This document shows positions 1 to 64,000 of a stretch of DNA of 64,000 bases, one piece after another (positions within the stretch are counted from its first letter, which is position 1; each line of letters starts with the position of its first letter). This DNA is from Acidobacteriota bacterium (GTDB lineage Bacteria; Acidobacteriota; Terriglobia; Terriglobales; Acidobacteriaceae). The notes under the pieces were generated by a model. It had not been told where the DNA came from. It saw only the letters and a program-made list of their open reading frames with translations, and ran no database searches. The stretch lies in the NCBI GenBank assembly GCA_021803035.1, contig JAJZME010000024.1, positions 38,888 to 102,887 of the forward strand. The letters are read 5' to 3'. A program made the translations under genes and the position numbers.

Positions 1-266
1 TTGACCGGAGCGCCCAGCGCCCGCATGGATGCGAAGATGGTGCGCAGATTCCGGCTCATCCACTCCGGGGAGCGGCTCCGGCTCTCGCCTGCGATGCCAA
101 TCGCGCGATATCCGGCGAACGCCTTGAGGCTGCGCTCTTCGGGCGGATGCGTGAACAACACCGCCCGGACCCCATTCAGGGCCAGCGCCTCCAGGACGTC
201 TGTCGAGCCGGTGAAATCGTCGCCGTAGTAGACGTAAAGCAGGCCGGATTTTTTGATCTTCGTCAA
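1..266 (-). CDS. Four-carbon acid sugar kinase (DUF1537), N-terminal part
   Basis: The frame is open from a TTG at 266 to the window edge, so the C-terminal part of the protein is missing. The N-terminus carries the family hallmark YYGDDFTGSTDVLEAL, the substrate-binding loop of DUF1537 kinases that phosphorylate four-carbon or branched sugar acids with ATP. The TTG start overlaps the TGA stop of the RuBisCO-like gene (TTGA), which implies translational coupling. In characterised D-apionate pathways a DUF1537 kinase (OiaK) works directly with a RuBisCO-like protein. That pairing makes 3-oxo-isoapionate kinase the best guess, but substrate cannot be read from this fragment. The ORF track missed it because of the TTG start and the truncation. 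Confidence 0.85.
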   Translation of the reverse strand, partial: MTKIKKSGLLYVYYGDDFTGSTDVLEALALNGVRAVLFTHPPEERSLKAFAGYRAIGIAGESRSRSPEWMSRNLRTIFASMRALGAPV

Positions 267-1591
267 CGCGCAAAGGCCTCCAATGCCACGCGCAGCTCCG
301 CGTGTCCGCCCGCATACTCGGAAAGCGAAACACCCAAAGCGGCTGCCTCCCACGCCTGATGAAGGCTGCGCACGCCAGCGGCCGGCCCGGTCGGATGAGC
401 CAGGATGCCTCCGCCGCACGCGTAGATCAAATCGGTTGATCCGAGCGCTTTATATGTGTCCGGCGCCTGCCTGGCCGACTGGCCTGACGAGAACACCGGC
501 ATAATCTCGCATCCCTTGTGCGGCGCCGCGAACATCGGCGTCAGGCACTCGCGCGCCGAGGCGATCACCGAAGCGTCTTCTTCGCAGAACTTGTTTTGCA
601 GTCCGTTCACGTGCACGTGATCGATCCCCGCCAGCCGCCAGAATTTCTGATAGGCAATGAAACTCATGCCCGTGGCGTGCGAACGGCTGAACATGCCCCA
701 CCCGTTGCGATGGCCGTGAATCGCCAACTGCGCATGGCGGCGCAGCGCCGTCATGGCCGGCAGGCCCACGCTGTTCAGGCTCACCATCACACACGTTCCT
801 CCGGCCTGTGCCACCGTGTCATGGCGGCGCAACATCTGGTCAATTTCCCCCGTGATATTAGCCGCATACATCGGCATCTTGCCGGTCTTGCCGGCGTAAT
901 CGTTCAGTACACGCAACACGGCCGTGGCGCGTTCCTCGAACGGGCAGTGCGGGCCGTCGGCCTGCAACTCGTCGTCCTTGATGAAGTCGATGCCGGCCTC
1001 GGCCAACATCCGAACATGCTCCGCCGTCTGCTCCGGCGTCATGCCCACACTGGGCTTGATGATCGTGCCCATCACCGGCCGCCCGTAAATGCCGGTCAGC
1101 CGCCGCGTACCTTCCACGCCGAACTGCGGCCCCTCATATGCATCAAGAAATGCAGGCGGTAAGGTAACATCCAGCAGCTTGAGGCCGGAGAACGGCTTCA
1201 GCTCAAAGAGGTTGCCGGCTACCGTGGCCAGCAGGTTCGGCAGCGATGGTCCCATATTCGCAAGCGGCCAGGAGAGCGTCACTTCAGCAGTCCGCCGCGT
1301 CACCGGACCGATGTGTCCTTTCGGCAGTCCCGAGCCGGGCAGGGAAGGCCTGTCTACCATCTCCAGTTCGACAATCCGCTCCACACGCGCCGCATGGCGC
1401 TCGCGCAGTTCATCTGTCTCGCCCGGAACGCGGACAAAGGTTCCCGTCGACTGCTCTCCCGCCATGATGGCTGCGGCATCCGCCAGCGGATAGGCCGTCT
1501 CGATCCAGTAGCGAGCCTTGATGCGGTCATACGTGGCCTTGCCGGTCATCTCTCCATCTTTCATTGCAGCTTGCATCTGACTCCTTGTCAT
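263..1591 (-). CDS. RuBisCO-like protein (form IV RLP)
   Basis: A 442-residue protein of the RuBisCO large-subunit superfamily. The barrel motifs are recognisable: GTIIKPSVGMT (the position of the K175 strand), GIDFIKDDELQ (counterpart of the carbamylated lysine and metal ligands KDDE) and HVNGLQNKF near loop 6. The surroundings of these motifs differ from CO2-fixing RuBisCO, so it should be read as an RLP. The neighbouring DUF1537 kinase is the known partner of RLPs of D-apionate catabolism (OiaX/OiaT type), which decarboxylate or transcarboxylate 3-oxo-isoapionate 4-phosphate. No phosphoribulokinase or CbbS is nearby. The first ATG is at 1591; an in-frame ATG at 1576 has a closer AAGGAG and may be the true start. 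Which RLP reaction it performs is inference. Confidence 0.85.
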   Translation of the reverse strand: MTRSQMQAAMKDGEMTGKATYDRIKARYWIETAYPLADAAAIMAGEQSTGTFVRVPGETDELRERHAARVERIVELEMVDRPSLPGSGLPKGHIGPVTRRTAEVTLSWPLANMGPSLPNLLATVAGNLFELKPFSGLKLLDVTLPPAFLDAYEGPQFGVEGTRRLTGIYGRPVMGTIIKPSVGMTPEQTAEHVRMLAEAGIDFIKDDELQADGPHCPFEERATAVLRVLNDYAGKTGKMPMYAANITGEIDQMLRRHDTVAQAGGTCVMVSLNSVGLPAMTALRRHAQLAIHGHRNGWGMFSRSHATGMSFIAYQKFWRLAGIDHVHVNGLQNKFCEEDASVIASARECLTPMFAAPHKGCEIMPVFSSGQSARQAPDTYKALGSTDLIYACGGGILAHPTGPAAGVRSLHQAWEAAALGVSLSEYAGGHAELRVALEAFAR

Positions 1592-1714
1592 TCAAAACCG
1601 GTGACATCCATCTGCCTGTGCGCAACGACCGGCGGCTGCCGATGCGCATCGACCTTCCCCTCACATTACACGCCGGCAGCCGCTTGTCCGAGACCTGAAA
1701 CGCAGCGCGGAGAA

Positions 1715-1731
1715 ATTCCGAGTATCGGAAT
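1715..1731. promoter_or_regulatory. Operator-like inverted repeat upstream of the RLP gene
   Basis: ATTCCGA-GTA-TCGGAAT is a perfect 7-bp inverted repeat with a 3-bp spacer. It lies about 125 bp upstream of the RLP start. The TTCCG...CGGAA form resembles sites of IclR-type regulators, but no regulator gene is adjacent in this window. Confidence 0.4.
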
Positions 1732-1895
1732 CACTCGTTTCGCTCTGGCAGTGGAGGCGTTTCCGCTTTGACCGCCGGGCGGGGCGGAACCGGCGGAGTG
1801 CGGATCGGCCCGCGCCTGCGCAGAAATTTGCGGGCCTGTCGAATCCTCTCGATGCATTCGATTCTGCCTGCCTTAACTCCTGAAAACGTCAGTTA

Positions 1896-1911
1896 TGCCG
1901 AGTTATCGGCA
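1896..1911. promoter_or_regulatory. Inverted repeat TGCCGA-GTTA-TCGGCA
   Basis: A perfect 6-bp inverted repeat with a 4-bp spacer in the divergent spacer, about 340 bp upstream of the aldo/keto reductase. It shares the central CCGA...TCGG arms with the repeat at 1715-1731, so both might bind the same protein. Confidence 0.3.
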
Positions 1912-2249
1912 CGCATCGGCGACGAAGAATGCTTTGCCGATTCTTGGCCGATGCGATTTGACCCAGGGAAGTATGGTCCATGGAAATCAATCCCGTTTGA
2001 TGGAGACCGGCTTGCAATCTCTCCCAACTCGACGCGCTTGCGCATCCCGGCAGGTTGGATGTTCAATAGTGGACGTACCAGTTGTCCCTACTAAAGCGTT
2101 TCTGGATCGTCCAGCGCGCAACCCTTCGATGCCCCAGCTTGGATTAACCGGCTCAAACAGGTCGCTGAACCCCGCAAGCATCCCGGCAGAAACCGTAAGC
2201 GTAACTCGTGTGGCTGCTCTGGAGCGGCCGTCAAATGGAGATGAAAAGA

Positions 2250-3317
2250 ATGAGTTTTACCCCAATTACCGCTTCTCGCACTCTTGGCCGCACGGGTCTC
2301 AAGGTCTCTTCGCTGACATTGGGAGCCATGACCTTTGGCTGGGGAGCGGACAGAGAGACGGCGCAAACACTCTTTGACACGTACCGGGATGCGGGCGGCA
2401 ACTTCATCGATACCGCCGACATGTACTCCGGGGGAACAAGCGAAGAGTGGCTGGGAGAGATGATTCAGACGGCGCGGGCGCGCGATGAGATCGTATTGGC
2501 CACCAAGTTCACTTTTTGCGGTCAACAGGGCAATCCCAATGCCGGAGGCAACGGCCGCAAGAACATCATGCGGGCATTGGAAGCCTCGTTGCGGCGGCTG
2601 CGCACGGACTTTATAGACCTGTACATCATCCACACATGGGATAAGGTGACGCCCGTTGAAGAGGTTGCATCCACTCTGAACGATCTGGTGCGCAGCGGCA
2701 AGGTTCGCCACATCGGCCTGAGCGATGTTCCGGCGTGGTACGCGGCACGCTTTGCCACAATTGCGGAGCTGCGCGGTTGGGAGCGGCCGGCAGCGCTGCA
2801 ATTTGAATACTCATTGGTCGCACGCAATCTGGAGCGGGAGCATCTGCCGCTGGCCCGCGAGCTGGGCATCTCGATTACACCGTGGAGCCCGCTGGGCAGC
2901 GGGTTTCTGTCAGGCAAATTCCGCCGCGTCGACGGCAAGATTACCGGAAGCGGCCGGGTGTTTGACATGAAAGACTCGGGTAATCCCACCATTGAGAAAT
3001 ATGCGAAGCGCGAACGGAACTGGAAGATTCTGGAGACGCTGCTGACGGTTGCGGAGGACCTGGGCAAGTCGCCGGCCGAGGTTGCGCTTGCATGGCTCAT
3101 GGCGCGCCCCTGTGTGACATCCACCATCATTGGCGCAACGCGCCTGGAGCAGCTCAGGAAGAATCTCAGCGCGGCGGAGATGAAACTTCCCGAGGATGCG
3201 GCGCAACGGCTGGATGCGGCAAGTTCTCTGGAGCCCAACGAGCTTGATGATTTCTTTGGCAAAGAAATGCAGGCGATGGTGAATGGCGGTACAACTGTAA
3301 CTCGAACCAGCTTCTGA
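2250..3317 (+). CDS. Aldo/keto reductase
   Basis: An NAD(P)H-dependent aldo/keto reductase of the COG0667 type, about 355 residues. The catalytic tetrad is visible: Asp and Tyr in FIDTADMYSGG, Lys in VLATKFTF and His in YIIHTWDKV. The C-terminal half has the cofactor-binding region typical of the family (STIIGATRLEQLRKNL). Three in-frame ATGs lie close together (2235, 2241, 2250); 2250 has the best-spaced GGAG. It precedes the rhamnosidase on the same strand by 127 bp, so a role with sugar aldehydes or lactones is possible, but the substrate cannot be derived from sequence. Soluble and cytoplasmic. Confidence 0.9.
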   Translation: MSFTPITASRTLGRTGLKVSSLTLGAMTFGWGADRETAQTLFDTYRDAGGNFIDTADMYSGGTSEEWLGEMIQTARARDEIVLATKFTFCGQQGNPNAGGNGRKNIMRALEASLRRLRTDFIDLYIIHTWDKVTPVEEVASTLNDLVRSGKVRHIGLSDVPAWYAARFATIAELRGWERPAALQFEYSLVARNLEREHLPLARELGISITPWSPLGSGFLSGKFRRVDGKITGSGRVFDMKDSGNPTIEKYAKRERNWKILETLLTVAEDLGKSPAEVALAWLMARPCVTSTIIGATRLEQLRKNLSAAEMKLPEDAAQRLDAASSLEPNELDDFFGKEMQAMVNGGTTVTRTSF

Positions 3318-3444
3318 GTTCTTCTTTTGAGAGCGTTGAATGTTGCTCTGTAAGAACCACGGCCGCAAGAGTCCGGGGCATTTCGTGCAAGAGGACCAAT
3401 GGCACGCAGATGATTGTAAATGAACCAGGAATCGAGGTAGATGG

Positions 3445-5961
3445 ATGTATCGTCCAGCGGGAGTGTTAGCGGTTGTAGCGTTGCTTGCGGCCAGCGTGCC
3501 GGCGGCGGCACAGATGGGGAATCCGGCAATCGGACCAACCAAAATTCCCGATTCGCAGATCGATCCTGCGCGAAACCTGCCGCCATCGCAGTTGGAATCT
3601 GCGCTGCATAAGCCCCTGCCTGAACAGTACATCTGGACAACGGCGAACTCGGCGGCCATGCATCGGTACAGGCACAATCCTGGCCCCGGCTCCCATTATT
3701 TCCGGCGCTCCTTTGAAGTGGCCAGCGTTCCGGCGCACGCGACACTTTATCTGGCCGGCCCGCGCAAGGCGGCAATTTATCTGAACGGAAAAAGGGTAGG
3801 GAAGTACCAACTGAATTTGGACTTCCCGATGGGGATTCGGGTTTATTGGTGCGATGTAACCAGCGCTCTGCGCGCGGGCAAGAATGTGCTGGCGATCGAG
3901 GCTGTGCGCGGACCCCGTGCTGGCAATGAGGCTCAAGGAGCGATAAGCCAGCATTTGCAGCGGGGTAAGGTACTGGCCGCAATGATTGTTCCAGCGGCGC
4001 GTGGCATTCAGGCTCCGCCTCTGGTGATGAGCGATGAAAAGTGGAAGGCAACCGTGCAGACCCCACCGGCAGGATGGCAGGATGCTGGTTTCAACGACGC
4101 AACCTGGCCGAATGTGGATGATCTGGGAGGCATCGAGAGCTCGATCAATCTCTTCCAGGCAAACGCCGATGCGGGGATGTATGCTTGGCCGGGCTACGAT
4201 GGCATCTCACCGTTTCTGGCGCATTATTCGTTGAAGGCCATGACGGTGAGCCATGTGTCTCCCGGCGTGGGCGGCATCAAGGACGTCCAGGCGCTGACCG
4301 GAGATACGCAGGCTGGGGAATTTACCGTCACCCTGCCGGAAGACCGAGTTTCGATTTATAACTCGCCGCAGGTGATGTTGGATTTCGGACGCGAAGTTTC
4401 GGGCCGCATCGAACTTCAATCAGATTCAAATACTCCCGCGTGGGTAACTGTGCAGTATGGCGAATCCGAGGCCGAAGCACTTCTGCAGCCGTACCTTGGC
4501 ATAGATCCCGTCTATCTGCCGCCTCATGGAACGGCGTACGGGCCCAAGAGCGCATTTCGCTATGCAATCATCCGCTTTACCGGCGGCCGTTCGACCGCAT
4601 TCCGCGCCATTCGCCTGGATGGAATTGCCTATCCGGTGAAATATGAGGGCTCATTTGAGTCGTCCGATCCGGAGCTGAACAAGATGTGGGCGATCGGAGC
4701 TTACACGGCGCACCTGTGCATGCAGGACGATATATGGGACGCGCCCAAGCGGGATCGCAATCGCTGGATGGGAGATCTGGCTGTTAGCGGGCTCACCATC
4801 GACGATGTGTTCTTTGACCACTTCCTCATGCAGGACACGCTCAATCGCTTGATCGGTCCCGCGCCAGTCCACCGGCACGTGAATGGCATTCCCGGTTATT
4901 CGGCATTCTGGGTGGTTGGCGAGAGGGAATATTACCTGCATACCGGCTCCATGAAGCAACTGGAAAGCGTGCATACTCGGCTCGTCCAATTACTGGAATA
5001 TATGGAGAAAGATCTGAACCAGCACGATCTTTTCTCCGATCAGACTCATGCGTGGCCGTTTGTCGACTGGTCGCCGAAGATGCATAGCTACGACGCGCAG
5101 ACGCGCATGGCGACGCAATTCGAATATTACTCGGCATTCAAGGACGGCGCCTATCTGCTGCGCGTGTTGCACGACGAGAGCAACGCAAAGCGTATGGAAG
5201 AGAAAGCGGATGCCCTCAAGGCCGCGGCCCAGGAGTACATGCTGGATGCTCAGGGATCGTTTGGAGATTACTGGCAGCCCAACGCATATGCTGTGTTTTC
5301 CGGCGTTGCAAACAAGGATCAGTATGCGGCGATCTGGCACAACGCGCTTTCGCACGTCGGCAAGCCAGCTTATGAGTCTTACATCATTACGCCTTACTAC
5401 AATTACTTCGTGGTAAGTGCGATGGCGGAAATGCACCACCGGCAAGCTGCGCTCGATTGGATTCGCCAGTACTGGGGCGGCATGGTGCAAGAGGGTGCGA
5501 CAAGCTTCTGGGAAGGTTATAACCCAACCTGGTATAAGGGCTTTCTATTTCACGCGTCCCTCCAGGCCGATGAAATGTCCGGATTCCGCGTGAGCCTGGC
5601 TCACGGATGGTCAAGCGGAGTTACACCCTGGCTGATGACACAGATATTGGGAATTCAGCCGGCAGCAGGTGGCTTTGCGAAGGTAAACATCCGGCCCGAT
5701 CTGATTGGCCTTAGATGGGCAAAAGGCGGAGAGCCAACGCCGCATGGAATCCTGAAGGTATCGATTCGCAGGAGCAACGGCTACGTGACGACCATCGACC
5801 TGCCGGCTGACGAGACCGCTCGGGTTTCCGTGCCGGTCTCGCTTCCCGGCGCAAAGGTGCTGGTGAACGGTAAGCCGATGGCCAGCGTTTCCACGGACGG
5901 AGGCAGGCGGGCGGTAGTTGTGCTGAGCAGTCAGGGACAGTATGTCGTGACGAGCCAATAG
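3445..5961 (+). CDS. Secreted GH78-type alpha-L-rhamnosidase
   Basis: 838 residues starting with a clear signal peptide (VVALLAASVPAAAQ). An N-terminal beta-sandwich of the rhamnosidase N type follows (YFRRSFEV... IYLNGKRVG... LDFPMGIRVYWCDVTSAL). The six-hairpin catalytic barrel carries the family signature around residues 430-440 (DAPKRDRNRWMGDL) and a conserved WEGYNPTW near 688. The C-terminal segment (SGVTPWLMTQILGIQP...HGILKVSIRR) matches the Bac_rhamnosid_C sheet. The enzyme should hydrolyse terminal alpha-L-rhamnose from plant polysaccharides or glycosides outside the cytoplasm, feeding the rhamnose operon at 21-30 kb. A GAGG at 3434 precedes the ATG at 3445. Confidence 0.9.
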   Translation: MYRPAGVLAVVALLAASVPAAAQMGNPAIGPTKIPDSQIDPARNLPPSQLESALHKPLPEQYIWTTANSAAMHRYRHNPGPGSHYFRRSFEVASVPAHATLYLAGPRKAAIYLNGKRVGKYQLNLDFPMGIRVYWCDVTSALRAGKNVLAIEAVRGPRAGNEAQGAISQHLQRGKVLAAMIVPAARGIQAPPLVMSDEKWKATVQTPPAGWQDAGFNDATWPNVDDLGGIESSINLFQANADAGMYAWPGYDGISPFLAHYSLKAMTVSHVSPGVGGIKDVQALTGDTQAGEFTVTLPEDRVSIYNSPQVMLDFGREVSGRIELQSDSNTPAWVTVQYGESEAEALLQPYLGIDPVYLPPHGTAYGPKSAFRYAIIRFTGGRSTAFRAIRLDGIAYPVKYEGSFESSDPELNKMWAIGAYTAHLCMQDDIWDAPKRDRNRWMGDLAVSGLTIDDVFFDHFLMQDTLNRLIGPAPVHRHVNGIPGYSAFWVVGEREYYLHTGSMKQLESVHTRLVQLLEYMEKDLNQHDLFSDQTHAWPFVDWSPKMHSYDAQTRMATQFEYYSAFKDGAYLLRVLHDESNAKRMEEKADALKAAAQEYMLDAQGSFGDYWQPNAYAVFSGVANKDQYAAIWHNALSHVGKPAYESYIITPYYNYFVVSAMAEMHHRQAALDWIRQYWGGMVQEGATSFWEGYNPTWYKGFLFHASLQADEMSGFRVSLAHGWSSGVTPWLMTQILGIQPAAGGFAKVNIRPDLIGLRWAKGGEPTPHGILKVSIRRSNGYVTTIDLPADETARVSVPVSLPGAKVLVNGKPMASVSTDGGRRAVVVLSSQGQYVVTSQ

Positions 5962-6040
5962 CGATCACCCCTTGAAAGGCCGTGCCCCAGAATGGTCTTG
6001 GCGGAATAATACGCAATCTGAAAGAGTATCTTGTATGTCT

Positions 6041-6061
6041 GATAACGGATATTCTGTTATC
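6041..6061. promoter_or_regulatory. Inverted repeat GATAAC-N9-GTTATC
   Basis: Perfect 6-bp arms separated by 9 bp, 28 bp upstream of the amidotransferase start and in AT-rich DNA that looks like a promoter. Possible operator; no cognate regulator is identified. Confidence 0.35.
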
Positions 6062-6088
6062 TAAATCTATTCAATCGAAGATTATCCT

Positions 6089-6814
6089 ATGCTTATGCCA
6101 GACAGCCCTTTACATGCCATCGTATTCCAGCACGTCCCTTTTGAGGATCTCGGCTCCCTGCTGCCATGTCTGACCGAACGCCGCTTTGCGATTGAGAGCG
6201 TTGATGTGAGCACCTCCCGATTTCCCATGGCACCGGCCGCCGATTGCGATCTGCTCGTGGTGCTCGGCGGTCCCATTGGCGTTTACGATGCCGCGGAATA
6301 TCCCTTCCTCACCCAAGAGATTGCGTGCATTCGCCAGCGCCTGGCCGCACGGAAACCCCTCCTCGGCATCTGCCTCGGTGCTCAACTGATGGCGGCGGCT
6401 CTGGGCGCTCGAGTCTACCCCGGAGCGGCCGGCGCCGAGATCGGCTGGCATCCCCTCAAGCCCCCGGCAGGTGCCGCACCTCCAAAGTGGTTCGCTCCGC
6501 TGCTGACTCCGGGGCTGCATCTCTTTCATTGGCATGGAGACACTTTCGATCTACCTTCAGGCGCGACGCAGCTAGCCGAAACGGACCTCTATTGTAATCA
6601 AGCATTTATGACAGATAACTTCACGTTAGGCTTGCAGTTTCATCCTGAAGTCGACGCTGCGGGGCTGGAGCGCTGGTACGTAGGCCATGCCAGCGAACTA
6701 CATGCCAGAGGACTCCGCGCAGCAAACCTGCGGGCGGATTCCCAGCGGTTTGCCCCCGCGCTTGCCTCGGCTGCTCAATCTTTTTGGAACCAATGGCTGG
6801 ATGCGATCTTTTAG
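6089..6814 (+). CDS. Class I glutamine amidotransferase (GMP synthase-like)
   Basis: A stand-alone 241-residue GATase1 domain protein. The nucleophile elbow GICLGAQ places the catalytic Cys at about 95; the His-Glu pair is in LQFHPEVD (about 185 and 187). The GGP oxyanion motif (VLGGPIGVYD) is near residue 60. Family members either hydrolyse glutamine for a partner synthase or act on gamma-glutamyl compounds; no synthase domain is attached or adjacent, so the physiological substrate is unknown. ATGs at 6089 and 6095 are both possible starts. The next gene converges on it with 27 bp between. Confidence 0.85.
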   Translation: MLMPDSPLHAIVFQHVPFEDLGSLLPCLTERRFAIESVDVSTSRFPMAPAADCDLLVVLGGPIGVYDAAEYPFLTQEIACIRQRLAARKPLLGICLGAQLMAAALGARVYPGAAGAEIGWHPLKPPAGAAPPKWFAPLLTPGLHLFHWHGDTFDLPSGATQLAETDLYCNQAFMTDNFTLGLQFHPEVDAAGLERWYVGHASELHARGLRAANLRADSQRFAPALASAAQSFWNQWLDAIF

Positions 6815-6841
6815 CACTCCGAACTGCCGTGCGGTAAGGCT

Positions 6842-8362
6842 CTACGACCCCGTGCCTGCCAGCACCACGCCAATGGTGCGCAGGATAATCTTCATGTCGA
6901 GCCAGATGCTCCAGTTCTCGATGTAGGTTACATCCATCGAGACATAGCTGTTGAAGGACGGGTTGGTGCGCCCCTGCACCTGCCAGAGGCCGGTGATTCC
7001 CGGAGTGACGTCGAGCCGCCTCAGATGATTCAGGCTGTATTTCTTGACCTCGCTGGCAATGGGCGGCCGCGGCCCGACGATGCTCATATCGCCGCCGAGA
7101 ACATTGAAGAACTGCGGTAACTCGTCCAGGGAGTATCTGCGCAGAAAGCGTCCCAGTCTGGTGATGCGCGGATCGTTCGCAACCTTGAACAGAACCTCAT
7201 CGCGCTCGTTCATATGCATCAGTTCGGCGCGCCGCGCTTCGGCGTTCCGCACCATGGTGCGGAACTTCAGGCACGAGAACACGCGCCCTTTCTTGCCGAT
7301 GCGTTCCGAGGCGTAAAACACAGGGCCGGGGGAATCGAGCTTGATGGCGATGGCCACCGCCAGCATGACGGGGGAAAGAACGATCAGCGCCGCGCTGGAA
7401 AACAGGATATCGAAGATGCGCTTCAGAATGAAACCCACCTCGTGCATCTGGCCGCGGTGCAGCGGTATGGTGGGAAACTGCCCGATAAACTCAATGGGAT
7501 TGCTCCAGGCCATTCCGTCGTACAGATCGGGAACCAGGCGAAGATCCACTTTGTGTGTGCGGGCCTGTTCCAGAACGCTGTGTACGATCTCCCGCTCGTA
7601 GGGGCTGGTGAAGAAAATCTCATCTACAAAGAGCTTCCGAGCTTCGACGAAAAGCGTGTCGAGGGTGCCAACCACCTCGCTGGAAGCAAACTGTCCAGAG
7701 CTATCAGAGCCAGGGAGTTCAACAAAGCCCTTGAATGTGTATCCGAGATATCGAGTGCGGCTGAGCTGGTGACGAAGCGCCATCGCTTCCGGTCCTGTGC
7801 CCACAATGAGGACATTGCGAGTATCCACACCCCGCGCGAAACGCCTATAAAGCAGCATGCGATAGACCAGGCGCCGAACGCTCAAGGCCACCGTCACGAT
7901 GATCAGCGTGATCAGTACGATGGCGCGGGGAATAATACCGTCGTGAAGCAGGTAAAGGGCGCCGCTCAGAAGCAGACCAGCGCTCAGGCAAGCCTGTACG
8001 CTCAGCCTCTGCTCGTGCAAATAGCCGGCCATGTGAGTTGGCGAATAGAGCTGCAACCGGCGGCTGATTGCAATCAAAGAAATTACGAACCCGCAAAGAA
8101 GAGCCAGCAGCCCTCCCATTGATTGGCGATGAATCAGCGTGCCATGCAGGAATTCCCGGGCGCCGTTTACCACTCCTCCGGTATCCATTCGATAGAGCGT
8201 CGCCACCACCACGGCACACAGAACCGTCAATGCGTCCGCGGCCATCCACAGTTTTGCTGCGCCCCGCGATTCGCGCGGAGGGGCATTCTCAGATCCTTCC
8301 GCAACCCCGAGCGAGGAGGATACTGAAGCCGATACTCTTTGCCAAAAGTCCGATGTCGCCAT
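6842..8362 (-). CDS. Exopolysaccharide polyprenyl glycosylphosphotransferase
   Basis: 506 residues with the WbaP/WcaJ architecture: several N-terminal membrane helices, a middle Rossmann-like CoA-binding-type region (NVLIVGTGPEAMALRHQL), another hydrophobic segment (DILFSSAALIVLSPVMLAVA) and the C-terminal bacterial sugar transferase domain. The latter shows KLDSPGPVFYASERIGKKGRVF, KFRTM, SLDELPQFFNVLGGDMSIVGPRPP and PGITGLWQVQGR. It should transfer a sugar-1-phosphate from a nucleotide sugar to undecaprenyl phosphate at the inner membrane, the first step in exopolysaccharide synthesis. It stands alone here without glycosyltransferases or Wzx/Wzy, so it may serve a distant cluster. Confidence 0.9.
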   Translation of the reverse strand: MATSDFWQRVSASVSSSLGVAEGSENAPPRESRGAAKLWMAADALTVLCAVVVATLYRMDTGGVVNGAREFLHGTLIHRQSMGGLLALLCGFVISLIAISRRLQLYSPTHMAGYLHEQRLSVQACLSAGLLLSGALYLLHDGIIPRAIVLITLIIVTVALSVRRLVYRMLLYRRFARGVDTRNVLIVGTGPEAMALRHQLSRTRYLGYTFKGFVELPGSDSSGQFASSEVVGTLDTLFVEARKLFVDEIFFTSPYEREIVHSVLEQARTHKVDLRLVPDLYDGMAWSNPIEFIGQFPTIPLHRGQMHEVGFILKRIFDILFSSAALIVLSPVMLAVAIAIKLDSPGPVFYASERIGKKGRVFSCLKFRTMVRNAEARRAELMHMNERDEVLFKVANDPRITRLGRFLRRYSLDELPQFFNVLGGDMSIVGPRPPIASEVKKYSLNHLRRLDVTPGITGLWQVQGRTNPSFNSYVSMDVTYIENWSIWLDMKIILRTIGVVLAGTGS

Positions 8363-8849
8363 GTCGGTTTCGCAGATGGAACCTGCAAAGGCCCCGAAAG
8401 CGCGGCCAAATCAATACCACAAGCAGAAAAAGCAAGCTACTCAAAGTTGGGTAAATATCCACCGGCAAAGCCGTTGGTCGTCTCGCTGGAGGTTAAATTC
8501 TTAAGGTAAGGGGCTTTGCATTCACGCTGTTTTCCGAGCGCAGCAAAGACAACCAGAGACACGTCACCCTTAAACTACGCGCATGCCATTGTGCTCAAAA
8601 AGGCGTTAACTGCAGTCAATGGAGAAGACACCCCGTACCCGAGTGCCCTCTACCCTTTAAATTCCTCATCTTGATGAAAGTCGATGAAAAAGAGTGAAAA
8701 GCCAAGCTTCAATATCTGCTGTGAGGCGACACCCATTACCCTCTCGCTGGGTTACGCCACACTAAAGGACTACACGTTAAGCATGACTCGTCATGCGTAA
8801 CGATAGCAAGAACTTTCCTGCCGGAAAGGATTACAAGATAATCGATGTG
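8363..8849. other. Gene-free region upstream of the glycosylphosphotransferase
   Basis: About 490 bp between two minus-strand genes, with no credible coding frame. It should hold the promoter of the glycosylphosphotransferase gene. It was checked by eye for a GEMM (c-di-GMP) riboswitch core and none was recognised. A long inverted repeat lies at 8775-8802. Confidence 0.5.
8775..8802. other. 28-bp near-perfect inverted repeat
   Basis: The left arm CGTTAAGCATGAC pairs with the right arm GTCATGCGTAACG with one mismatch and only two bases in the centre. It lies 48 bp beyond the stop of the MlaF-like gene. A two-base loop and the lack of a T-run argue against a classical terminator; a protein-binding palindrome is equally possible. 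Confidence 0.4.
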
Positions 8850-9749
8850 CTATTCCGAAGGTAACATGTATGCGTCGAGTGTTAGGAACTGCTGAATATG
8901 GGGGTCGCTGGAGGCGAGAAAACCATCGAGCGGTCCGAAGTACTGCGCGCGCCCCTGGTGCAGGAAGAGCACCGTATCAGCGAGCCGCTCGGCAACGCGC
9001 ATGTCATGCGTCACTACGATGCTGGTCTTTCCAACCTGCTCCTTGAGCCGCTGGATCAGGTTCCCGAGCCGTCTCGCGATAATCGGGTCCACCATGGTCG
9101 TCGGCTCGTCATAGAGCACGATTTCAGGCTGGGCTGCCAGGGCGCGGGCAATGGCGACGGCGCGCTTGCGCCCTGTCGAGAGACTGGCCGGTAGAGCATC
9201 GCAAACATCTTCGGCTCCCACCAGCGTGATGAGACGTTCCACAAGCTGAAATATCTGGTCCTCACGCAGGCCGCCGTGCTCACGCAGCGGAAACGCGACG
9301 TTCTCGCGCACGCTCAGCGAATCAAACAGAGCGCCATTCTGGAAGACCATGGTGATGCGCTTGCGAATGGTCTCGAGCTCCCTTTCCGTCATGCCGCAGA
9401 TTTCCCGCCCTTCCACGCGGATCGAGCCCGAATCCGGCGCTAAAAAGCCCATCAGCAGGCGCAGCGTGACCGACTTGCCCACGCCGCTGCGGCCCAGGAT
9501 GCAGAGCGTCTTTCCGCGATCGATCGTAAAACTCACATCATCCAGGACCCGGCGGTCGTCGAAGGCGACCGAAACATGGCTAAACTCGATAATCCGCTCG
9601 TTGGGCACTTCCGCCGGCACGACCGACAGCTGCGCGTCTTCCTCACTTTCCGAGATCTCGCTCAGTTCCGCAGCCAACTCCTGCAGCGGCTCAAGATCCG
9701 AGGACTGCTCGGGATGGGTAGGCTCGGGATTTGTCGAAGAATCCGCCAT
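8850..9749 (-). CDS. MlaF-like ABC transporter ATP-binding protein
   Basis: A 299-residue ABC ATPase with Walker A GRSGVGKS, Q-loop VFQNGALFDSLSV, Walker B IVLYDEPT and H-loop VVTHDM. The order and sequence are closest to MlaF/Ttg2A ATPases of MCE lipid transporters. Two oddities are visible. The signature motif reads LSTGRKRAVAIARAL instead of LSGGM/Q, and the D-loop region is TTMVDP where MlaF proteins normally have TTGLDP. An acidic N-terminal extension of about 45 residues precedes the domain. No permease (MlaE) or MCE protein lies next to it; it is the last gene after the M20 peptidase and mobA, 15 bp downstream of mobA. Confidence 0.85.
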   Translation of the reverse strand: MADSSTNPEPTHPEQSSDLEPLQELAAELSEISESEEDAQLSVVPAEVPNERIIEFSHVSVAFDDRRVLDDVSFTIDRGKTLCILGRSGVGKSVTLRLLMGFLAPDSGSIRVEGREICGMTERELETIRKRITMVFQNGALFDSLSVRENVAFPLREHGGLREDQIFQLVERLITLVGAEDVCDALPASLSTGRKRAVAIARALAAQPEIVLYDEPTTMVDPIIARRLGNLIQRLKEQVGKTSIVVTHDMRVAERLADTVLFLHQGRAQYFGPLDGFLASSDPHIQQFLTLDAYMLPSE

Positions 9750-9764
9750 GTCCGTGAGACCAGC

Positions 9765-10424
9765 TTACGCGAACAGGCCCAGCAATGACTCGGCACGCCG
9801 CAGGTCAACCGGACTGTTGACATTGACGAACCAGACCCCGGCGGGCAACCCGTCCGGGTGCGCGGCCTGGCCCGATTGAGCCAGCAGCTCCACCGGAACC
9901 GCGGCCACGGACTGTCCCAGGCCGGCAGCCGCCGCCTGAAACGCCGCAAAACATCCTCCGTGCCCGCTCTTCAGCTCGCTTTCGAGCGCCGGCAGTGCGG
10001 CCGGATCCACCACCGCGGGAAATGTCTGCGCAAATCCTCCCGCCGAGGCCACGGTAACCGCATCACCGCTGACTTGCGCCCGATAGACGAGAAAGGCGAT
10101 CAGTGAAGCCGGTACAAGCGGCAAATCCACCGGCAAAAAGACGGCCCATCGGCCGGTACATGCGCCCAGCGCCGCACAGACTCCGCCCAACGGTCCGCGC
10201 CCTGGCCCGGCATCGGGCACAACCGGCGCAAGCCCCTCCAGCGCCGAGCGCGCGCCGGCAATCCGCGCCTCCAGCCCGGCCTCGCGCAGCATCGCGAGCG
10301 CATGCACCACCAGCGGCCGCCCGGCAAACGGCAGCAGCGCCTTATCCTGGCCCATGCGGCTCGATTCCCCGCCGGCCAGCACAAAGCCAACCACGCGCTC
10401 CAGTCCGGCGCTGGCCTGGCTCAA
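9765..10424 (-). CDS. mobA: Molybdenum cofactor guanylyltransferase
   Basis: A 219-residue nucleotidyltransferase with the MobA N-terminal signature FVLAGGESSRMGQDKALLPFAGRPLV, the GPLGGV loop and the metal-binding Asp in FLPVDLPLV. MobA attaches GMP to molybdopterin to form the MGD cofactor in the cytoplasm. The first possible start is a TTG overlapping the TGA of the upstream M20 gene (TTGA at 10421-10424); a GTG about eleven codons in, just before VVGFVLAGG, is an alternative. The coupled M20 gene and the downstream ABC ATPase give no clear functional link, so the operon may be one of convenience. Confidence 0.88.
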   Translation of the reverse strand: MSQASAGLERVVGFVLAGGESSRMGQDKALLPFAGRPLVVHALAMLREAGLEARIAGARSALEGLAPVVPDAGPGRGPLGGVCAALGACTGRWAVFLPVDLPLVPASLIAFLVYRAQVSGDAVTVASAGGFAQTFPAVVDPAALPALESELKSGHGGCFAAFQAAAAGLGQSVAAVPVELLAQSGQAAHPDGLPAGVWFVNVNSPVDLRRAESLLGLFA

Positions 10425-11791
10425 CGCGCCGCCTCCTCCAGAAAGCGGATCAAAGACTCAATGCCCAATTTGAAGTTCTGCAGGCTAAACTTCTCATTTG
10501 GCGCATGAATCTGATCGTCCGGAAGTCCGAAGCCCATCATCACGCTGGGCGCACCCAGATGCCGCGCAAAGTCGCCCACAATCGGAATCGACCCACCGGA
10601 GCGGATAAAGACGGTCTCTTTGCCCCAAACCTCGCCGAGCGCCCGCGTTGCCGCCTGAATGTAGGGGTTGTCAACCGGGGTCAGGCAGGTATCGCCCGAG
10701 TGAATCAGCCGCACCTCAACATCCACGCCCGCCGGCGCAACCTCCTGCACGTAGCTCTTGAACTGCGCAAACGCCTTGGCCGGCGTCATATTCGGAACCA
10801 GCCGCATGGACACCTTGGCCTGCGCACGGGCTGGAATCACGGTCTTCGCGCCCGCACCGGTAAAGCCGCCGGGCATCCCGTGCACGTCCAGCGAAGGCCG
10901 CGCCCAGGTCCGCTCCAGCACGCTGTAACCCGGCTCGCCCACCAGCTCGCGCGAACCGACTTCCGCCTTGCGATACTCTTCCTCGTTGAACGGCAGGCTG
11001 CTCCACGCGGCAAGCTCCTCCGGACTCGGCGCCACCACGTCGTCGTAAAAATGCCGGATGAGAATGCGCCCGTCCTCATCCTTGAGCCGCGCGATGATCT
11101 GCGCCAGCGCCACAAAGGGATTGGGCGCCGCACCCCCATACATGCCCGAGTGCAGATCGGTCCTGGCGCCGCGCACGTCAATTTCGGTGTAGATCATGCC
11201 GCGTAGACCCACGCACAGCGTCGGCAGCCCCGGCGCAAACATCTCCGTGTCGCAGATGAGCGCGAAGTCCGACTTAAGCTCCCCGGGCTTCGAGGCCACA
11301 TAGCCGGCAATTCCCTCTCCGCCCACTTCTTCTTCGCCTTCCAGCAGCACGCGTACATTCAGCGGCAACCGGCCGTCGGCCGCCAGCAGCGACTCCAGCG
11401 CGCACAACTGCGCGCACACCTGGCCCTTGTCGTCCGCCGCGCCGCGCGCATAGATGTTGCCGTCGCGCTCCGTCGGCTCAAAGGGCGGCGAAAGCCACTC
11501 ATCCAGCGGATCGGGGGGCTGCACGTCATAGTGGCCGTAGACCAGCACCGTCGGTTTGCCCGCGGCATGGAGCCAGTCGGCATAAACCAGCGGATGCCCT
11601 TCGGTCTCGATCAGCCGCGCGTTCTCCATACCCACGCGCTTCAGCGCATCGGCAAGCCGCTGGGCGGCTTTGCGGCAATCGCCCTGGTGCTCGGGCAGCG
11701 TGGAGATGGAAGGGATGCGCAGCAGCGCCTTCATTTCATCAAGAAAGCGGGCATGATTGCGGCGGGCATACTCAACTGCGGCTGAGGCCAT
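10421..11791 (-). CDS. M20 family dipeptidase
   Basis: A zinc-dependent peptidase of the M20A/dipeptidase type, about 456 residues from the ATG at 11791 (MASAAVEYARRN). The metal and catalytic signatures are VYGHYDVQPPDP (first zinc ligand His and catalytic Asp), RGAADDKGQ (bridging Asp) and LEGEEEVGGEGI (catalytic Glu and Glu ligand). A dimerisation lid domain occupies roughly residues 190-340 (GARTDLHSGMYGG). It probably cleaves dipeptides or related amide bonds in the cytoplasm. The ORF-track start seven codons earlier has weaker support. Its stop overlaps mobA by 4 bp. Confidence 0.88.
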   Translation of the reverse strand: MASAAVEYARRNHARFLDEMKALLRIPSISTLPEHQGDCRKAAQRLADALKRVGMENARLIETEGHPLVYADWLHAAGKPTVLVYGHYDVQPPDPLDEWLSPPFEPTERDGNIYARGAADDKGQVCAQLCALESLLAADGRLPLNVRVLLEGEEEVGGEGIAGYVASKPGELKSDFALICDTEMFAPGLPTLCVGLRGMIYTEIDVRGARTDLHSGMYGGAAPNPFVALAQIIARLKDEDGRILIRHFYDDVVAPSPEELAAWSSLPFNEEEYRKAEVGSRELVGEPGYSVLERTWARPSLDVHGMPGGFTGAGAKTVIPARAQAKVSMRLVPNMTPAKAFAQFKSYVQEVAPAGVDVEVRLIHSGDTCLTPVDNPYIQAATRALGEVWGKETVFIRSGGSIPIVGDFARHLGAPSVMMGFGLPDDQIHAPNEKFSLQNFKLGIESLIRFLEEAAR

Positions 11792-11970
11792 AGCGAACTC
11801 CTGGCACAACAAAAGGATGGATCAGATCAATAAGAGAGTATAGGATGCGGACCGCTCCGGCGCGAAGCATCGGGTGCTCATGCATAGCCCTCGCCTCCAT
11901 AGCCGGAGGCTGACAGCAGGACCTGATTCTCAATGAAGGCGCAGGCTTCCGCAGCACTGCGCGCTCCCCT

Positions 11971-13575
11971 TCAATTGAAAGGAGAACGCGCAAACAGGTT
12001 CACGAAGCGTCCCCGGCGGCACAATGACGCGCAGATGCCGACGGCTGCGGCATCCAGTTTTGCCCCCGATTGGCTTTCCAATTGCGCAAGGACCGCTTCC
12101 ATGGGAATGGCCGGACGGTAAGGACGATAGTTGGCCATTGCTTCAAAAATGTCGGCGACAGCAAGGATTCTGGCTTCGGGCAGAATGTCGTTCTCGATCA
12201 GGCCATGTGGGTATCCGGAGCCGTCCAGCTTTTCATGATGTTGGAGCACGATGGTTGCAATCGGCCACGGAAAAGGAATGCCTTTGAGAATATTGAATCC
12301 ATTTTCACAATGCTCATTGAGCAAGGCCCGCTCGGCATTCGACAGGCGCCCCTGCTTGGTGAGGATGTCGGCAGGAATGGACATTTTCCCGATGTCATGA
12401 ACCTGCGCAGCCAGGCGTAGACCGGCGAGCCGTTCCGACGACCAGCCCATCTCCCCCGCGATGGCCACTGCAATTTCCGCAACCCGATTCTGATGCCCAG
12501 CCGTATACGGATCACGCAATTCCATGGCAAGAGACATTGGAGTCAGCATCAGCGACATCGCCTCGGCCGTCCTGCGCTCTGCCTCCACTACGTTTTGCCG
12601 TTCTTTTTCAAGAAGTTCCCGCTGTTCTATCGCACATATGCCATGGCAGAGCTGCTCAGCCAGATGCGTAAAAACATCGGTGGCGTCCGCTTCGAAAGCA
12701 CGTGGCTTGGACGCACAAACGACGAGCGCGCCTTCCGCTCCGTTCCCAACCTGAAATGGAATGGAGATGATGGATCGGATGCCAAATTCTCTGGCACGCT
12801 CTGCCCACGTGCTGAATACTTGCAATTCGCGCAGGTCATGAATCGTCTGCAGCTGTTCGGTCCGGATGGCGACAGGGGTAGGACCTTGGCCAGAGGGATC
12901 GTCTTCCGACCAACTCAGAGACAAGCCCTCCAGGATGCTTCCGCCCGGCCCAGCCCGAGCCACTAAACGGATGGGTCTGCCTGGGCCTTGCTCGGCGATT
13001 CCAACCCACGCCAGTACATAGGTGGGTTCCGTCACGATGGCTTTACAGATTGCTGCATACAGATCGCATGCCGCATGCTGCTGCGAGAGGGCGACGGCTG
13101 CGGCAGCATACGCCGACAAGGCCCACCGCTGCGCGGCAAGCCGGTACTCCTGCTGCTTTTCCAGTGAAACATCGCGAAATTCAATCACCGCAATGGGTGT
13201 GCGGCCACCCAGTTTAATGACCCCGGAACTGGACACGGCAATCGGGATTTTGCGCCCCTTGTTGTCCAAGAGGTGAAAGTCGTCATACTGAACCGGCTCT
13301 TCGGTTAGCCGCAACAGCTCGTATGTCGCCCTGCTCCGTTCGCTTGGGGGAACAAACTCGTGTACGCTCCTGCCGACAATATCCGCCCGGCTTTTGCCAA
13401 GAAGGGATTCGGCGGCGGGATTGCAATCAAGAATCGTTCCGTGCGGAATGGTGATAACGGCCTTCGAACTCGATGGACACTTCCATGACAGCTCATAAAT
13501 GGATTGCCCATCGACGGATTGTTCCAGGGTGCGGCCTTCCCAAGCGGAACAATAGGCAAGATCGGAATTTGGCAC
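11971..13575 (-). CDS. PAS-GAF-HD-GYP cyclic-di-GMP phosphodiesterase
   Basis: 534 residues with three domains. A PAS domain lies at about 35-140 (GTILDCNPAAESLLGKSRADIVGRSVHEFVP), a GAF domain at about 165-320 and an HD-GYP domain at about 340-520. The HD pair is present in QVHDIGKMSIP (about residue 393) and the GYP motif is in HHEKLDGSGYPHGL, so the metal site looks intact. HD-GYP enzymes hydrolyse c-di-GMP; PAS and GAF would sense redox state or a small ligand. There is no membrane segment, so it is cytoplasmic. A CRP/FNR-like palindrome lies about 150 bp upstream. c-di-GMP control of exopolysaccharide is a plausible link to the 6.8-kb gene but is inference. Confidence 0.9.
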   Translation of the reverse strand: MPNSDLAYCSAWEGRTLEQSVDGQSIYELSWKCPSSSKAVITIPHGTILDCNPAAESLLGKSRADIVGRSVHEFVPPSERSRATYELLRLTEEPVQYDDFHLLDNKGRKIPIAVSSSGVIKLGGRTPIAVIEFRDVSLEKQQEYRLAAQRWALSAYAAAAVALSQQHAACDLYAAICKAIVTEPTYVLAWVGIAEQGPGRPIRLVARAGPGGSILEGLSLSWSEDDPSGQGPTPVAIRTEQLQTIHDLRELQVFSTWAERAREFGIRSIISIPFQVGNGAEGALVVCASKPRAFEADATDVFTHLAEQLCHGICAIEQRELLEKERQNVVEAERRTAEAMSLMLTPMSLAMELRDPYTAGHQNRVAEIAVAIAGEMGWSSERLAGLRLAAQVHDIGKMSIPADILTKQGRLSNAERALLNEHCENGFNILKGIPFPWPIATIVLQHHEKLDGSGYPHGLIENDILPEARILAVADIFEAMANYRPYRPAIPMEAVLAQLESQSGAKLDAAAVGICASLCRRGRFVNLFARSPFN

Positions 13576-13711
13576 GCATCACCTCTGGATAGGGCCACGG
13601 AAGTCATTCCCCCAATGGCACACCGATTGATAGCTCCTGCCGGAATGATTGAAAGTGCGGCCAGGGAAACGGGTAAATTCGTCTGGACCAAGTCTAGAGA
13701 TCAAACGATAA

Positions 13712-13739
13712 ATGGGTTGTGATTTAAATCACAGCCCAT
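13712..13739. promoter_or_regulatory. CRP/FNR-family operator palindrome
   Basis: The 16-bp core TGTGATTTAAATCACA is a perfect palindrome matching the CRP consensus TGTGA-N6-TCACA; GTGAT-TTAA-ATCAC also approaches FNR/Dnr sites. Flanking ATGGG and CCCAT extend the symmetry to 28 bp with one mismatched pair. It lies between the deaminase (stop at 13840) and the HD-GYP start (13575), both on the minus strand. The HD-GYP gene is therefore the natural target. Confidence 0.65.
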
Positions 13740-13839
13740 GCGAACAAATTTCGGATCGCAGGTGTCTGCGCTGGCAATCCTGGCAGTGTGTATAGAACGC
13801 GGAGTCTGATGCCCAAGCCTGCCAAACACCCATCCCTCC

Positions 13840-14301
13840 TTACCCCTCTCCAATATCCTCATTCCATATCTCCGGCTTCTCCGCGATAAACCCCTCCAGC
13901 AGTTCCCTGCACTCGCTGCTGTCCAGGTCGATCACCTCCACGCCGTTCTCGCGCAGCCAGTGCACTCCGCCGCTGAAGGTCCGGCTTTCGCCCACCACCA
14001 CCGTGCCGATGCGGAACTGGCGTACCAGCCCGCTGCAATACCAGCATGGCGCCAGCGTCGTCACCATCACCATGTCGCGATAGCTCCGCTGCCGCCCCGC
14101 CCGCCGGAACGCGTCTGTCTCGCCGTGAATGCTCGGGTCTCCGTGCTGCACCCGCCGGTTGTGCCCCCGGCTCACCAGCTTCCCATCCCGCGTAAACAGC
14201 GCCGCCCCAATCGGAATTCCACCCTCCGTCCGGCTCATCCGCGCCTCTTCCAGCGCCACAGCCAGCATCCGCTCATGCAATTCCCGCTCCGCCATCGCCA
14301 T
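13840..14301 (-). CDS. Cytosine/nucleoside deaminase, FCY1-like
   Basis: A cytidine-deaminase-fold zinc enzyme, about 153 residues from the ATG at 14301 (MAMAERELHERM). Zinc ligands and the proton shuttle are visible as HGETDAF (His about 59, Glu about 61) and APCWYCSG (Cys about 86 and 89). The C-terminal part (VVVGESRTFSGGVHWLRENGVEVIDLDSSECRELL... with the end NEDIGEG) follows yeast cytosine deaminase as I remember it, more closely than bacterial TadA. Cytosine to uracil, or a related heterocycle deamination, is the likely reaction. An ORF start nine codons earlier is possible. Confidence 0.85.
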   Translation of the reverse strand: MAMAERELHERMLAVALEEARMSRTEGGIPIGAALFTRDGKLVSRGHNRRVQHGDPSIHGETDAFRRAGRQRSYRDMVMVTTLAPCWYCSGLVRQFRIGTVVVGESRTFSGGVHWLRENGVEVIDLDSSECRELLEGFIAEKPEIWNEDIGEG

Positions 14302-14355
14302 TCTCCTTTTGGGCTGCCCGAACCGCACCCTTCAAAAAAATCCAGATCCCAGGCA

Positions 14356-14371
14356 AACTAATTCATTAGTT
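14356..14371. promoter_or_regulatory. BlaI-type operator upstream of blaI (copy 1)
   Basis: AACTAAT-TC-ATTAGTT is a perfect 7-bp inverted repeat with a 2-bp centre, 66 bp upstream of the first blaI start codon. Fifteen of its sixteen bases recur identically at 16501-16515 over the start of the HtrA gene. BlaI/MecI operators are short TA-rich dyads near their own promoters, so autoregulation is the natural reading. Confidence 0.65.
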
Positions 14372-14437
14372 GATCGTCAAAACGAGTGTAGGGCCCAGGC
14401 ATGATCAACGTGGGCCTCTTTGGAATTAACAAGTTAC

Positions 14438-14836
14438 ATGCCTCCGAAACGATCCAACACGCTGACCGAAGCCGAACTGAGGCTGATGAAGATCCTTTGG
14501 CAGCGCGGTGACTCAGCCGTAACCGACCTGGTTTCCGCCATGCCCGAGGGCGAAACTTTGGCATACAACTCGGTGTTGACCACAATCCGCATCTTAGAAC
14601 GTAAGGGGTATGTGGAGCATCGACAGGAAGGCCGGGCGTTTATTTACCGCCCGCTGATCGCCGAGAATGAAGCCGGCCGTTCTGAGGTACGCCGCGTGCT
14701 GAACCGGTTCTTCGGCAACTCGCGTGAACAACTATTGCTCTCGCTGCTCAATGACGAAGAGATTTCCCCCGAGGAGCTTGAGCGCTTGAAAGACGCCATA
14801 CGCGACGCATCGCCAGACAGCTTGGATGAGGCTTAG
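14438..14836 (+). CDS. BlaI/MecI-family transcriptional repressor
   Basis: About 132 residues from the ATG at 14438 (MPPKRSNTLTEAEL); the ORF track's TTG start is six codons earlier. The N-terminal winged helix is typical of Penicillinase_R proteins: LTEAELRLMKILWQRGDSAVTDLV and AYNSVLTTIRILERKGYVEHRQEGRAFIYRPL. The C-terminal dimerisation helix region (VLNRFFGNSREQLLLSLLNDEEISPEELERLKDAI) contains the stretch where M56 sensor proteases normally trigger cleavage. The M56 gene follows after 6 bp. No beta-lactamase is nearby; the likely regulated gene is the HtrA protease two genes downstream. Confidence 0.9.
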   Translation: MPPKRSNTLTEAELRLMKILWQRGDSAVTDLVSAMPEGETLAYNSVLTTIRILERKGYVEHRQEGRAFIYRPLIAENEAGRSEVRRVLNRFFGNSREQLLLSLLNDEEISPEELERLKDAIRDASPDSLDEA

Positions 14837-14842
14837 GGACCT

Positions 14843-16456
14843 ATGCACCTGACCGCATTTTTCGATCTCGTGCTTCACGCCATCGAGGGCGCCGCGAATT
14901 CCCTGCCCGCCGCCTGGCTCACCTTGTCGCAGTCCGCCGCGGCCCAGGTGATCACGGCCGCCTGGCAGGGCGCGGCCGTTGCTTTAGGTCTGGCCATCTG
15001 CCTCCGCCTGGCGCCGACGAGCCCCGCGCGGCACCGCTTTGCCTTGTGGGCCGCCGGCTTTGGCACACTCGTCGGTTTGCAGCTCTTCCCTTTGATCGCG
15101 CCGCTTCTCCCGACTCATCTTTCCGGCGCTCCGGTTGCCGCCGCAGCAGTCGGCGCAGCGCAATCTGTCTCGCATCCGTGGCTGCAGTTGCAATTGAATG
15201 CCGCCTGGAGCATCGTGATCGCCTCGCTGTGGCTGGCTGCGCTGCTTTACCGCGCCGCCGACCTCGCGCTTCACTCCTTCCATCTGCGCAAGCTCTGGAA
15301 GACCGCAGTTCCCGTCGAGCCTGCAGCCTCGGCTCCCCTGCTGAGCTCGCTGCGTGTAGAAGGCCGCGGGACCATTCAAATCTGCACCACGCACGAACTG
15401 GAACGTCCCAGCGTCATCGGCTTCATCGCCCCGCGCATCCTCATCCCCGACTGGCTCTTTGCGCGCCTCACGCCCGGCGAGCTTGAGCAGATTGTGCTGC
15501 ACGAGACCGAACATCTGCGCCGCCGTGATGACTGGACCAATCTTCTGCAAAAACTTTGCCTGGTTCTCTTCCCTTTGAACCCCGGGCTGGCGTGGATCGA
15601 GCGCCGTCTTTGCCGTGAGCGCGAGATGGCCTGCGACGACGGGGTCATTCGCATCACCCGCGCGCCGCGCGCCTATGCGGCCTGTCTCACCAGCCTGGCC
15701 GAACGCGGCCTGCAGCGCCGCACCGGCGCTCTATCGCTGGGTGCATGGAGCCGCCGCCCTGAACTGGTGCATCGCGTTCACAGCATCCTGCGGCACAAAC
15801 ATGCGCTCAGTCCAGCCGCGGCTCGCGCCCTGATGGGCGCATTGGGTTGCGGCTTGCTATTCGGCGCCGTGGCTCTGGCGCGCTGCCCGCGCTTGATCGC
15901 ATTCGTACCGGCGCATAAGGCGTCCGCGCCGGCGGTGCTTGCCGCACACGCATCGGCACAGTCCGCCCCAGCCCTGCCCGTCGCAGCGAATGTGGCCGCC
16001 AATGCGCGTGTTATGGATGCATCAGCCCGGATGGCCGCGCCGCGCCGCCCGGTGGTCAAAACAATTCCATTGCACGCCTCGGTAAGACATGCCGCTCCGA
16101 GGCCGGTTCGCACCAGCGCTTGGGGTGCGTCGTTTGCTCCTGAAGCAAGGCCTGTGGCAACGAAGGCGCTGGAAGGCACGGATGCCGCCAAGACCGGCGA
16201 AAGCCTGATCGTGGTCACCACGTGGGAGCGAGTACAAATGACCGGCAGTCTGAACGCCCAGTTGGCAGGTGTTGCACCCGGCTCCGAGCCGGGAATGATC
16301 CGCGCCACCAGAGCCAGGACTCCGCGCGTAGGCAACGAATTAACTCATCAGATTATGGTCACCCGAATGTTTCTTCGCATCTACCCCGCCGGTTCCGTCG
16401 TGAGCCGCGATGGCGTAGCAACCGGCTATGCAGGCTGGCTGGTGATCCAACTTTAA
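14843..16456 (+). CDS. BlaR1-like M56 sensor metallopeptidase
   Basis: 537 residues. Several N-terminal membrane helices are followed by the M56 gluzincin core: HETEH (LHETEHLRRRDDW, His about 220) and the downstream Glu region REREMACDDGVI. A further membrane helix (ALMGALGCGLLFGAVALARC) precedes a 180-residue Ala/Pro-rich C-terminal part that is presumably extracytoplasmic. Unlike BlaR1 of staphylococci it has no penicillin-binding sensor domain, so the stimulus is not a beta-lactam by this evidence. Its expected role is to inactivate the adjacent BlaI repressor on envelope signals. SD-like TAGGGA precedes the ATG. Confidence 0.85.
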   Translation: MHLTAFFDLVLHAIEGAANSLPAAWLTLSQSAAAQVITAAWQGAAVALGLAICLRLAPTSPARHRFALWAAGFGTLVGLQLFPLIAPLLPTHLSGAPVAAAAVGAAQSVSHPWLQLQLNAAWSIVIASLWLAALLYRAADLALHSFHLRKLWKTAVPVEPAASAPLLSSLRVEGRGTIQICTTHELERPSVIGFIAPRILIPDWLFARLTPGELEQIVLHETEHLRRRDDWTNLLQKLCLVLFPLNPGLAWIERRLCREREMACDDGVIRITRAPRAYAACLTSLAERGLQRRTGALSLGAWSRRPELVHRVHSILRHKHALSPAAARALMGALGCGLLFGAVALARCPRLIAFVPAHKASAPAVLAAHASAQSAPALPVAANVAANARVMDASARMAAPRRPVVKTIPLHASVRHAAPRPVRTSAWGASFAPEARPVATKALEGTDAAKTGESLIVVTTWERVQMTGSLNAQLAGVAPGSEPGMIRATRARTPRVGNELTHQIMVTRMFLRIYPAGSVVSRDGVATGYAGWLVIQL

Positions 16457-16489
16457 ACAGAAACTTCAACCCCAAGTACAGAGGTAGAC

Positions 16490-18049
16490 ATGAGGCAACC
16501 AACTAATTCATTAGTAGCGAAATTGAAGGGATACGCGGTGCCGGTGGGAACTGCAGCCGCGCTTATCATCGCCACGTCCTTCTTCCTGTTCGGCCATGAC
16601 ACTACGGCCATGGCCGCCACAACAGCAGCCACGCAGCCGCAGCTCACGCAGAGCGAAATGGCTCCCCTGAATACCCTGGATAACTCGATAGAAGATGTGG
16701 TGAGTCATGTAATGCCCGCGGTCGTGAATATATCGGTAACTGCGCGCATAAAGTCCAAACCGTCAAGCGAAAATGGTCAGGGCTCCTTTGGCGGCATACC
16801 GCCGCAGGACCTTCCCCCCGGATTCCGTCATTTCTTTTTCTTCGGTCCCGGTAACGGCCAGGGCCAGCAACAGAAGCCCCAGTATGAATACGGCATTGGC
16901 AGCGGCTTCATCATCTCGCCCGACGGCTACATTGTCACCAACCATCATGTCGTCAAGGGCGCCACGAGCATTCATGTCACGCTGCACGATCACCGCATGT
17001 TTACCGCCAAGGTTGTCGGTGTGGACAAGCTCGACGATCTCGCCGTCATCAAGATCAATGCCACCAACCTGCCCACCGTCAAATGGGGCGACTCCAGCAA
17101 ACTGCGCCAAGGCCAAACTGTTCTCGCTTTTGGCAGCCCCTTCGGCTCTTTGCACTTTTCAGTTACCCGCGGCATCGTGAGTGCGGATCATCGCGCCGTC
17201 CGTGTCAGCAACAACGCCCGCGCCCCGGAAGATTACATCCAGACCGATGCCGCCATCAATCCCGGCAACTCCGGCGGCCCACTGGTTGATTCGCACGGAG
17301 ACGTAATCGGAATCGACACCTTCATCTACACCAACACCGACACTTTCGCGGGCGCCGGCTTTGCCATCCCCTCAGACCTCGCCGAACACTACGTCAACGA
17401 GATCATCAAGACCGGCAAAGTGGTGCACGGTTACCTGGGCATCGGCATCACGGATATCACCCCGGAGAATGCAAGCTTCTTCAACGTTCCCACCGCTTCC
17501 GGAGCTCTTGTCGATCAGGTCAATCCTGGCACGCCGGCTTCAAGCGCCGGCCTGCAACGCGGCGACGTAATTCGTAAGATCAACGGCCATGAAGTTGCCG
17601 ACATCACTGCATTGCAGGTGATGGTAAGCGAAATGACGCCGGGCACACCCCTTACTCTAGGCATCCTCCGCAACGGCAAGCCGCTTACTTTGAAGGCTAC
17701 GGTCGGCCAATACCATCCCAACAACCAGCATGCGTCCAACAGTTCGGCCTCGGGGCAGCACGTGCATTTAGGCATCTCGGTTGAGAGCATCACGCCGCAA
17801 GTGCGCCAGGAGCTGGGCATCCCCACCAATGTGCAGGGCGTAGCCATTCAGAGCGTTCGCGCCGGCAGTGCGGCGGATGTCGCGGGTCTTGCGCCTGGCT
17901 TCGTCATCATGGAGGTGGATCGTCATCCGGTGGACAGCGCGCAAAGCTTCGACAGCGAGATGCGGTCTATCCCTGCCGGCAAGAACGTTCTGCTTCTCAT
18001 TTGGACCAAGCAGGGCACCATCTATCGTGTTGTGCAGCCAAACCAGTGA
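16490..18049 (+). CDS. HtrA/Deg-type serine protease with two PDZ domains
   Basis: 519 residues. One N-terminal membrane segment (VGTAAALIIATSFFLF) points to the periplasm or an anchored form. The trypsin-like domain has all three catalytic residues: His in YIVTNHHVV, Asp in KLDDLAVIK and Ser in INPGNSGGPL. A first PDZ (YLGIGITDITPENA...GDVIRKINGHEV) and a second PDZ (HLGISVESITPQVRQELG...GFVIMEVDRHPV) follow. It degrades or chaperones misfolded envelope proteins. The gene starts 33 bp after the M56 gene with a well-placed AGAGGT. A BlaI-type operator overlaps codons 4-9, and a strong hairpin follows the stop. Confidence 0.93.
   Translation: MRQPTNSLVAKLKGYAVPVGTAAALIIATSFFLFGHDTTAMAATTAATQPQLTQSEMAPLNTLDNSIEDVVSHVMPAVVNISVTARIKSKPSSENGQGSFGGIPPQDLPPGFRHFFFFGPGNGQGQQQKPQYEYGIGSGFIISPDGYIVTNHHVVKGATSIHVTLHDHRMFTAKVVGVDKLDDLAVIKINATNLPTVKWGDSSKLRQGQTVLAFGSPFGSLHFSVTRGIVSADHRAVRVSNNARAPEDYIQTDAAINPGNSGGPLVDSHGDVIGIDTFIYTNTDTFAGAGFAIPSDLAEHYVNEIIKTGKVVHGYLGIGITDITPENASFFNVPTASGALVDQVNPGTPASSAGLQRGDVIRKINGHEVADITALQVMVSEMTPGTPLTLGILRNGKPLTLKATVGQYHPNNQHASNSSASGQHVHLGISVESITPQVRQELGIPTNVQGVAIQSVRAGSAADVAGLAPGFVIMEVDRHPVDSAQSFDSEMRSIPAGKNVLLLIWTKQGTIYRVVQPNQ
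16501..16516. promoter_or_regulatory. BlaI-type operator at the start of the HtrA gene (copy 2)
   Basis: AACTAATTCATTAGTA starts 11 bp into the HtrA coding sequence. The dyad ACTAAT-TC-ATTAGT is perfect, and the first 15 bases equal copy 1 upstream of blaI, 2145 bp away. A repressor bound here could block transcription or elongation into the protease gene separately from the blaI promoter. Confidence 0.6.
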
Positions 18050-18081
18050 GAAACAGACCATAACCTGTAAGCCAGCAAGCC

Positions 18082-18118
18082 AACGGGCCGCCGCTTCAGA
18101 AGGAAGCGGCGGCCCGTT
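18082..18118 (+). terminator. Hairpin terminator after the HtrA gene
   Basis: A perfect 16-bp stem, AACGGGCCGCCGCTTC with its complement, closes a 5-base AGAAG loop 32 bp after the HtrA stop. The T-tract behind it is short (GCATTTCC), so it is either a weak intrinsic terminator or a transcript-end stabiliser. It separates the operon from the convergent methyltransferase. Confidence 0.75.
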
Positions 18119-18157
18119 GCATTTCCAACTCATCTGCCTGTACCGGTGCGGCTCGCG

Positions 18158-18931
18158 CTATCCAACGCTGCCAAGCTGCGCATAGCGCATAACGCAGTCA
18201 TAGCGGACCGTCACCATGCCGCCCGACTGATTTTCCGCGAACAGCCTCTTGATTGCTGCAATCATCTCTTCAAATCGCGCATCCCCTGGCTGCGGCATGT
18301 AGGAAGCCGACAGGATGCGTCCTTCGAGAGCTTCCTCTGTCAGCGTCCGTGCGTTAGGAAACATGACGTACTTCATTTCCGCGGGGGCGTAAAACTCCGC
18401 CAAGCGCTCATCGCTCACCAGTTGCTGCCTCACGGAAAGATAATCGATCCCGAACTCTCGCTGAATCCCATCCAAACCAACGTGAAGCGCGTCCCCTTCC
18501 GAGCGCAGCGTGTTGTAAATCGCCGCGCACCAGCCGCCCGGCTTCAGAATGCGCAGGAACTCGCGCCGTGTCCGCTCCAGATCGAACCAATGCATCGCCT
18601 GCGCCGCGGTAACCAAATCCACTGAGCGATCGGCAAGTCCTGTTGCCTCCGCGGTTCCCGCGACCACCTGCAATTTGTTGTATTGCTCCTTCAATTCGGA
18701 ACAAGCCGCCCGCATCTCCGCGTTCGGCTCAACAGCGGTCACCGCAAAGCCCGCCGCTAGAAAGATCTCCGACAGCAAGCCTGTTCCGGCGGCAATATCT
18801 CCCACCATTGCATCGTTCCGCAATCTACACTGGCGCATCAGCAGATCGACAATCTCCGCCGGATATCCTGGCCGGTATCGCCGATAACTCTCGACACGCC
18901 CATTAAAACGCCCTGCGGGATCTGGCAACAT
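18158..18931 (-). CDS. Class I SAM-dependent methyltransferase
   Basis: About 257 residues from the ATG at 18931, which is preceded by GAGGAGG; the ORF-track start is 13 codons earlier and has no such support. The N-terminus FNGRVESYRRYRPGYP is characteristic of the UbiE/trans-aconitate-like Methyltransf_11 group. Motif I is VGDIAAGTGLLSEIFL, with an acidic residue in AVEPNAEM and the post-I region VDLVTAAQAMHWFD. The acceptor is unknown. It lies 48 bp downstream of argS on the same strand and may be co-transcribed, without a functional link I can name. Confidence 0.85.
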   Translation of the reverse strand: MLPDPAGRFNGRVESYRRYRPGYPAEIVDLLMRQCRLRNDAMVGDIAAGTGLLSEIFLAAGFAVTAVEPNAEMRAACSELKEQYNKLQVVAGTAEATGLADRSVDLVTAAQAMHWFDLERTRREFLRILKPGGWCAAIYNTLRSEGDALHVGLDGIQREFGIDYLSVRQQLVSDERLAEFYAPAEMKYVMFPNARTLTEEALEGRILSASYMPQPGDARFEEMIAAIKRLFAENQSGGMVTVRYDCVMRYAQLGSVG

Positions 18932-18979
18932 CAACAATATTCCTCCTCTTCTATATATTGAAGGGCCCAAACCGTGCTC

Positions 18980-21022
18980 TTACATCGCTTCCGGACTTTC
19001 AATTCCCAGCCAATCAAGAGCCGTGACCAACTCGCGCAGCGCAACGGCTGCTGTAGCCAGCAGAAAGGTCCGCCGTGCCGGATCATCTTCTGTGAGAATA
19101 TGGTGCCGATGATAGAAGTTATTAAACTCCTGTGCTAACTGAAAAGCATGTTTTGCCAGATAGGCCGGCTCCGACGTAGCAAGGCATTGCTCCAGCACCT
19201 GCGCCCGGCGCCCGGCGCGCAGCCACAAAGCCCAGATGTCCTCATTTTCTTCGCCCGCCAGAAACGCGGCAATTCTCTCCGTGGCATTGCTGCCATCCTG
19301 CTGTCCCGCTAACTCGCCAACTTGCTGAGCTTCAAACTTCGCTAACTCCGCCTCCGGCGTTGTGTTCCCTTTGCGAAAGATATTGCGAATGCGGACCACG
19401 GCATATTGCACATACGGCCCCGTCTCGCCCTCGAAGCTCAGCGCATCCTTGAAGTCGAAGGCGATGACCGAGTTGCGCGTGTACTTCAACATGAAGTAAC
19501 GCAGCGCGCCGATAGCGATCTGCCCGGCAATCTTCTGCCGCTCGCCCTCGTCGCGGCCGGTCTGCCGCGCATCCACCTCGCGCCGGGTCGCCCGGATCAG
19601 TTCATCGATCAGGTCGTCGGCCTTCACGCCGAAGCCCTTGCGCCCGCTCACCTCGATGTAGGCCCGCCCGCGATCTTCCTCGACGACGTCGTAGCCCAGT
19701 TCCATGGCGCAGCGCGGCGTCAGCGCAACCATCTCATAGCTGAAATGCGTGTAGTGATCGGCTTCGGCGGTGTGCCCCATGCCGCGCAATGCCTGAATCA
19801 CATTGGCCTGTGGGTCCGACTGGCGCGAATCGATGACGTTGTAAATAGCCTGTGCGCCGCCAAAGTGCGGGTGCGGTTCAATTCCCTGCTCGGTCGAAAT
19901 CCAGCACTCGCGGTCGGCGTAATCAAAGAACGGCTTGTAACCAAAATCGCGGCCCAGCAGGCCGAACTTCCATAAGTGGTACGCAATGTCCTTGCCTACA
20001 TAAGTCACGGTTCCGTTGGAGCGGACAATCACTTTGGCATCTTCGTCCGTTTCGTCCTCGGCGGCCGTCGCGCCGGGCCGCGCCATCACCCAGCAGCCCT
20101 TGTTCTTCCCCTCGCTCTCAAAGTACAGCACTCCCGATTGCTTGAGCAGCTCAAACGCCGCTTCCCAGAACTTCAGGTGCAGAATCTCGCTCTCGCGCGG
20201 CAGAAAGTCGTACTCGATGCCCAGCCGCAGCATGGTTTCCAGATGCCGCCGCAAAACCGCCGTCGAAATCAGATCCGCAATCGCAGCCGTCTCATTGCCG
20301 CCGCGCTCGATCTCGTGCAGTGTGCTCAGGCGCAGTTGCTTGCGCGCTTCTTTTTCCTCCGCGGTTCCCTGCTCGTACCACTGCGAGGTGCGCGCATAAA
20401 GATCCCAGCAGTAGTAGTCGATGCGCTGGCCGCTGCGGCTTAGCTCGTCCAGCAGAGCGCGCACTCCCTCGGGTGTCTTGCCTTGCAGATGCCTCAGCCC
20501 CACAACCACATCGGCCACCTGCACGCCGGTGTTGTCGATGTAATTCTGCACATCCACCTTGTAACCGGCGGCGCGCAGCAAGCGCACAAACGTGTCGCCG
20601 AGAATCGCGTTGCGCAGATGCCCTATGTGCGCTGCTTTGTTGGGATTAATGCTCGTATGTTCAACCAGCGCATGAGGCCGCGTTGCAGCCGATTCCCGCG
20701 CCAACTGCGCATTAACTGCGCTCTCCATCGTCAGCCGTACAGCCGCTGCGCGGTTCAGCCGAGCATTGATGTAGCCCGCGCCCGCCACTTCGAATCCGGC
20801 AAAGCCCTCAACCTGTCCGATCCCCGCGACAATCTCCTGGGCAATCATCTTCGGCGCCTTGCGCAGCTTGCGCGCCAGCTCGAACGCAATGGGCGTAGCC
20901 ATCTCGCCCAAGCTCAGATCGGGCGGAATCTCCAGCGGAATGTTGTTCAGTTGAAGTCCGTATTTGGCTTCGAGCGCGGTACGGATGCGGCCCGTGAGCC
21001 TCTTCTGCAATGCTAAATACAC
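18980..21022 (-). CDS. argS: Arginyl-tRNA synthetase
   Basis: 680 residues, somewhat longer than E. coli ArgRS. The N-terminal additional domain is followed by the class I HIGH motif (NPNKAAHIGHLRNAILGD), which sits where ArgRS normally has HVGH. The Rossmann core includes YVGKDIAYHLWKFGLL and the Arg-specific anticodon-binding DALR domain is at the C-terminus (GPYVQYAVVRIRNIFRK...FNNFYHRHHIL). It ligates arginine to tRNA-Arg in the cytoplasm. The start is GTG at 21022. It follows the rhamnose genes but is a housekeeping gene, probably with its own promoter in the 160-bp gap. Confidence 0.95.
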   Translation of the reverse strand: MYLALQKRLTGRIRTALEAKYGLQLNNIPLEIPPDLSLGEMATPIAFELARKLRKAPKMIAQEIVAGIGQVEGFAGFEVAGAGYINARLNRAAAVRLTMESAVNAQLARESAATRPHALVEHTSINPNKAAHIGHLRNAILGDTFVRLLRAAGYKVDVQNYIDNTGVQVADVVVGLRHLQGKTPEGVRALLDELSRSGQRIDYYCWDLYARTSQWYEQGTAEEKEARKQLRLSTLHEIERGGNETAAIADLISTAVLRRHLETMLRLGIEYDFLPRESEILHLKFWEAAFELLKQSGVLYFESEGKNKGCWVMARPGATAAEDETDEDAKVIVRSNGTVTYVGKDIAYHLWKFGLLGRDFGYKPFFDYADRECWISTEQGIEPHPHFGGAQAIYNVIDSRQSDPQANVIQALRGMGHTAEADHYTHFSYEMVALTPRCAMELGYDVVEEDRGRAYIEVSGRKGFGVKADDLIDELIRATRREVDARQTGRDEGERQKIAGQIAIGALRYFMLKYTRNSVIAFDFKDALSFEGETGPYVQYAVVRIRNIFRKGNTTPEAELAKFEAQQVGELAGQQDGSNATERIAAFLAGEENEDIWALWLRAGRRAQVLEQCLATSEPAYLAKHAFQLAQEFNNFYHRHHILTEDDPARRTFLLATAAVALRELVTALDWLGIESPEAM

Positions 21023-21181
21023 GTGGGTGGGCCTCTAGAAATTCCTGATTTTCAAGGCTGATTCTAACAGAGCGGTCTCCTCGCACTCCTCGCCCAGGAG
21101 TTCAGCAATGACGGCCTCCACGCATCAGGTACGTGGGCATCGCGAACTACGCCATGCGGCCCGCTGACTCGCCAACTCGCT

Positions 21182-22600
21182 TCACCGCTCGCACAGCCTT
21201 TTCGCCCACCCGCGCACCGCTTCGGCGCCAATTGGCTGCCCCGGCGCGTCGCTCGCAGCCAGTTGCACGGCCAGGCTCCCGATCGTCGAGCCTTCAGTCT
21301 GCCCGATCTCCACCGGCAACCCGGTGCGCTGCTCGGTAAGCTTGACCAGCAGCTTGTTGCGCGTGGCGCCGCCCATCATATGGATGCCGGTCAGCTTGCG
21401 GTTCAGCATCTTCTCCAGGTTGGCCAGCGCCGAGGCGTAGCGAATCGCCAGGCTCTCAAAGATCGTCCGCGCAAAAACCGGCTCGTTGCCCGGCACATCA
21501 GGAATCGCCTCGAAGCCGCGCCGCACCAACTCGCTGTTGATGCGCTCCGGCATCCCGCTATCCAGCATCAGCGGCTCGGCATCCATATCCAGCACGCCCG
21601 GCGTCGCATCGCACGCGGTTGCCTGCTGAACCAGCTCTTCAATCGCCCAGGACCGGCCCGCCGCTTCCCATGCGTTCATGCACTGCTTCAGCACCCACAT
21701 GCTGTTGATGAGCGAGTGGAAGAGCAGCCCGCGCGTCGCCGCGCCCAGGTTGGTATAGCCCGCGTCGAAGGCCAGCCGGGTCGTGACCGGCTCCTGAATA
21801 ATGGTGCCGACCAGCGACCACGTGCCCGAGCTGATATATGCGGCCGAACTCAGATCGCTGGGAATGCCGGCGATGGCTGAAGCCGTGTCGTGGCAGGCCG
21901 GCGCGATAAGCTGCGTATGACGGAATGCGTCCAGCGAAGCCAGCGGGCCTTTTAGCGTGCCCAGCACGTCGCCGGCGTGCGCGATCGGCGGCGCGGCTTC
22001 AAGCGGTAAGCCGAGCCGCCGGAAGACCTCCGCCGACCAGTTGCCCGTCTTCAGATCCACAAGTCCCGTATGCGTTGCGTGCGTGTACTCCGAGACGCGC
22101 CGGCCGCCAAGCCAGTAAAGAATGTAGTCGGGAATGGTGATCCACGGAGCCTTCGCGTCGATCCCCGCGGCCTGATCGGCCATCAACTGGTAGACGGTGT
22201 TCAGCCGTAGCGGCAGCGCCCCGGTAGTCTGGTACAGCTCGAACGGTGGAATGATCCGGTCCGCCGCTTCCTTTGTCGCCACCGTGCGCTCATCGCGATA
22301 GCAGAAGGGATCGCGCAGAGCCTTACCGTCCGGCGCCAGCCGCACGTAGTCCACGCCCCAGCTATCCACGGCAATCGACGCGACTCCCTCGCTCGCCATT
22401 CCGGCCGCCTTGCGCAGGCCCTCTTCCAGGCCGGCCAGAATCGACCCCAGAGGCCAGTGCAGCGATTGCCCGCGATGCACGGGGCCGTTGGGAATGCGGT
22501 GAACAACCTCGATAGACGGCTTGCCGCTCTTCCAGCGAAGCAGAGAGACGCGGCAGCTTTCAGCGCCTAAATCGATGGCAATGCGGGCGGGTTCCTGCAT
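21182..22600 (-). CDS. rhaB: Rhamnulokinase
   Basis: A 472-residue FGGY-family sugar kinase. The N-terminal phosphate-binding motif is AIDLGAESCRVSLL; IAVDSWGVDYVRL and the NTVYQL region match RhaB proteins, and the C-terminal lobe has HMMGGATRNKLLVKLTEQRTGLPV. It phosphorylates L-rhamnulose to L-rhamnulose 1-phosphate in the cytoplasm. It is the last gene of the rhamnose block, 26 bp after rhaEW, so co-transcription is expected. Confidence 0.93.
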   Translation of the reverse strand: MQEPARIAIDLGAESCRVSLLRWKSGKPSIEVVHRIPNGPVHRGQSLHWPLGSILAGLEEGLRKAAGMASEGVASIAVDSWGVDYVRLAPDGKALRDPFCYRDERTVATKEAADRIIPPFELYQTTGALPLRLNTVYQLMADQAAGIDAKAPWITIPDYILYWLGGRRVSEYTHATHTGLVDLKTGNWSAEVFRRLGLPLEAAPPIAHAGDVLGTLKGPLASLDAFRHTQLIAPACHDTASAIAGIPSDLSSAAYISSGTWSLVGTIIQEPVTTRLAFDAGYTNLGAATRGLLFHSLINSMWVLKQCMNAWEAAGRSWAIEELVQQATACDATPGVLDMDAEPLMLDSGMPERINSELVRRGFEAIPDVPGNEPVFARTIFESLAIRYASALANLEKMLNRKLTGIHMMGGATRNKLLVKLTEQRTGLPVEIGQTEGSTIGSLAVQLAASDAPGQPIGAEAVRGWAKRLCER

Positions 22601-22626
22601 GATCGCGGATCATTCTCCGGTTCAAT

Positions 22627-24846
22627 TTACCTTAAAAACGCCTCGGGCAACCCCGCATCCACGGGAATCAGATGGCCCGTGGTGCAGCGGGAACGGGGAC
22701 TGGCCAGAAACAGGATCGCCTCCGCGCAGTCGGCCGGATCGACCGTCTTCAGCGTCAGTGAGCGCTCCGCATAATAGGTTTCCAAGCGGCTGCGGAGCTC
22801 TTCGTCGCTGAACGACTCCTGAAACGGAATGTTGTACTTGGTCAAGGACACGCGCAGCCGCTCACGCGAGAAGTGCGCCGCTGCCTTGACCACCGTGGCA
22901 GGGCTGATGCCGTTGACGCGCACATTGGGCGCGTAGGCCACGGCCAGGTCACGGATGAGATGCGAGAGCGCGGCCTTGCTTACGTCGAATGCTTCGTTGC
23001 CGCTCTCGGCCACCACGGCGTTTGCCGAACTGGTAAACACAATGGTGCCGTGCAATCCCTGTTCCTGAAAGATCTTGGCCACTTCGTCCGCCAGCAGGTA
23101 GTTTGCCGTCACGTTCACCTTCAGTGTGTCCGCCCAGGCTTCATCGGGCAGAACGGCGCCCGGCGCCAGCGGATAAACCGCAGCCGTGTTCACCAGGATG
23201 TCGATGCCGCCGAAGGCCGCCACAGTGACCTTCATCGCGTTGGCAATGGCCTCGCGGCTGTGAATGTCCACGCCAGTGCTGCCCACCATCTCCGGCAGAG
23301 TCACTGCTCGCAAGTCGTTCGCCGCCTGCGCCGCCCGGGCCTCATCGATGTCGGCAACCATCACATGTGCGCCCCGCGCAGCCGCCATCCGGGCCACCTC
23401 GCGGCCAATGCCGCCTGCGCCGCCCACGATGAGCGCCACCCGGCGGCTCAGCTCTTTCTCCGGCGGCCGGCGCCGGATCTTCGCCTCTTCCAGCATCCAG
23501 TACTCGATGCGGAAGGCTTCCGCCGCGGGCAACGCAACGTAATTGTCGAAGACCTTGAAGCTGGCCGGGTCCATGGTTTTTCCGCATTGCGGAAGCTGCG
23601 CTGGCGCAGCGCCGGAGCCCAACAAGCTGGCGCCCTCCATTACATGAATGGCGTTTGTGTAGAACTCGCCGGTAATGCGCGCTTCCACCTTGTTCGTGCC
23701 GAAGCTGAACATGCCCATGCCGGGAATCAAAACTACCGTTGGGCTGGCGTCGCGTATCGCCGGCGACTCAGTTGTGGCAAAGGTGCGATAGTAGGCGCGG
23801 TACTGCTTGCGGTACTCCGCCAGCGCGCAATCGATCTGTTTTTTCAAGTCAGCCAGATCCGCGCCCGCGGCCCAGGGAACGAACAACGGCCGGATCTTCG
23901 TGCGGATGAAGTGGTCGGGGCAGCTCGTGCCCAGAAACGCCAGCTCGCGCGCGTACGCGGCGTTGACGAACTGCAACACATCGGGCGCATCGGTAAAGCT
24001 CGCAATCCAGCGCCGCTGCGCGCTGATGCGCCCGCGCAAAAACGGCGCAATCTTCACGGCCAGATCCCTGCGGTCGGCGCGCGCCGGAACCACCTCGCCG
24101 CCGAAGCGCGCAGTGCCCTTGGCCGCGGCATGGCGGTCGATAAACTGCCCGATATGGTCGATGGTGGTGATCGTGTTCAGATAGCACTCGCGCTGCGTCT
24201 GTCCCCACGTGAACAGCCCGTGTCCGCCCAGCACAATGCCGTCGCAGCCAGGATTGTCTTCCACCGCCCGCTTCATCATCATCGCCAGCTCGAAGCCTGG
24301 GCGCTGCCAGGGAATCCAGATCAGCGAGTGGCCGAACTCGCGATTAAACTCCTCCATCTTGTCTCTGCCGTTGGCCGAGGCGGCCAGTGCAATGGCCCAG
24401 TCGGGGTGCAGGTGATCGACGTGCGCAAAGGGAAGAAACCCATGCAGCGGCGTATCGATGGAAGCAGCCACGGCACTGCTGCGGAAGGCGCACAGCGGAT
24501 ACATTTCCGCCATCTCGTCTTCCGTGTCCACGCCCCTGTAAATGTATTCAAGCGCAAGCAGTTTGTTCTGATAAAGCGTGGCAAAGCCCGTGCGCTTGAT
24601 GCTGCCCAGATCGCCGCCCGATCCCTTTACCCAGAGAACTTCCACCGGCTCGCCCGTCAACGGATCGACGTCGGCGATCTTCGAGCTGGTATTGCCGCCA
24701 GCAAAATTGGTGATGCGCAGGTCGGAACCAAGCAGGTTGGAGCGGTACCGCAACAGTTCCGCTTCATCCAGGGTTGCAGCCACGTTGGAGTCCCAACGGT
24801 CTTGAAGAAACGCCAGCTCACGGCCGGCAGAAGTCGCTAAAGTCAT
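22627..24846 (-). CDS. rhaEW: Bifunctional rhamnulose-1-phosphate aldolase / lactaldehyde dehydrogenase
   Basis: About 739 residues combining two enzymes. The N-terminal class II aldolase domain (about 20-430) shows GGNTSSKI, FLPFAHVDHLHPDWAIA and GIVLGGHGLFTWG, with His residues for zinc. The C-terminal short-chain dehydrogenase (about 475-739) has the NAD loop VALIVGGAGGIGREVARM, ILVNTAAV, FTSSANAV and the start of an SDR active-site segment where canonical YxxxK appears as FDVSKAAL. It should cleave rhamnulose 1-phosphate to DHAP and L-lactaldehyde and oxidise the latter to L-lactate, which suits the LutABC genes upstream. The ATG at 24846 is preferred over the GTG three codons earlier. 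Confidence 0.92.
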   Translation of the reverse strand: MTLATSAGRELAFLQDRWDSNVAATLDEAELLRYRSNLLGSDLRITNFAGGNTSSKIADVDPLTGEPVEVLWVKGSGGDLGSIKRTGFATLYQNKLLALEYIYRGVDTEDEMAEMYPLCAFRSSAVAASIDTPLHGFLPFAHVDHLHPDWAIALAASANGRDKMEEFNREFGHSLIWIPWQRPGFELAMMMKRAVEDNPGCDGIVLGGHGLFTWGQTQRECYLNTITTIDHIGQFIDRHAAAKGTARFGGEVVPARADRRDLAVKIAPFLRGRISAQRRWIASFTDAPDVLQFVNAAYARELAFLGTSCPDHFIRTKIRPLFVPWAAGADLADLKKQIDCALAEYRKQYRAYYRTFATTESPAIRDASPTVVLIPGMGMFSFGTNKVEARITGEFYTNAIHVMEGASLLGSGAAPAQLPQCGKTMDPASFKVFDNYVALPAAEAFRIEYWMLEEAKIRRRPPEKELSRRVALIVGGAGGIGREVARMAAARGAHVMVADIDEARAAQAANDLRAVTLPEMVGSTGVDIHSREAIANAMKVTVAAFGGIDILVNTAAVYPLAPGAVLPDEAWADTLKVNVTANYLLADEVAKIFQEQGLHGTIVFTSSANAVVAESGNEAFDVSKAALSHLIRDLAVAYAPNVRVNGISPATVVKAAAHFSRERLRVSLTKYNIPFQESFSDEELRSRLETYYAERSLTLKTVDPADCAEAILFLASPRSRCTTGHLIPVDAGLPEAFLR

Positions 24847-24998
24847 ATACACCACATTGTGAAATGAAGGAGAAGTCTCCTAAGAAAATGATACGACGGT
24901 TGCCTTCGCGCCCGGCCCGGACACACAGAAATACCCGCCAACAAACAGGGATTTCACTTGAATCGCGGCCAGCGCGAAGATGGGTCGCATCCGGCTGC

Positions 24999-26099
24999 TC
25001 ATGCCTGTTCTTCGGCGCCCAGCGTCTCCGGCGTAACCACGCGGTGCCGCACATAGTTATAAGGAGGCACGGCATAGCCGCGCAGCAGCGCAATGCCCAG
25101 TTGAATCAGGCGGGGACCGTAGCTTTCCACCTCGTGCGAGATCGAGCCGATAATGGGGCTGGACTTGCGGCCCATCTCCTGCAATACCTCCGGAATACAA
25201 TCCTGGCCTACAATCGCGAAATCCTGTTCGCGCCCCGCGGCGCGCACCGCGTCCAGCACGCCCAGTGCGCTGGAGTCAGTCGCCGTAGCCACCAGCACCC
25301 GCTGCCGTTTGGTCTCCTTGCGCAGAAACTCGCTGATGGCGCTTGCGCTCTGCTCTCTCATGCCGCGGCCCTCGATTTGCAGGAAGCGATCGGCCGGAAT
25401 ATGGCTCAACCGGTCGCGAATCCCGTCGAAGGCACCCGCCATGCGGCTCTGCACAACGCTTCCAGCCTCGGAGAAGCCCACGCCCAAAACGCAGTCCGCC
25501 GTTCCCTTCCACTTGCGCAGCGCGTGCTGCGCAAGCAGGCTCCCGGCCTCGTAGCCCACCTCGAAGTTGTCCACGCCAAAGTAGGTGGCATTCGGGTGAG
25601 GCACATCGATGGCCACCAGCGGAATATCTGCTTTCTTGAAGATATGAGCCACGCGCGGAGCCGCCGCCTCTTCCACCTGCAGTTCCAGCGCCAGGTCAAC
25701 GCGCTTGGCCACAAACTCCTCGGCGTTCTGCACCGCAACGTCCGGATCGTAGCGGTTGTCGAGTATCAGCAGCTCAACGCCCGCGGCCGCGGCCGCGGCC
25801 GTAATGCTCTGCGTCACGGCAATCGAGAAAGGCATCTCGGCGCTGGACGTGGCAAAGCCGAAGCGCAACCGCCGTGGACGCGAGACCAGCCGGTATTGCC
25901 CGTTCTGCGCCTGCGCCACATAGCCCCGATGCACCAGCGTCTTCAGGATGCGGTAAACGCTGGTCTTCGAGATATGGGTCTTCTGATAGACGTCTTCCAG
26001 GCTCGCCGGTCCATGATTCTGCTCGAGCAGTTCGAGCACATCAAGTGCCTTCGACAGGATAGGGATCAAGTAGAGCCGTTTGATTTTAGCTTTGGGCAC
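24999..26099 (-). CDS. Hybrid regulator: IclR-type HTH fused to a sugar-binding (type 1 PBP) domain
   Basis: 366 residues with a GTG start preceded by AAAGGA. Residues about 10-75 form a winged helix of the IclR sort (SKALDVLELLEQNHGPASLEDVYQKTHISKTSVYRILKTLVHRGYV). From about 85 to 350 it is not an IclR effector domain but a RbsB/LacI-like periplasmic-binding fold: LLILDNRYDPDVAVQNAEEFVAKRVDLAL, IPLVAIDVPHPNATYFGVDNFEVGYEAGSLLA, and FAIVGQDCIPEVLQE. There is no signal peptide, so it is an intracellular sensor. Its place between rhaI and rhaEW makes it the likely rhamnose-responsive regulator of this block. Confidence 0.85.
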   Translation of the reverse strand: MPKAKIKRLYLIPILSKALDVLELLEQNHGPASLEDVYQKTHISKTSVYRILKTLVHRGYVAQAQNGQYRLVSRPRRLRFGFATSSAEMPFSIAVTQSITAAAAAAGVELLILDNRYDPDVAVQNAEEFVAKRVDLALELQVEEAAAPRVAHIFKKADIPLVAIDVPHPNATYFGVDNFEVGYEAGSLLAQHALRKWKGTADCVLGVGFSEAGSVVQSRMAGAFDGIRDRLSHIPADRFLQIEGRGMREQSASAISEFLRKETKRQRVLVATATDSSALGVLDAVRAAGREQDFAIVGQDCIPEVLQEMGRKSSPIIGSISHEVESYGPRLIQLGIALLRGYAVPPYNYVRHRVVTPETLGAEEQA

Positions 26100-26137
26100 G
26101 CTGTCCTTTCGCTGATTGTCCAGCGGGTAAATCAGAC

Positions 26138-26153
26138 TTATGCAATATCATAA
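26138..26153. promoter_or_regulatory. Dyad upstream of the hybrid regulator
   Basis: TTATG-CAATAT-CATAA is a perfect 5-bp inverted repeat about 40 bp upstream of the regulator start, in the 110-bp rhaI-regulator gap. Its ATATTGCATAA core (minus strand) resembles TATTGCAATA at 30406-30415 before lutA. Both could be half-related binding sites of the regulator. Confidence 0.3.
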
Positions 26154-26209
26154 TTCACCCTTTGGGCATAACTTCTACCTGGCTCCTTGCTCCGTCGCTT
26201 TTTCTTGCC

Positions 26210-27406
26210 TCACGCGTAACTGCTCACGGCGGCATGCCGGCTTCCCCGTTCGGCCTCGACGCGCTCCACATATCCGCTTTCGTGCAGCGCCTGCAGCGGG
26301 TCGGCGGGTAGCCCGCGCGCTTCACGCCAGGCCCGGGTCAGCGGCCGGACGTCGTTCCAGAACGCGCCCCGGAAATGCTCCTCGGCGGCTACCAGATCGC
26401 ATGCTTTCTGATAGGTGGCCAGCCGCTCCCGGTCGAGCAGCGCAGCCTTCAAATACAGCTCCTGCGCCATCACCACGGTCTGTACCATGGCTTCCATCTT
26501 GCCCTTCAGGTTGTGGCTCTGGTCGATCATATAGGCCACATCGAGCGTCAGGCCGTCGGCTGCGGCGGCGTGGATCTCATGAAAAATGCGGAAAATCTGG
26601 TAGGGATCGATGGAGCCCAGTGTCAGGTCGTCGTCGGCATAGCGGCGATCATTGAAGTGGAATCCGCCCAGCATGCCCGTGTGCAGCAGCCAGGCCACTA
26701 TCTGCTCGATGTTCTGCGCCACGTAATGATGGCCGGTATCCACCAGCACCCGCGCCTGCGGGCCAGCGGTCCGCGACAAGTGCGCCGACATGCCCCAATC
26801 GGCGATATCGGTGTGATAGAAAGCCGGCTCGAAAGGCTTGTACTCCACCAGCAACCGCTGGTCGGGCGCAAGATGGTCATGGCAAACGCGCAGCGCATCC
26901 TCGAGCCAGCCAATCCGCTTGCGGATGCTCTGTGTTCCCGGATAGTTCGACCCGTCGGCCAGCCACAGCGAGATATCCCGTGAGCCAAGCGCCTTGCCGA
27001 TCTCGATCGAATCGAGCATGTGGGCCACCGCCTGCTCGCGGATCTCCGCCGCAGGGTTGCAGAGCGACCCGTGTTTGTACTGCTGATCCTGAAAAAGGTT
27101 GGGGTTGATGGAGCCGGAGCGGATGCCGAAACGGCGCTCCAGCTTCTGCACCGCGGGAACGTCGGCCAGGCCGCGAGGCAAGTCCCACAGCACATGCAGA
27201 GCCAGCGTCGGAGTGACGCCGGTGAGCCGGTTCACCTCGGCGGCGTCGGCAAATTTCTCCTCGATGGTGGACGCGGCCGCGGCCTGCACGAACTTGCCGA
27301 AGCGCGTACCGGTGTTGGCGAACCCCCATGAGGGGATCTCGATCTGGAAGGAATCCAAGGCCTTGCAGACGAGATCAAAGGTTGCGGATTCGGCATATTT
27401 CGTCAT
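26210..27406 (-). CDS. rhaI: L-rhamnose isomerase (RhaI type)
   Basis: A 398-residue TIM-barrel sugar isomerase of the Pseudomonas stutzeri/RhaI kind, not the E. coli RhaA kind. Supporting segments are FQIEIPSWGFANTGTRFGKF, GSINPNLFQDQQYKHGSLCNP, LWLADGSNYPGTQSIRKR, VEYKPFEPAFYHTDIADWG (metal Glu), VDTGHHY and GGFHFNDRRYADDDLTLGS. It converts L-rhamnose to L-rhamnulose with a divalent metal. The start has a strong GAGAGGTGATC ribosome-binding site. It follows lutC by 42 bp. Confidence 0.93.
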   Translation of the reverse strand: MTKYAESATFDLVCKALDSFQIEIPSWGFANTGTRFGKFVQAAAASTIEEKFADAAEVNRLTGVTPTLALHVLWDLPRGLADVPAVQKLERRFGIRSGSINPNLFQDQQYKHGSLCNPAAEIREQAVAHMLDSIEIGKALGSRDISLWLADGSNYPGTQSIRKRIGWLEDALRVCHDHLAPDQRLLVEYKPFEPAFYHTDIADWGMSAHLSRTAGPQARVLVDTGHHYVAQNIEQIVAWLLHTGMLGGFHFNDRRYADDDLTLGSIDPYQIFRIFHEIHAAAADGLTLDVAYMIDQSHNLKGKMEAMVQTVVMAQELYLKAALLDRERLATYQKACDLVAAEEHFRGAFWNDVRPLTRAWREARGLPADPLQALHESGYVERVEAERGSRHAAVSSYA

Positions 27407-27448
27407 TCTTGATCACCTCTCCCCGGTCGTAAGCTCTTTGGCCGGGCT

Positions 27449-28123
27449 TCAATTCAAAGTTGGTTGCGAGCCCTGGTCGAACACGAGAATCACGTCGAGA
27501 AACCGCGGTCCATGTACGCCCTTAATACGTGTCATTTCGATGTCGGCGGTGGCGCTCGGCCCTGAAATCCAGGTCACCAGCGCCGGCGGTTGCGGGCAGC
27601 GGCTGAAATACTCCGGTAACGTTTCCACGACCTGGCTTGCCCGCAGAACGCAAAGATGCCAGTCGGGAAGCAAAGTTAATATTCGCCGGCCCTCGCCGGC
27701 CTGATGGTGCAGCACAATCGTTCCGGAATCCGCGATGCCGCAAAACGCCGCGGTCACCACGCCCTCGGCACTCTCGATCTCGGACACCGGCAGGCTCTTC
27801 AGGTTCTTGTCGACCTTCCAGACGAACTCCTCGGCCTGCCATTCCGCGGGAAGCCCGGCGGGAGCCACGAACACGCGCCGCCCGCTGCCTTTGAGCCGTG
27901 CCGCAATCGTGGCCTCCAATTCGTCCGGCATGCACCTGGTCACCTCGGCATCGTACTCGCGCAGCCGCTCGATCATCCGCTCTACGCAGGCATTCGCGCT
28001 CATCGCGCCCAGGCGGACGTATTCGCGCGGCAGAGCCGCATACGCCTCTGCAAGCTGCGGCGCCGCAGCCGGGGTCGCAGCCCGGATGCGATCCAGAATC
28101 CGTTGCCGTGACGAAGCGCTCAC
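27449..28123 (-). CDS. lutC: Lactate utilization protein C (LUD domain)
   Basis: 224 residues from a GTG at 28123 that overlaps the lutB stop (GTGA). The ORF track extends this frame to 28882 across lutB; that extension is a shadow. The LUD domain is recognisable by CMPDELEATIAARL, FCGIADSGTIVLH and the C-terminal ISGPSATADIEMTRIKGVHGPRFLDVILV. LutC is the third subunit of the LutABC L-lactate oxidation complex, which yields pyruvate in the cytoplasm. Position directly before rhaI ties lactate oxidation to rhamnose catabolism. Confidence 0.92.
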   Translation of the reverse strand: MSASSRQRILDRIRAATPAAAPQLAEAYAALPREYVRLGAMSANACVERMIERLREYDAEVTRCMPDELEATIAARLKGSGRRVFVAPAGLPAEWQAEEFVWKVDKNLKSLPVSEIESAEGVVTAAFCGIADSGTIVLHHQAGEGRRILTLLPDWHLCVLRASQVVETLPEYFSRCPQPPALVTWISGPSATADIEMTRIKGVHGPRFLDVILVFDQGSQPTLN

Positions 28124-29592
28124 GCAACCCCCTTTCCCTGCGCATTGCCTCTCGCCGCACACCATTCGCGGAAGGTCTGCGGCGGCATCCCGCGCAGGTC
28201 GCGCGTCTGCGTCCACTTGCCGCCGACACCCGGCAGCGAGTGAATCCACCCGTCCTTGCGCGTAAAGCAGCGCATGCCCACGCGCCCCACCCGTTGCGCC
28301 GCCTGGAACATCCACGCGCGCGAAAACAGCACGTTGGCGACGCGCAACCCCATATAGATGGGGTCGAAGAAGCGCCCCGCCTGCTTGCGCTCCTGCTCTA
28401 CAACCTGGGAGCGCAACTCCAGCAGCACCTCGGGAATATTGATCTTGACCGGGCAAACCTCGTAGCACGCCGCGCACAGCGATGAAGCGTACGGCAGCGA
28501 CTGCGCGTGGCGCATCTGCTGGAGCTGCGGCGTCAGAATGGCTCCGATCGGCCCCGGGTAGACGGAGCCGTAAGCGTGCCCGCCCGTCTGCCGGTACACC
28601 GGGCAGGCGTTCATGCACGCCGCGCAGCGAATGCACCGCAGCGTCTGCTGCTCCGTGTGCCGGCCCAGGATGGAGGAGCGCCCATTGTCCAGCAGCACCA
28701 CGTGAAAGCGCTGCGGCCCGTCGCCCGGCGTTACGCCGGTCCACAGCGACGTATACGGGCTCATGCGCTCGCCCGTAGCCGAGCGTGCCAGCACCTGCAA
28801 CATCACTTCCAGGTCCTCGAACCGTGGCAGAATCTTTTCGATGCCGGCCAGCGTAATCAGGGTGCGCGGCAGAGTCAAGCACATTCGCCCGTTGCCTTCC
28901 GACTCCACCACCGCTACCGCGCCCGTTTCGGCAATCAGGAAGTTCGCTCCGCCGATCGCCGTCGGTACGCCAAGAAATTTTTGCCGCAAATAATTCCGCG
29001 CTGCGGCCGTCAGCTCCCGCGGTTCGTCCGACAATCCCTCGATCCCCATCCGCCGGGCAAAGATTTCCCGCACCTGGCTGCGGTTCACATGCAGCGCCGG
29101 AACGACAATGTGCGAAGGCTCGTCTTCGCCAAGCTGCAGAATGATCTCCGCCAGGTCCGTCTCAAAGACCTTTACGCCCGCAGCTTCCAGAAACGGATTC
29201 AGTTGAATCTCCGCCGAGGTCATCGTCTTGATCTTGATGACCTCCGAGGCATGCTCTTCGCGCAGGATCTCCCCGATGATCCTCCGCGCCTCGTCCGCGT
29301 CGGCCGCCCAATGCACTTGGCCGCCCGCCGCCGTGCAGCGCTCCTCGAATTGCACCAGATACGCGCCCAAATTCCCCAGCACATGATCGCGGATCGCCGC
29401 TCCGGCCGCGCGCAGCGCCTGCCAATCGGTCTTCTCTGCAACCAGCCGGGCGCGCTTGTCTTGAATCACGTCGATGGCGTGGGCCACGTTCTTGCGCAGT
29501 TGCGGGTTGCGCAGCACTGGCAGAGCCGCCTGCGGAAACGGCGCCGCCTGCGCCGGATCGAGCACGGGATGCTCCCCCACGGCGTGGCTCAT
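28120..29592 (-). CDS. lutB: Lactate utilization iron-sulfur protein B
   Basis: A 490-residue LutB/YkgF-type protein. The N-terminal two thirds form a LUD domain (VIKIKTMTSAEIQLNPFLEAAGVKVFETDL, IGGANFLIAETGAVAVVESEGN). Two 4Fe-4S ferredoxin motifs follow, CIRCAACMNACPVYRQTGGHAYG and CAACYEVCPVKINIPEVLL, then a C-terminal DUF3390-like tail. It moves electrons from lactate within the LutABC complex. It overlaps lutA upstream (ATGA) and lutC downstream (GTGA), so the three are translationally coupled. Confidence 0.93.
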   Translation of the reverse strand: MSHAVGEHPVLDPAQAAPFPQAALPVLRNPQLRKNVAHAIDVIQDKRARLVAEKTDWQALRAAGAAIRDHVLGNLGAYLVQFEERCTAAGGQVHWAADADEARRIIGEILREEHASEVIKIKTMTSAEIQLNPFLEAAGVKVFETDLAEIILQLGEDEPSHIVVPALHVNRSQVREIFARRMGIEGLSDEPRELTAAARNYLRQKFLGVPTAIGGANFLIAETGAVAVVESEGNGRMCLTLPRTLITLAGIEKILPRFEDLEVMLQVLARSATGERMSPYTSLWTGVTPGDGPQRFHVVLLDNGRSSILGRHTEQQTLRCIRCAACMNACPVYRQTGGHAYGSVYPGPIGAILTPQLQQMRHAQSLPYASSLCAACYEVCPVKINIPEVLLELRSQVVEQERKQAGRFFDPIYMGLRVANVLFSRAWMFQAAQRVGRVGMRCFTRKDGWIHSLPGVGGKWTQTRDLRGMPPQTFREWCAARGNAQGKGVA

Positions 29593-30341
29593 GCCGTCAC
29601 CTCCGCCGGAGATGTCTCCGTGCTGGCCAGAATCTGCGCTATGTGGATGGTCTTCATACCCGCATACTGCCGGTGCATGGCTCCGCCCAGGTGCATCAGG
29701 CAGCTATTGTCCACTCCCGTGCAATACTCCGCCCCGGTCGCCACAATGTCCTGCAGCTTGGCGGCCAGCATCGCCGACGATACTTCCCCGTTCTTCACCG
29801 AAAATGTCCCGCCGAATCCGCAGCAGCGGTCCAAATTCGCCAGGGGCACCAGCTCCAGTCCCCGAACCTTGCCCAGCAGCCGCCAGGGCCGGTCGCCCAG
29901 GTGCAGGCTGCGCAGTCCGTGGCAACTGGCGTGATACGTCACCCGGTGCGGAAAATACGCGCCCACATCCTCCACGCCCAGCCGGTCAATCAGAAATTCG
30001 CTCAGCTCGTACACCCGCGGCAGCAGCGCCGCCAGCTCCTTGCCCTGCTCAGCCGTGCCCAGCTCCGCAAACAGCCCCGGATACTGGTCGCGGACCATCG
30101 CCACGCACGAGGAAGACGGAACCACAACTGCCTCAGAGTCCCGATACAGCCTGACAAATCGCTTTGCCTGACTGAACGCCTCGCCGCGAAAGCCGGTGTT
30201 GGCGTGCATCTGCCCGCAGCAGGTCTGCGCCGGATTGAAACCCAGCTCGACGCCCAGCCGCTCCAGCAGGTGCACCACCGCACGACCGGTTTCTGGAAAC
30301 AGCGTGTCGTTATAGCACGTGATGAAAAGCGATACGCGCAT
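29589..30341 (-). CDS. lutA: Lactate utilization protein A (cysteine-rich oxidoreductase)
   Basis: 250 residues from the ATG at 30341 (MRVSLFITCYND). Two CCG domains are visible: NPAQTCCGQMHANTGFRGEA, preceded by the lone Cys in FITCYND, and DRCCGFGGTFSVKNGEVSSAML, preceded by VTYHASCHGLRSL. These bind an unusual iron-sulfur centre or heterodisulfide-like cluster. LutA is the first gene of the whole lut-rha block, so the promoter must lie in 30342-30500. It shares a 4-bp overlap with lutB. Confidence 0.92.
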   Translation of the reverse strand: MRVSLFITCYNDTLFPETGRAVVHLLERLGVELGFNPAQTCCGQMHANTGFRGEAFSQAKRFVRLYRDSEAVVVPSSSCVAMVRDQYPGLFAELGTAEQGKELAALLPRVYELSEFLIDRLGVEDVGAYFPHRVTYHASCHGLRSLHLGDRPWRLLGKVRGLELVPLANLDRCCGFGGTFSVKNGEVSSAMLAAKLQDIVATGAEYCTGVDNSCLMHLGGAMHRQYAGMKTIHIAQILASTETSPAEVTA

Positions 30342-30837
30342 GTTCACCCAGTTTGCCGAGCAGTAGCTGCGAAGAAGTATGATATGTGATAGGAAACCAA
30401 TTGTCTATTGCAATAAATATTCACGCACTATTTCCTTTGGGCTTTCCGCGTTCGGCCGCATTGCGCATTGAGTCAACCGTTTCGCGCCCCGGCTCGTCTA
30501 ATTGAGATGGGCAAGTGCAAGCGCTTTTTCAGATCGGCGCCCAATGTCATCATCTTATTTCCTCCTGCCTTCGTCTCGCTTGGGTTTTTCTTCAGGTTGC
30601 ATAAGGATGCAAAAGCTCGTGCCCTTAGTAAAGGCTTTTACCCTTCCCTGGAGATTCGCGGTGCAGCTTTCTTCTCTCTTGAAACCGCGCTATGATGTCT
30701 CATCGTTCGCAGCCGGTTCCTCGGAATCCATGGCGCATCCCTGACGCCGGCTGTTTGACCGGCACGGCAACTTTCCGGCTTATCGGGGGTTGTCATACAC
30801 ATTAGGTTCCAGAAAGAAAGGTTCCAGGAAAGCCATC
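30342..30837. other. Divergent intergenic region lutA / sedolisin
   Basis: About 495 bp with no coding frame I can support. The AT-rich stretch next to lutA carries TATTGCAATA (30406-30415), a perfect 10-bp palindrome that is a candidate operator for the rhamnose regulator. Two more short dyads occur: TTGCAT-AAGG-ATGCAA (30597-30612) and GTAAA-GGCT-TTTAC (30628-30641). GCCGG-N8-CCGGC (30746-30763) could form a hairpin in the sedolisin leader. Confidence 0.5.
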
Positions 30838-33800
30838 ATGAGAAGTCTGCGTACGCTCTCCTTGTGTGCAGTAGCTGGCGCATTTTTCAGTTCAACCGCG
30901 CTGTTTGCCCAGCACGTCGGCCCCACGGTGCGCATCACCGGCCCCATCAGCACAAGCCAGGTCGTTACGCTCAAGGGCACGGTTCCCTTCCTGGCCAATG
31001 CGCATAACGACCGCGGCCTCGCGCCAGCCGGAATGCAACTGGAGCGCATGCACCTCATCCTCAAGCGCAGCCCCGCCCAGGAAGCCGCCCTCAGGCAGCT
31101 CATCGCCGAGCAGAACACCCCCGGATCGCCCAACTACCACAAGTGGCTCACCCCCGCCCAGTTCGGCGCCGAGTTCGGGCCCTCGCAGCAGGACATTGCC
31201 ACCCTCGAAAAATGGCTCACCAGCCAGGGCTTCCAGATCCTCAAGCTCGAGCCCGGCAATCAGACCCTCGACATTTCCGGCACCGTCGGCCAACTGAGCA
31301 GCGCCTTCCATACGCAGATTCATAAATACATGGTCAACGGCCGCCTGCACTATTCCAACGCCAACAATCCGCAGATCCCCGCGGCTCTGTCCCCTGTCGT
31401 TGGTGGCTTTGTTTCCCTCAATAACTTCCACTACCGCAGCCAGGCCGTCAATCTCGGCGAGGCCACCTATAACCCCGCCACCGGCCTTGCCAAGCCAAGC
31501 TGGACCGTCGGCTCGGGATCCTTCAATTACCAGAACTACAACTTCGTTCTTTCCCCTGTCGATTTCGCCACCGAGTACAACCTAGCCCCGCTCTACCAGG
31601 AAGGCCTCAACGGAACCGGCCAGACCATCGCCATCGTCAACGACTCCAACATCAACCTCAGTCTGGTTAACCAGTTCCGCAGCCTCTTCAATCTGCCCTA
31701 CAATCCCCCGCAGGTCATCATTGACGGCAACGACCCCGGCATCAACGGCATCAACAACCCGGATGGCCCCAACTACGACTCCGTCGAAGCCTATCTGGAC
31801 GTCGAATGGGCTGGCGCCATCGCCCCCAATGCCACCATTGACCTGGTCATCGCCGCCGACACCGCGGCTGAGAACGGCCTGATGCTTGCCGCCGAGCACG
31901 CCGTTTATTCCGACATCGCTCCGGTCATCAGCGTCAGCTTCGGCCAGTGCGAATCCATCCTCGGCAGCAACAATGGCTTCGTAAACAGCCTCTGGCAGCA
32001 GGCAGCCGCCCAGGGCCAGACGGTGATGGTCGCGGCCGGCGACAACGGCTCCGCCGGCTGCGACGATCAGAATACCGTCGAGTACGCCAGCGGCGGCCAG
32101 GCCGTCAATGGCCTCGCCTCCACGCCCTACGACGTCGCCGTGGGCGGCACGGACTTCTTTTACAGCTCCTATAACTCCGGCAGCTCGGCCATCAATTCCC
32201 AGTTGCAAACCTACTGGGACACCACCGCCAGCAACAGCACGCCCACGGCATCCATCAAGGGCTACATCCCCGAGCAGCCCTGGAACAACAGCCAGTACGG
32301 CCTCAATCTCTTCAGCTATTACAGCGCAACCGGTTCCACCACCATCACCGCCGGCAGCGGCGGCGCCAGCAATGCCGCCCTCTGCAGCAATAACAGCTAT
32401 AGCAGCACCACCGGGCAATGTACCGGAACAACTTCCGGCTATTCCAAACCCGCGTGGCAGCAGGCGCTGGTGGGCCTCAGCGGCTTCAATATGCCCAATG
32501 ACAAGGTCCGTGACCTGCCCGACGTCTCTCTCTTCGCCGCCTCAGGCTACAACGACAGCTTCATTCCCATCTGCGCCACCGATGGCGACTGCCAGCCCGT
32601 TTCCAGCGGCAGTACCGTGCAGGTCTTCGGCGTAGGAGGCACCTCGGCTGCGGCGCCGGCCTTTGCCGCCATCATGGCGCTGGTTAACCAGAAATACGGC
32701 CCTCAGGGCCAGGCCGACACCATTCTTTATCCCCTTGCCGTGCAGGACCCCACTGCCTTCAACGCCGTTACCCACGGCACCAACACTGTCCCCTGCGAGT
32801 ATTCGCCCACCCTCAGCACCAACTGCATTCAAGGCACCAATCCTCTCACCGTCCAGATCACGAACTCCAGTGGCGTCTCTTCCTCGGTCACCGAAGGCGA
32901 GATCGGCACCGGCTCAACAGCGGACTATAACGCCGCCGCCGGCTACAATCTGGCCACCGGCCTGGGCAGCATCAACGCCTACAACCTGGTCACCGATTGG
33001 GGCAACGTCAAGCTGCCTTCCACGACGGTCACTCTCAACCCCACCACGTCAACCAGCTTCACCCATGGCGACACCTTCTCCTTCAACGGAACTGTGACCG
33101 GCACAGGCAGCGGCACGCCCACCGGCGACGTCGCCATCATGACCAACAGCACCGAGCAGTCCCAGCAGGGCATCACCACATTCCCGCTCGGTAGCAGCGG
33201 CAATTACTCCGGCAGTCTCACCACCCTGCCCGGCGGCAACTACGACATCTGGGCTTCCTACAGCGGCGACAGCAACAACGCCATGAGCGTCTCCCAAAAG
33301 ATTCCCCTTACAGTGCAGCCCGAGCCCAGCGGCATCGCCTTCGGCATCTACCAGAACACCAGCATCAATGCACCCGGCAGCGGATCGTACCTTACAACCA
33401 GCCCGTCCGCATCCATCGATTACGGCACGCAGCTCATGCTCAGCGCCAAGGTCGCGCCCACGGCTGACGTCACGGCCGTGCAAAACTGCTCCGCTTCCAC
33501 CTCCACCGCCAAATGCCCCACCTACGGCGCCCCCACCGGCGTCATTACCTTCCTGGACAACGGCGCCACCCTGAACACGGCCGTTCTCAACTCGGAGGGC
33601 GACGCCGAATTCAACGCGCCCCTCTCGGTGGGAAGCCACTCGCTCTCGGCCAGCTACGCCGGTGACAACAGTTACGATAAGTCCACGAGCGCCAACCCCA
33701 TCACCGTCACGGTGGCCAAAGACACTCCCGTCATTTCCCTCGGCACATCGGTCACCGGAACCGGCTCCAGCGGAACCACCAGCCTGGTCAACGGACCCAA

Positions 33801-35733
33801 CCAGCCCACGGTCCTTACCGTCGAGGTGGAAAATGGCGCCCAATGCAACGCCGTGCAATGCACCAGCTCAACCTCGACCTCTGCACCAAGCGCCATCTAC
33901 CCCGCACCGGTCGCCGCGCCCACCGGCACTGTTACCCTCACCAGCAGCCTTGCCGGGCTTTCTGGCACCCAGACGCTCCAGCCGTTTGTTGATCCCGCCA
34001 CCGGCGCCATCGCCGGCGTGGCCACCTACACCCTCCCCGCCAACACTTCCGTAAGCACTGTCAACAGCTATACGCTTGCGGTTGCCTACTCCGGAGACTC
34101 GAATTACAACGCCCTATCGAGCTCGTCGAACAGCTATAGCCTTCCCTTCGTCTCCACCAGCGGAAGCGGCGTCACCACCACAATCGCCGCGACCATGACC
34201 GGCAGCATTTCGCCCGATTCCACCATCACCATCTCGGGAACCGTCACCGGCCAGAGTGGGAGCAGCGCGCCCACCGGCACCATCTACGTCTACTCCTCCG
34301 GCAACTACCCCGCGCAGACCGGCTTCTATTCGAGCTCCGGCGATGTCTCCTCCTTTGCCATCACCTTAAACAGCCAGACGCTCTTCCAGGGCTCGAACTA
34401 CATCTCGCTCGAATATCTGCCCTCCTCCAGTTCCAGCTACAATCCCTCCGAACTGGTGCTGACCAAGCTCATCTCCAACCCGCTCTCCGACTTCAACATG
34501 GTTCCGGAGCAGACTATCGTTCCCGTCACCGCCGGCGGCAGCAGCGGCACGGCAACCGTCAACCTCACCTCGACAAATGGATTCACCGGAAACGTCAGCC
34601 TCTTCTGCACCGCCACTCCGGGCGTGGACTGCTCCGTTTCTCCCTCATCCGTCTCTTTGACCAACGGCGGCAGCGCCTCCACCACCCTCACCATTACCGC
34701 CCCCGCCGACACCGCCAATGCCACCTATAGCGTTGCGGTTGTAGGTCAGGACTCGACCGGCGAATATATCCACACCGCCGGCGTGCAGGCGGCCGTTACG
34801 GGCTCGTCCGTTGGGGCCAGCAGCTATGCGCTGAGCGCCAATCCGGGAGTTCTTGCCTTTACGCCTGGGGCCACCACCGGCAACACCACGACGATCGCCG
34901 TCACCCCGCTCGGTGCCGCTGGATTCACGGGAACCGTTGATCTGAGCTGCAACGTCACTCCGGCCGGCTCCAACAGCCCAACCTGCAGCATCGCTCCTTC
35001 CACAGTCAACGTCAGCGGCACGGTGGCGCAGACGCCCACCCTGACCGTGACTTCCAGCGCCTCAACCACGCCCGGAACCTACACCGTCAACGTGCAGGGC
35101 ACATCGGGCAGCATCGCCATGAACACCGCCGTGACGGTCAACGTCGGCAACTTCACCCTGACTCCCAACCCCGCATCGCTCACCCTGAGCGCCGGGGCCA
35201 CCAGCGGCAACACCTCCGCCATCACCATTGCGCCACAGGCCGCATTTGACGGCAACGTCTATCTGAGCTGCAAGGTAACCACCAGCATCTCCAATCCAGG
35301 CTCCCTGCCCAGTTGCAGCGTTCCAGCGTCGGTAATGCTGAACGGCACCGGCTCGCAGACCGCCACGGTAACTGTCTCCACCACGGCCAGCGCCACCAGC
35401 GCCATGAACGATCAGAAGAAGCCCTTCTGGCCGGCGGCTGGCGGCGGAGCCATGCTGGCAGCGGTGCTCTTCTTCTGGGTGCCGAAGAAGCGCCGTAGCT
35501 GGCTGGCCATGATTGTGCTGATGGTCGGTCTGGTCTCCATGGCCGGCATGGGCTGCGGTGGGGGCTTAGGCAGCGGCGGCAGCGGAGGCAGCGGAGGCGG
35601 AGGCACCAGCCCCGGCGGACCGGGCAACACCTCCTCACTCACCGGCACCAGCTCCGGAGCCTACACCGTCACCGTGACGGGAACCTCTGGAAGCCTGACC
35701 CAAACCGCCACGGTAACCCTGAACGTGAATTGA
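30838..35733 (+). CDS. Giant secreted sedolisin (S53) protease with Ig-like repeats
   Basis: About 1631 residues from the ATG at 30838; the ORF-track start 16 codons upstream lacks a signal peptide context. A signal peptide (SLCAVAGAFFSSTALFAQ) is followed by a pro-kumamolisin activation domain. The S53 catalytic domain has Glu about 317 and Asp about 321 (VEAYLDVEW) and Ser about 603 in GGTSAAAP. From about 730 on there are Ig-like Big_3-type repeats (SYSGDSNN, ASYAGDNSYD, AYSGDSNYN) and NGFTGNVSLFC-type repeats. Near the C-terminus a hydrophobic hairpin flanks PKKRR, then a Cys- and Gly-rich linker and one more repeat. It should be an acid-active extracellular or surface-bound peptidase. 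Confidence 0.9.
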   Translation: MRSLRTLSLCAVAGAFFSSTALFAQHVGPTVRITGPISTSQVVTLKGTVPFLANAHNDRGLAPAGMQLERMHLILKRSPAQEAALRQLIAEQNTPGSPNYHKWLTPAQFGAEFGPSQQDIATLEKWLTSQGFQILKLEPGNQTLDISGTVGQLSSAFHTQIHKYMVNGRLHYSNANNPQIPAALSPVVGGFVSLNNFHYRSQAVNLGEATYNPATGLAKPSWTVGSGSFNYQNYNFVLSPVDFATEYNLAPLYQEGLNGTGQTIAIVNDSNINLSLVNQFRSLFNLPYNPPQVIIDGNDPGINGINNPDGPNYDSVEAYLDVEWAGAIAPNATIDLVIAADTAAENGLMLAAEHAVYSDIAPVISVSFGQCESILGSNNGFVNSLWQQAAAQGQTVMVAAGDNGSAGCDDQNTVEYASGGQAVNGLASTPYDVAVGGTDFFYSSYNSGSSAINSQLQTYWDTTASNSTPTASIKGYIPEQPWNNSQYGLNLFSYYSATGSTTITAGSGGASNAALCSNNSYSSTTGQCTGTTSGYSKPAWQQALVGLSGFNMPNDKVRDLPDVSLFAASGYNDSFIPICATDGDCQPVSSGSTVQVFGVGGTSAAAPAFAAIMALVNQKYGPQGQADTILYPLAVQDPTAFNAVTHGTNTVPCEYSPTLSTNCIQGTNPLTVQITNSSGVSSSVTEGEIGTGSTADYNAAAGYNLATGLGSINAYNLVTDWGNVKLPSTTVTLNPTTSTSFTHGDTFSFNGTVTGTGSGTPTGDVAIMTNSTEQSQQGITTFPLGSSGNYSGSLTTLPGGNYDIWASYSGDSNNAMSVSQKIPLTVQPEPSGIAFGIYQNTSINAPGSGSYLTTSPSASIDYGTQLMLSAKVAPTADVTAVQNCSASTSTAKCPTYGAPTGVITFLDNGATLNTAVLNSEGDAEFNAPLSVGSHSLSASYAGDNSYDKSTSANPITVTVAKDTPVISLGTSVTGTGSSGTTSLVNGPNQPTVLTVEVENGAQCNAVQCTSSTSTSAPSAIYPAPVAAPTGTVTLTSSLAGLSGTQTLQPFVDPATGAIAGVATYTLPANTSVSTVNSYTLAVAYSGDSNYNALSSSSNSYSLPFVSTSGSGVTTTIAATMTGSISPDSTITISGTVTGQSGSSAPTGTIYVYSSGNYPAQTGFYSSSGDVSSFAITLNSQTLFQGSNYISLEYLPSSSSSYNPSELVLTKLISNPLSDFNMVPEQTIVPVTAGGSSGTATVNLTSTNGFTGNVSLFCTATPGVDCSVSPSSVSLTNGGSASTTLTITAPADTANATYSVAVVGQDSTGEYIHTAGVQAAVTGSSVGASSYALSANPGVLAFTPGATTGNTTTIAVTPLGAAGFTGTVDLSCNVTPAGSNSPTCSIAPSTVNVSGTVAQTPTLTVTSSASTTPGTYTVNVQGTSGSIAMNTAVTVNVGNFTLTPNPASLTLSAGATSGNTSAITIAPQAAFDGNVYLSCKVTTSISNPGSLPSCSVPASVMLNGTGSQTATVTVSTTASATSAMNDQKKPFWPAAGGGAMLAAVLFFWVPKKRRSWLAMIVLMVGLVSMAGMGCGGGLGSGGSGGSGGGGTSPGGPGNTSSLTGTSSGAYTVTVTGTSGSLTQTATVTLNVN

Positions 35734-35769
35734 TCCTCTGACCGTCAGAATCTGTACCAACTTGGCTGC

Positions 35770-35795
35770 CCCAGGTCCGGATTTTCGGACCTGGG
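35770..35795 (+). terminator. Hairpin after the sedolisin gene
   Basis: CCCAGGTCCG and its exact complement enclose a 6-base loop (GATTTT), 36 bp after the stop. No T-run follows, so termination is probable but unproven. It could also serve the convergent kdpC transcript from the other side. Confidence 0.6.
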
Positions 35796-35982
35796 ATACA
35801 ACCTCCCGGCCCAAAATCCCTCTTCTGCTCTGCAGAAAATTCCTGCTCCCTGGAGCGCAATCAGCTTGCAGGCGGGTTGACGAGCCAGCCTTGGTGCGCT
35901 CCTGAAAGCACAAGTCACCCTACATTTTGCAGAATCCGCGAGAGAGTGGCGGCGCAAGCCTGCGGAGAATCGCCGGACGTAC

Positions 35983-36645
35983 TTATTTCCCCATCTTGTT
36001 GAGCGCCAGGTTCAGCTCCAGAACATTCACTCGCGGCTCGCCCAGAAAGCCCAGTTCCCGCCCCTGAATGTGCTGCCGGATGAGCGCGTCAATCGCGGCC
36101 ACGGAAACTCCGCGCGCCTTGGCCACGCGCGGCGCCTGGTAGAAGGCATTATCCGGGGTAATGTCCGGATCAAGCCCTGAACCCGATTCGGTCACCATGT
36201 CGATCGGTACCGGCTTTCCCGGATTCCGCGCCTGGAGCTTGTTGATGGCGCCCTGAATGCGCTGGATCAGCGCGGCATTGGTTTGTGCCAGATTCGATCC
36301 GCCGGAGCCTTCCGCATCGTAGCCAACCGCCGACGGCCGCGGATGAAAGTAGCGATTCGACGTAAAGCTTTGCGCCAGCAGCTTCGACCCGATAACCTGC
36401 CCGTTCTTGAGAATCAGGCTTCCGTTCGCCTGATAGGGAAAGACCACGTGCGCAATGCCGGTGATTAGCAGCGGATAGCCGACGCCCAGCACAAGCCCGG
36501 TGAAAAGCGTAAAAAGGATTGCGGTCCGCCAGATCGAATGCCGGGCGGGGCTCCCTTGCCCTTTTGACGTTTGCTCAACCGGATGCTCGGCCATCTCCAC
36601 TTGTTCAATCAGTGTACTCGAAGAATCCATAATCGAAATCTCCAT
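35983..36645 (-). CDS. kdpC: Potassium-transporting ATPase subunit C
   Basis: 220 residues with one membrane helix (TAILFTLFTGLVLGVGYPLLITGIA) and the KdpC periplasmic body: GSLILKNGQVIGSKLLAQSF, YFHPRPSAV, VTESGSGLDPDITPDNAFYQAPRVAKARG. A roughly 35-residue hydrophilic N-terminus precedes the helix. KdpC stabilises the KdpFABC complex at the inner membrane. ATG at 36645 or 36630 (better GGAG spacing). It is separated from kdpB by 197 bp of repeat-containing DNA, wider than in typical kdp operons. No kdpD or kdpE lies downstream. Confidence 0.93.
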   Translation of the reverse strand: MEISIMDSSSTLIEQVEMAEHPVEQTSKGQGSPARHSIWRTAILFTLFTGLVLGVGYPLLITGIAHVVFPYQANGSLILKNGQVIGSKLLAQSFTSNRYFHPRPSAVGYDAEGSGGSNLAQTNAALIQRIQGAINKLQARNPGKPVPIDMVTESGSGLDPDITPDNAFYQAPRVAKARGVSVAAIDALIRQHIQGRELGFLGEPRVNVLELNLALNKMGK

Positions 36646-36732
36646 CCCGGTTAGCCTCTCCGCCCGTAGTGAAAGCTTGGTGTTGAACGGGCACGGCCTG
36701 AGAGGCTGCGGAAAAACTCTGTGTTTTGAAAG

Positions 36733-36752
36733 GGCACGGCTTCAGCCGTGCC
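36733..36752. repeat. Dispersed palindromic repeat inside the kdp operon
   Basis: GGCACGGC-TTCA-GCCGTGCC is a perfect 8-bp stem with a 4-base loop in the kdpB-kdpC gap. The same unit recurs in variant form at about 51252, 51600 and 51772, and a shortened GGGCACGGCCTGAGAGGC copy lies just before it at about 36689. It behaves like a REP/BIME-type intergenic element. Confidence 0.7.
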
Positions 36753-36842
36753 GTGAACGTTACAAAATCCGTGCGGCTTTAGCCGCTGAGCGTCAACTTC
36801 TTCGAAATTTCGACTTTTGCCACAGGATGCCCAGCCTCTCCG

Positions 36843-38876
36843 TCACGCCAGATGCAGCGCCACCAGGCACAGGTCGATAAGCTTGATGCCAATGAAAGGA
36901 ATAATGATGCCGCCCACGCCATAGAGCAGCAGATTTTGCCGCAACAGAGCGGCGGCAGGCCGCGGCTCATACTTCACGCCCTTCAGGGCCAGCGGAATCA
37001 GCGCCACAATAATCAGGGCGTTGAAGATCACCGCCGAAAGAATGGCCGAGTGCGGAGAGTGCAGATGCATGATGTTGAGCACGCCCAGCACCGGAAACGC
37101 AACCGCAAACATGGCCGGGATAATGGCGAAGTATTTGGCCACATCGTTGGCGATCGAAAACGTGGTCAGGGCGCCGCGCGTCATCAGCAGTTGCTTGCCG
37201 ATCTCCACAATCTCGATCAGCTTGGTGGGGTTTGAATCCAGATCGACCATATTGCCGGCTTCTTTTGCGGCCTGCGTGCCCGAGTTCATGGCCACGCCCA
37301 CATCGGCCTGGGCCAGCGCCGGAGCATCGTTCGTGCCATCGCCGGTCATCGCCACCAGCTTGCCTTTGCCCTGCTCGCGCTTGATCAGGTCCATCTTGTC
37401 CTTGGGCTTGGCCTCGGCAAGAAAATCGTCCACGCCGGCCTCGCGCGCAATTACGGCCGCTGTCAGCGGATTGTCGCCCGTAATCATCACGGTGCGGATA
37501 CCCATGGCCCGCAGCCGCGCCAGCCGCTCCTTCAGCCCGCCCTTGACGATGTCTTTCAGATGCACCACGCCCAGCGCCGTGGCATTTTCAGCCACCACCA
37601 ACGGCGTGCCACCAGCGCGGGCGATCTGTTCCACGGTGTCGCGCACCTTTTGCGGCAGGGCCGCTCCCTGCGCTTCCAGAAAATTCGCAATCGCGTCCAC
37701 CGATCCTTTGCGGATCCGCGTGCCCGGCAGATTCACCCCGCTCATGCGCGTCTGCGCGGTAAACGGCACAAACTCGGCGTGCATGCCGCCCACGTCGCGT
37801 CCGCGCAGGTTGTACTTTTCCTTGGCCAGCACCACAATGGAGCGGCCCTCGGGAGTTTCGTCGGAGAGCGACGCAAGCTGTGCGGCATTGGCCAGCCGCT
37901 CATGGCTGATATCGGGCGCCGGAACAAACTCCGTGGCTTGGCGGTTGCCCAGCGTGATCGTACCGGTCTTGTCCAACAGCAGCGTGTTGATGTCGCCCGC
38001 GGCCTCCACGGCGCGCCCGCTCATGGCCAGCACGTTATATTGCACCAGCCGGTCCATGCCCGCAATGCCGATGGCCGAAAGCAGTCCGCCGATGGTCGTC
38101 GGAATCAGGCAAACCAGCAGCGACACCAGCACAAATACGGTCTGCGGCGCGTGCTCGTACAGGGCGAACGGCTGCAGCGTAACCACGGCCAGCAAAAAGA
38201 TGATGGTCAGGCCGGAGAGCAGAATGCTGAGCGCGATCTCATTGGGCGTCTTCTGGCGCGAAGCTCCTTCCACCAGCGCAATCATGCGGTCCAGGAACGT
38301 TTCGCCCGGATTCGAAGTGATCCGCACCTTGACCCAGTCGGAAAGGACCTTGGTCCCGCCGGTAACAGCCGAGCGGTCGCCGCCGGCCTCGCGAATCACG
38401 GGCGCCGATTCGCCGGTGATCGCCGATTCGTCCACTGACGCCACGCCCTCGATCACTTCACCGTCGCCGGCAATGTAATTACCCGCTTCAACCAGAATCA
38501 CGTCTCCCGCGCGCAACTGTCCGCTGGAGACCTCCTGCAGTTCTCCGCTGTCGGTATAGCGTTGGGCCACGGTCTCGCCCTTGGCCTTGCGCAGCGTGTC
38601 GGCTTGCGCCTTGCCCCGCCCTTCGGCCACGGCCTCGGCAAAGTTGGCGAACAACACCGTGAACCAAAGCCAGAGCGTGATCTGCAGATTGAAGGCAAAG
38701 CCAGGCCGATGATGCAATGTGTTCACCACCAGCAGCACGCTGGTCAATACCGAACCCACTTCCACCACGAACATCACCGGGTTCCTGACCATGAGGCGGG
38801 GATCGAGCTTGCGTACCGAATCAATTGCCGCATGGCTGAGAATTTCCGGATTCCAAAGGCTCTTTTTTTCAATCAT
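36843..38876 (-). CDS. kdpB: Potassium-transporting ATPase ATP-binding subunit B
   Basis: A 677-residue P-type ATPase. The phosphorylation motif is [18 protein letters not shown], the actuator loop is [19 protein letters not shown], and the hinge is [43 protein letters not shown]. It hydrolyses ATP to drive K+ uptake through KdpA at the inner membrane when K+ is scarce. Seven predicted helices fit the family. It starts 127 bp after kdpA; the gap is again unusually wide for this operon. Confidence 0.96.
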
Positions 38877-39003
38877 GGTTCATCCATCCAGTAGTTTCGA
38901 GTCAGCTTCGAGTTATCGGTTGGTCGTCCTTCTCGCTATCGCTCTTCGCTCCCCGCCCACAGCTCGCCGCTCCGTGTCGCCTGCGGTCGGCGGATCGAGG
39001 AAA

Positions 39004-40731
39004 TCAGGAGAACATCTTTCCGGCGTGCAGCAGCAGTTGTTCGAGAATCGGCCCCAGGCTCAATGCCGGGAAGAACGTCAGCGCGCCGACGATCAGAATC
39101 ACGCCCGTCAACAGGACGGTGAACAGCGGCGTATTGACCGGAAAAGTTCCCGGCGATGGCGGCACGCTCTTCTTCTGCGCCAGGTTTCCCGCCAGGGCCA
39201 GCACCGGAATCATCATCAGGAAGCGGCCCATCAGCATGTCAAAGCCCATCGCGATGTTGTACCAATTGTTGGCCGATAGGCCGGCGAAGGCCGAGCCATT
39301 GTTGGCAGCTCCGGACGTGAACGCATAGAGAATCTCTGTAAATCCATGCGGCCCGGGGTTGGCAATGCTGGAGAGCCCTGCCTTGGTGAGCACCGAAATG
39401 GCGGTGAAGGTGAGAATAATCAGCGGAAAGATGAGCGCATAGAGCATCGCCATCTTCACGTCGTAACTCTCGATCTTCTTGCCCAGATACTCGGGCGTTC
39501 GGCCCACCATGAGGCCGGCGATGAAGACCGCCAGCACCACAAAGATGAGCATGCCGTACAGGCCCGAGCCCACCCCGCCGAACACCACTTCGCCGAGCAT
39601 CATGTTGACCAGCGGCATCATTCCGCCAAGAGGCGTGTAACTGTCGTGCATGCTGTTAACCGCCCCGGTGCTGGTGTCTGTGGCCACTGTGGCGAACAGT
39701 GCGCTGTCGGCAACCCCGAAGCGTACCTCCTTGCCCTCCATGTTGCCGCCCGGCGATGTCGCTGTGGCTGTCTGCTGTGCCCCGTGTATCAGGGGATTAG
39801 GCTGTGACTCGGCCCAGTAGGCTACCGCAAAGCTGGCCGTGAACAGGATGAACATGGCTGCCAGCACGGCCCGGCCGTGACCGGGCGAACCCGTCATCCG
39901 GCCCAGCGTATACGTAAGGCCGGCGGGAATGAGCAAGATCAACAGCATCTCAAATTCGTTCGTCAGCGGCGTAGGGTTCTCGTAGGGATGGGCGCTGTTG
40001 GCGTTGAAGAATCCGCCGCCGTTGGTGCCCAACTCCTTGATGGCCTCCTGGGAGGCCACAGGCCCTTGCGCAATGGTCTGAACTTGCGCCGGATTTTGAA
40101 GCGGGTGAGCCGTCGTATAGGAATTAAAATTCTGCGGCACGCCCTGCGCCACCAGAAACAGGGCGCCGATGATCGACACGGGCAGGAGCACATAGAGGAT
40201 CGTGCGCGTCATGTCCACCCAGAAATTGCCGATGGTTCTCGAAGCCGTCCGTTTGATGCCACGAACCAGAGCCACCGCGACCACGATACCGCAAGCTGCC
40301 GACCAGAAGTTATGCGTCGCCAGGCCCGCCATCTCCGTCAGGTAGCTCATGGTGGTCTCAGGCGTGTAAAACTGCCAGTTGGTGTTGGTCGTGAAGCTGG
40401 CGGCGGTGTTCCAGGCCAGCACCGGCGACACGCCGGCCAGATGTTGCGGATTGAGCGGCAGCAGTTGCTGCAGACGTTCCAGAGCGTAGGTCAGCAGCAT
40501 GCTTACGACGGAAAATCCCAGCAGCGCTCCGGCGTACTGCCGCCAGTTCATCTCCCGTTCAGCATTGACGCCGCACAATCTGTAGATGAGACGCTCGCAG
40601 GGCCGCAGCACCGGGTCAAGCCAAGTGCGCTCACCCTCAAGCACGCGAGCCAGATAAGCGCCTACCGGCCGCACGGTTGCAAGCAGAATCGCCGACAAAA
40701 TGGCAAACTGCACCCATCCGTTTGCAAACAT
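39004..40731 (-). CDS. kdpA: Potassium-transporting ATPase subunit A
   Basis: About 575 residues from the ATG at 40731 (MFANGWVQFAIL); the ORF-track extension to 40803 covers kdpF in another frame. Selectivity-filter-type segments are visible as NTAASFTTNTNWQFY, GTNGGGFFNANSAHPYENPTPL, SALFATVATDTSTGAVNS and GAANNGSAFAGLSAN. Ten or more membrane helices fit the K+-channel-like translocating subunit. It begins two bases after the kdpF stop (TAATATG), so coupling is tight. Confidence 0.96.
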   Translation of the reverse strand: MFANGWVQFAILSAILLATVRPVGAYLARVLEGERTWLDPVLRPCERLIYRLCGVNAEREMNWRQYAGALLGFSVVSMLLTYALERLQQLLPLNPQHLAGVSPVLAWNTAASFTTNTNWQFYTPETTMSYLTEMAGLATHNFWSAACGIVVAVALVRGIKRTASRTIGNFWVDMTRTILYVLLPVSIIGALFLVAQGVPQNFNSYTTAHPLQNPAQVQTIAQGPVASQEAIKELGTNGGGFFNANSAHPYENPTPLTNEFEMLLILLIPAGLTYTLGRMTGSPGHGRAVLAAMFILFTASFAVAYWAESQPNPLIHGAQQTATATSPGGNMEGKEVRFGVADSALFATVATDTSTGAVNSMHDSYTPLGGMMPLVNMMLGEVVFGGVGSGLYGMLIFVVLAVFIAGLMVGRTPEYLGKKIESYDVKMAMLYALIFPLIILTFTAISVLTKAGLSSIANPGPHGFTEILYAFTSGAANNGSAFAGLSANNWYNIAMGFDMLMGRFLMMIPVLALAGNLAQKKSVPPSPGTFPVNTPLFTVLLTGVILIVGALTFFPALSLGPILEQLLLHAGKMFS

Positions 40732-40732
40732 A

Positions 40733-40828
40733 TTAAAATTTCTCCGGGAAAAGCAGCGTTGCCGCCAGATACCCAAACAGCAAAACCGAGAGAACCACGG
40801 CAATCAAGGAAAGAATGGCACTATGCAT
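40733..40828 (-). CDS. kdpF: KdpF small subunit
   Basis: A 31-residue single-helix peptide too short for the ORF track: it begins MHSAILSLIAVVLSVLLFG and ends in ...TLLFPEKF. The C-terminal L(L)FPEKF is the hallmark of KdpF, which stabilises the KdpABC complex in the membrane. A GAGG lies 6 bp before the ATG, inside the stop of the preceding micro-ORF. The stop is one base before the kdpA start. Confidence 0.9.
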   Translation of the reverse strand: MHSAILSLIAVVLSVLLFGYLAATLLFPEKF

Positions 40829-40831
40829 CGG

Positions 40832-40918
40832 CTACCTCAATTTCTGGCACGCTTTGACATAAAGAAAAGCCACGGCAAAGAAGCCAACCGTGCAGAGCAA
40901 CATCAGCGCATCCTGCAT
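40832..40918 (-). CDS. 28-residue membrane microprotein at the head of the kdp operon
   Basis: An ORF of 28 codons with its own GGAG 7 bp before the ATG at 40918. The peptide is one membrane helix followed by a short basic tail; its second half reads FFAVAFLYVKACQKL. I recall small peptides with the same pattern (FF...YV..C..L) directly upstream of kdpF in other bacteria, so it is probably a conserved kdp-associated peptide, not chance. The stop lies 3 bp before kdpF, so both are likely translated as a coupled pair. Function unknown; a role in Kdp assembly is inference. Confidence 0.65.
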   Translation of the reverse strand: MQDALMLLCTVGFFAVAFLYVKACQKLR

Positions 40919-41194
40919 GACAGATCTCCAAAAATTTGGCCGGGGCGTTCCCAGCCCGGTTGCTGCTGCGAAGACCTCGCACAATTCAGATCCGCGCCGC
41001 CGCTTCATCTGCGGCTCTGATCCGAAGCCTCGTGTGCTCTGTCTTGGCCGCAGGGTGTTGCGTACCAAAGTCAGTTTCCACGTTCTTCTGTTTCAGTATC
41101 GAAAGGAATTCCTAAAGAAGGCATAAAGACAGCGGGCGCCTTTAAGATATTTAAAATCAATTAAGAAGAGCTGCCCGTTTCAGGAGCAGCCCCC

Positions 41195-41707
41195 CTATTG
41201 GGGATTCGGGAAATCCATCGGGTATGTCGTGGGAGTCGTCACGTTCCCGTTATACGACCTCTTCATGTTCTTTTCAACGTTTCGCGCGAGCTTTTCGATT
41301 TGGGCCACCTTCTGAATCTGCCTTTTGCTCAGCGCCCCGGGCCTGGACTGGCCGATTTCGGCGTTCAGCTCCGCCGCCAGACTGAGCAGCTTCTGGGTGT
41401 CTTTAATCAAGGCCTTTTGCCGCAATGCCCTGAGTTGGCGCAGCACCATCGCCTTCTGCGTTGGATCGCCGCCGATATCGGGATAATGATGGGTTGGTTG
41501 CGGCCATTTCTGGATGTCCGGGAAGGGCGACTGCGGCGTGGAATAGCCCGGGTATCGTGAGTCGGGATACGGAGTCTGACTCTGTGCGGGGAGCGCCGCG
41601 TATAGCACCATACCCAGACTCCCCAGAAAAATCCACAAACTAAACCGTGTGATATACGCTGATCCGCCTCTCTTCTGGCAGCCTGCGTTCTCTTGCCGCG
41701 CTTTCAT
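41195..41707 (-). CDS. Secreted small helical protein A, family of unknown function
   Basis: 170 residues: a basic start, one hydrophobic segment (FSLWIFLGSLGMVLYAALPAQSQ) that is a signal peptide or anchor, a Pro/Tyr-rich linker and a charged helical region (TQKLLSLAAELNAEIGQSRPGALSKRQIQKVAQIEKLARNVEKNM). The tail is YPMDFPNPQ. I do not know the function. The helical region is homologous to that of protein B (LLKLAKELKAAM...KAGQIKELAHKI), and protein C is a close paralogue. The ATG has AAGGGC upstream. It follows B by 44 bp in the same operon, between kdp and MscS. Confidence 0.75.
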   Translation of the reverse strand: MKARQENAGCQKRGGSAYITRFSLWIFLGSLGMVLYAALPAQSQTPYPDSRYPGYSTPQSPFPDIQKWPQPTHHYPDIGGDPTQKAMVLRQLRALRQKALIKDTQKLLSLAAELNAEIGQSRPGALSKRQIQKVAQIEKLARNVEKNMKRSYNGNVTTPTTYPMDFPNPQ

Positions 41708-41751
41708 GACGAGCCCTTCGTTTCACCTGCACGCAGGCGTGGGAGAAACCG

Positions 41752-42180
41752 CTACTTCTTCTCTGCCACGGGCTGCGCTTGTTGCCGTATCTTATGTGCC
41801 AACTCCTTGATCTGGCCTGCCTTGCGAAGTACGCCGAGCGACAACGTCTGGTTGGAGTCGGTCTTTTCCATCGCTGCCTTCAATTCCTTGGCCAGCTTGA
41901 GCAGATCAGCGCACTCATCCGCCACCTGCGACTTTGCCGGATCTGCCGGCGCTGCCGCATCGGCCGGCTTTTGAGCCGCCTTGGCCGCAGGAGCCTCTTG
42001 CGGTGCGGGAGCCTGCTCAACAGCCGGCGCTTGCGCCTTTTGCCCGCCGCTCTTCACCGGCGCCTGTGCACAAACCTGCGCCGCCGCAAAAACAGCTACG
42101 GCAGCGATGGCGTGAAGTGCCAGGCCCTTCAGCCGATAGAGGCGCCAAGGCGTCGTCGCATTGGAGCCAGAAAGTCTCAT
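41752..42180 (-). CDS. Secreted small helical protein B, family of unknown function
   Basis: About 142 residues from the ATG at 42180. A signal-like segment (LKGLALHAIAAVAVFAAAQVCAQ) is followed by an Ala/Pro-rich linker and the helical motif CADLLKLAKELKAAMEKTDSNQTLSLGVLRKAGQIKELAHKIRQQ. I associate this helical module with acidobacterial exported proteins of unknown function. A good promoter (TTGCAT-N16-TATAAT) ends only 13 bp before the ATG and there is no Shine-Dalgarno, so the message may be almost leaderless. An upstream GTG at 42213 would lie across the promoter and is less likely. Confidence 0.7.
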   Translation of the reverse strand: MRLSGSNATTPWRLYRLKGLALHAIAAVAVFAAAQVCAQAPVKSGGQKAQAPAVEQAPAPQEAPAAKAAQKPADAAAPADPAKSQVADECADLLKLAKELKAAMEKTDSNQTLSLGVLRKAGQIKELAHKIRQQAQPVAEKK

Positions 42181-42193
42181 GAATGTTGAGAGG

Positions 42194-42221
42194 ATTATAG
42201 GCCCAAATCGCACCGATGCAA
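42194..42221 (-). promoter_or_regulatory. Sigma-70-like promoter of gene B
   Basis: On the minus strand TTGCAT (42221-42216), a 16-bp spacer and a perfect TATAAT (42199-42194). Transcription would begin about 7 nt downstream, leaving a leader of only some 6-8 nt before the ATG at 42180. Confidence 0.55.
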
Positions 42222-42395
42222 CAAAACTTTTTTTCGGGCGACCGGCTGCGCAATATTGATTCAGCCTGCCGCGCCGCGCTGCTCACGTCGCAACCTCAAT
42301 CCCGGCTCTGCGGAATCCCGCGCAACATGCGGCGAAGGACTTTATTTACTGCGGATTCGGAAACTCCGCGGGATTGGGATATGGCGCCGCGGCAC

Positions 42396-42863
42396 TCACG
42401 CTCCACCGTTCCCGCCATACGACATTTTCATGCTCTGCTCAAAGTTTTGCGCGAGCTTTTCGATTTCGGCCACCTTGTGAAGCTCCTCCTTGCTGAGGGA
42501 GCCGGGCCTGGACTGGGCGATTTCGGCGTTAAGCTCCGCCGCCAGCTTGAACAGCTTACGGGAGTACGTGATCAAGGCCTTTTGACGCAATTCTCTGAGC
42601 TCATGCAGCACCGTCGCCTCCTGGATCGGATCGCTAATGTTGGGAAAAGGAAACCCTGCCTGATCCCATGTCTGCCTGTCGGGGACAGACCAACCCGGTC
42701 CTTTATTATTCGGGCTTCCCTGCGAGGGAACCTGGCTACAGGTGGGGAGCGCCGGCCATAGCACCATACCCAGACTCCCCAGTAAAATCCACAAACTGAA
42801 ATGTGCGATATACCCTGATCTGCCCCGCTTCTGGCAGCGAACTTTCTCTTGCCCCGGTTTCAT
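42396..42863 (-). CDS. Paralogue of protein A with a frameshifted C-terminus (protein C)
   Basis: 155 residues from the ATG at 42863 (MKPGQEKVRCQKRG), preceded by AAGGGC; the ORF-track start at 42941 is too early. The signal segment FSLWILLGSLGMVLWPALPTCSQ and the helical region FKLAAELNAEIAQSRPGSLSKEELHKVAEIEKLAQNFEQSMKMSYGG nearly repeat protein A. After the GGNGGA end the paralogous tail continues in another frame as PYPNPAEFPNPQ, ending at 42346. So a single-base indel has removed the conserved tail. Protein C may still be secreted and functional without it. Confidence 0.7.
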   Translation of the reverse strand: MKPGQEKVRCQKRGRSGYIAHFSLWILLGSLGMVLWPALPTCSQVPSQGSPNNKGPGWSVPDRQTWDQAGFPFPNISDPIQEATVLHELRELRQKALITYSRKLFKLAAELNAEIAQSRPGSLSKEELHKVAEIEKLAQNFEQSMKMSYGGNGGA

Positions 42864-42894
42864 GACTTGCCCTTTATGTCCCTTGCACGCCGGC

Positions 42895-43080
42895 GCTCCG
42901 CACCGGCGCCGCCGCAAAGACACCCACGGCGGCAATGGCATGAAGTGCCAGGCACTTCAGCCCATAGAAGCCCCACGGCGTCGCCGCACAGGAGCCGGAA
43001 GGTCACAAGAATGTTGAGAGAATTTTAGGCCCAAATTGCGCCGGTGAAACAAAATTTTTTGCCGGGGACTGCGCAATCCT
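42895..43080 (-). pseudogene. Decayed 5' copy of gene B
   Basis: This stretch aligns by eye with the promoter and first part of gene B (about 42056-42240). The homologous -10 box is TAAAAT, the start codon has become TTG and the second codon is TGA. The rest of the gene, including the helical region, is missing. It is the B half of a duplicated A-B unit, with protein C as the A half. Confidence 0.7.
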
Positions 43081-43137
43081 CCTTCAAATTGCCGCACCGC
43101 GCCGCTCACGTTCTACTCTGATTGCAGGAGCTTCAGG

Positions 43138-44094
43138 ATGATCTGTTACTCGCCGGCGTCTCTTGGGGACTGGTATGCGGTCGGAGGCATTTTCACAAAG
43201 ATTCTCAACGGCTGGTCTGCCGATCTGCAGAGCTTCGCGCGCGACAAGCTGCCCCGCCTGATCGCGGTTGCCCTGATCGCCTTTCTGCTTGTTCAACTTC
43301 TCAGGTTGATCACCCGGCGCATGATCCACGTGGCCGAAAGGCACGCCGCGGGCGTCGAGCGCGTGGCGCCCGTGAAGACGCTGGCCGGCGTCATTCGCGC
43401 CACCGGGCTGGCGGTCATCGCCGTCATTACGGGATTGCAGTTTATGGCCGCCATAGGCGTCAATCTGGCTCCGTTGCTGGCTTCCGCGGGCGTCGCCGGC
43501 ATCGCCATCGGCCTGGCCGCGCAGACCATCGTCAAAGATGTCCTCAACGGCATACTGATTCTCGTCGAGGGCCAGTTCAACCTGGGAGACCCCATCAAGG
43601 TAGCCGGAATCACAGGCGTCGTTGAGGCCATGACCCTGCGCACAACCACCGTCCGGGACGTCGACGGCTCGCTCACCGTCATTCCCAATTCGCAAATCAC
43701 GACCGTCGTCAACATGAACGCCGGCTTCTCGGTAGCCACCGTCAACGTCAGCGTGGACTTCTCCGCCCACCCCGACGAAGTAACCGGGCTGCTCAAAAGC
43801 GTCGCCATGGATGTGCGCAACAGCGAAGCATTCAAGACACTCTTTACCGAGGATCCGCAGGTTCTCGGAGTGGACGCGGTCAAAGGCTCGGAGGTGATCT
43901 ATTCCGTGGTCTTCAAGACGCTTGCCAACAAGCAATATGCGCCGGCACGGGAGTTCCGCCGCCAGATGCGGCTGGCGCTCGAAGAACATCATCTCCTGCC
44001 TGGCGATCCCTATCGCGTCCTCGGTTCCTCCGGCTCTCCGGCCAAAGGCATTGCCGCCGCGGCACAGAGGGAGCAATCGGCGAGCGCCGGATAA
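43138..44094 (+). CDS. MscS-family mechanosensitive channel
   Basis: 318 residues with three membrane segments and the pore-lining TM3 glycine/alanine pattern ASAGVAGIAIGLAAQTIVKDVLNGILILVEGQFNLGD. The beta domain shows VEAMTLRTTTVRDVDGSLTVIPNSQI and the C-terminal mixed domain follows. It is a small-conductance inner-membrane channel that releases solutes on hypo-osmotic shock. It is divergent from the kdp and small secreted protein genes. The ATG at 43138 comes shortly after CAGGAG-like sequence (GCAGGAGCTTCAGG). Confidence 0.92.
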   Translation: MICYSPASLGDWYAVGGIFTKILNGWSADLQSFARDKLPRLIAVALIAFLLVQLLRLITRRMIHVAERHAAGVERVAPVKTLAGVIRATGLAVIAVITGLQFMAAIGVNLAPLLASAGVAGIAIGLAAQTIVKDVLNGILILVEGQFNLGDPIKVAGITGVVEAMTLRTTTVRDVDGSLTVIPNSQITTVVNMNAGFSVATVNVSVDFSAHPDEVTGLLKSVAMDVRNSEAFKTLFTEDPQVLGVDAVKGSEVIYSVVFKTLANKQYAPAREFRRQMRLALEEHHLLPGDPYRVLGSSGSPAKGIAAAAQREQSASAG

Positions 44095-44245
44095 ATGAAC
44101 CGTTCACGCCTGAACGCTCCCGCTGTAGCCCACCGCGAATTTGCGCAATGATCCGGTCAAGAGCTGCGTGATCCAAACTAGCCCTGCCAACCCCGCCAGC
44201 TCCCCTGCCGCAGCGCAAAGAGAGCTGCGTATTGCGGCGGCTGCC

Positions 44246-46384
44246 CTAGCTCTCCGGCTGCAGCGCGCGCCGCACTGCTTCCGCATCCGTAACCGGGGGC
44301 AGGCAGGTGCGCCCGCGGCAGACCAAAGCCCACGCTGCGGCTCCGGCTGGCGCAGGCGCCTGCAGCAAAACCTCTTCGATGGCTTCCGGCAAGCCGCCGG
44401 GGACCAGCCGCGATGGCGCGATGCGCATCACCGTCCTGTTAACGGCATAGCCGCTGGCGGCTGCCGCCTCAAGCTGCTCCGCCTCAGGCCCCGAGCCGGT
44501 GACGATCACCTGCACCGGATCGAGGAGCAGGCGTTCGAGTGCCAGCCCGTAGCTGCTGGCAAAAAGACCCAGGCGCTCCACCACGCCGGCAAAACACGCC
44601 AGCGTGTCCTCGGCAATCTCGCGATATTCCCTGCGGCCGCTCAGCGCTTCCAGCCGCACCAGCGCCGCTGCTGCCGCGGGATTACCGGCAGGCGTGGGGG
44701 AATCCTGCAATGGCTTGCGCTGCGTGCCCAGCGCACCCAGCGGTGCCACGCCAACCGGCGCGGCTGTGTCGAAGAATCCACCCGATGCGCGGTCGTGGAA
44801 TGCGGCGATCATGGCGTCGGCCAGCTTCTCGGCGGCGCGGTAGTAGCTCATTTCGCCGCTGGCAATCCATGCGTCGACACATGCATGCACTGTAAAGGCA
44901 TAGTCGTCCAGCGTCGCCGGCGGCTGGTCCAGAGGGGTTTCGCCTTCCGGATAAGCGATGACATGGCGGAGCGCGGATTCGCCATCCCAGCCTGCGCCCA
45001 GCAGCCGGTCCAGCGTGCGCAGCGCAAAGTCCCGCGCCGGATCCATGCGCAACACACGCGCCGCTTCCAAATAAGCTGATGCCGCCATCGCATTCCAGCT
45101 TGTGTAAAGCGTTCTGTCGATAAACGGCGTGGGCCGTTCGGCGCGGGCGGCCAGCAGCTTGCTGCGCGCAGCATCGCGCAGCGCGCGCAGCGTCTCCAGG
45201 CTTCGGCCTTCCCGCGCGGCCCGCTCTTCCAGCGTCTCATTGACGTGCAGTACATTCTTGGCCGGGTTGTGGTGCATGTCGCCCACTTCGCCGATGTCCC
45301 AGTAACCGGCTGCAAACGCGAACTCCTCCGGGCTCAGCACCGCGCGGGCCTCGGCCGCGGTCCAGGTAAAGTAGTCGCCGTCGTCATCCAGACCCACATC
45401 GGCATCCTGCGAAGCGTAAAAGCCGCCGCGCTCCCGGTCGGTCATCGTTGCATCCAGCCAGCCCATCATGTGCAGCGCCGTTTCGCGAAAATCGTCACGC
45501 CCCAGGCTCTGGAATCCGTGCACATAGTTGCGCAGCAGCTCGGAGTTGTCATAGAGCATCTTCTCGAAGTGCGGCACAATCCAGTGCTCATCCACCGAGT
45601 AACGATGGAACCCTCCCGCAAGCTGGTCGTAAACTCCGCCGCGCGCCATCTTTTCCAGCGTGATTTCAGCGGCTTCCCGGGCGCGCGCGTCGTCGCGGCT
45701 CGCCCCCAGATGCAGCAGCAGGTCCAAGGCTGAAGGATGCGGAAACTTCGGCTGCCCGCCAAAGCCGCCGTTATCCAGGTCGAAGGTGCTCAGCGCCGCG
45801 GAGGCAATTTTGTCCGTGAGCGCCCGTGTCAGTTCGCCGCCGCCTGGGAAGCTTTCGTTCCCTTCAATCGCCGCCATAACATTGCTGGCGGCCTCCAGGG
45901 CTTCATCGCGGCGTTCGCGCCACACCTGCGCCATGGCCAGCAGCACCCGCCCAAAGCCCGCGCGCCCATAGCGGTCGCTGCGCGGAAAATAGGTGCCGCC
46001 GTAATAAGGCCGGCCATCGGATGTCAAAAATCCTGTCAGCGGCCAGCCGCCCTGCCCGCTGATGGCCGACACCGCCGACTGATACCGCGCATCCACGTCC
46101 GGGCGCTCGTCGCGATCCACCTTCACCGCCACAAAGTTCCCGTTGATGATGGCGGCAATCTCCGGGTCCTCGTATGACTCGCGGTCCATGACGTGGCACC
46201 AGTGGCACCACACCGCGCCGATGTCGAGCAGTATGGGCTTGTCCTCGGCCTGAGCGCGGGCAAATGCAGCCTCGCCCCATGCATGCCAGCCGACAGGCTG
46301 ATGACGCGCCGAGCGCAGATAAGACGACGCAGCGGATGCAAGCTGATTGATTGCACCGGAGGTTGGGGAAGCATCCTGGGGCAT
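44246..46384 (-). CDS. DUF255 thioredoxin-like / YyaL-family protein
   Basis: About 712 residues, close to the usual length of the YyaL/SPATA20 family. The N-terminal thioredoxin-like domain has WCHWCHVM near residue 60 and GGWPLTGFLTSDGRPYYGGTYFPR. The rest is an alpha/alpha-toroid resembling N-acylglucosamine epimerases or glycosidases (GGFHRYSVDEHWIVPHFEKMLYDNSELL, GGFYASQDADVG). The biochemical role of the family is unsettled. Start: ATG at 46384, or a GTG five codons earlier. Confidence 0.88.
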   Translation of the reverse strand: MPQDASPTSGAINQLASAASSYLRSARHQPVGWHAWGEAAFARAQAEDKPILLDIGAVWCHWCHVMDRESYEDPEIAAIINGNFVAVKVDRDERPDVDARYQSAVSAISGQGGWPLTGFLTSDGRPYYGGTYFPRSDRYGRAGFGRVLLAMAQVWRERRDEALEAASNVMAAIEGNESFPGGGELTRALTDKIASAALSTFDLDNGGFGGQPKFPHPSALDLLLHLGASRDDARAREAAEITLEKMARGGVYDQLAGGFHRYSVDEHWIVPHFEKMLYDNSELLRNYVHGFQSLGRDDFRETALHMMGWLDATMTDRERGGFYASQDADVGLDDDGDYFTWTAAEARAVLSPEEFAFAAGYWDIGEVGDMHHNPAKNVLHVNETLEERAAREGRSLETLRALRDAARSKLLAARAERPTPFIDRTLYTSWNAMAASAYLEAARVLRMDPARDFALRTLDRLLGAGWDGESALRHVIAYPEGETPLDQPPATLDDYAFTVHACVDAWIASGEMSYYRAAEKLADAMIAAFHDRASGGFFDTAAPVGVAPLGALGTQRKPLQDSPTPAGNPAAAAALVRLEALSGRREYREIAEDTLACFAGVVERLGLFASSYGLALERLLLDPVQVIVTGSGPEAEQLEAAAASGYAVNRTVMRIAPSRLVPGGLPEAIEEVLLQAPAPAGAAAWALVCRGRTCLPPVTDAEAVRRALQPES

Positions 46385-46470
46385 GGGCTGAGAATACACG
46401 CCCTCATCCCACCATTGCCAGCGCCGCCCCAGTCGCTTCCCTGCTGGTGAAACGGCGCCTGCACCCGCGC

Positions 46471-47505
46471 TCAGGCGAGAAGCTGCTTGCCTACCTTGAC
46501 GTACAGCTCCACCGCTTCCAGCAGCTCCTTCTTGGCCAGCTTCTCATGCGGCGTGTGCGCCACATGAATGGAGCCGGGACCGAGCAGCAGCGGCTCTCCC
46601 CAGTTGGAAAGCTGCGGAATGTCGGTGGTGAATTTGGCGATCATGGTCGGCAGGCCGGGAACGGCGCGCAGGCGGGCAAAGGGAATCTCCAGCGTGAAAT
46701 CCACCTCGGCCAGCTCCCCGGCGGCATCCATCAGCGCAGCCCGCACCGGCGCGGAGTCGCCCACCAGCCGGACCAGCACCTGCGCCTCGGCCTTGTCGGC
46801 AATCACGTTCGGTGCATAGCCGCCATGAACCTGGCCGATGTTGAGCGTGCTGGGGCCAACATCTTCCGTAACCGGCAGTTTGAGCGCCAGCAGCCGGGCC
46901 AGCACTTCCACCAGCTTGTGCACGGCGCTGTCGCCCAGCTCGGGATAGGCCGAGTGCGCCATCTTGCCCTTGGCGCGAAAAACTGCCCGCAGCGCCCCTT
47001 TCGAGGCCAGCGCAAGCCGGTTGTCCGTGGGCTCGCCGTTAATCAGGAACCGGCTGCCCTTCGACGTCAGATTCGCGGCCTTGGCGCCTGCCGAGTCACG
47101 CTCTTCGCCCGAGACAAAAAGCAGCCCAACCCGGAATCCGTCCGCCCTCAGAATTTCCGCGGCTGCGGTTTGCGCGGCAATAATCCCCTTCGCGTCGCAA
47201 ACGCCCCGGCCGTAAATGAACTCCGCATCCTCGAAGAAAGGAATGAAGGGTGGAACCGTGTCCATGTGGGTGGAAAAAACCAGATCGGGAGTCTGCCCCG
47301 TCACGCCCGCGTAGACGTTCCATCGGGAGCCGTCACCAACGCTTTCCGGTGGTTGTGGCACCGGAGTTTTCTCCACGGCCCAACCCCGGCCGGCGAGGAA
47401 ACTGGCCAGGAACTCGCCCACCGCGCCTTCGTGGTAAGTGATGGACTCAATTTCGCATAGCTGCTGTGTGAAGCGGATTGGGTCAAGAGGCAAACGATCG
47501 GACAT
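46471..47505 (-). CDS. M20-family deacylase (ArgE/DapE-like)
   Basis: About 344 residues from the ATG at 47505. The M20 metal motifs are FSTHMDTVPP, RGVCDAKGIIAAQ and FVSGEERDSAG; a lid domain (SKGALRAVFRAKGKMAHSAYPELG) lies in the middle and HVAHTPHEKL near the end. The family removes N-acyl groups from amino acids or diaminopimelate; DapE-type succinyl-DAP desuccinylase or an ArgE/LysK homologue are the main options, and the sequence does not decide between them. Divergent from the hydrolase gene, sharing a 170-bp promoter region. Confidence 0.85.
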   Translation of the reverse strand: MSDRLPLDPIRFTQQLCEIESITYHEGAVGEFLASFLAGRGWAVEKTPVPQPPESVGDGSRWNVYAGVTGQTPDLVFSTHMDTVPPFIPFFEDAEFIYGRGVCDAKGIIAAQTAAAEILRADGFRVGLLFVSGEERDSAGAKAANLTSKGSRFLINGEPTDNRLALASKGALRAVFRAKGKMAHSAYPELGDSAVHKLVEVLARLLALKLPVTEDVGPSTLNIGQVHGGYAPNVIADKAEAQVLVRLVGDSAPVRAALMDAAGELAEVDFTLEIPFARLRAVPGLPTMIAKFTTDIPQLSNWGEPLLLGPGSIHVAHTPHEKLAKKELLEAVELYVKVGKQLLA

Positions 47506-47675
47506 GATGCTGCCAGAATACCCTACGAAGGGTTGAATTCTCAGCACCGGACGCCGCAACAAGCCTGCGCATTTGTGTCGTGTAGAGAAAAAACGGAAAG
47601 AGACAGGAGAATTTCGCTTTGATGTGAGTCAAATCAATGAAGCGCCGGGATGGTTGCGCGTAGAATGGGGCTGCA

Positions 47676-48425
47676 ATGAACGCTACGGCTGCCTGTGCGA
47701 AACCAGATTCTTTTTCAGTCGTTCCAGCAGCCGGAGTCTCCCCAGACAACATGCCCTCGGAAGCCGGATTTCAGCGTAGTGTCGATTTGACGGGGCCGGC
47801 AGGCCGCCTTGAAGCGCTTTTGACCGAAGGAGCGCCGGAAGCAGCCTTTGCGGCGCTGGTGTGCCATCCTCACCCGCTCGGTGGCGGCACCATGCACAAC
47901 AAGGTTGTGTACCATGTTATGAAAGTTCTGAATGGCGAGGACTGGGGCTCTCGTTTCCCCGTGCTGCGCTTCAACTTCCGCGGCGTGGGACTGAGCCATG
48001 GCAAGCACCACGGCGAAGCGGAGGCCGACGATGTGCAAGCGGCGCTCGCCTGGCTCGAACAAGTCTTCAATCTTCCCGTTATTGCCGCCGGCTTCAGCTT
48101 TGGCGCGGCGATGACCCTCAAAGCCTGTTGCCGCCCAGGCAGTGCGCCCAGAAACATCCACGCCGTTGCGGCTCTGGGGCTTCCAACCGATGCGGCTGGC
48201 CGCAAATACGACTACCCATTCCTGGGCACTTGCGCAATTCCAAAATTATTCCTTAGCGGAGACCGCGACCAGTTTGCGCCGGCAGATCGGCTGGCGCAGT
48301 TCGCCGCCTCAGCCGCCGGCCCAAAGCAGCTCGTCCTCGTGCCCGGCGCCGATCATTTTTTCACGGGCCAGCTCAGGCCGATGCAACAAGCCCTGGCCGT
48401 CTGGCTGAAGGAGCAGATACGATGA
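47676..48425 (+). CDS. Alpha/beta hydrolase (COG2945 type)
   Basis: 249 residues. The fold markers are LVCHPHPLGGGTMHNKVVYHV (oxyanion region), LRFNFRGVGLSHG and the nucleophile elbow AGFSFGAAMTLK with Ser in GFSFG; the Asp and His are probably in LSGDRDQFAP and GADHFFTG. The substrate is unknown. An in-frame ATG at 47751 (MPSEAGF) is an alternative start. Its stop overlaps the glycerate kinase start by 4 bp (ATGA), so the two are co-translated. Confidence 0.88.
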   Translation: MNATAACAKPDSFSVVPAAGVSPDNMPSEAGFQRSVDLTGPAGRLEALLTEGAPEAAFAALVCHPHPLGGGTMHNKVVYHVMKVLNGEDWGSRFPVLRFNFRGVGLSHGKHHGEAEADDVQAALAWLEQVFNLPVIAAGFSFGAAMTLKACCRPGSAPRNIHAVAALGLPTDAAGRKYDYPFLGTCAIPKLFLSGDRDQFAPADRLAQFAASAAGPKQLVLVPGADHFFTGQLRPMQQALAVWLKEQIR

Positions 48426-49873
48426 CCCCAACAAGCGAATCCGTATTGGACGCACAACACGGCACGGCTACGGAGATCTTCACCGGCGCACTGGCGGCCT
48501 GCAACATCGCCTCGGCCTTTGACCGGCGAATTCGCTTTGAGGGTACCAGGATGCAACGCTTGATCTCTGACGGATCGGGGCCTGAAGAGATCGATCTTGC
48601 CGCCTTCAAAAAAATCTTTGTCATAGCCATCGGCAAGGCCGCCGTGCCCATGCTGGATACCTTGCTTGACCGCATGAAGCGGCGCCAGGGAGTGCGCGGA
48701 ATCTGCTGCGCCGGGCAGCGGCCCGCTAAGCGCAACTGGCGTTTCCGCTACTTCGAGGGCGGTCACCCGCTGCCCAACGAGGACAGCTTTAATGCCGCGC
48801 GCGCCACGCTGGCTCTGCTCAGGAAAGCCCGCAAAGATACGCTCATTTTCTTCCTCATCTCTGGCGGAGGTTCGGCCATGTTCGATCTGCCGCTCGATCC
48901 GCAAATCACGCTGGAAGAGACCATCGCATTTCACCAGCTGCTGGTGGCTTCGGGCGCGCCCATCAATGAGATCAATACCCTCCGTAAACACTTCTCCGCG
49001 GTCAAAGGCGGGCGCCTGGCCCTGGCCGCGCCGGATGCCGCCAAAGTCAGCCTGCTCCTGCCCGATGTGCCCCTGCGCGCGCTGGATGCTCTTGCTTCCG
49101 GCCCGTCATCGCCCGACCACTCCACCGTCAACGATGCCCGGGAACTGCTGGTGAAGTACGATCTGGCTGCCATGCTGCCGCCCTCGATTCGCGCGTTTTT
49201 CGAGCGGACCGACCTGCCCGAATCCCCCGGAAACAAAGGCTGGCGCCCGCCGTTTTTCCCCAAACCGGCCCGGAGCGGACCCGTACCCGAGCGGCGTGTA
49301 CCGGCCGTCACCAGCATGACCGACGAAGACCCTGCCTTTCAGAACTCGGTCTTCGAAATTCTCCTCTCCACGCACGACCTGGTCGAGAACGCGCGCGCGT
49401 TAGCGCAAAAAGCCGGCTTCTTTACCGTTGTGGACAACAGCGTCGATGACTGGGATTATGCCGCCGCGGCGCGCTATCTGCTGGAGCGGTTCCATGCGCT
49501 GCGCGCCAGGCACCCGCGGCTTTGCCTGATCTCGGTCGGCGAGGTCACGGTGACGCTCAACCGCACGCCTGGCGCGGGCGGCCGCAACCAGCAGTTCGCC
49601 CTGACCTGCGCGCTGGAGCTGCAAAAGCACCCCGGCCAGCATCTCACCGTGCTCAGCGCCGGCTCCGATGGCATCGACGGCAACACCCAGGCCGCCGGCG
49701 CCATCGCCGATCCCACCACCGTGGAGCGCGCCCGGACCTTCGGCTTCGATCCCGAACAATCGCTCGCCGCCTTCGACGCCTGCCCGCTCTTCACCGCCAT
49801 CGGCGACTCGGTCGTGACCGGCCCCACAGGCCACAACCTGCGCGACGTGCGCCTGCTGATCGCGGAAGAGTAA
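48422..49873 (+). CDS. Glycerate 2-kinase (GckA/MOFRL family)
   Basis: 483 residues with the two-domain DUF4147-MOFRL architecture. Supporting segments are AIGKAAVPMLDTLL, GGHPLPNEDS, FLISGGGSAMFDLPLDP, LRKHFSAVKGGRLA and, in the MOFRL domain, GEVTVTLNRTPGAGGRNQQFAL and SAGSDGIDGNTQAAGA. It phosphorylates D-glycerate, usually to 2-phosphoglycerate, linking glyoxylate, tartronate or sugar-acid breakdown to glycolysis. Translationally coupled to the upstream hydrolase. The LacI regulator after it may control this pair. Confidence 0.93.
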   Translation: MTPTSESVLDAQHGTATEIFTGALAACNIASAFDRRIRFEGTRMQRLISDGSGPEEIDLAAFKKIFVIAIGKAAVPMLDTLLDRMKRRQGVRGICCAGQRPAKRNWRFRYFEGGHPLPNEDSFNAARATLALLRKARKDTLIFFLISGGGSAMFDLPLDPQITLEETIAFHQLLVASGAPINEINTLRKHFSAVKGGRLALAAPDAAKVSLLLPDVPLRALDALASGPSSPDHSTVNDARELLVKYDLAAMLPPSIRAFFERTDLPESPGNKGWRPPFFPKPARSGPVPERRVPAVTSMTDEDPAFQNSVFEILLSTHDLVENARALAQKAGFFTVVDNSVDDWDYAAAARYLLERFHALRARHPRLCLISVGEVTVTLNRTPGAGGRNQQFALTCALELQKHPGQHLTVLSAGSDGIDGNTQAAGAIADPTTVERARTFGFDPEQSLAAFDACPLFTAIGDSVVTGPTGHNLRDVRLLIAEE

Positions 49874-50039
49874 CCCCGCAGGCCAATCGCAATCAAAAGC
49901 ATTGAATATAAGTCCGGCTTAATGTGCGCCTCATGCGCCGCAGGTTTTGCTCCCTTGCAAACCGCATTTCGTAAAATTTTTGAGGGCGATCGCAATAACA
50001 TCGTTTTCACACACGCAATCGCTGAATTAGGATTGGTTG

Positions 50040-51089
50040 GTGCCTCGAAAAGCATCCCGCAAGACGCCGGCCAAGAGCCCTGATATCCGCACTGTTGCCG
50101 CCTTGGCAAAGGTTTCGATCGCCACCGTCTCTCGCACCATCAATGGTTCGCCGGTGGTGAGCGAACGTCTTGCAAAGCGCGTCTGGCAGGCCATCCACGA
50201 GCTCGGCTACCTCCCCAACACGCATGCGCGCACGCTGGTTTCCGGCCGCAGCCGCCTCTTCGGCATCATCGTGGAAAACATCACCAACCCGTTCTTCCCG
50301 GAGTTGATCCAAAGCTTTGAAGAGGTCGCGGTGGCGCACGGCTACGAGATCCTGGTCAGCTCCTCGAACAGCAATCCGGCCATTCTGACCACCTGCGTAC
50401 GCCGCATGCTGGAACGTAAGGTGGATGGCGTCGCCGTCATGACCTTCGGCGAAGAAGAGCCGGTTCTTGACCAGCTCATGCACCGCAAAATCCCCATCGT
50501 GCTGGCCGAATTCAAGCTCCAGGATCCCCACTGCAGCACCATCCTGCTCGACTACAGATCGGGCATTCACGCCGCGGTAAGGCACCTCGCCGGTCTCGGA
50601 CACCGGCACATTGCGTTTCTCGCCGGCCCGCACACGCTCCACTCCGCCCTTACGCGCGAAAATGACTTTCGCGCGGCCATGAAAACCGCCGGGCTGCCCA
50701 TCCAGAAGAACTGGATCGTCGAGTGCGATCACACCCTCAAAGGCGGGGTCAACGGATTCGATCAACTGCAGGCCCTGGCCACCCGCCCCACCGCCATCGT
50801 TTGCTCCAATGACATGACCGCCATCGGCGTACTCCGCGCGGCCTTCATGAAAGGGCTGCAGGTTCCCAAAGATCTTTCGGTAATCGGCCTGGACGACATC
50901 GATTTTGCCGAGTTCACCCTGCCACCCCTGACCACCATCCGCCTGTCACGCGCCGACCTTGCGCGCGCGGCCTTCGAGGCGCTTCGCCAGCAGGCCGAGG
51001 ATCCTTCCAATCCCCATCTGCAGCGCGAGTTTCTGGTTTCCACCAGCCTGGTGATGCGCGGATCGACGGCGCCACCCGTGGCCGATTGA
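50040..51089 (+). CDS. LacI-family transcriptional regulator
   Basis: About 349 residues from a GTG at 50040 (a TTG one codon earlier is also possible), with AGGA about 8 bp upstream. The N-terminal LacI HTH is IRTVAALAKVSIATVSRTINGSPVVSERLAKRVWQAIHELGYLPNTHARTL. The periplasmic-binding-like effector domain follows (LFGIIVENITNPFFPELIQSFEEVA, HLAGLGHRHIAFLAGP, VICSNDMTAIGVLRAAF, LSVIGLDDIDFAEFTLPPLTTI). The ligand is probably a sugar or sugar acid. It sits 166 bp after glycerate kinase on the same strand; the target is not known. Confidence 0.92.
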   Translation: MPRKASRKTPAKSPDIRTVAALAKVSIATVSRTINGSPVVSERLAKRVWQAIHELGYLPNTHARTLVSGRSRLFGIIVENITNPFFPELIQSFEEVAVAHGYEILVSSSNSNPAILTTCVRRMLERKVDGVAVMTFGEEEPVLDQLMHRKIPIVLAEFKLQDPHCSTILLDYRSGIHAAVRHLAGLGHRHIAFLAGPHTLHSALTRENDFRAAMKTAGLPIQKNWIVECDHTLKGGVNGFDQLQALATRPTAIVCSNDMTAIGVLRAAFMKGLQVPKDLSVIGLDDIDFAEFTLPPLTTIRLSRADLARAAFEALRQQAEDPSNPHLQREFLVSTSLVMRGSTAPPVAD

Positions 51090-51162
51090 TGGAGGCTGAT
51101 CTCCGTTAGCTGGTGACGCACCCCAAATCCCGAACGCAACCTCTCATCCCGGCCGCAGGGAG

Positions 51163-51355
51163 GGATCCGCGATTGCTTTTGGCGCATTCCGCAACACCAC
51201 AAACGCTCAATCTTCACCGAGTCCGGGAATCCATGCGCCACCCGGCTTCGTAACAGGGCGCGACTCCGGTCTTGCCGAAAACGCCCCCAAAATGCCTCGT
51301 GCTTCAGCCCCTGCGGGCTGTCCCGGGGGCAATCTCCGGTTTGCCGGTCATTGGC
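51163..51355. repeat. Long composite direct repeat, copy 1
   Basis: Starts GGATCCGCGATTGCTTTTGG and runs through CACAAACGCTCA, an ACAGGGCGCGACTCCGGTC block, GCTTCAGCCCCTG and GCAATCTCCGG. The same blocks occur in the same order in copy 2, 361 bp downstream, with scattered differences. Confidence 0.65.
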
Positions 51356-51523
51356 TCCCGACCGCCGGATAACCGCTCATTGCCGACAATAACGCGCTGT
51401 CATGCTGAGCGCAGCGAAACATCTGCGGTTGCTTTTCGGTCCAGTCAGCAGGTCATTTCCGGTTGGCCGGTGATCCGCCCGCCTCCTCCAAAAGAGTAGC
51501 TGTCATCCTGAGGCGAAGCCGAA

Positions 51524-51722
51524 GGATCCGCGGTTGCCTTTAGCGCACTCCGCAATCTCACAAACGCTCATCAGTGATACGGCCAACGCGGAGCTTTGTA
51601 ACAGGGCACGGCTTCAGCCGGGCCGAAAACGCTCGCAGCAAATGACCCGGGCTTCAGCCCCTGCTATCTGCTTTTGGGGGTAATCTCCGGCAAAGGTCCC
51701 ACTTGGCGGTCGTTCGGGCGCT
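51524..51722. repeat. Long composite direct repeat, copy 2
   Basis: GGATCCGCGGTTGCCTTTAG, CACAAACGCTCA, ACAGGGCACGGCTTCAGCCG, GCTTCAGCCCCTG and GTAATCTCCGG follow in the order seen in copy 1. The central GGGCACGGCTTCAGCC block is the repeat found in the kdp operon. Confidence 0.65.
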
Positions 51723-51771
51723 TGCCACCTTCAAGGCAGCCGGTAGCAGGACGACTGCTGTGCTATATAAC

Positions 51772-51830
51772 AAGGGCACGGCTTCGGCCGGATCAAAAAC
51801 GCTCGCAGCCAACTATGCGACCGGAGCGGC
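51772..51830. repeat. Partial third copy of the composite repeat
   Basis: AAGGGCACGGCTTCGGCCGG followed by AAAAACGCTCGCAGC repeats the middle block of copy 2 only. Confidence 0.5.
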
Positions 51831-51985
51831 TCCGAAATGCCGAGATTGGGTAGAACTCTCACCATCCCCGGCCCCCAAACGCGAAGGGGCACCGTGGCCA
51901 CCCGCCGTAGATGAGCTTCTACGGATAGAAAGAGTCCATCTCCAGCCTCACGCACCGGGCGCTAATGACGGAAACGTTGTACCCT

Positions 51986-53719
51986 TTAATTTGCAGAAGG
52001 CTGATCGACGTGCTCGACGATGATTGTCTCTACCGGACCTCTTCCCGAAGCGAGGTTCAGACCGATTCCTTTCATTGCCGCTCGCAAGATTCCTGGAATG
52101 TCGTTGTCGTTCTGCTCGTCTCCGATTCGATATTCAAAATCGTACGACCCCTTCAACCCGGTGCGGTCGAATACCGGACAATGCAGGAATCTACTCAGCC
52201 GGTGGGCGAGTTGGGGCATGGAGATGTTCTCGCCGCGCACACCTCCTCCAAGCCATCCGCCGCTAATTCCCCCGGCCCAGGGGAACGCATTCTTATCTGC
52301 TGGTGGATCCAACTTGAGCGGCTTGCTTCCCCGGGTGAGGAGAAATACGCGGCCTTGCCTGGTGGTGGCTTGAAACTGGAGTTGGAACCGATGTATCAGG
52401 AGCGAAAGCAGCATTTGGCGCTGTTCAATGTTGGGTGGCAGCTTGGGGAGAGCGGGATCAGACCTGGCTGAAAGCGATGACGCTGGGGGCTTCGCCTGAA
52501 TGTCGTATCTTTGCCCTCGCACTAAATTGATCCAGCCAGGACCGCCGGAAATCTGGTAGGGTTGCACGTTTAACGCCTCCATGATTAGATACTGCACCGT
52601 GCACCCCTTGCAGACGACCATGCCCCCAGGATAGGTATAAAGCCCATTGAGTTCCCGTTGAGTTGGACCGGATGGCCGGATTGAGGCAACTTCAAACTCG
52701 GGTAGTGTGGATGGAACGCTTTGCGTGTTGACAGGCTTGGCGTCTATCAGGCCAAGCGCCAAAGGGGCGGTTAACGCCACCAGTCCAGCCGACCCCAGCA
52801 AGAGCTTCTTGCATAGATTCAATTTATGTGTCGCGTAGCCGATCATGATGCGCAGAATCCGCTCTTTCAGATCGGCGCTTGTTACTCCGGCAGCACAACC
52901 CAGCGACGTCTCAACATAAAGCTTACACACGTTGAGGATGCTCTCTGCATATATCTCTGCCGCGTTACCTTCCTGCACAACCGTCTCGTCGCAGGCCCGC
53001 TCGCGTTCCTCGATCAGCCGCGCACCAATCCACCATACTGGCGGATAGAACCAGAACACTACTTCGACGATCATGTGCAGAGCAAATGTCAAGTTATCGC
53101 GCCGCATGGCGTGGCACATCTCGTGCGCAATGACAGCCTTTACTTGTGACGGCGTAAGGCGAGTCAAAATATCTTCGGGCAACAGCAGCACCGGGTGGAA
53201 GATGCCGAAGACCCCGGGTTCAATAAGTTCATTCGTCGAAAACACAGGCAAGGATGCCATGGATTCGCGAGGCGATGCGGCCCGGACCGCCGCACGAATG
53301 TGCCGCCACGCCCTAGACCACCTCGCGGCGACCACCAGCGCCCCACACGCCCAGACCACCAGAAGTGCTAGCGGTAGCAAATTCGCATGTTGCGCGGCCA
53401 CTGCGGCTGGCGCCGCGCTCAAAACCTGCTGGAATGCAATTGGCTGCTCGATCTGCTGCAGAACAGAGGCGATCGCCGGCTGTGCAGTAGCGGGATGTGA
53501 TAACAGAGACCGTGCCCACTCGCCTGCCGCAACAAGCAGCGAAAACGGTAGGAGGAACTTTAGCGAGGCCGCCATCCACACCCAGTAGCGAGTTCGTGCT
53601 TGATTCTTTCGCAACAACATCGCCAGTAGCCACGCTATCGCGACCACGATTGTCGATTGCCAAAGGTGGTTTACTATTGCAGCGGTCCAGTGCTCGTGCC
53701 ATATTCCCGGAAAGCTCAT
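51986..53719 (-). CDS. M56 sensor metallopeptidase fused to DUF3738
   Basis: 577 residues. The N-terminal M56 part has several membrane helices, the zinc motif HEMCH (VIAHEMCHAMRRDN, about residue 199) and the downstream Glu in ERERACDETVVQ. A membrane helix (LLLGSAGLVALTAPLALGLI) near residue 315 leads into a C-terminal DUF3738/TIGR03435-type domain (about 345-565): FEVASIRPSG, MVVCKGCTVQYLIMEALNVQPYQISGGPGW, LLSLLIHRFQLQFQ, GLKGSYDFEYRI. That domain would be extracytoplasmic and is a candidate sensor replacing the beta-lactam sensor of BlaR1. It overlaps the BlaI gene by 4 bp. Confidence 0.9.
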   Translation of the reverse strand: MSFPGIWHEHWTAAIVNHLWQSTIVVAIAWLLAMLLRKNQARTRYWVWMAASLKFLLPFSLLVAAGEWARSLLSHPATAQPAIASVLQQIEQPIAFQQVLSAAPAAVAAQHANLLPLALLVVWACGALVVAARWSRAWRHIRAAVRAASPRESMASLPVFSTNELIEPGVFGIFHPVLLLPEDILTRLTPSQVKAVIAHEMCHAMRRDNLTFALHMIVEVVFWFYPPVWWIGARLIEERERACDETVVQEGNAAEIYAESILNVCKLYVETSLGCAAGVTSADLKERILRIMIGYATHKLNLCKKLLLGSAGLVALTAPLALGLIDAKPVNTQSVPSTLPEFEVASIRPSGPTQRELNGLYTYPGGMVVCKGCTVQYLIMEALNVQPYQISGGPGWINLVRGQRYDIQAKPPASSLSARSDPALPKLPPNIEQRQMLLSLLIHRFQLQFQATTRQGRVFLLTRGSKPLKLDPPADKNAFPWAGGISGGWLGGGVRGENISMPQLAHRLSRFLHCPVFDRTGLKGSYDFEYRIGDEQNDNDIPGILRAAMKGIGLNLASGRGPVETIIVEHVDQPSAN

Positions 53720-54099
53720 TGCTCCCCCTTTCTCCTGGCGTGCCTCCGCAGAGTCCGCTCGGCTTCTTGCACTTCTTCGAGCGACAATTTGCCTGATTCG
53801 ATCAGATGCGCCATTACTGCCTTGGAACGCCCTCCAAAGATGCTCAGCAGCTCGTCAATCAACCGGCGTTCGGCTGAATCGCGTGAAATCGACGCAGAGA
53901 AAACGTGAACGTTCCCGACCTTTTTGACCCTATGGACGAATCCTTTTGCCTCCATGCGATACACGGTGGTCTGGATGGTTGTGTATGCAGGTCTCCGTTT
54001 TCCTGGCAACGACTCTAACACGTCGCGAATCGCGCATTCTCCGTTGGCCCACAAGGCCTCCATGATCTGAAATTCGAGTTTCGTCAGCTTTCGTGTCAT
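53716..54099 (-). CDS. BlaI/MecI-family repressor (second copy)
   Basis: 127 residues from the ATG at 54099, which has AGGAG 8 bp upstream (the ORF-track TTG is one codon earlier). The winged helix is LTKLEFQIMEALWANGECAIRDVLESLPGKRRPAYTTIQTTVYRMEAKGFVHRVKKVGNVHVFSASI; the C-terminal helices contain ELLSIFGGRSKAVMAHLIESGKLSLEEVQEAERTL. It should repress its own operon through the palindrome at 54116-54139. It overlaps the M56-DUF3738 gene by 4 bp, so the pair is co-translated. It is a divergent paralogue of the BlaI at 14.4 kb. Confidence 0.92.
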   Translation of the reverse strand: MTRKLTKLEFQIMEALWANGECAIRDVLESLPGKRRPAYTTIQTTVYRMEAKGFVHRVKKVGNVHVFSASISRDSAERRLIDELLSIFGGRSKAVMAHLIESGKLSLEEVQEAERTLRRHARRKGEQ

Positions 54100-54115
54100 C
54101 AATTCGTTCTCCTAT

Positions 54116-54139
54116 CGAAGTAGTAGTACTACTACTTCG
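54116..54139. promoter_or_regulatory. Perfect 24-bp palindrome, operator of the second blaI
   Basis: The left arm CGAAGTAGTAGT is followed directly by its exact complement. It lies 16 bp upstream of the second blaI start. The TAGTA/TACTA content agrees with BlaI/MecI operators (TACTA...TAGTA type) and it differs from the operator of the first BlaI. Confidence 0.75.
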
Positions 54140-54879
54140 GTATGTTCTTGTCAAGCAATCCTGGGCATCTTGCCCTGAACCCTCTTTTCGAGGCTTGCCA
54201 CGGAATCGACGCGCCCGAGTCGTCGGCAATGGTGACCTTTGCCCCATTTTGCTCACCCCAGCCGGAGCGCCACGCCTCCGAAAGGGCCGGAAATCGCCTC
54301 GCGCCGATGCGTTTCCAAAAAGCGTCAAGCCCCATGCACTCCAACCCCTGCGAATCCTTCAATTTACATTTGCAGATAATTTCCGCCCCTTCGCCGACAA
54401 TAGAACCATTGACCGTTCCACACGCCTCGCCGCGGAGAAAACAATCATGACCGGGCCAATCCATACCGTATCCCGCTCAGCTTTTGCAGGGCGCTCTCCG
54501 CGCACCCAGGCCGCCGGACGCCAAACGCTGCATACCACCCCCCTCAAAATATTTTTCTTTCCCTCAGATTCTTTGCAGGTAATTTCATTTCCAGCCAAAA
54601 TGCAGAGCCGCATCGCCTCGCTTGCCGTATTGCGGTACAAAATTACGCGCAGCCGCCCTGGGCAACCGGGATGCCCGGCACGAAAGCAATCTTCCCAACA
54701 GCGCACTCCAACGGGCGGCGGCCACTCCGAGGCTGAGAATGCGGCTCATATGAGAAACTGAAAGAGCGGAATACTCTTGAGGGGTTGCCGGCGGGCGCCC
54801 GAATCAGACTCAACTCTTTGCCTTGCAGTGGCCTCAGCAGCCGATGCCTTGCTGCGGCCCGCCCACAGGAATCTGCCAG
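54140..54879. other. Gene-free region upstream of the ABC-F gene
   Basis: About 740 bp. Several overlapping ORFs on both strands exist, none with a recognisable domain. The minus-strand frames contain related stretches (GGAAATTATCTGCAAATG near 54370 and GGAAATGAAATTACCTGCAA near 54580), which suggests internal duplication or a decayed element. No RNA gene was recognised. Confidence 0.45.
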
Positions 54880-56478
54880 ATGATCAGTGTCAGTAACATC
54901 ACCATGCGCTACGGCTCCAAGGTGCTCTTTGAAGAAGTGAGCACCACCTTCACGCCCGGACGGCGCTACGGCCTGACCGGCCCCAACGGCGCCGGCAAAA
55001 CCACCTTCATGAAGATCCTCACCGGCGAACTCGAGCCGCAGACGGGCACCGTCGTCCGGCCACGCAAGCTCGGCGTGCTGCGCCAGGATCAGTTCGCCTT
55101 CGACGCCTATCGCGTCATCGATACCGTCATCATGGGCAACAAGGCTCTGTGGGCCGCCCTTGAAGAGCGCGACCGCATCTACGAAAAGGCCGGGATGACC
55201 GATGAAGACGGCATGCGCCTGGGCGAGCTGGAGGGCATCATCGGCGATGAAGACGGCTACACGGCCGAGAGCGACGCTGCCATTTTGCTCCAGGGCCTCG
55301 ACATTCCCGACGCGCTCCACGAGCGCAAGATGGGCGAATTGCAGGGCGGACAGAAAGTGCGCGTGCTGCTGGCGCAGGCGCTCTTCGGCAAGCCAGAAGC
55401 GCTGATGCTCGATGAGCCCACCAACTATCTCGACCTCGACTCCATCCACTGGCTCCAGGACTTCCTGCTCAACTACGACGGCACGCTGATCGCCATTTCG
55501 CACGACCGGCACTTTCTCAACAGCGTCACCACCCACACCGCCGATATCGACTACCAGACCATCATCACCTACACCGGCGGCTACGACGACATGGTGCTGG
55601 CCAAGACGCAGATCCGCTCGCGCCTGGAGGCCGAAAATGCACAGCGCGAAAAGAAGATCGCGCAGCTCAATGAGTTCATCGCCCGCTTTGCCGCCGGCAC
55701 GCGGTCAAGCCAGGTAACCAGCCGCCGCAAAGAGGTGGAGCGGCTGCAAACCAACGATCTGGCGCGGTCCAACATTCAGCGCCCCTTTATCCGCTTTGAC
55801 CAGGTGCGCCCCAGCGGCCGGCACGTTCTCGAATTGAAAGGTCTGGCAAAGAGTTACGACAACTTGAAAGTGATCGGCGGCTTTTCCGCCAACGTGATGC
55901 GCGGCGAAAAGATCTGCCTGATAGGCCGCAACGGCATCGGCAAAACCACGCTGCTCAAGTGCCTGCTCGCCAACTATCCCGGCCTCGCCAGCGCGGATTT
56001 CACGCTCGACGCGGGAACGGTCTTCTGGGGTCACGAAGCGCAGGTGGGCTACTTCCCCCAGGATGTAGGCTCGACCATCGAACCCGGCCTCACAGTGGCC
56101 GAGTGGCTGCATCGCTGGAACCCTGCGGCGCACATGGAGGACATACGCGGCATTCTCGGCCAAATGCTCTTCAGCGGCGAGGAAGGCGCGAAGCCCACCA
56201 AAGCGCTGAGCGGCGGCGAACAGGCGCGGCTGGCCTTCTGCCGGCTCATTCTCACCAAGCCCAACATCCTCATCTTCGACGAGCCTACCAACCATCTGGA
56301 TCTGGAATCCATCAACGCGCTCAACATCGCCCTGCAGCGGTATGAAGGCACGGTGCTGCTGGTCACGCACGACCACGACCTGATCGACGAAGTGGCCACG
56401 CGGCTCTGGGTATTTCACGATGGGCAGATCGAGGACTTCCAGGGGCCCTATGAAGAGTGGAAAGGCAAGCACAGCTAA
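54880..56478 (+). CDS. ybiT: ABC-F ATPase, YbiT type
   Basis: 532 residues from the ATG at 54880, with AGGA upstream; the ORF-track start is 19 codons earlier. Two ABC domains: Walker A GPNGAGKTT and GRNGIGKTT; signatures LQGGQKVRVLLAQAL and LSGGEQARLAFCRLI; Walker B ALMLDEPTNYLD and ILIFDEPTNHLD. The interdomain P-site linker lies between. The N-terminal half (LGVLRQDQFAFDAYRVIDTVIMGNKALWAALEERDRIY) follows E. coli YbiT closely as I remember it. ABC-F proteins act on the ribosome E site to relieve stalled translation; there are no membrane segments. Confidence 0.92.
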   Translation: MISVSNITMRYGSKVLFEEVSTTFTPGRRYGLTGPNGAGKTTFMKILTGELEPQTGTVVRPRKLGVLRQDQFAFDAYRVIDTVIMGNKALWAALEERDRIYEKAGMTDEDGMRLGELEGIIGDEDGYTAESDAAILLQGLDIPDALHERKMGELQGGQKVRVLLAQALFGKPEALMLDEPTNYLDLDSIHWLQDFLLNYDGTLIAISHDRHFLNSVTTHTADIDYQTIITYTGGYDDMVLAKTQIRSRLEAENAQREKKIAQLNEFIARFAAGTRSSQVTSRRKEVERLQTNDLARSNIQRPFIRFDQVRPSGRHVLELKGLAKSYDNLKVIGGFSANVMRGEKICLIGRNGIGKTTLLKCLLANYPGLASADFTLDAGTVFWGHEAQVGYFPQDVGSTIEPGLTVAEWLHRWNPAAHMEDIRGILGQMLFSGEEGAKPTKALSGGEQARLAFCRLILTKPNILIFDEPTNHLDLESINALNIALQRYEGTVLLVTHDHDLIDEVATRLWVFHDGQIEDFQGPYEEWKGKHS

Positions 56479-56534
56479 GCGGCCTTTTTGCGTTGAGCCT
56501 TGGCGCGTCCAATATTTCGGAAGGGACACGGTTC

Positions 56535-57158
56535 ATGAGTACGCAAACTCATTGGAATCACATCTACCAGACCAAGTCTCCGCAGGAGACAAGCTGGTAC
56601 CAGCCGCACCTCGAAACCTCGCTTGACTGGATCCTCGAAGCCGCCCCGGATCGATCCGCTTCGATCATCGATGTGGGCGGAGGTGAATCGACGCTGGTCG
56701 ACGATCTGCTGGCCAGACGCTTCGCCTCGGTCACGATCCTCGATGTTGCGGGAGCGGCGCTCGGCAAGTCACAGAACCGTCTGGGAGACCGTGCAAAAAA
56801 CGTCGCGTGGATCGAAGGCGATGTGACAGAAGTTGCGCTTCCTCCTCGCGCCTACGACATCTGGCATGACCGGGCAGTCTTCCACTTCTTAACGCAGGCC
56901 GAACAACGGTCGGCCTACGTGCGTCAGCTCAGCGCGTCCCTCAAAACCGGCGGACAGGTTTTGATGGCAACATTTGGACCGGAAGGCCCCCAGAAGTGCA
57001 GCGGACTGCCCACGCAACGTTATGACGCGCTATCGCTGCTGCGGGAATTGGGCCCGGACTTCAGGTTGGTGAGGCATTCAGTGGTAGACCACCAAACGCC
57101 TTTTGGCACGAGACAGCAGTTTCTCTACTGCCACTTCGCGTTTGCTGCTTCGTGCTGA
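56535..57158 (+). CDS. Class I SAM-dependent methyltransferase
   Basis: 207 residues from the ATG at 56535, preceded by AAGGGA; the longer ORF-track start has no support. It begins THWNHIYQTKSPQETSWYQP, typical of a Methyltransf_25/thiopurine-methyltransferase-like group. SAM motif I is ASIIDVGGGESTLVDDLL, motif II VTILDVAGAAL and then WIEGDVTEVALPPRAYDIWHDRAVFHFL. The acceptor is unknown. It follows the ABC-F gene by 56 bp and may share its transcript. Confidence 0.87.
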   Translation: MSTQTHWNHIYQTKSPQETSWYQPHLETSLDWILEAAPDRSASIIDVGGGESTLVDDLLARRFASVTILDVAGAALGKSQNRLGDRAKNVAWIEGDVTEVALPPRAYDIWHDRAVFHFLTQAEQRSAYVRQLSASLKTGGQVLMATFGPEGPQKCSGLPTQRYDALSLLRELGPDFRLVRHSVVDHQTPFGTRQQFLYCHFAFAASC

Positions 57159-57234
57159 GCTGGCGCGCAGCAAACGGACGGAGGGCACGCACGACCCTCG
57201 ATCTTCGGAAACCTGAGCGGATGCATCGTGGAGC

Positions 57235-57399
57235 CTAGCTCTTCTTTTCGGTAACGGCGGAAAACGCCGCTACCAGTTGGCTCACGCGCTTGCTCCCGCA
57301 ATGCGGACAGGTGATGCCGCCCTTTTCGGCTTCCGAGATGTGGAGTGTCAGGGTGAACTCCTTGTTGCACTCATCGCAATGAAACGTGTATTGTGACAT
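57235..57399 (-). CDS. Small zinc-ribbon protein (FmdB-like)
   Basis: A 54-residue ORF absent from the ORF track: it begins MSQYTFHCDECNKEF and has a second knuckle CPHCGSKRV. The CxxC...CxxC pair forms a one-zinc ribbon of the FmdB/regulatory-protein kind. Such proteins may bind nucleic acid or protein, but the function is unknown. It is convergent with the methyltransferase and lies downstream of glgA? No: glgA is on the same strand and starts further upstream at 58997, ending 141 bp before this ATG. Confidence 0.75.
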   Translation of the reverse strand: MSQYTFHCDECNKEFTLTLHISEAEKGGITCPHCGSKRVSQLVAAFSAVTEKKS

Positions 57400-57539
57400 G
57401 GCCGTCTACCCCGCTTCATATTAGCGCCAATTCAGTCTGCGGGCGAGTGCCGCCGGGCAAGATTTTTCTTGCCGCGCGCGCAGCGCCGGCGCGATGTTTT
57501 GCGATGCGAAAGACTGCCAGTCTGCCGCTGCTGTCCGTT

Positions 57540-58997
57540 TCAGGCGCGCTTTTGCGCAACTTCTTCGTAGACTTCAGCATACTGGCGGGCAGGCTTTTCC
57601 CATCCGTAATGCTGCGCCATCCCATTCCGCATAAGGCGAACCCACCCATCCTGATTCCGGAAGGCCTCGAGTCCTCGATCGACAGCGGCCAGCAGGTCTT
57701 CTGACGAATAGTTCAAAAATTTGAACCCCGTGCCGGTGCTCGTTTCGGCATTCCATTCCTCAACGGTGTCGTCGAGGCCGCCGGTGGCGCGCACCACTGG
57801 CACGGTTCCATACCTGAGCGAGTAAATCTGATTCAACCCGCAAGGCTCGTAGCGCGAGGGCATCAGAAACATATCCGCGCCCGCCTCGGCCTTGTGCGCC
57901 AACGCCTCATCGTAGCTCAGGCGCGCCGCCACATTGCCCGGATGCCGAAAAACCCAACTGCGGAAGAAATTTTCGTAGTAGGGGTCGCCGCTGCCCAACA
58001 CCACCACGGCGACATCGCGGCTGGCCAGCGCATCGGCCACCTGAGCCATCAGATCGATGCCCTTCTGTGCGGCAAAGCGCGACACGATGGCGATAACCGG
58101 CACGTTCTCTTCCACCGCTCCCAGGCCGAAGGCGTGAAGAAGATCCTTGCGGCACTCGCGCTTGCCGGCCAGATCGCCGGCATTGAAGTGCGCCGCCAGG
58201 TGGCGATCTGTCTCCGGATTCCATCTGCTGTAATCCACGCCGTTCAGGATGCCGCGCAAATCCGCAGCGCGGCGCCGAAAAACGTCTTCGAGGCCATTGC
58301 CGAACTCGGCCGTCTGGATCTCTTCGGCATACTTGCGGCTGACCGTGGTCAGCATGTCGGAGTACACCACTCCGCCCTTGAGAAAGTCGAACCGGTCATA
58401 CTGCTCCAGCCGGTCCATGGTGAAGATCTCCCAGGGAAACAGCAGTTGCTCCGTGGTGGCCGGTGGAAACCAGCCCTGGTAGCCGGCGTTGTGAATCGTC
58501 AGCACCGTTCCTGCGCCCAACAGCGCGGGATCGGCGGCGTACACAGTTCGCAGATAGACAGGAATCAGAGCCGTCTGCCAATCGTGCAGGTGAAAGACCT
58601 GCGGCACGCCAAGCTGCTTGGCCGCTTCGACCACCGCCCGGCAGAACAGGCCGAAGCGCTCCGCATTGTCACCGTATTCGCCGCCCCGCGGTCCATACAG
58701 CTCTGGCCGGTCATACAACTCCGGGCAGTCCACAAAGTAGTACTGAACACCGCCCCGCTTGCCGCCGTCCACGATGCCCGCAAAGCGGTTGTAGTAGCGG
58801 AAGGGGATGGTGAGCGAGCGGATGGCGTAATTCAGCTCGCCTTGAAGGCGCTGCCGCGCCTGCAAGTAGAACGGAAGGTAGACGGTTACTTCGTGGCCCA
58901 GCTTCGCAAGCTCCGGCGGAAGCGTTCCAACCACGTCGGCCAACCCGCCTGTTTTGGCAAATGGAACGCACTCTGAGGCGGCAATGACGATCTGCAT
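57540..58997 (-). CDS. glgA: Glycogen synthase
   Basis: A 485-residue GT5 enzyme. The N-terminal ADP-glucose motif is ECVPFAKTGGLADVVGTLP; the catalytic centre includes FHLHDWQTALIPVYLRT and NGVDYSRWNPETD. The C-terminal lobe has SRFAAQKGIDLMAQV, MPSRYEPCGLNQIYSLRYGTVPVVRATGGLDDTV. It extends alpha-1,4-glucan from ADP-glucose in the cytoplasm. No other glg gene is in the window. Confidence 0.95.
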   Translation of the reverse strand: MQIVIAASECVPFAKTGGLADVVGTLPPELAKLGHEVTVYLPFYLQARQRLQGELNYAIRSLTIPFRYYNRFAGIVDGGKRGGVQYYFVDCPELYDRPELYGPRGGEYGDNAERFGLFCRAVVEAAKQLGVPQVFHLHDWQTALIPVYLRTVYAADPALLGAGTVLTIHNAGYQGWFPPATTEQLLFPWEIFTMDRLEQYDRFDFLKGGVVYSDMLTTVSRKYAEEIQTAEFGNGLEDVFRRRAADLRGILNGVDYSRWNPETDRHLAAHFNAGDLAGKRECRKDLLHAFGLGAVEENVPVIAIVSRFAAQKGIDLMAQVADALASRDVAVVVLGSGDPYYENFFRSWVFRHPGNVAARLSYDEALAHKAEAGADMFLMPSRYEPCGLNQIYSLRYGTVPVVRATGGLDDTVEEWNAETSTGTGFKFLNYSSEDLLAAVDRGLEAFRNQDGWVRLMRNGMAQHYGWEKPARQYAEVYEEVAQKRA

Positions 58998-59174
58998 CGA
59001 TAGGTTTTCCCGGGGAGAGAAAATGACGCGCTCAAGCGTCAGTCTACTACGTGGCCGCTCCTTGAGCGGGAAGCAACCAAGTGATGGCGGGTATAGAACC
59101 GCTCCTGCGCATGCTGAAAAAGCCGGAACGCCGTCTTAGCGCTTCTGAAAGAAACGTGGCGCCAGATAAAGCTA

Positions 59175-59218
59175 ATCCCAGGAACGCTGCCTGCTTCACG
59201 CGGATGCGTTCCTGGGAT
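59175..59218 (-). terminator. Hairpin after the M48 protease gene
   Basis: ATCCCAGGAACGC and GCGTTCCTGGGAT form a perfect 13-bp stem with an 18-base loop, just after the stop at 59224. On the minus strand the following bases TAGCTTTATC are only modestly T-rich, so intrinsic termination is likely but not certain. Confidence 0.6.
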
Positions 59219-59223
59219 CGAAC

Positions 59224-60558
59224 TTACTGAAAATTCTGATTCTCGTCGCCGCGCCGATGGAGGGTGGGCTGATCGGTCTTGTTGGTACCGCTGCCTGTAC
59301 TGGCGTGGCGGAGCGAGGGTTTGTTCGGCCCCTTGGTCTGCATCAGTCGCTGCCGGTTGATGATGCGCGCCAAGCGGGCCTTGACAGCCTCGAACTCTGA
59401 GGTATTTTCCAGATATTCGTGCCGCGGCGGCAGGATGCGCGCTATCTCCTCCTGCGTATGGAGAATACGCTCCGGCGTCATCGGATGATTGGAAAAGATC
59501 TTGTCTACCAGTCCCGGCTTCCGTTTTTGGAGCGCCTCAATCTTTTCAAACATGTCGATCATGCCCTGCGGGTCGTAGCCGGCGCGGTACATGTATTGCA
59601 CGCCCAGGTAATCGGCCTGCGCCTCGAAGTCGCGGGAGAATTTGAGGAAAACAACAGGGATGGCCAACTGGGTTGCTTCGTAAATGCCATATCCGGTCCA
59701 CGTGTATCCAGTCATCATAATCAACGGGACCATGCCGATCTGGGCATAGTGCATGCGCGTCATCTCGCGGGCGGCGTGCTGGGCACAGACGTGCGCCGTT
59801 TCATGCGACATCACTCCCGCCAGCTCGGCTTCGTTGTCGGCCGCCAGTATCAGGCCGGAGTCGACGTAGAAGAAACCACCCGGCAGCGCAAAGGCGTTGA
59901 TCACGTCCGAATCGATGACCTTGATCGTGAACGGAACCTTGCAGTCGGAGTTGCGGACGATATTTTGGCCCACGGTGTTGATGTACGTATCCACCACGGG
60001 GTCCGTGATGAAGCGGCTGCTCTGATCGATCTGCTGGGCATACGACTTGCCCATCCGGATCTGAGCGTCCATCGAATACCAGTTGCCCAGGCCGCGATGG
60101 AAAATGTCCCGGTGGCCAACGGCATCTACATCCTCAAGACTGCCCGGCTTGACTTTGATCAGATCGCTACCCACGCCGACGACCTGATTGGGATCAAACT
60201 TCTTGCTATTGACGTTGCAATTCCCAGGATTCGTACCCGGCTCTGCCTGGTTGAGCATCTTTTTATATTCCGCTTGCGCCGCGGTTTCTTTCTTATCCTT
60301 GTCTTTCTTGTCCTTTTTGTCCTTTTTCTGATTCGCGCTGGCCGTTTCACAAGGCATATCGTTCTTCGCGCTAGCGGGGATTGATTCGTCGCTGAAGGCC
60401 GTTAACGTTGAGTTTGCGGTCGGCGTGGCGTGGGGAGTAACGTAGGCGGGATCAAAGCCGCCCCCCGAGGCGCCAAACGCCGTACTAGAGGCGAGTAGGA
60501 ACCCAAGCGCCAGCCCCCCAAGCGCCGTCCCCGTCGAGACCTTGAAAACGTTCTTCAT
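59224..60558 (-). CDS. M48-family zinc metalloprotease
   Basis: 444 residues from the ATG at 60558, preceded by GGAGGTAAGG. A signal peptide (TALGGLALGFLLASSTAFGA) is followed by a low-complexity Lys/Asp/Glu stretch (QKKDKKDKKDKDKKE). The catalytic region has FALPGGFFYVDSGLI, the zinc motif HETAH (VMSHETAHVCAQHAA, about residue 252) and the third ligand in FSRDFEAQADYLGVQYMYRAGYDP. The arrangement is that of BepA/YfgC or Loi-type periplasmic M48 proteases, without TPR repeats, so it probably works in envelope protein quality control. Confidence 0.9.
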   Translation of the reverse strand: MKNVFKVSTGTALGGLALGFLLASSTAFGASGGGFDPAYVTPHATPTANSTLTAFSDESIPASAKNDMPCETASANQKKDKKDKKDKDKKETAAQAEYKKMLNQAEPGTNPGNCNVNSKKFDPNQVVGVGSDLIKVKPGSLEDVDAVGHRDIFHRGLGNWYSMDAQIRMGKSYAQQIDQSSRFITDPVVDTYINTVGQNIVRNSDCKVPFTIKVIDSDVINAFALPGGFFYVDSGLILAADNEAELAGVMSHETAHVCAQHAAREMTRMHYAQIGMVPLIMMTGYTWTGYGIYEATQLAIPVVFLKFSRDFEAQADYLGVQYMYRAGYDPQGMIDMFEKIEALQKRKPGLVDKIFSNHPMTPERILHTQEEIARILPPRHEYLENTSEFEAVKARLARIINRQRLMQTKGPNKPSLRHASTGSGTNKTDQPTLHRRGDENQNFQ

Positions 60559-60804
60559 GACCTTACCTCCGGCCCCGAAGCATTTCGGGCACAACCCCAC
60601 TTCGTGCTAGTAAAGTTAGACGCAAGTATCCATCAATTTGGCTTCCTGTGGAAGTGTTTTGAAAGTATTTTTTGAACCGGCAAACAATCCGGATCTCTCG
60701 GAGCCGTCTTTCGGGCGCGCTTTTTCAGGCACATGGTCGACTTTCCCGGATGCGGCTCCCGTCTCAATCTGAGAGATAATGCACAAACAAGCAGGAGACC
60801 GCCT

Positions 60805-62925
60805 TTGCGCCGAACGATCCTAAGCTTTACCATGGCAGCGGTTTGGGGAGCAGGAATCCTCGCCGCCCAGTCCCGGCCTGCCGCAGCACCGGCGGACAGA
60901 CGATACCAGTTCCCAAATGGGTCAAACGCGGCGGAATCCGCAGCCGGACCGGTGTTCAACGCCACCAGCCTCGGCTCCCCGCTCCTGCTAAGCAAGGACT
61001 GGCGCGTAGGCATCTCCTCCGATCAGGCGGCCACGCAGCCCGGATTCGACGACTCCGCCTGGGCGATCCGGGACGCGAAAAGCTACATAGAGCCTGTGCC
61101 GGAACCTGAAGCGGCAACCGGTGCATCCTCCCCGGCGTCGCCGAACCAGACGGGCGGCCGCAACGCGCCGGGAGCGCGCCAGCCGCGGCCATACGTCTGG
61201 TTCCGGCTGCACATCCGGCTGGGCGAGCATCATGGACCGCTGGCCCTGCTGATTGAGTTGCCGGTATCGCAGGATACCTCCTTCGGCTTCGGCGCGCCGG
61301 GTTGGGGCGAGGAGGTTTTCGCCAATGGCAGGCTGATTCAGCCCGAGGGGCCGAACGGCGGCAACCCGCTGCATTATCAGCAGATATCCCGCATTTACGA
61401 CCTCAATGTTGCTCCCACCCAAACATCCCTGATCCTGGCGGTGCGCACCGTCTATATGCCAGTCGGTTTTGACGCCTACACAAGCTTCTTTGCCCGCCGC
61501 AAGCTGCTCCTGGGCAACCCCGGCGAGCTGGAGCAGGAACTGGCACTTTGGTCGGCCCGGGGATTATTCGAGCGGCTGCCACGGCTTGTGATTTCGATTC
61601 TTCTGGTGATCCTGGCGGCCTTCCTGCTGGCGCTTTATTTCTCGCAGCGCGGGCACCCGGAGTACCTGTGGCTGGCGCTGCACGAGCTGCTCCAGGCCCC
61701 GATCGGCTTTGTGGAGCTGGCGGGAAGCACGGCGCGGCTGGACAGCCTGTGGTACGCGGCCATCGTTCTGCAGTTGCTGGCGGCATCGGCCTACCTCTAT
61801 TTTGAGTTTCTGATTGCCTTTCTTGCGCTGCCCCGGCGCTGGCACACGCGCACACTGCGCTACACCGCTCCGATTCTGGCAGGAGTTGGCCCCTCACTGC
61901 TCCTGGTGGGCCACAGCCAGGCCGCGGGCGTCGCGCTGGCGGTCGTTTTCGCCGGCAGTGCGCTGTGGATCGCGGGCTGGCTACTGTTCATCTTTGTCAC
62001 ACTGATGGCGGCTACGCTGCGGCGCAACTTCGAGGCCGGTTTGCTGCTGTTGTCCCTGGCGCTGATCATTGTGGGAGTCATAGAGCCGGTACTTACCGCC
62101 GGGATGAGGGACCTGACCGGACACCGGTATCACTCGCCGCTCACCATTCAGGCCGGGCCCATTCCGATCAACTTTGCCGCGATCGCCGACTTTGTGGGCA
62201 TCGTCATCATTGTGCTGATTATCTTTGTCCGCTTTTTGCGCGTGCAGCGCGACCAGCAGCAGGCCAAAAGCGAACTGGCCGCTGCGCGCAGCGTGCAGGA
62301 GCTGATGATTCCCCAGGAGAAGATTGAGATACCGGGCTTTGAGGTCGATTCCGTCTATAACCCAGCCCAAGAGGTCGGCGGTGATTTCTATCACATTCAA
62401 TCGGCTGGCGACGGCGGGCTGCTGGTGGTGATTGGCGATGTGGCCGGCAAGGGGCTAACGGCGGCCATGAACGTGTCGATGCTGATGGGCGCGTTGCGCC
62501 ATGCGACGGAACGCAGCCCGGCGCGGCTGCTCGAGTCGCTGAATCGCGTGCTGACCGGCGGCGGCAGCTTCACCACCTGCCAGGCGGCCTGGTTCCGGCC
62601 CAACGGCGAGCTTCTGGTGGCCAATGCCGGGCATCTGCCGCCTTACCTGAACAGCCAGGAAGTGGTTTTGCAGGGCGGATTGCCCCTGGGCGTGCTGCCC
62701 GAGGCGAAGTACGAGGAGACGCGGCTTTACCTCCACCCCGGCGACCGCATTCTGCTCCTATCTGACGGCGTGGTGGAGGCGCGCAAACCTTCAGGCGAAC
62801 TGTTCGGCTTTGAACGCATGCACAATCTCAGCAACCAGTCGGCGTTCTACGTGGCAGAGGCGGCGAAGGACTTCGGACAGCAGGACGATATTACCGTGCT
62901 GACGGTGCGGAGGGCAGCGGCTTAG
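60805..62925 (+). CDS. Membrane-anchored SpoIIE-type PP2C phosphatase
   Basis: About 706 residues from a TTG at 60805, with AGGAG 6 bp upstream; this start gives a signal peptide (MRRTILSFTMAAVWGAGILAAQS) while the ORF-track start does not. A periplasmic beta-sandwich-like region (about 50-250) is followed by about seven membrane helices and a C-terminal SpoIIE/RsbU phosphatase domain: SVQELMIPQEKIEIPGFEV, VGGDFYHIQ, VIGDVAGKGLTAAM, LLLSDGVVEARKPSGELFG, QQDDITVL. The metal-binding aspartates are present. It likely dephosphorylates an anti-sigma-factor antagonist in response to an envelope signal; no partner is adjacent. Confidence 0.88.
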   Translation: MRRTILSFTMAAVWGAGILAAQSRPAAAPADRRYQFPNGSNAAESAAGPVFNATSLGSPLLLSKDWRVGISSDQAATQPGFDDSAWAIRDAKSYIEPVPEPEAATGASSPASPNQTGGRNAPGARQPRPYVWFRLHIRLGEHHGPLALLIELPVSQDTSFGFGAPGWGEEVFANGRLIQPEGPNGGNPLHYQQISRIYDLNVAPTQTSLILAVRTVYMPVGFDAYTSFFARRKLLLGNPGELEQELALWSARGLFERLPRLVISILLVILAAFLLALYFSQRGHPEYLWLALHELLQAPIGFVELAGSTARLDSLWYAAIVLQLLAASAYLYFEFLIAFLALPRRWHTRTLRYTAPILAGVGPSLLLVGHSQAAGVALAVVFAGSALWIAGWLLFIFVTLMAATLRRNFEAGLLLLSLALIIVGVIEPVLTAGMRDLTGHRYHSPLTIQAGPIPINFAAIADFVGIVIIVLIIFVRFLRVQRDQQQAKSELAAARSVQELMIPQEKIEIPGFEVDSVYNPAQEVGGDFYHIQSAGDGGLLVVIGDVAGKGLTAAMNVSMLMGALRHATERSPARLLESLNRVLTGGGSFTTCQAAWFRPNGELLVANAGHLPPYLNSQEVVLQGGLPLGVLPEAKYEETRLYLHPGDRILLLSDGVVEARKPSGELFGFERMHNLSNQSAFYVAEAAKDFGQQDDITVLTVRRAAA

Positions 62926-63505
62926 CGGTGGCGACGCAGGGATTGGCTCACCCCTCTCACATGGCCTTGCCTGAGTTGCGATGAGGCGCGCGAGACGGGC
63001 GAGTGCGCACGGAATATCTCCCAGGGATAGACCGAACTCATCTGGAGCGCGATGCGGCGCACGTGGACCAGCTCGAAGAAAGCGACAAGCCGACCCATCT
63101 AGCCAGCGATCTTTCAAGCCCCGTGACCGGCGAGACACACTCCATGCACTGCGGACACAATATCATGAGTTTCTGAGTTATCGATTGAATCAGGAACGAA
63201 TCAAGACAGTACATCCAACGTCGATCTTTCGACTCCTGCGTAATACCTTATGACCTAAGTCATCTGCCGAATCCACTCAACTAAATTCACGCAAAGCAAC
63301 GAGCTCTGGAGACATGCTCCCGAGCTCGCGCTTGTTACTTTGGCATTTGCGTGCGAAACGCTCTGAGTTATCGTCGAAGAAACCGATCCAGTAAAGCGCC
63401 ATTTTCCTCGCACTCGTGATCCTGGCAGCATGTCTTCGCCGCTGGGAAGGGACAATTGGCACTTTGCGGAGGCTCTACTAACCGCATGGGAATTCAGATT
63501 TTGCG
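62926..63505. other. Gene-free convergent region
   Basis: About 580 bp between the phosphatase (plus) and the beta-barrel gene (minus). Two overlapping minus-strand ORFs of about 61-66 codons near 63255-63462 have no recognisable features and are not called. ATGAC-CTAA-GTCAT at 63250-63263 is a short perfect dyad. Confidence 0.45.
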
Positions 63506-64000
63506 CTAGAAGTGCAATACCACGCCAGCCGTGTAGCGGAAGCCATCGGTACTGATGTCAAGGCCTGTATGGGTCACCCCCCCGGACAGGGCATCCAGGG
63601 AGACTCGCTCGTTGAAGTAATCCATCTCGAACGGACGGACCGAAATCAGGTGGTTAATCCTGACATCCAGGCCGCCACCGGAGAGCATCGTGAAGGGATT
63701 GGCCGTCCCAAGGTGACTGCTCTGGGGCTGCGTAGACAGACCGGAGAACGTCATGTGCGTCACGCCGAAGAGCTGGTGTGCAAATAGCACGTAGCGGCTG
63801 CTCTTCAGATCGAAGCGGAAAGTCGGTCCGAAAACGTAACGGCTGTTTGTCATACTCGCAGTGGTGGTCGGGAAGGTTCCGGTCATACCCGAAAACTCCG
63901 CCGTGAGACCGGCGTATTTGGTCACAAAGTAGGTAACTGAGGCCTGACCGCCGTTCAGACTTACCGGCGATTCAGGGATATTGGCGATATAGCCGTGGTC
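63506..64000 (-). CDS. Outer-membrane beta-barrel protein, C-terminal part
   Basis: The frame runs from the stop at 63506 to the window edge, 164 residues; the N-terminus lies outside. The ORF-track Met at 63925 is internal, because the frame continues upstream as ASVTYFVTKYAGLTAEFSG. Alternating strands such as RYVFGPTFRFDL, RYVLFAHQLFGV and ISVRPFEMDYF and the terminal YTAGVVLHF, ending in Phe, fit an eight-stranded OmpX/OmpA-like barrel with a BAM recognition signal. Function unknown. Confidence 0.75.
   Translation of the reverse strand, partial: DHGYIANIPESPVSLNGGQASVTYFVTKYAGLTAEFSGMTGTFPTTTASMTNSRYVFGPTFRFDLKSSRYVLFAHQLFGVTHMTFSGLSTQPQSSHLGTANPFTMLSGGGLDVRINHLISVRPFEMDYFNERVSLDALSGGVTHTGLDISTDGFRYTAGVVLHF

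Follow-up and report, generated by a model that had tools for sequence, protein, structure and literature searches.

We consider it likely that the locus described here, which lies in a 64,000-nucleotide stretch of DNA from an Acidobacteriaceae genome (hereafter the window), records a recent tandem duplication in a fast-turning array of undescribed small secreted proteins, with the history and the inferred mechanism set out below. The phenomenon itself is an ordinary tandem duplication followed by decay, that is, gene-family turnover. The array occupies the interval between an MscS-type channel gene and the kdp genes in the order B'-C-B-A, and its elements are the following.

41068..41125, minus strand: promoter-like block of kdpFABC, conserved, common to the kdp loci of nine relatives
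41164..41196, minus strand: terminator-like stem-loop of 13 pairs directly after A; such hits are not above shuffle expectation
41195..41707, minus strand: gene A, 170 amino acids, A-type, with a putative signal peptide, a linker, a helical hairpin and a short tail ending in FPNPQ
41752..42180, minus strand: gene B, 142 amino acids, B-type, with a putative signal peptide, an Ala/Pro/Gln-rich linker and two helices
42074..42288, minus strand: 5' part of B with its upstream region, copy 1; the match in copy 2 is 42902-43111
42346..42371, minus strand: out-of-frame leftover of the C tail (PAEFPNPQ and stop)
42396..42863, minus strand: gene C, 155 amino acids, recent paralogue of A, module intact, C-terminal tail lost by frameshift
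42902..43015, minus strand: B', a pseudogene remnant holding only the signal-peptide part, with TTG for ATG, TGA at codon 2 and a body of about 334 bp deleted
43016..43111, minus strand: duplicated upstream/promoter region of B', whose counterpart in copy 1 is at about 42181-42288
43138..44094, plus strand: MscS-type channel gene, divergent from the array, a conserved neighbour of the hairpin family

In the self-comparison of the locus, the minus-strand unit B-A (about 41190-42288) recurs as B'-C (about 42346-43111) with 74-80% DNA identity. The recurrence is made of two collinear minus-strand matches, one between 42407-42895 and 41242-41739 (74% over 499 columns, 315 bits) and the other between 42902-43111 and 42074-42288 (80% over 215 columns, 195 bits), to be compared with a top score of 33.7 bits in 200 shuffles. 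The tandem duplication of a two-gene unit proposed in the earlier note is thus confirmed, and the similarity passes well beyond the A and C proteins, taking in the 5' end of B together with the region upstream of it; the refuting condition set in the earlier note, a similarity confined to the A/C proteins, therefore does not arise. The duplicated segment stops at 43111, with a few bases left before the likely mscS promoter, and thus includes the upstream region as well. The second copy has no counterpart of 41740-42073 (about 334 bp), which comprises the body and the stop codon of B. A near-perfect 16-nt inverted repeat is found at 42741-42756 and 42889-42904, its second arm lying at the B' deletion junction.

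The earlier description of B' as a promoter and a 5' end, with ATG changed to TTG and TGA at codon 2, is exactly what the alignment gives: the start of B, AACATTCATGAGACTT (ATG AGA), stands opposite AACATTCTTGTGACCT in B' (TTG TGA). B' is dead. The intact B starts at 42180, and a TATAAT lies a few bases before this codon (within 42181-42210), at a position where several relatives have a GGAGG ribosome site; the simple promoter scan did not report it. Its closeness to the start codon makes a leaderless or very short-leader transcript possible.

In the case of C, the claim of a nearly full-length copy holds for the folded module, which is kept, and has to be corrected for the end of the protein, which is slightly truncated too. 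Gene A ends in FPNPQ and a stop, and the equivalent tail of C (PAEFPNPQ and stop) is still legible at 42346-42371, out of frame behind a small insertion owing to which C stops early, at 42396. The start of C is most probably at 42863; a longer open reading frame begins at ATG 42941 inside the B' remnant and reads through it out of frame, and a spurious N-terminal extension of C may appear in automatic annotation. C and A are 66% identical over the module columns. Their pairwise dN/dS is 0.43 for the module (bootstrap 0.22-0.96, an interval that on 64 codons nearly reaches 1) and 0.83 for the signal-peptide part, which, with a wide interval, is near neutral. The module of C thus appears constrained, though not strongly, and C may be drifting, since the module estimate rests on few codons and the signal-peptide part is near neutral; the missing tail suggests that C could in time be lost.

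The family profile recognizes the helical module in each of A, B and C, and the tree, this profile and the hairpin predicted by AlphaFold2 in A and B together uphold the view that they form one family with a common helical module. It is an undescribed Acidobacteriaceae family, built of a putative Sec signal peptide, a low-complexity linker and a two-helix hairpin; the collected members have in common the hydrophobic N-terminus, the low-complexity linker and the conserved module, with the motif LxLAxxLxxxVxKTxxxxLSxxxIxKAxEIEKLAxxVKxKM. AlphaFold2, run on the family alignment, places the helices of the hairpin at residues 82-120 and 128-153 in A, with a confidence mostly of about 90 or above, and at 81-106 and 115-135 in B; a further N-terminal helix of A (19-37) corresponds to the putative signal peptide, and the linkers of both proteins, predicted with low confidence, are probably disordered. 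The earlier designation of these proteins as secreted is plausible, its basis being the hydrophobic N-terminal helix and an AxA-like site recognized by eye and by a hydrophobicity score.

Profile searches with A, B and C gave no convincing match in Pfam, NCBIfam or PDB sequences, the fold search against the PDB gave no significant match (the best, at E 0.49, is what any helical hairpin would typically give), and a literature search found nothing relevant. The Rfam search over 35.9-44.2 kb returned only a sub-threshold snoRNA match, treated as chance. Homologues are present in 99 of the 149 genomes of relatives, and in an even draw across the phylum the strong matches fall mainly within the window's own family, those elsewhere being weak. 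A scan of genome contigs with A as the query found no relative; with a B-type member it found 12 named metagenome-assembled genomes (MAGs), which bear the labels Acidobacteriaceae, Acidobacteria or Edaphobacter sp. On another contig (C82), gene A has a weak match (E 0.019), which was set aside, as it lies inside an unrelated frame.

Could these proteins be periplasmic chaperones or metal-stress proteins of the Spy/CpxP/ZraP kind? They are small, all-helical and putatively secreted, many A-type members open their second helix with LTPxQ, which recalls the LTxxQ motif, and ZraP and CnrX appear among the non-significant fold matches. We nevertheless hold this identity to be unlikely: the Pfam LTxxQ family gives no match, Metal_resist (PF13801) is met in one of 90 members (E 0.009), a search of the PDB with the family profile, taken to E 1, brings up no chain of Spy, CpxP or ZraP, the best fold match is the E 0.49 given above, and the module has two helices rather than four.

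The history of the genes can be read from a tree of 115 modules, which has few columns and many unresolved forks, so that the strong splits alone were used. One clade (99 SH-aLRT) gathers 44 A-type proteins, none of them from outside the window's genus; A and C belong to it, as does the A-type gene of a second B-A pair, which the same genome carries on another contig (C43), between smc and E1. On the other side fall the B-types, together with the homologues that other genera have in single copy. A and C are sisters (99 SH-aLRT). These splits indicate that the A/B divergence is old within the genus and that the A/C duplication is recent. The type assignments agree with profiles built from other genomes: the A-type profile scores A at 85 bits, C at 79 and B at 30, and the B-type profile scores B at 74. 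The family is present in 64 of 79 genomes of the genus and in nearly all those sampled from other Acidobacteriaceae genera, and its copy number in the 79 genus members runs from 0 to 6, with a mode of 2. Such dispensable genes with a fast turnover are more in keeping with an accessory role in the envelope than with an obligate channel subunit.

The MscS side of the array is ancient. The ancestral order, seen in relatives from the genus and from other genera, is MscS (divergent) - B - A - E1 2-oxoacid dehydrogenase. MscS is divergent from the first family gene in 22 of the 24 genus genomes whose locus was examined, most of these loci consisting of an array of 2-4 genes followed by E1. Outside the genus the pairing is kept in 25 of the 30 genomes that represent other genera of the family, and in one genome of another family, bringing the total to 48 relatives. 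DUF255 and E1 are gone from seven loci at which MscS still adjoins a family gene. The gap between the first ATG of mscS and that of the family gene is mostly about 40-250 bp, and this conserved divergent arrangement agrees with a common regulatory region for mscS and the family. Many genus members (L037-L060, L099) contain a near-invariant stretch, CTAGACTAGACTGTGCGCAGG, in this gap, just upstream of mscS; its window counterpart, at about 43111-43137, is diverged. The exact 15-base core of the stretch occurs in nine of 60 genomes, once in each, at the mscS-family locus only. Its left half persists beside the mscS start in genomes without family genes, those few having lost the right half (TGTGCGCAGG), and since the left half survives there we read the stretch as a likely mscS promoter region. 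In other genera and families (L058, L059, L061, L063, L067, L068, L101, L129, L133), the homologue is often near a gene for a membrane-bound H+-pyrophosphatase and sometimes near rho.

Large MscS relatives, such as MscK and MscM, carry periplasmic helical domains, and the array proteins might be a detached version of these domains, acting as periplasmic accessory subunits or gating regulators of the divergent MscS. The immediate neighbourhood in 48 relatives, the short gaps and the seven loci where the pair outlives its other neighbours speak for this partnership, to which we give little credence all the same, because each partner is found without the other. Across the 79 genus genomes, 58 have both, 11 MscS only, 6 the family only and 4 neither (Fisher p 0.09). 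The family is absent and MscS kept in G004, G011, G018 and G062 (96-100% complete), MscS is absent and the family kept in G012, G015, G021 and G032, and several of these one-sided genomes are near-complete; G004, G011 and G017 have no array at all, MscS being separated from E1 by about 150-180 bp. Furthermore, extra family loci are found away from MscS. The presence of the family does not depend on the channel, and from the independent losses we conclude that it is not an obligate channel subunit. The more elaborate proposal, in which detachable periplasmic helical partners would tune a small MscS, array size would set the osmotic response and this genome would be trimming the duplicated pair to a single A-type copy, seems to us very doubtful. 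What remains of the earlier remark on the MscS neighbour is the neighbourhood, which is old and real in the 48 relatives; the turgor role attached to it stays a guess, family and channel being lost independently.

The kdp side is of another nature. In the window, kdpFABC lies on the same strand directly downstream of A, and this is what recommends the idea that the pair works with kdp in K+ or turgor homeostasis. We find this idea hardly credible: none of the family loci examined in relatives includes kdp, and here kdp has its own conserved promoter block behind the terminator-like stem, which argues against co-transcription with A, although such stems are as frequent in shuffled sequence. The block upstream of kdpF (about CCTTACGCTTTATTTAGGAATTCTTTTCGATACTCAAA, 41068-41125) recurs at ten kdp loci, that of the window included, and is likely a kdp control site in Acidobacteriaceae. 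In several relatives it follows a response-regulator gene (Pfam-checked in one, L092), and the KdpD sensor-domain hit of the window's own genome is on another contig (C31:113919-114545), apart from kdpFABC. Furthermore, the closest relative by SMC identity, G015, carries three family genes between smc and E1 on one contig and, on another, DUF255 directly beside kdp, with no MscS or family gene between. This arrangement means that the split of the array is shared with the window's genome; a later loss in G015 and a duplication here are the simplest reading. A single simple inversion, in which kdp and smc would be former neighbours, is not supported, as in G004 and G009 a distance of about 140 kb or more separates the two on one contig. 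The role that the earlier note drew from a location between kdp and MscS does not stand, the kdp side being a derived junction: the kdp neighbour is a rearrangement scar, and a warning against reading function from it. That the second copy is an assembly artefact of a draft genome in 83 contigs can be practically dismissed, as the copies differ by 20-26% with indels, far beyond assembler duplication, and the DUF255/kdp arrangement is backed by the independent genome G015.

The history we propose starts from an ancestral locus of the form mscS (divergent) - B-type - A-type - E1 dehydrogenase, which a rearrangement would have broken in the lineage common to this genome and G015, its nearest relative. 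One part would have kept mscS and DUF255 and gained kdpFABC as a neighbour; the other would have kept E1 and gained smc. The B-A unit on the mscS side was then duplicated in this genome, B' losing its body and C keeping its module. Founded on the duplication, the decay, the family, the gene orders and the losses, this evolutionary reading is firm. As to the molecular function, A, B and C would be exported to the periplasm, where the flexible linker would carry a two-helix hairpin, its probable partner being another copy of itself or its paralogue. They would serve as expendable proteins of the envelope or of the stress response, with the number of gene copies setting the dose. The divergent regulatory region would be common to the family and mscS and would co-regulate them, the family being no part of the channel. 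Dispensable periplasmic helical proteins sharing a regulatory region with mscS are, to us, what these genes most likely encode.

New here are the family and its ancient link with MscS, as well as the split array and the evidence for kdp as the newcomer. An ordinary duplication leads in this way to an undescribed family that most of the Acidobacteriaceae genomes examined contain and that is found most often beside a mechanosensitive channel gene. What advantage does a variable array of small helical envelope proteins give to these soil bacteria, and could it be related to osmotic stress?

Compared with known systems, B'-C is exactly the process of tandem duplication with pseudogenisation of one copy, and nothing in its mechanism is unusual. 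The hypothetical secreted proteins of Acidobacteriaceae MAGs have the same signal-linker-hairpin plan, the same motif and the same B-then-A order as those described here. Most members of the genus keep a single B-A array between MscS and E1, whereas here it is split in two, with one part beside kdp and one B dead. Spy and CpxP (LTxxQ), like ZraP and CnrX, are likewise small, helical and exported, as our proteins putatively are, and many A-type members have LTPxQ at a helix start; the present family differs from them by the want of any sequence or significant fold match, by its two-helix hairpin and by its long disordered linker. The periplasmic helical domains of MscK and MscM, finally, resemble the family in being helical, periplasmic (putatively so here) and tied to an MscS channel, in our case by gene neighbourhood; unlike them, the proteins of the array match none of those domains in Pfam, are encoded by separate genes and are lost independently of MscS.
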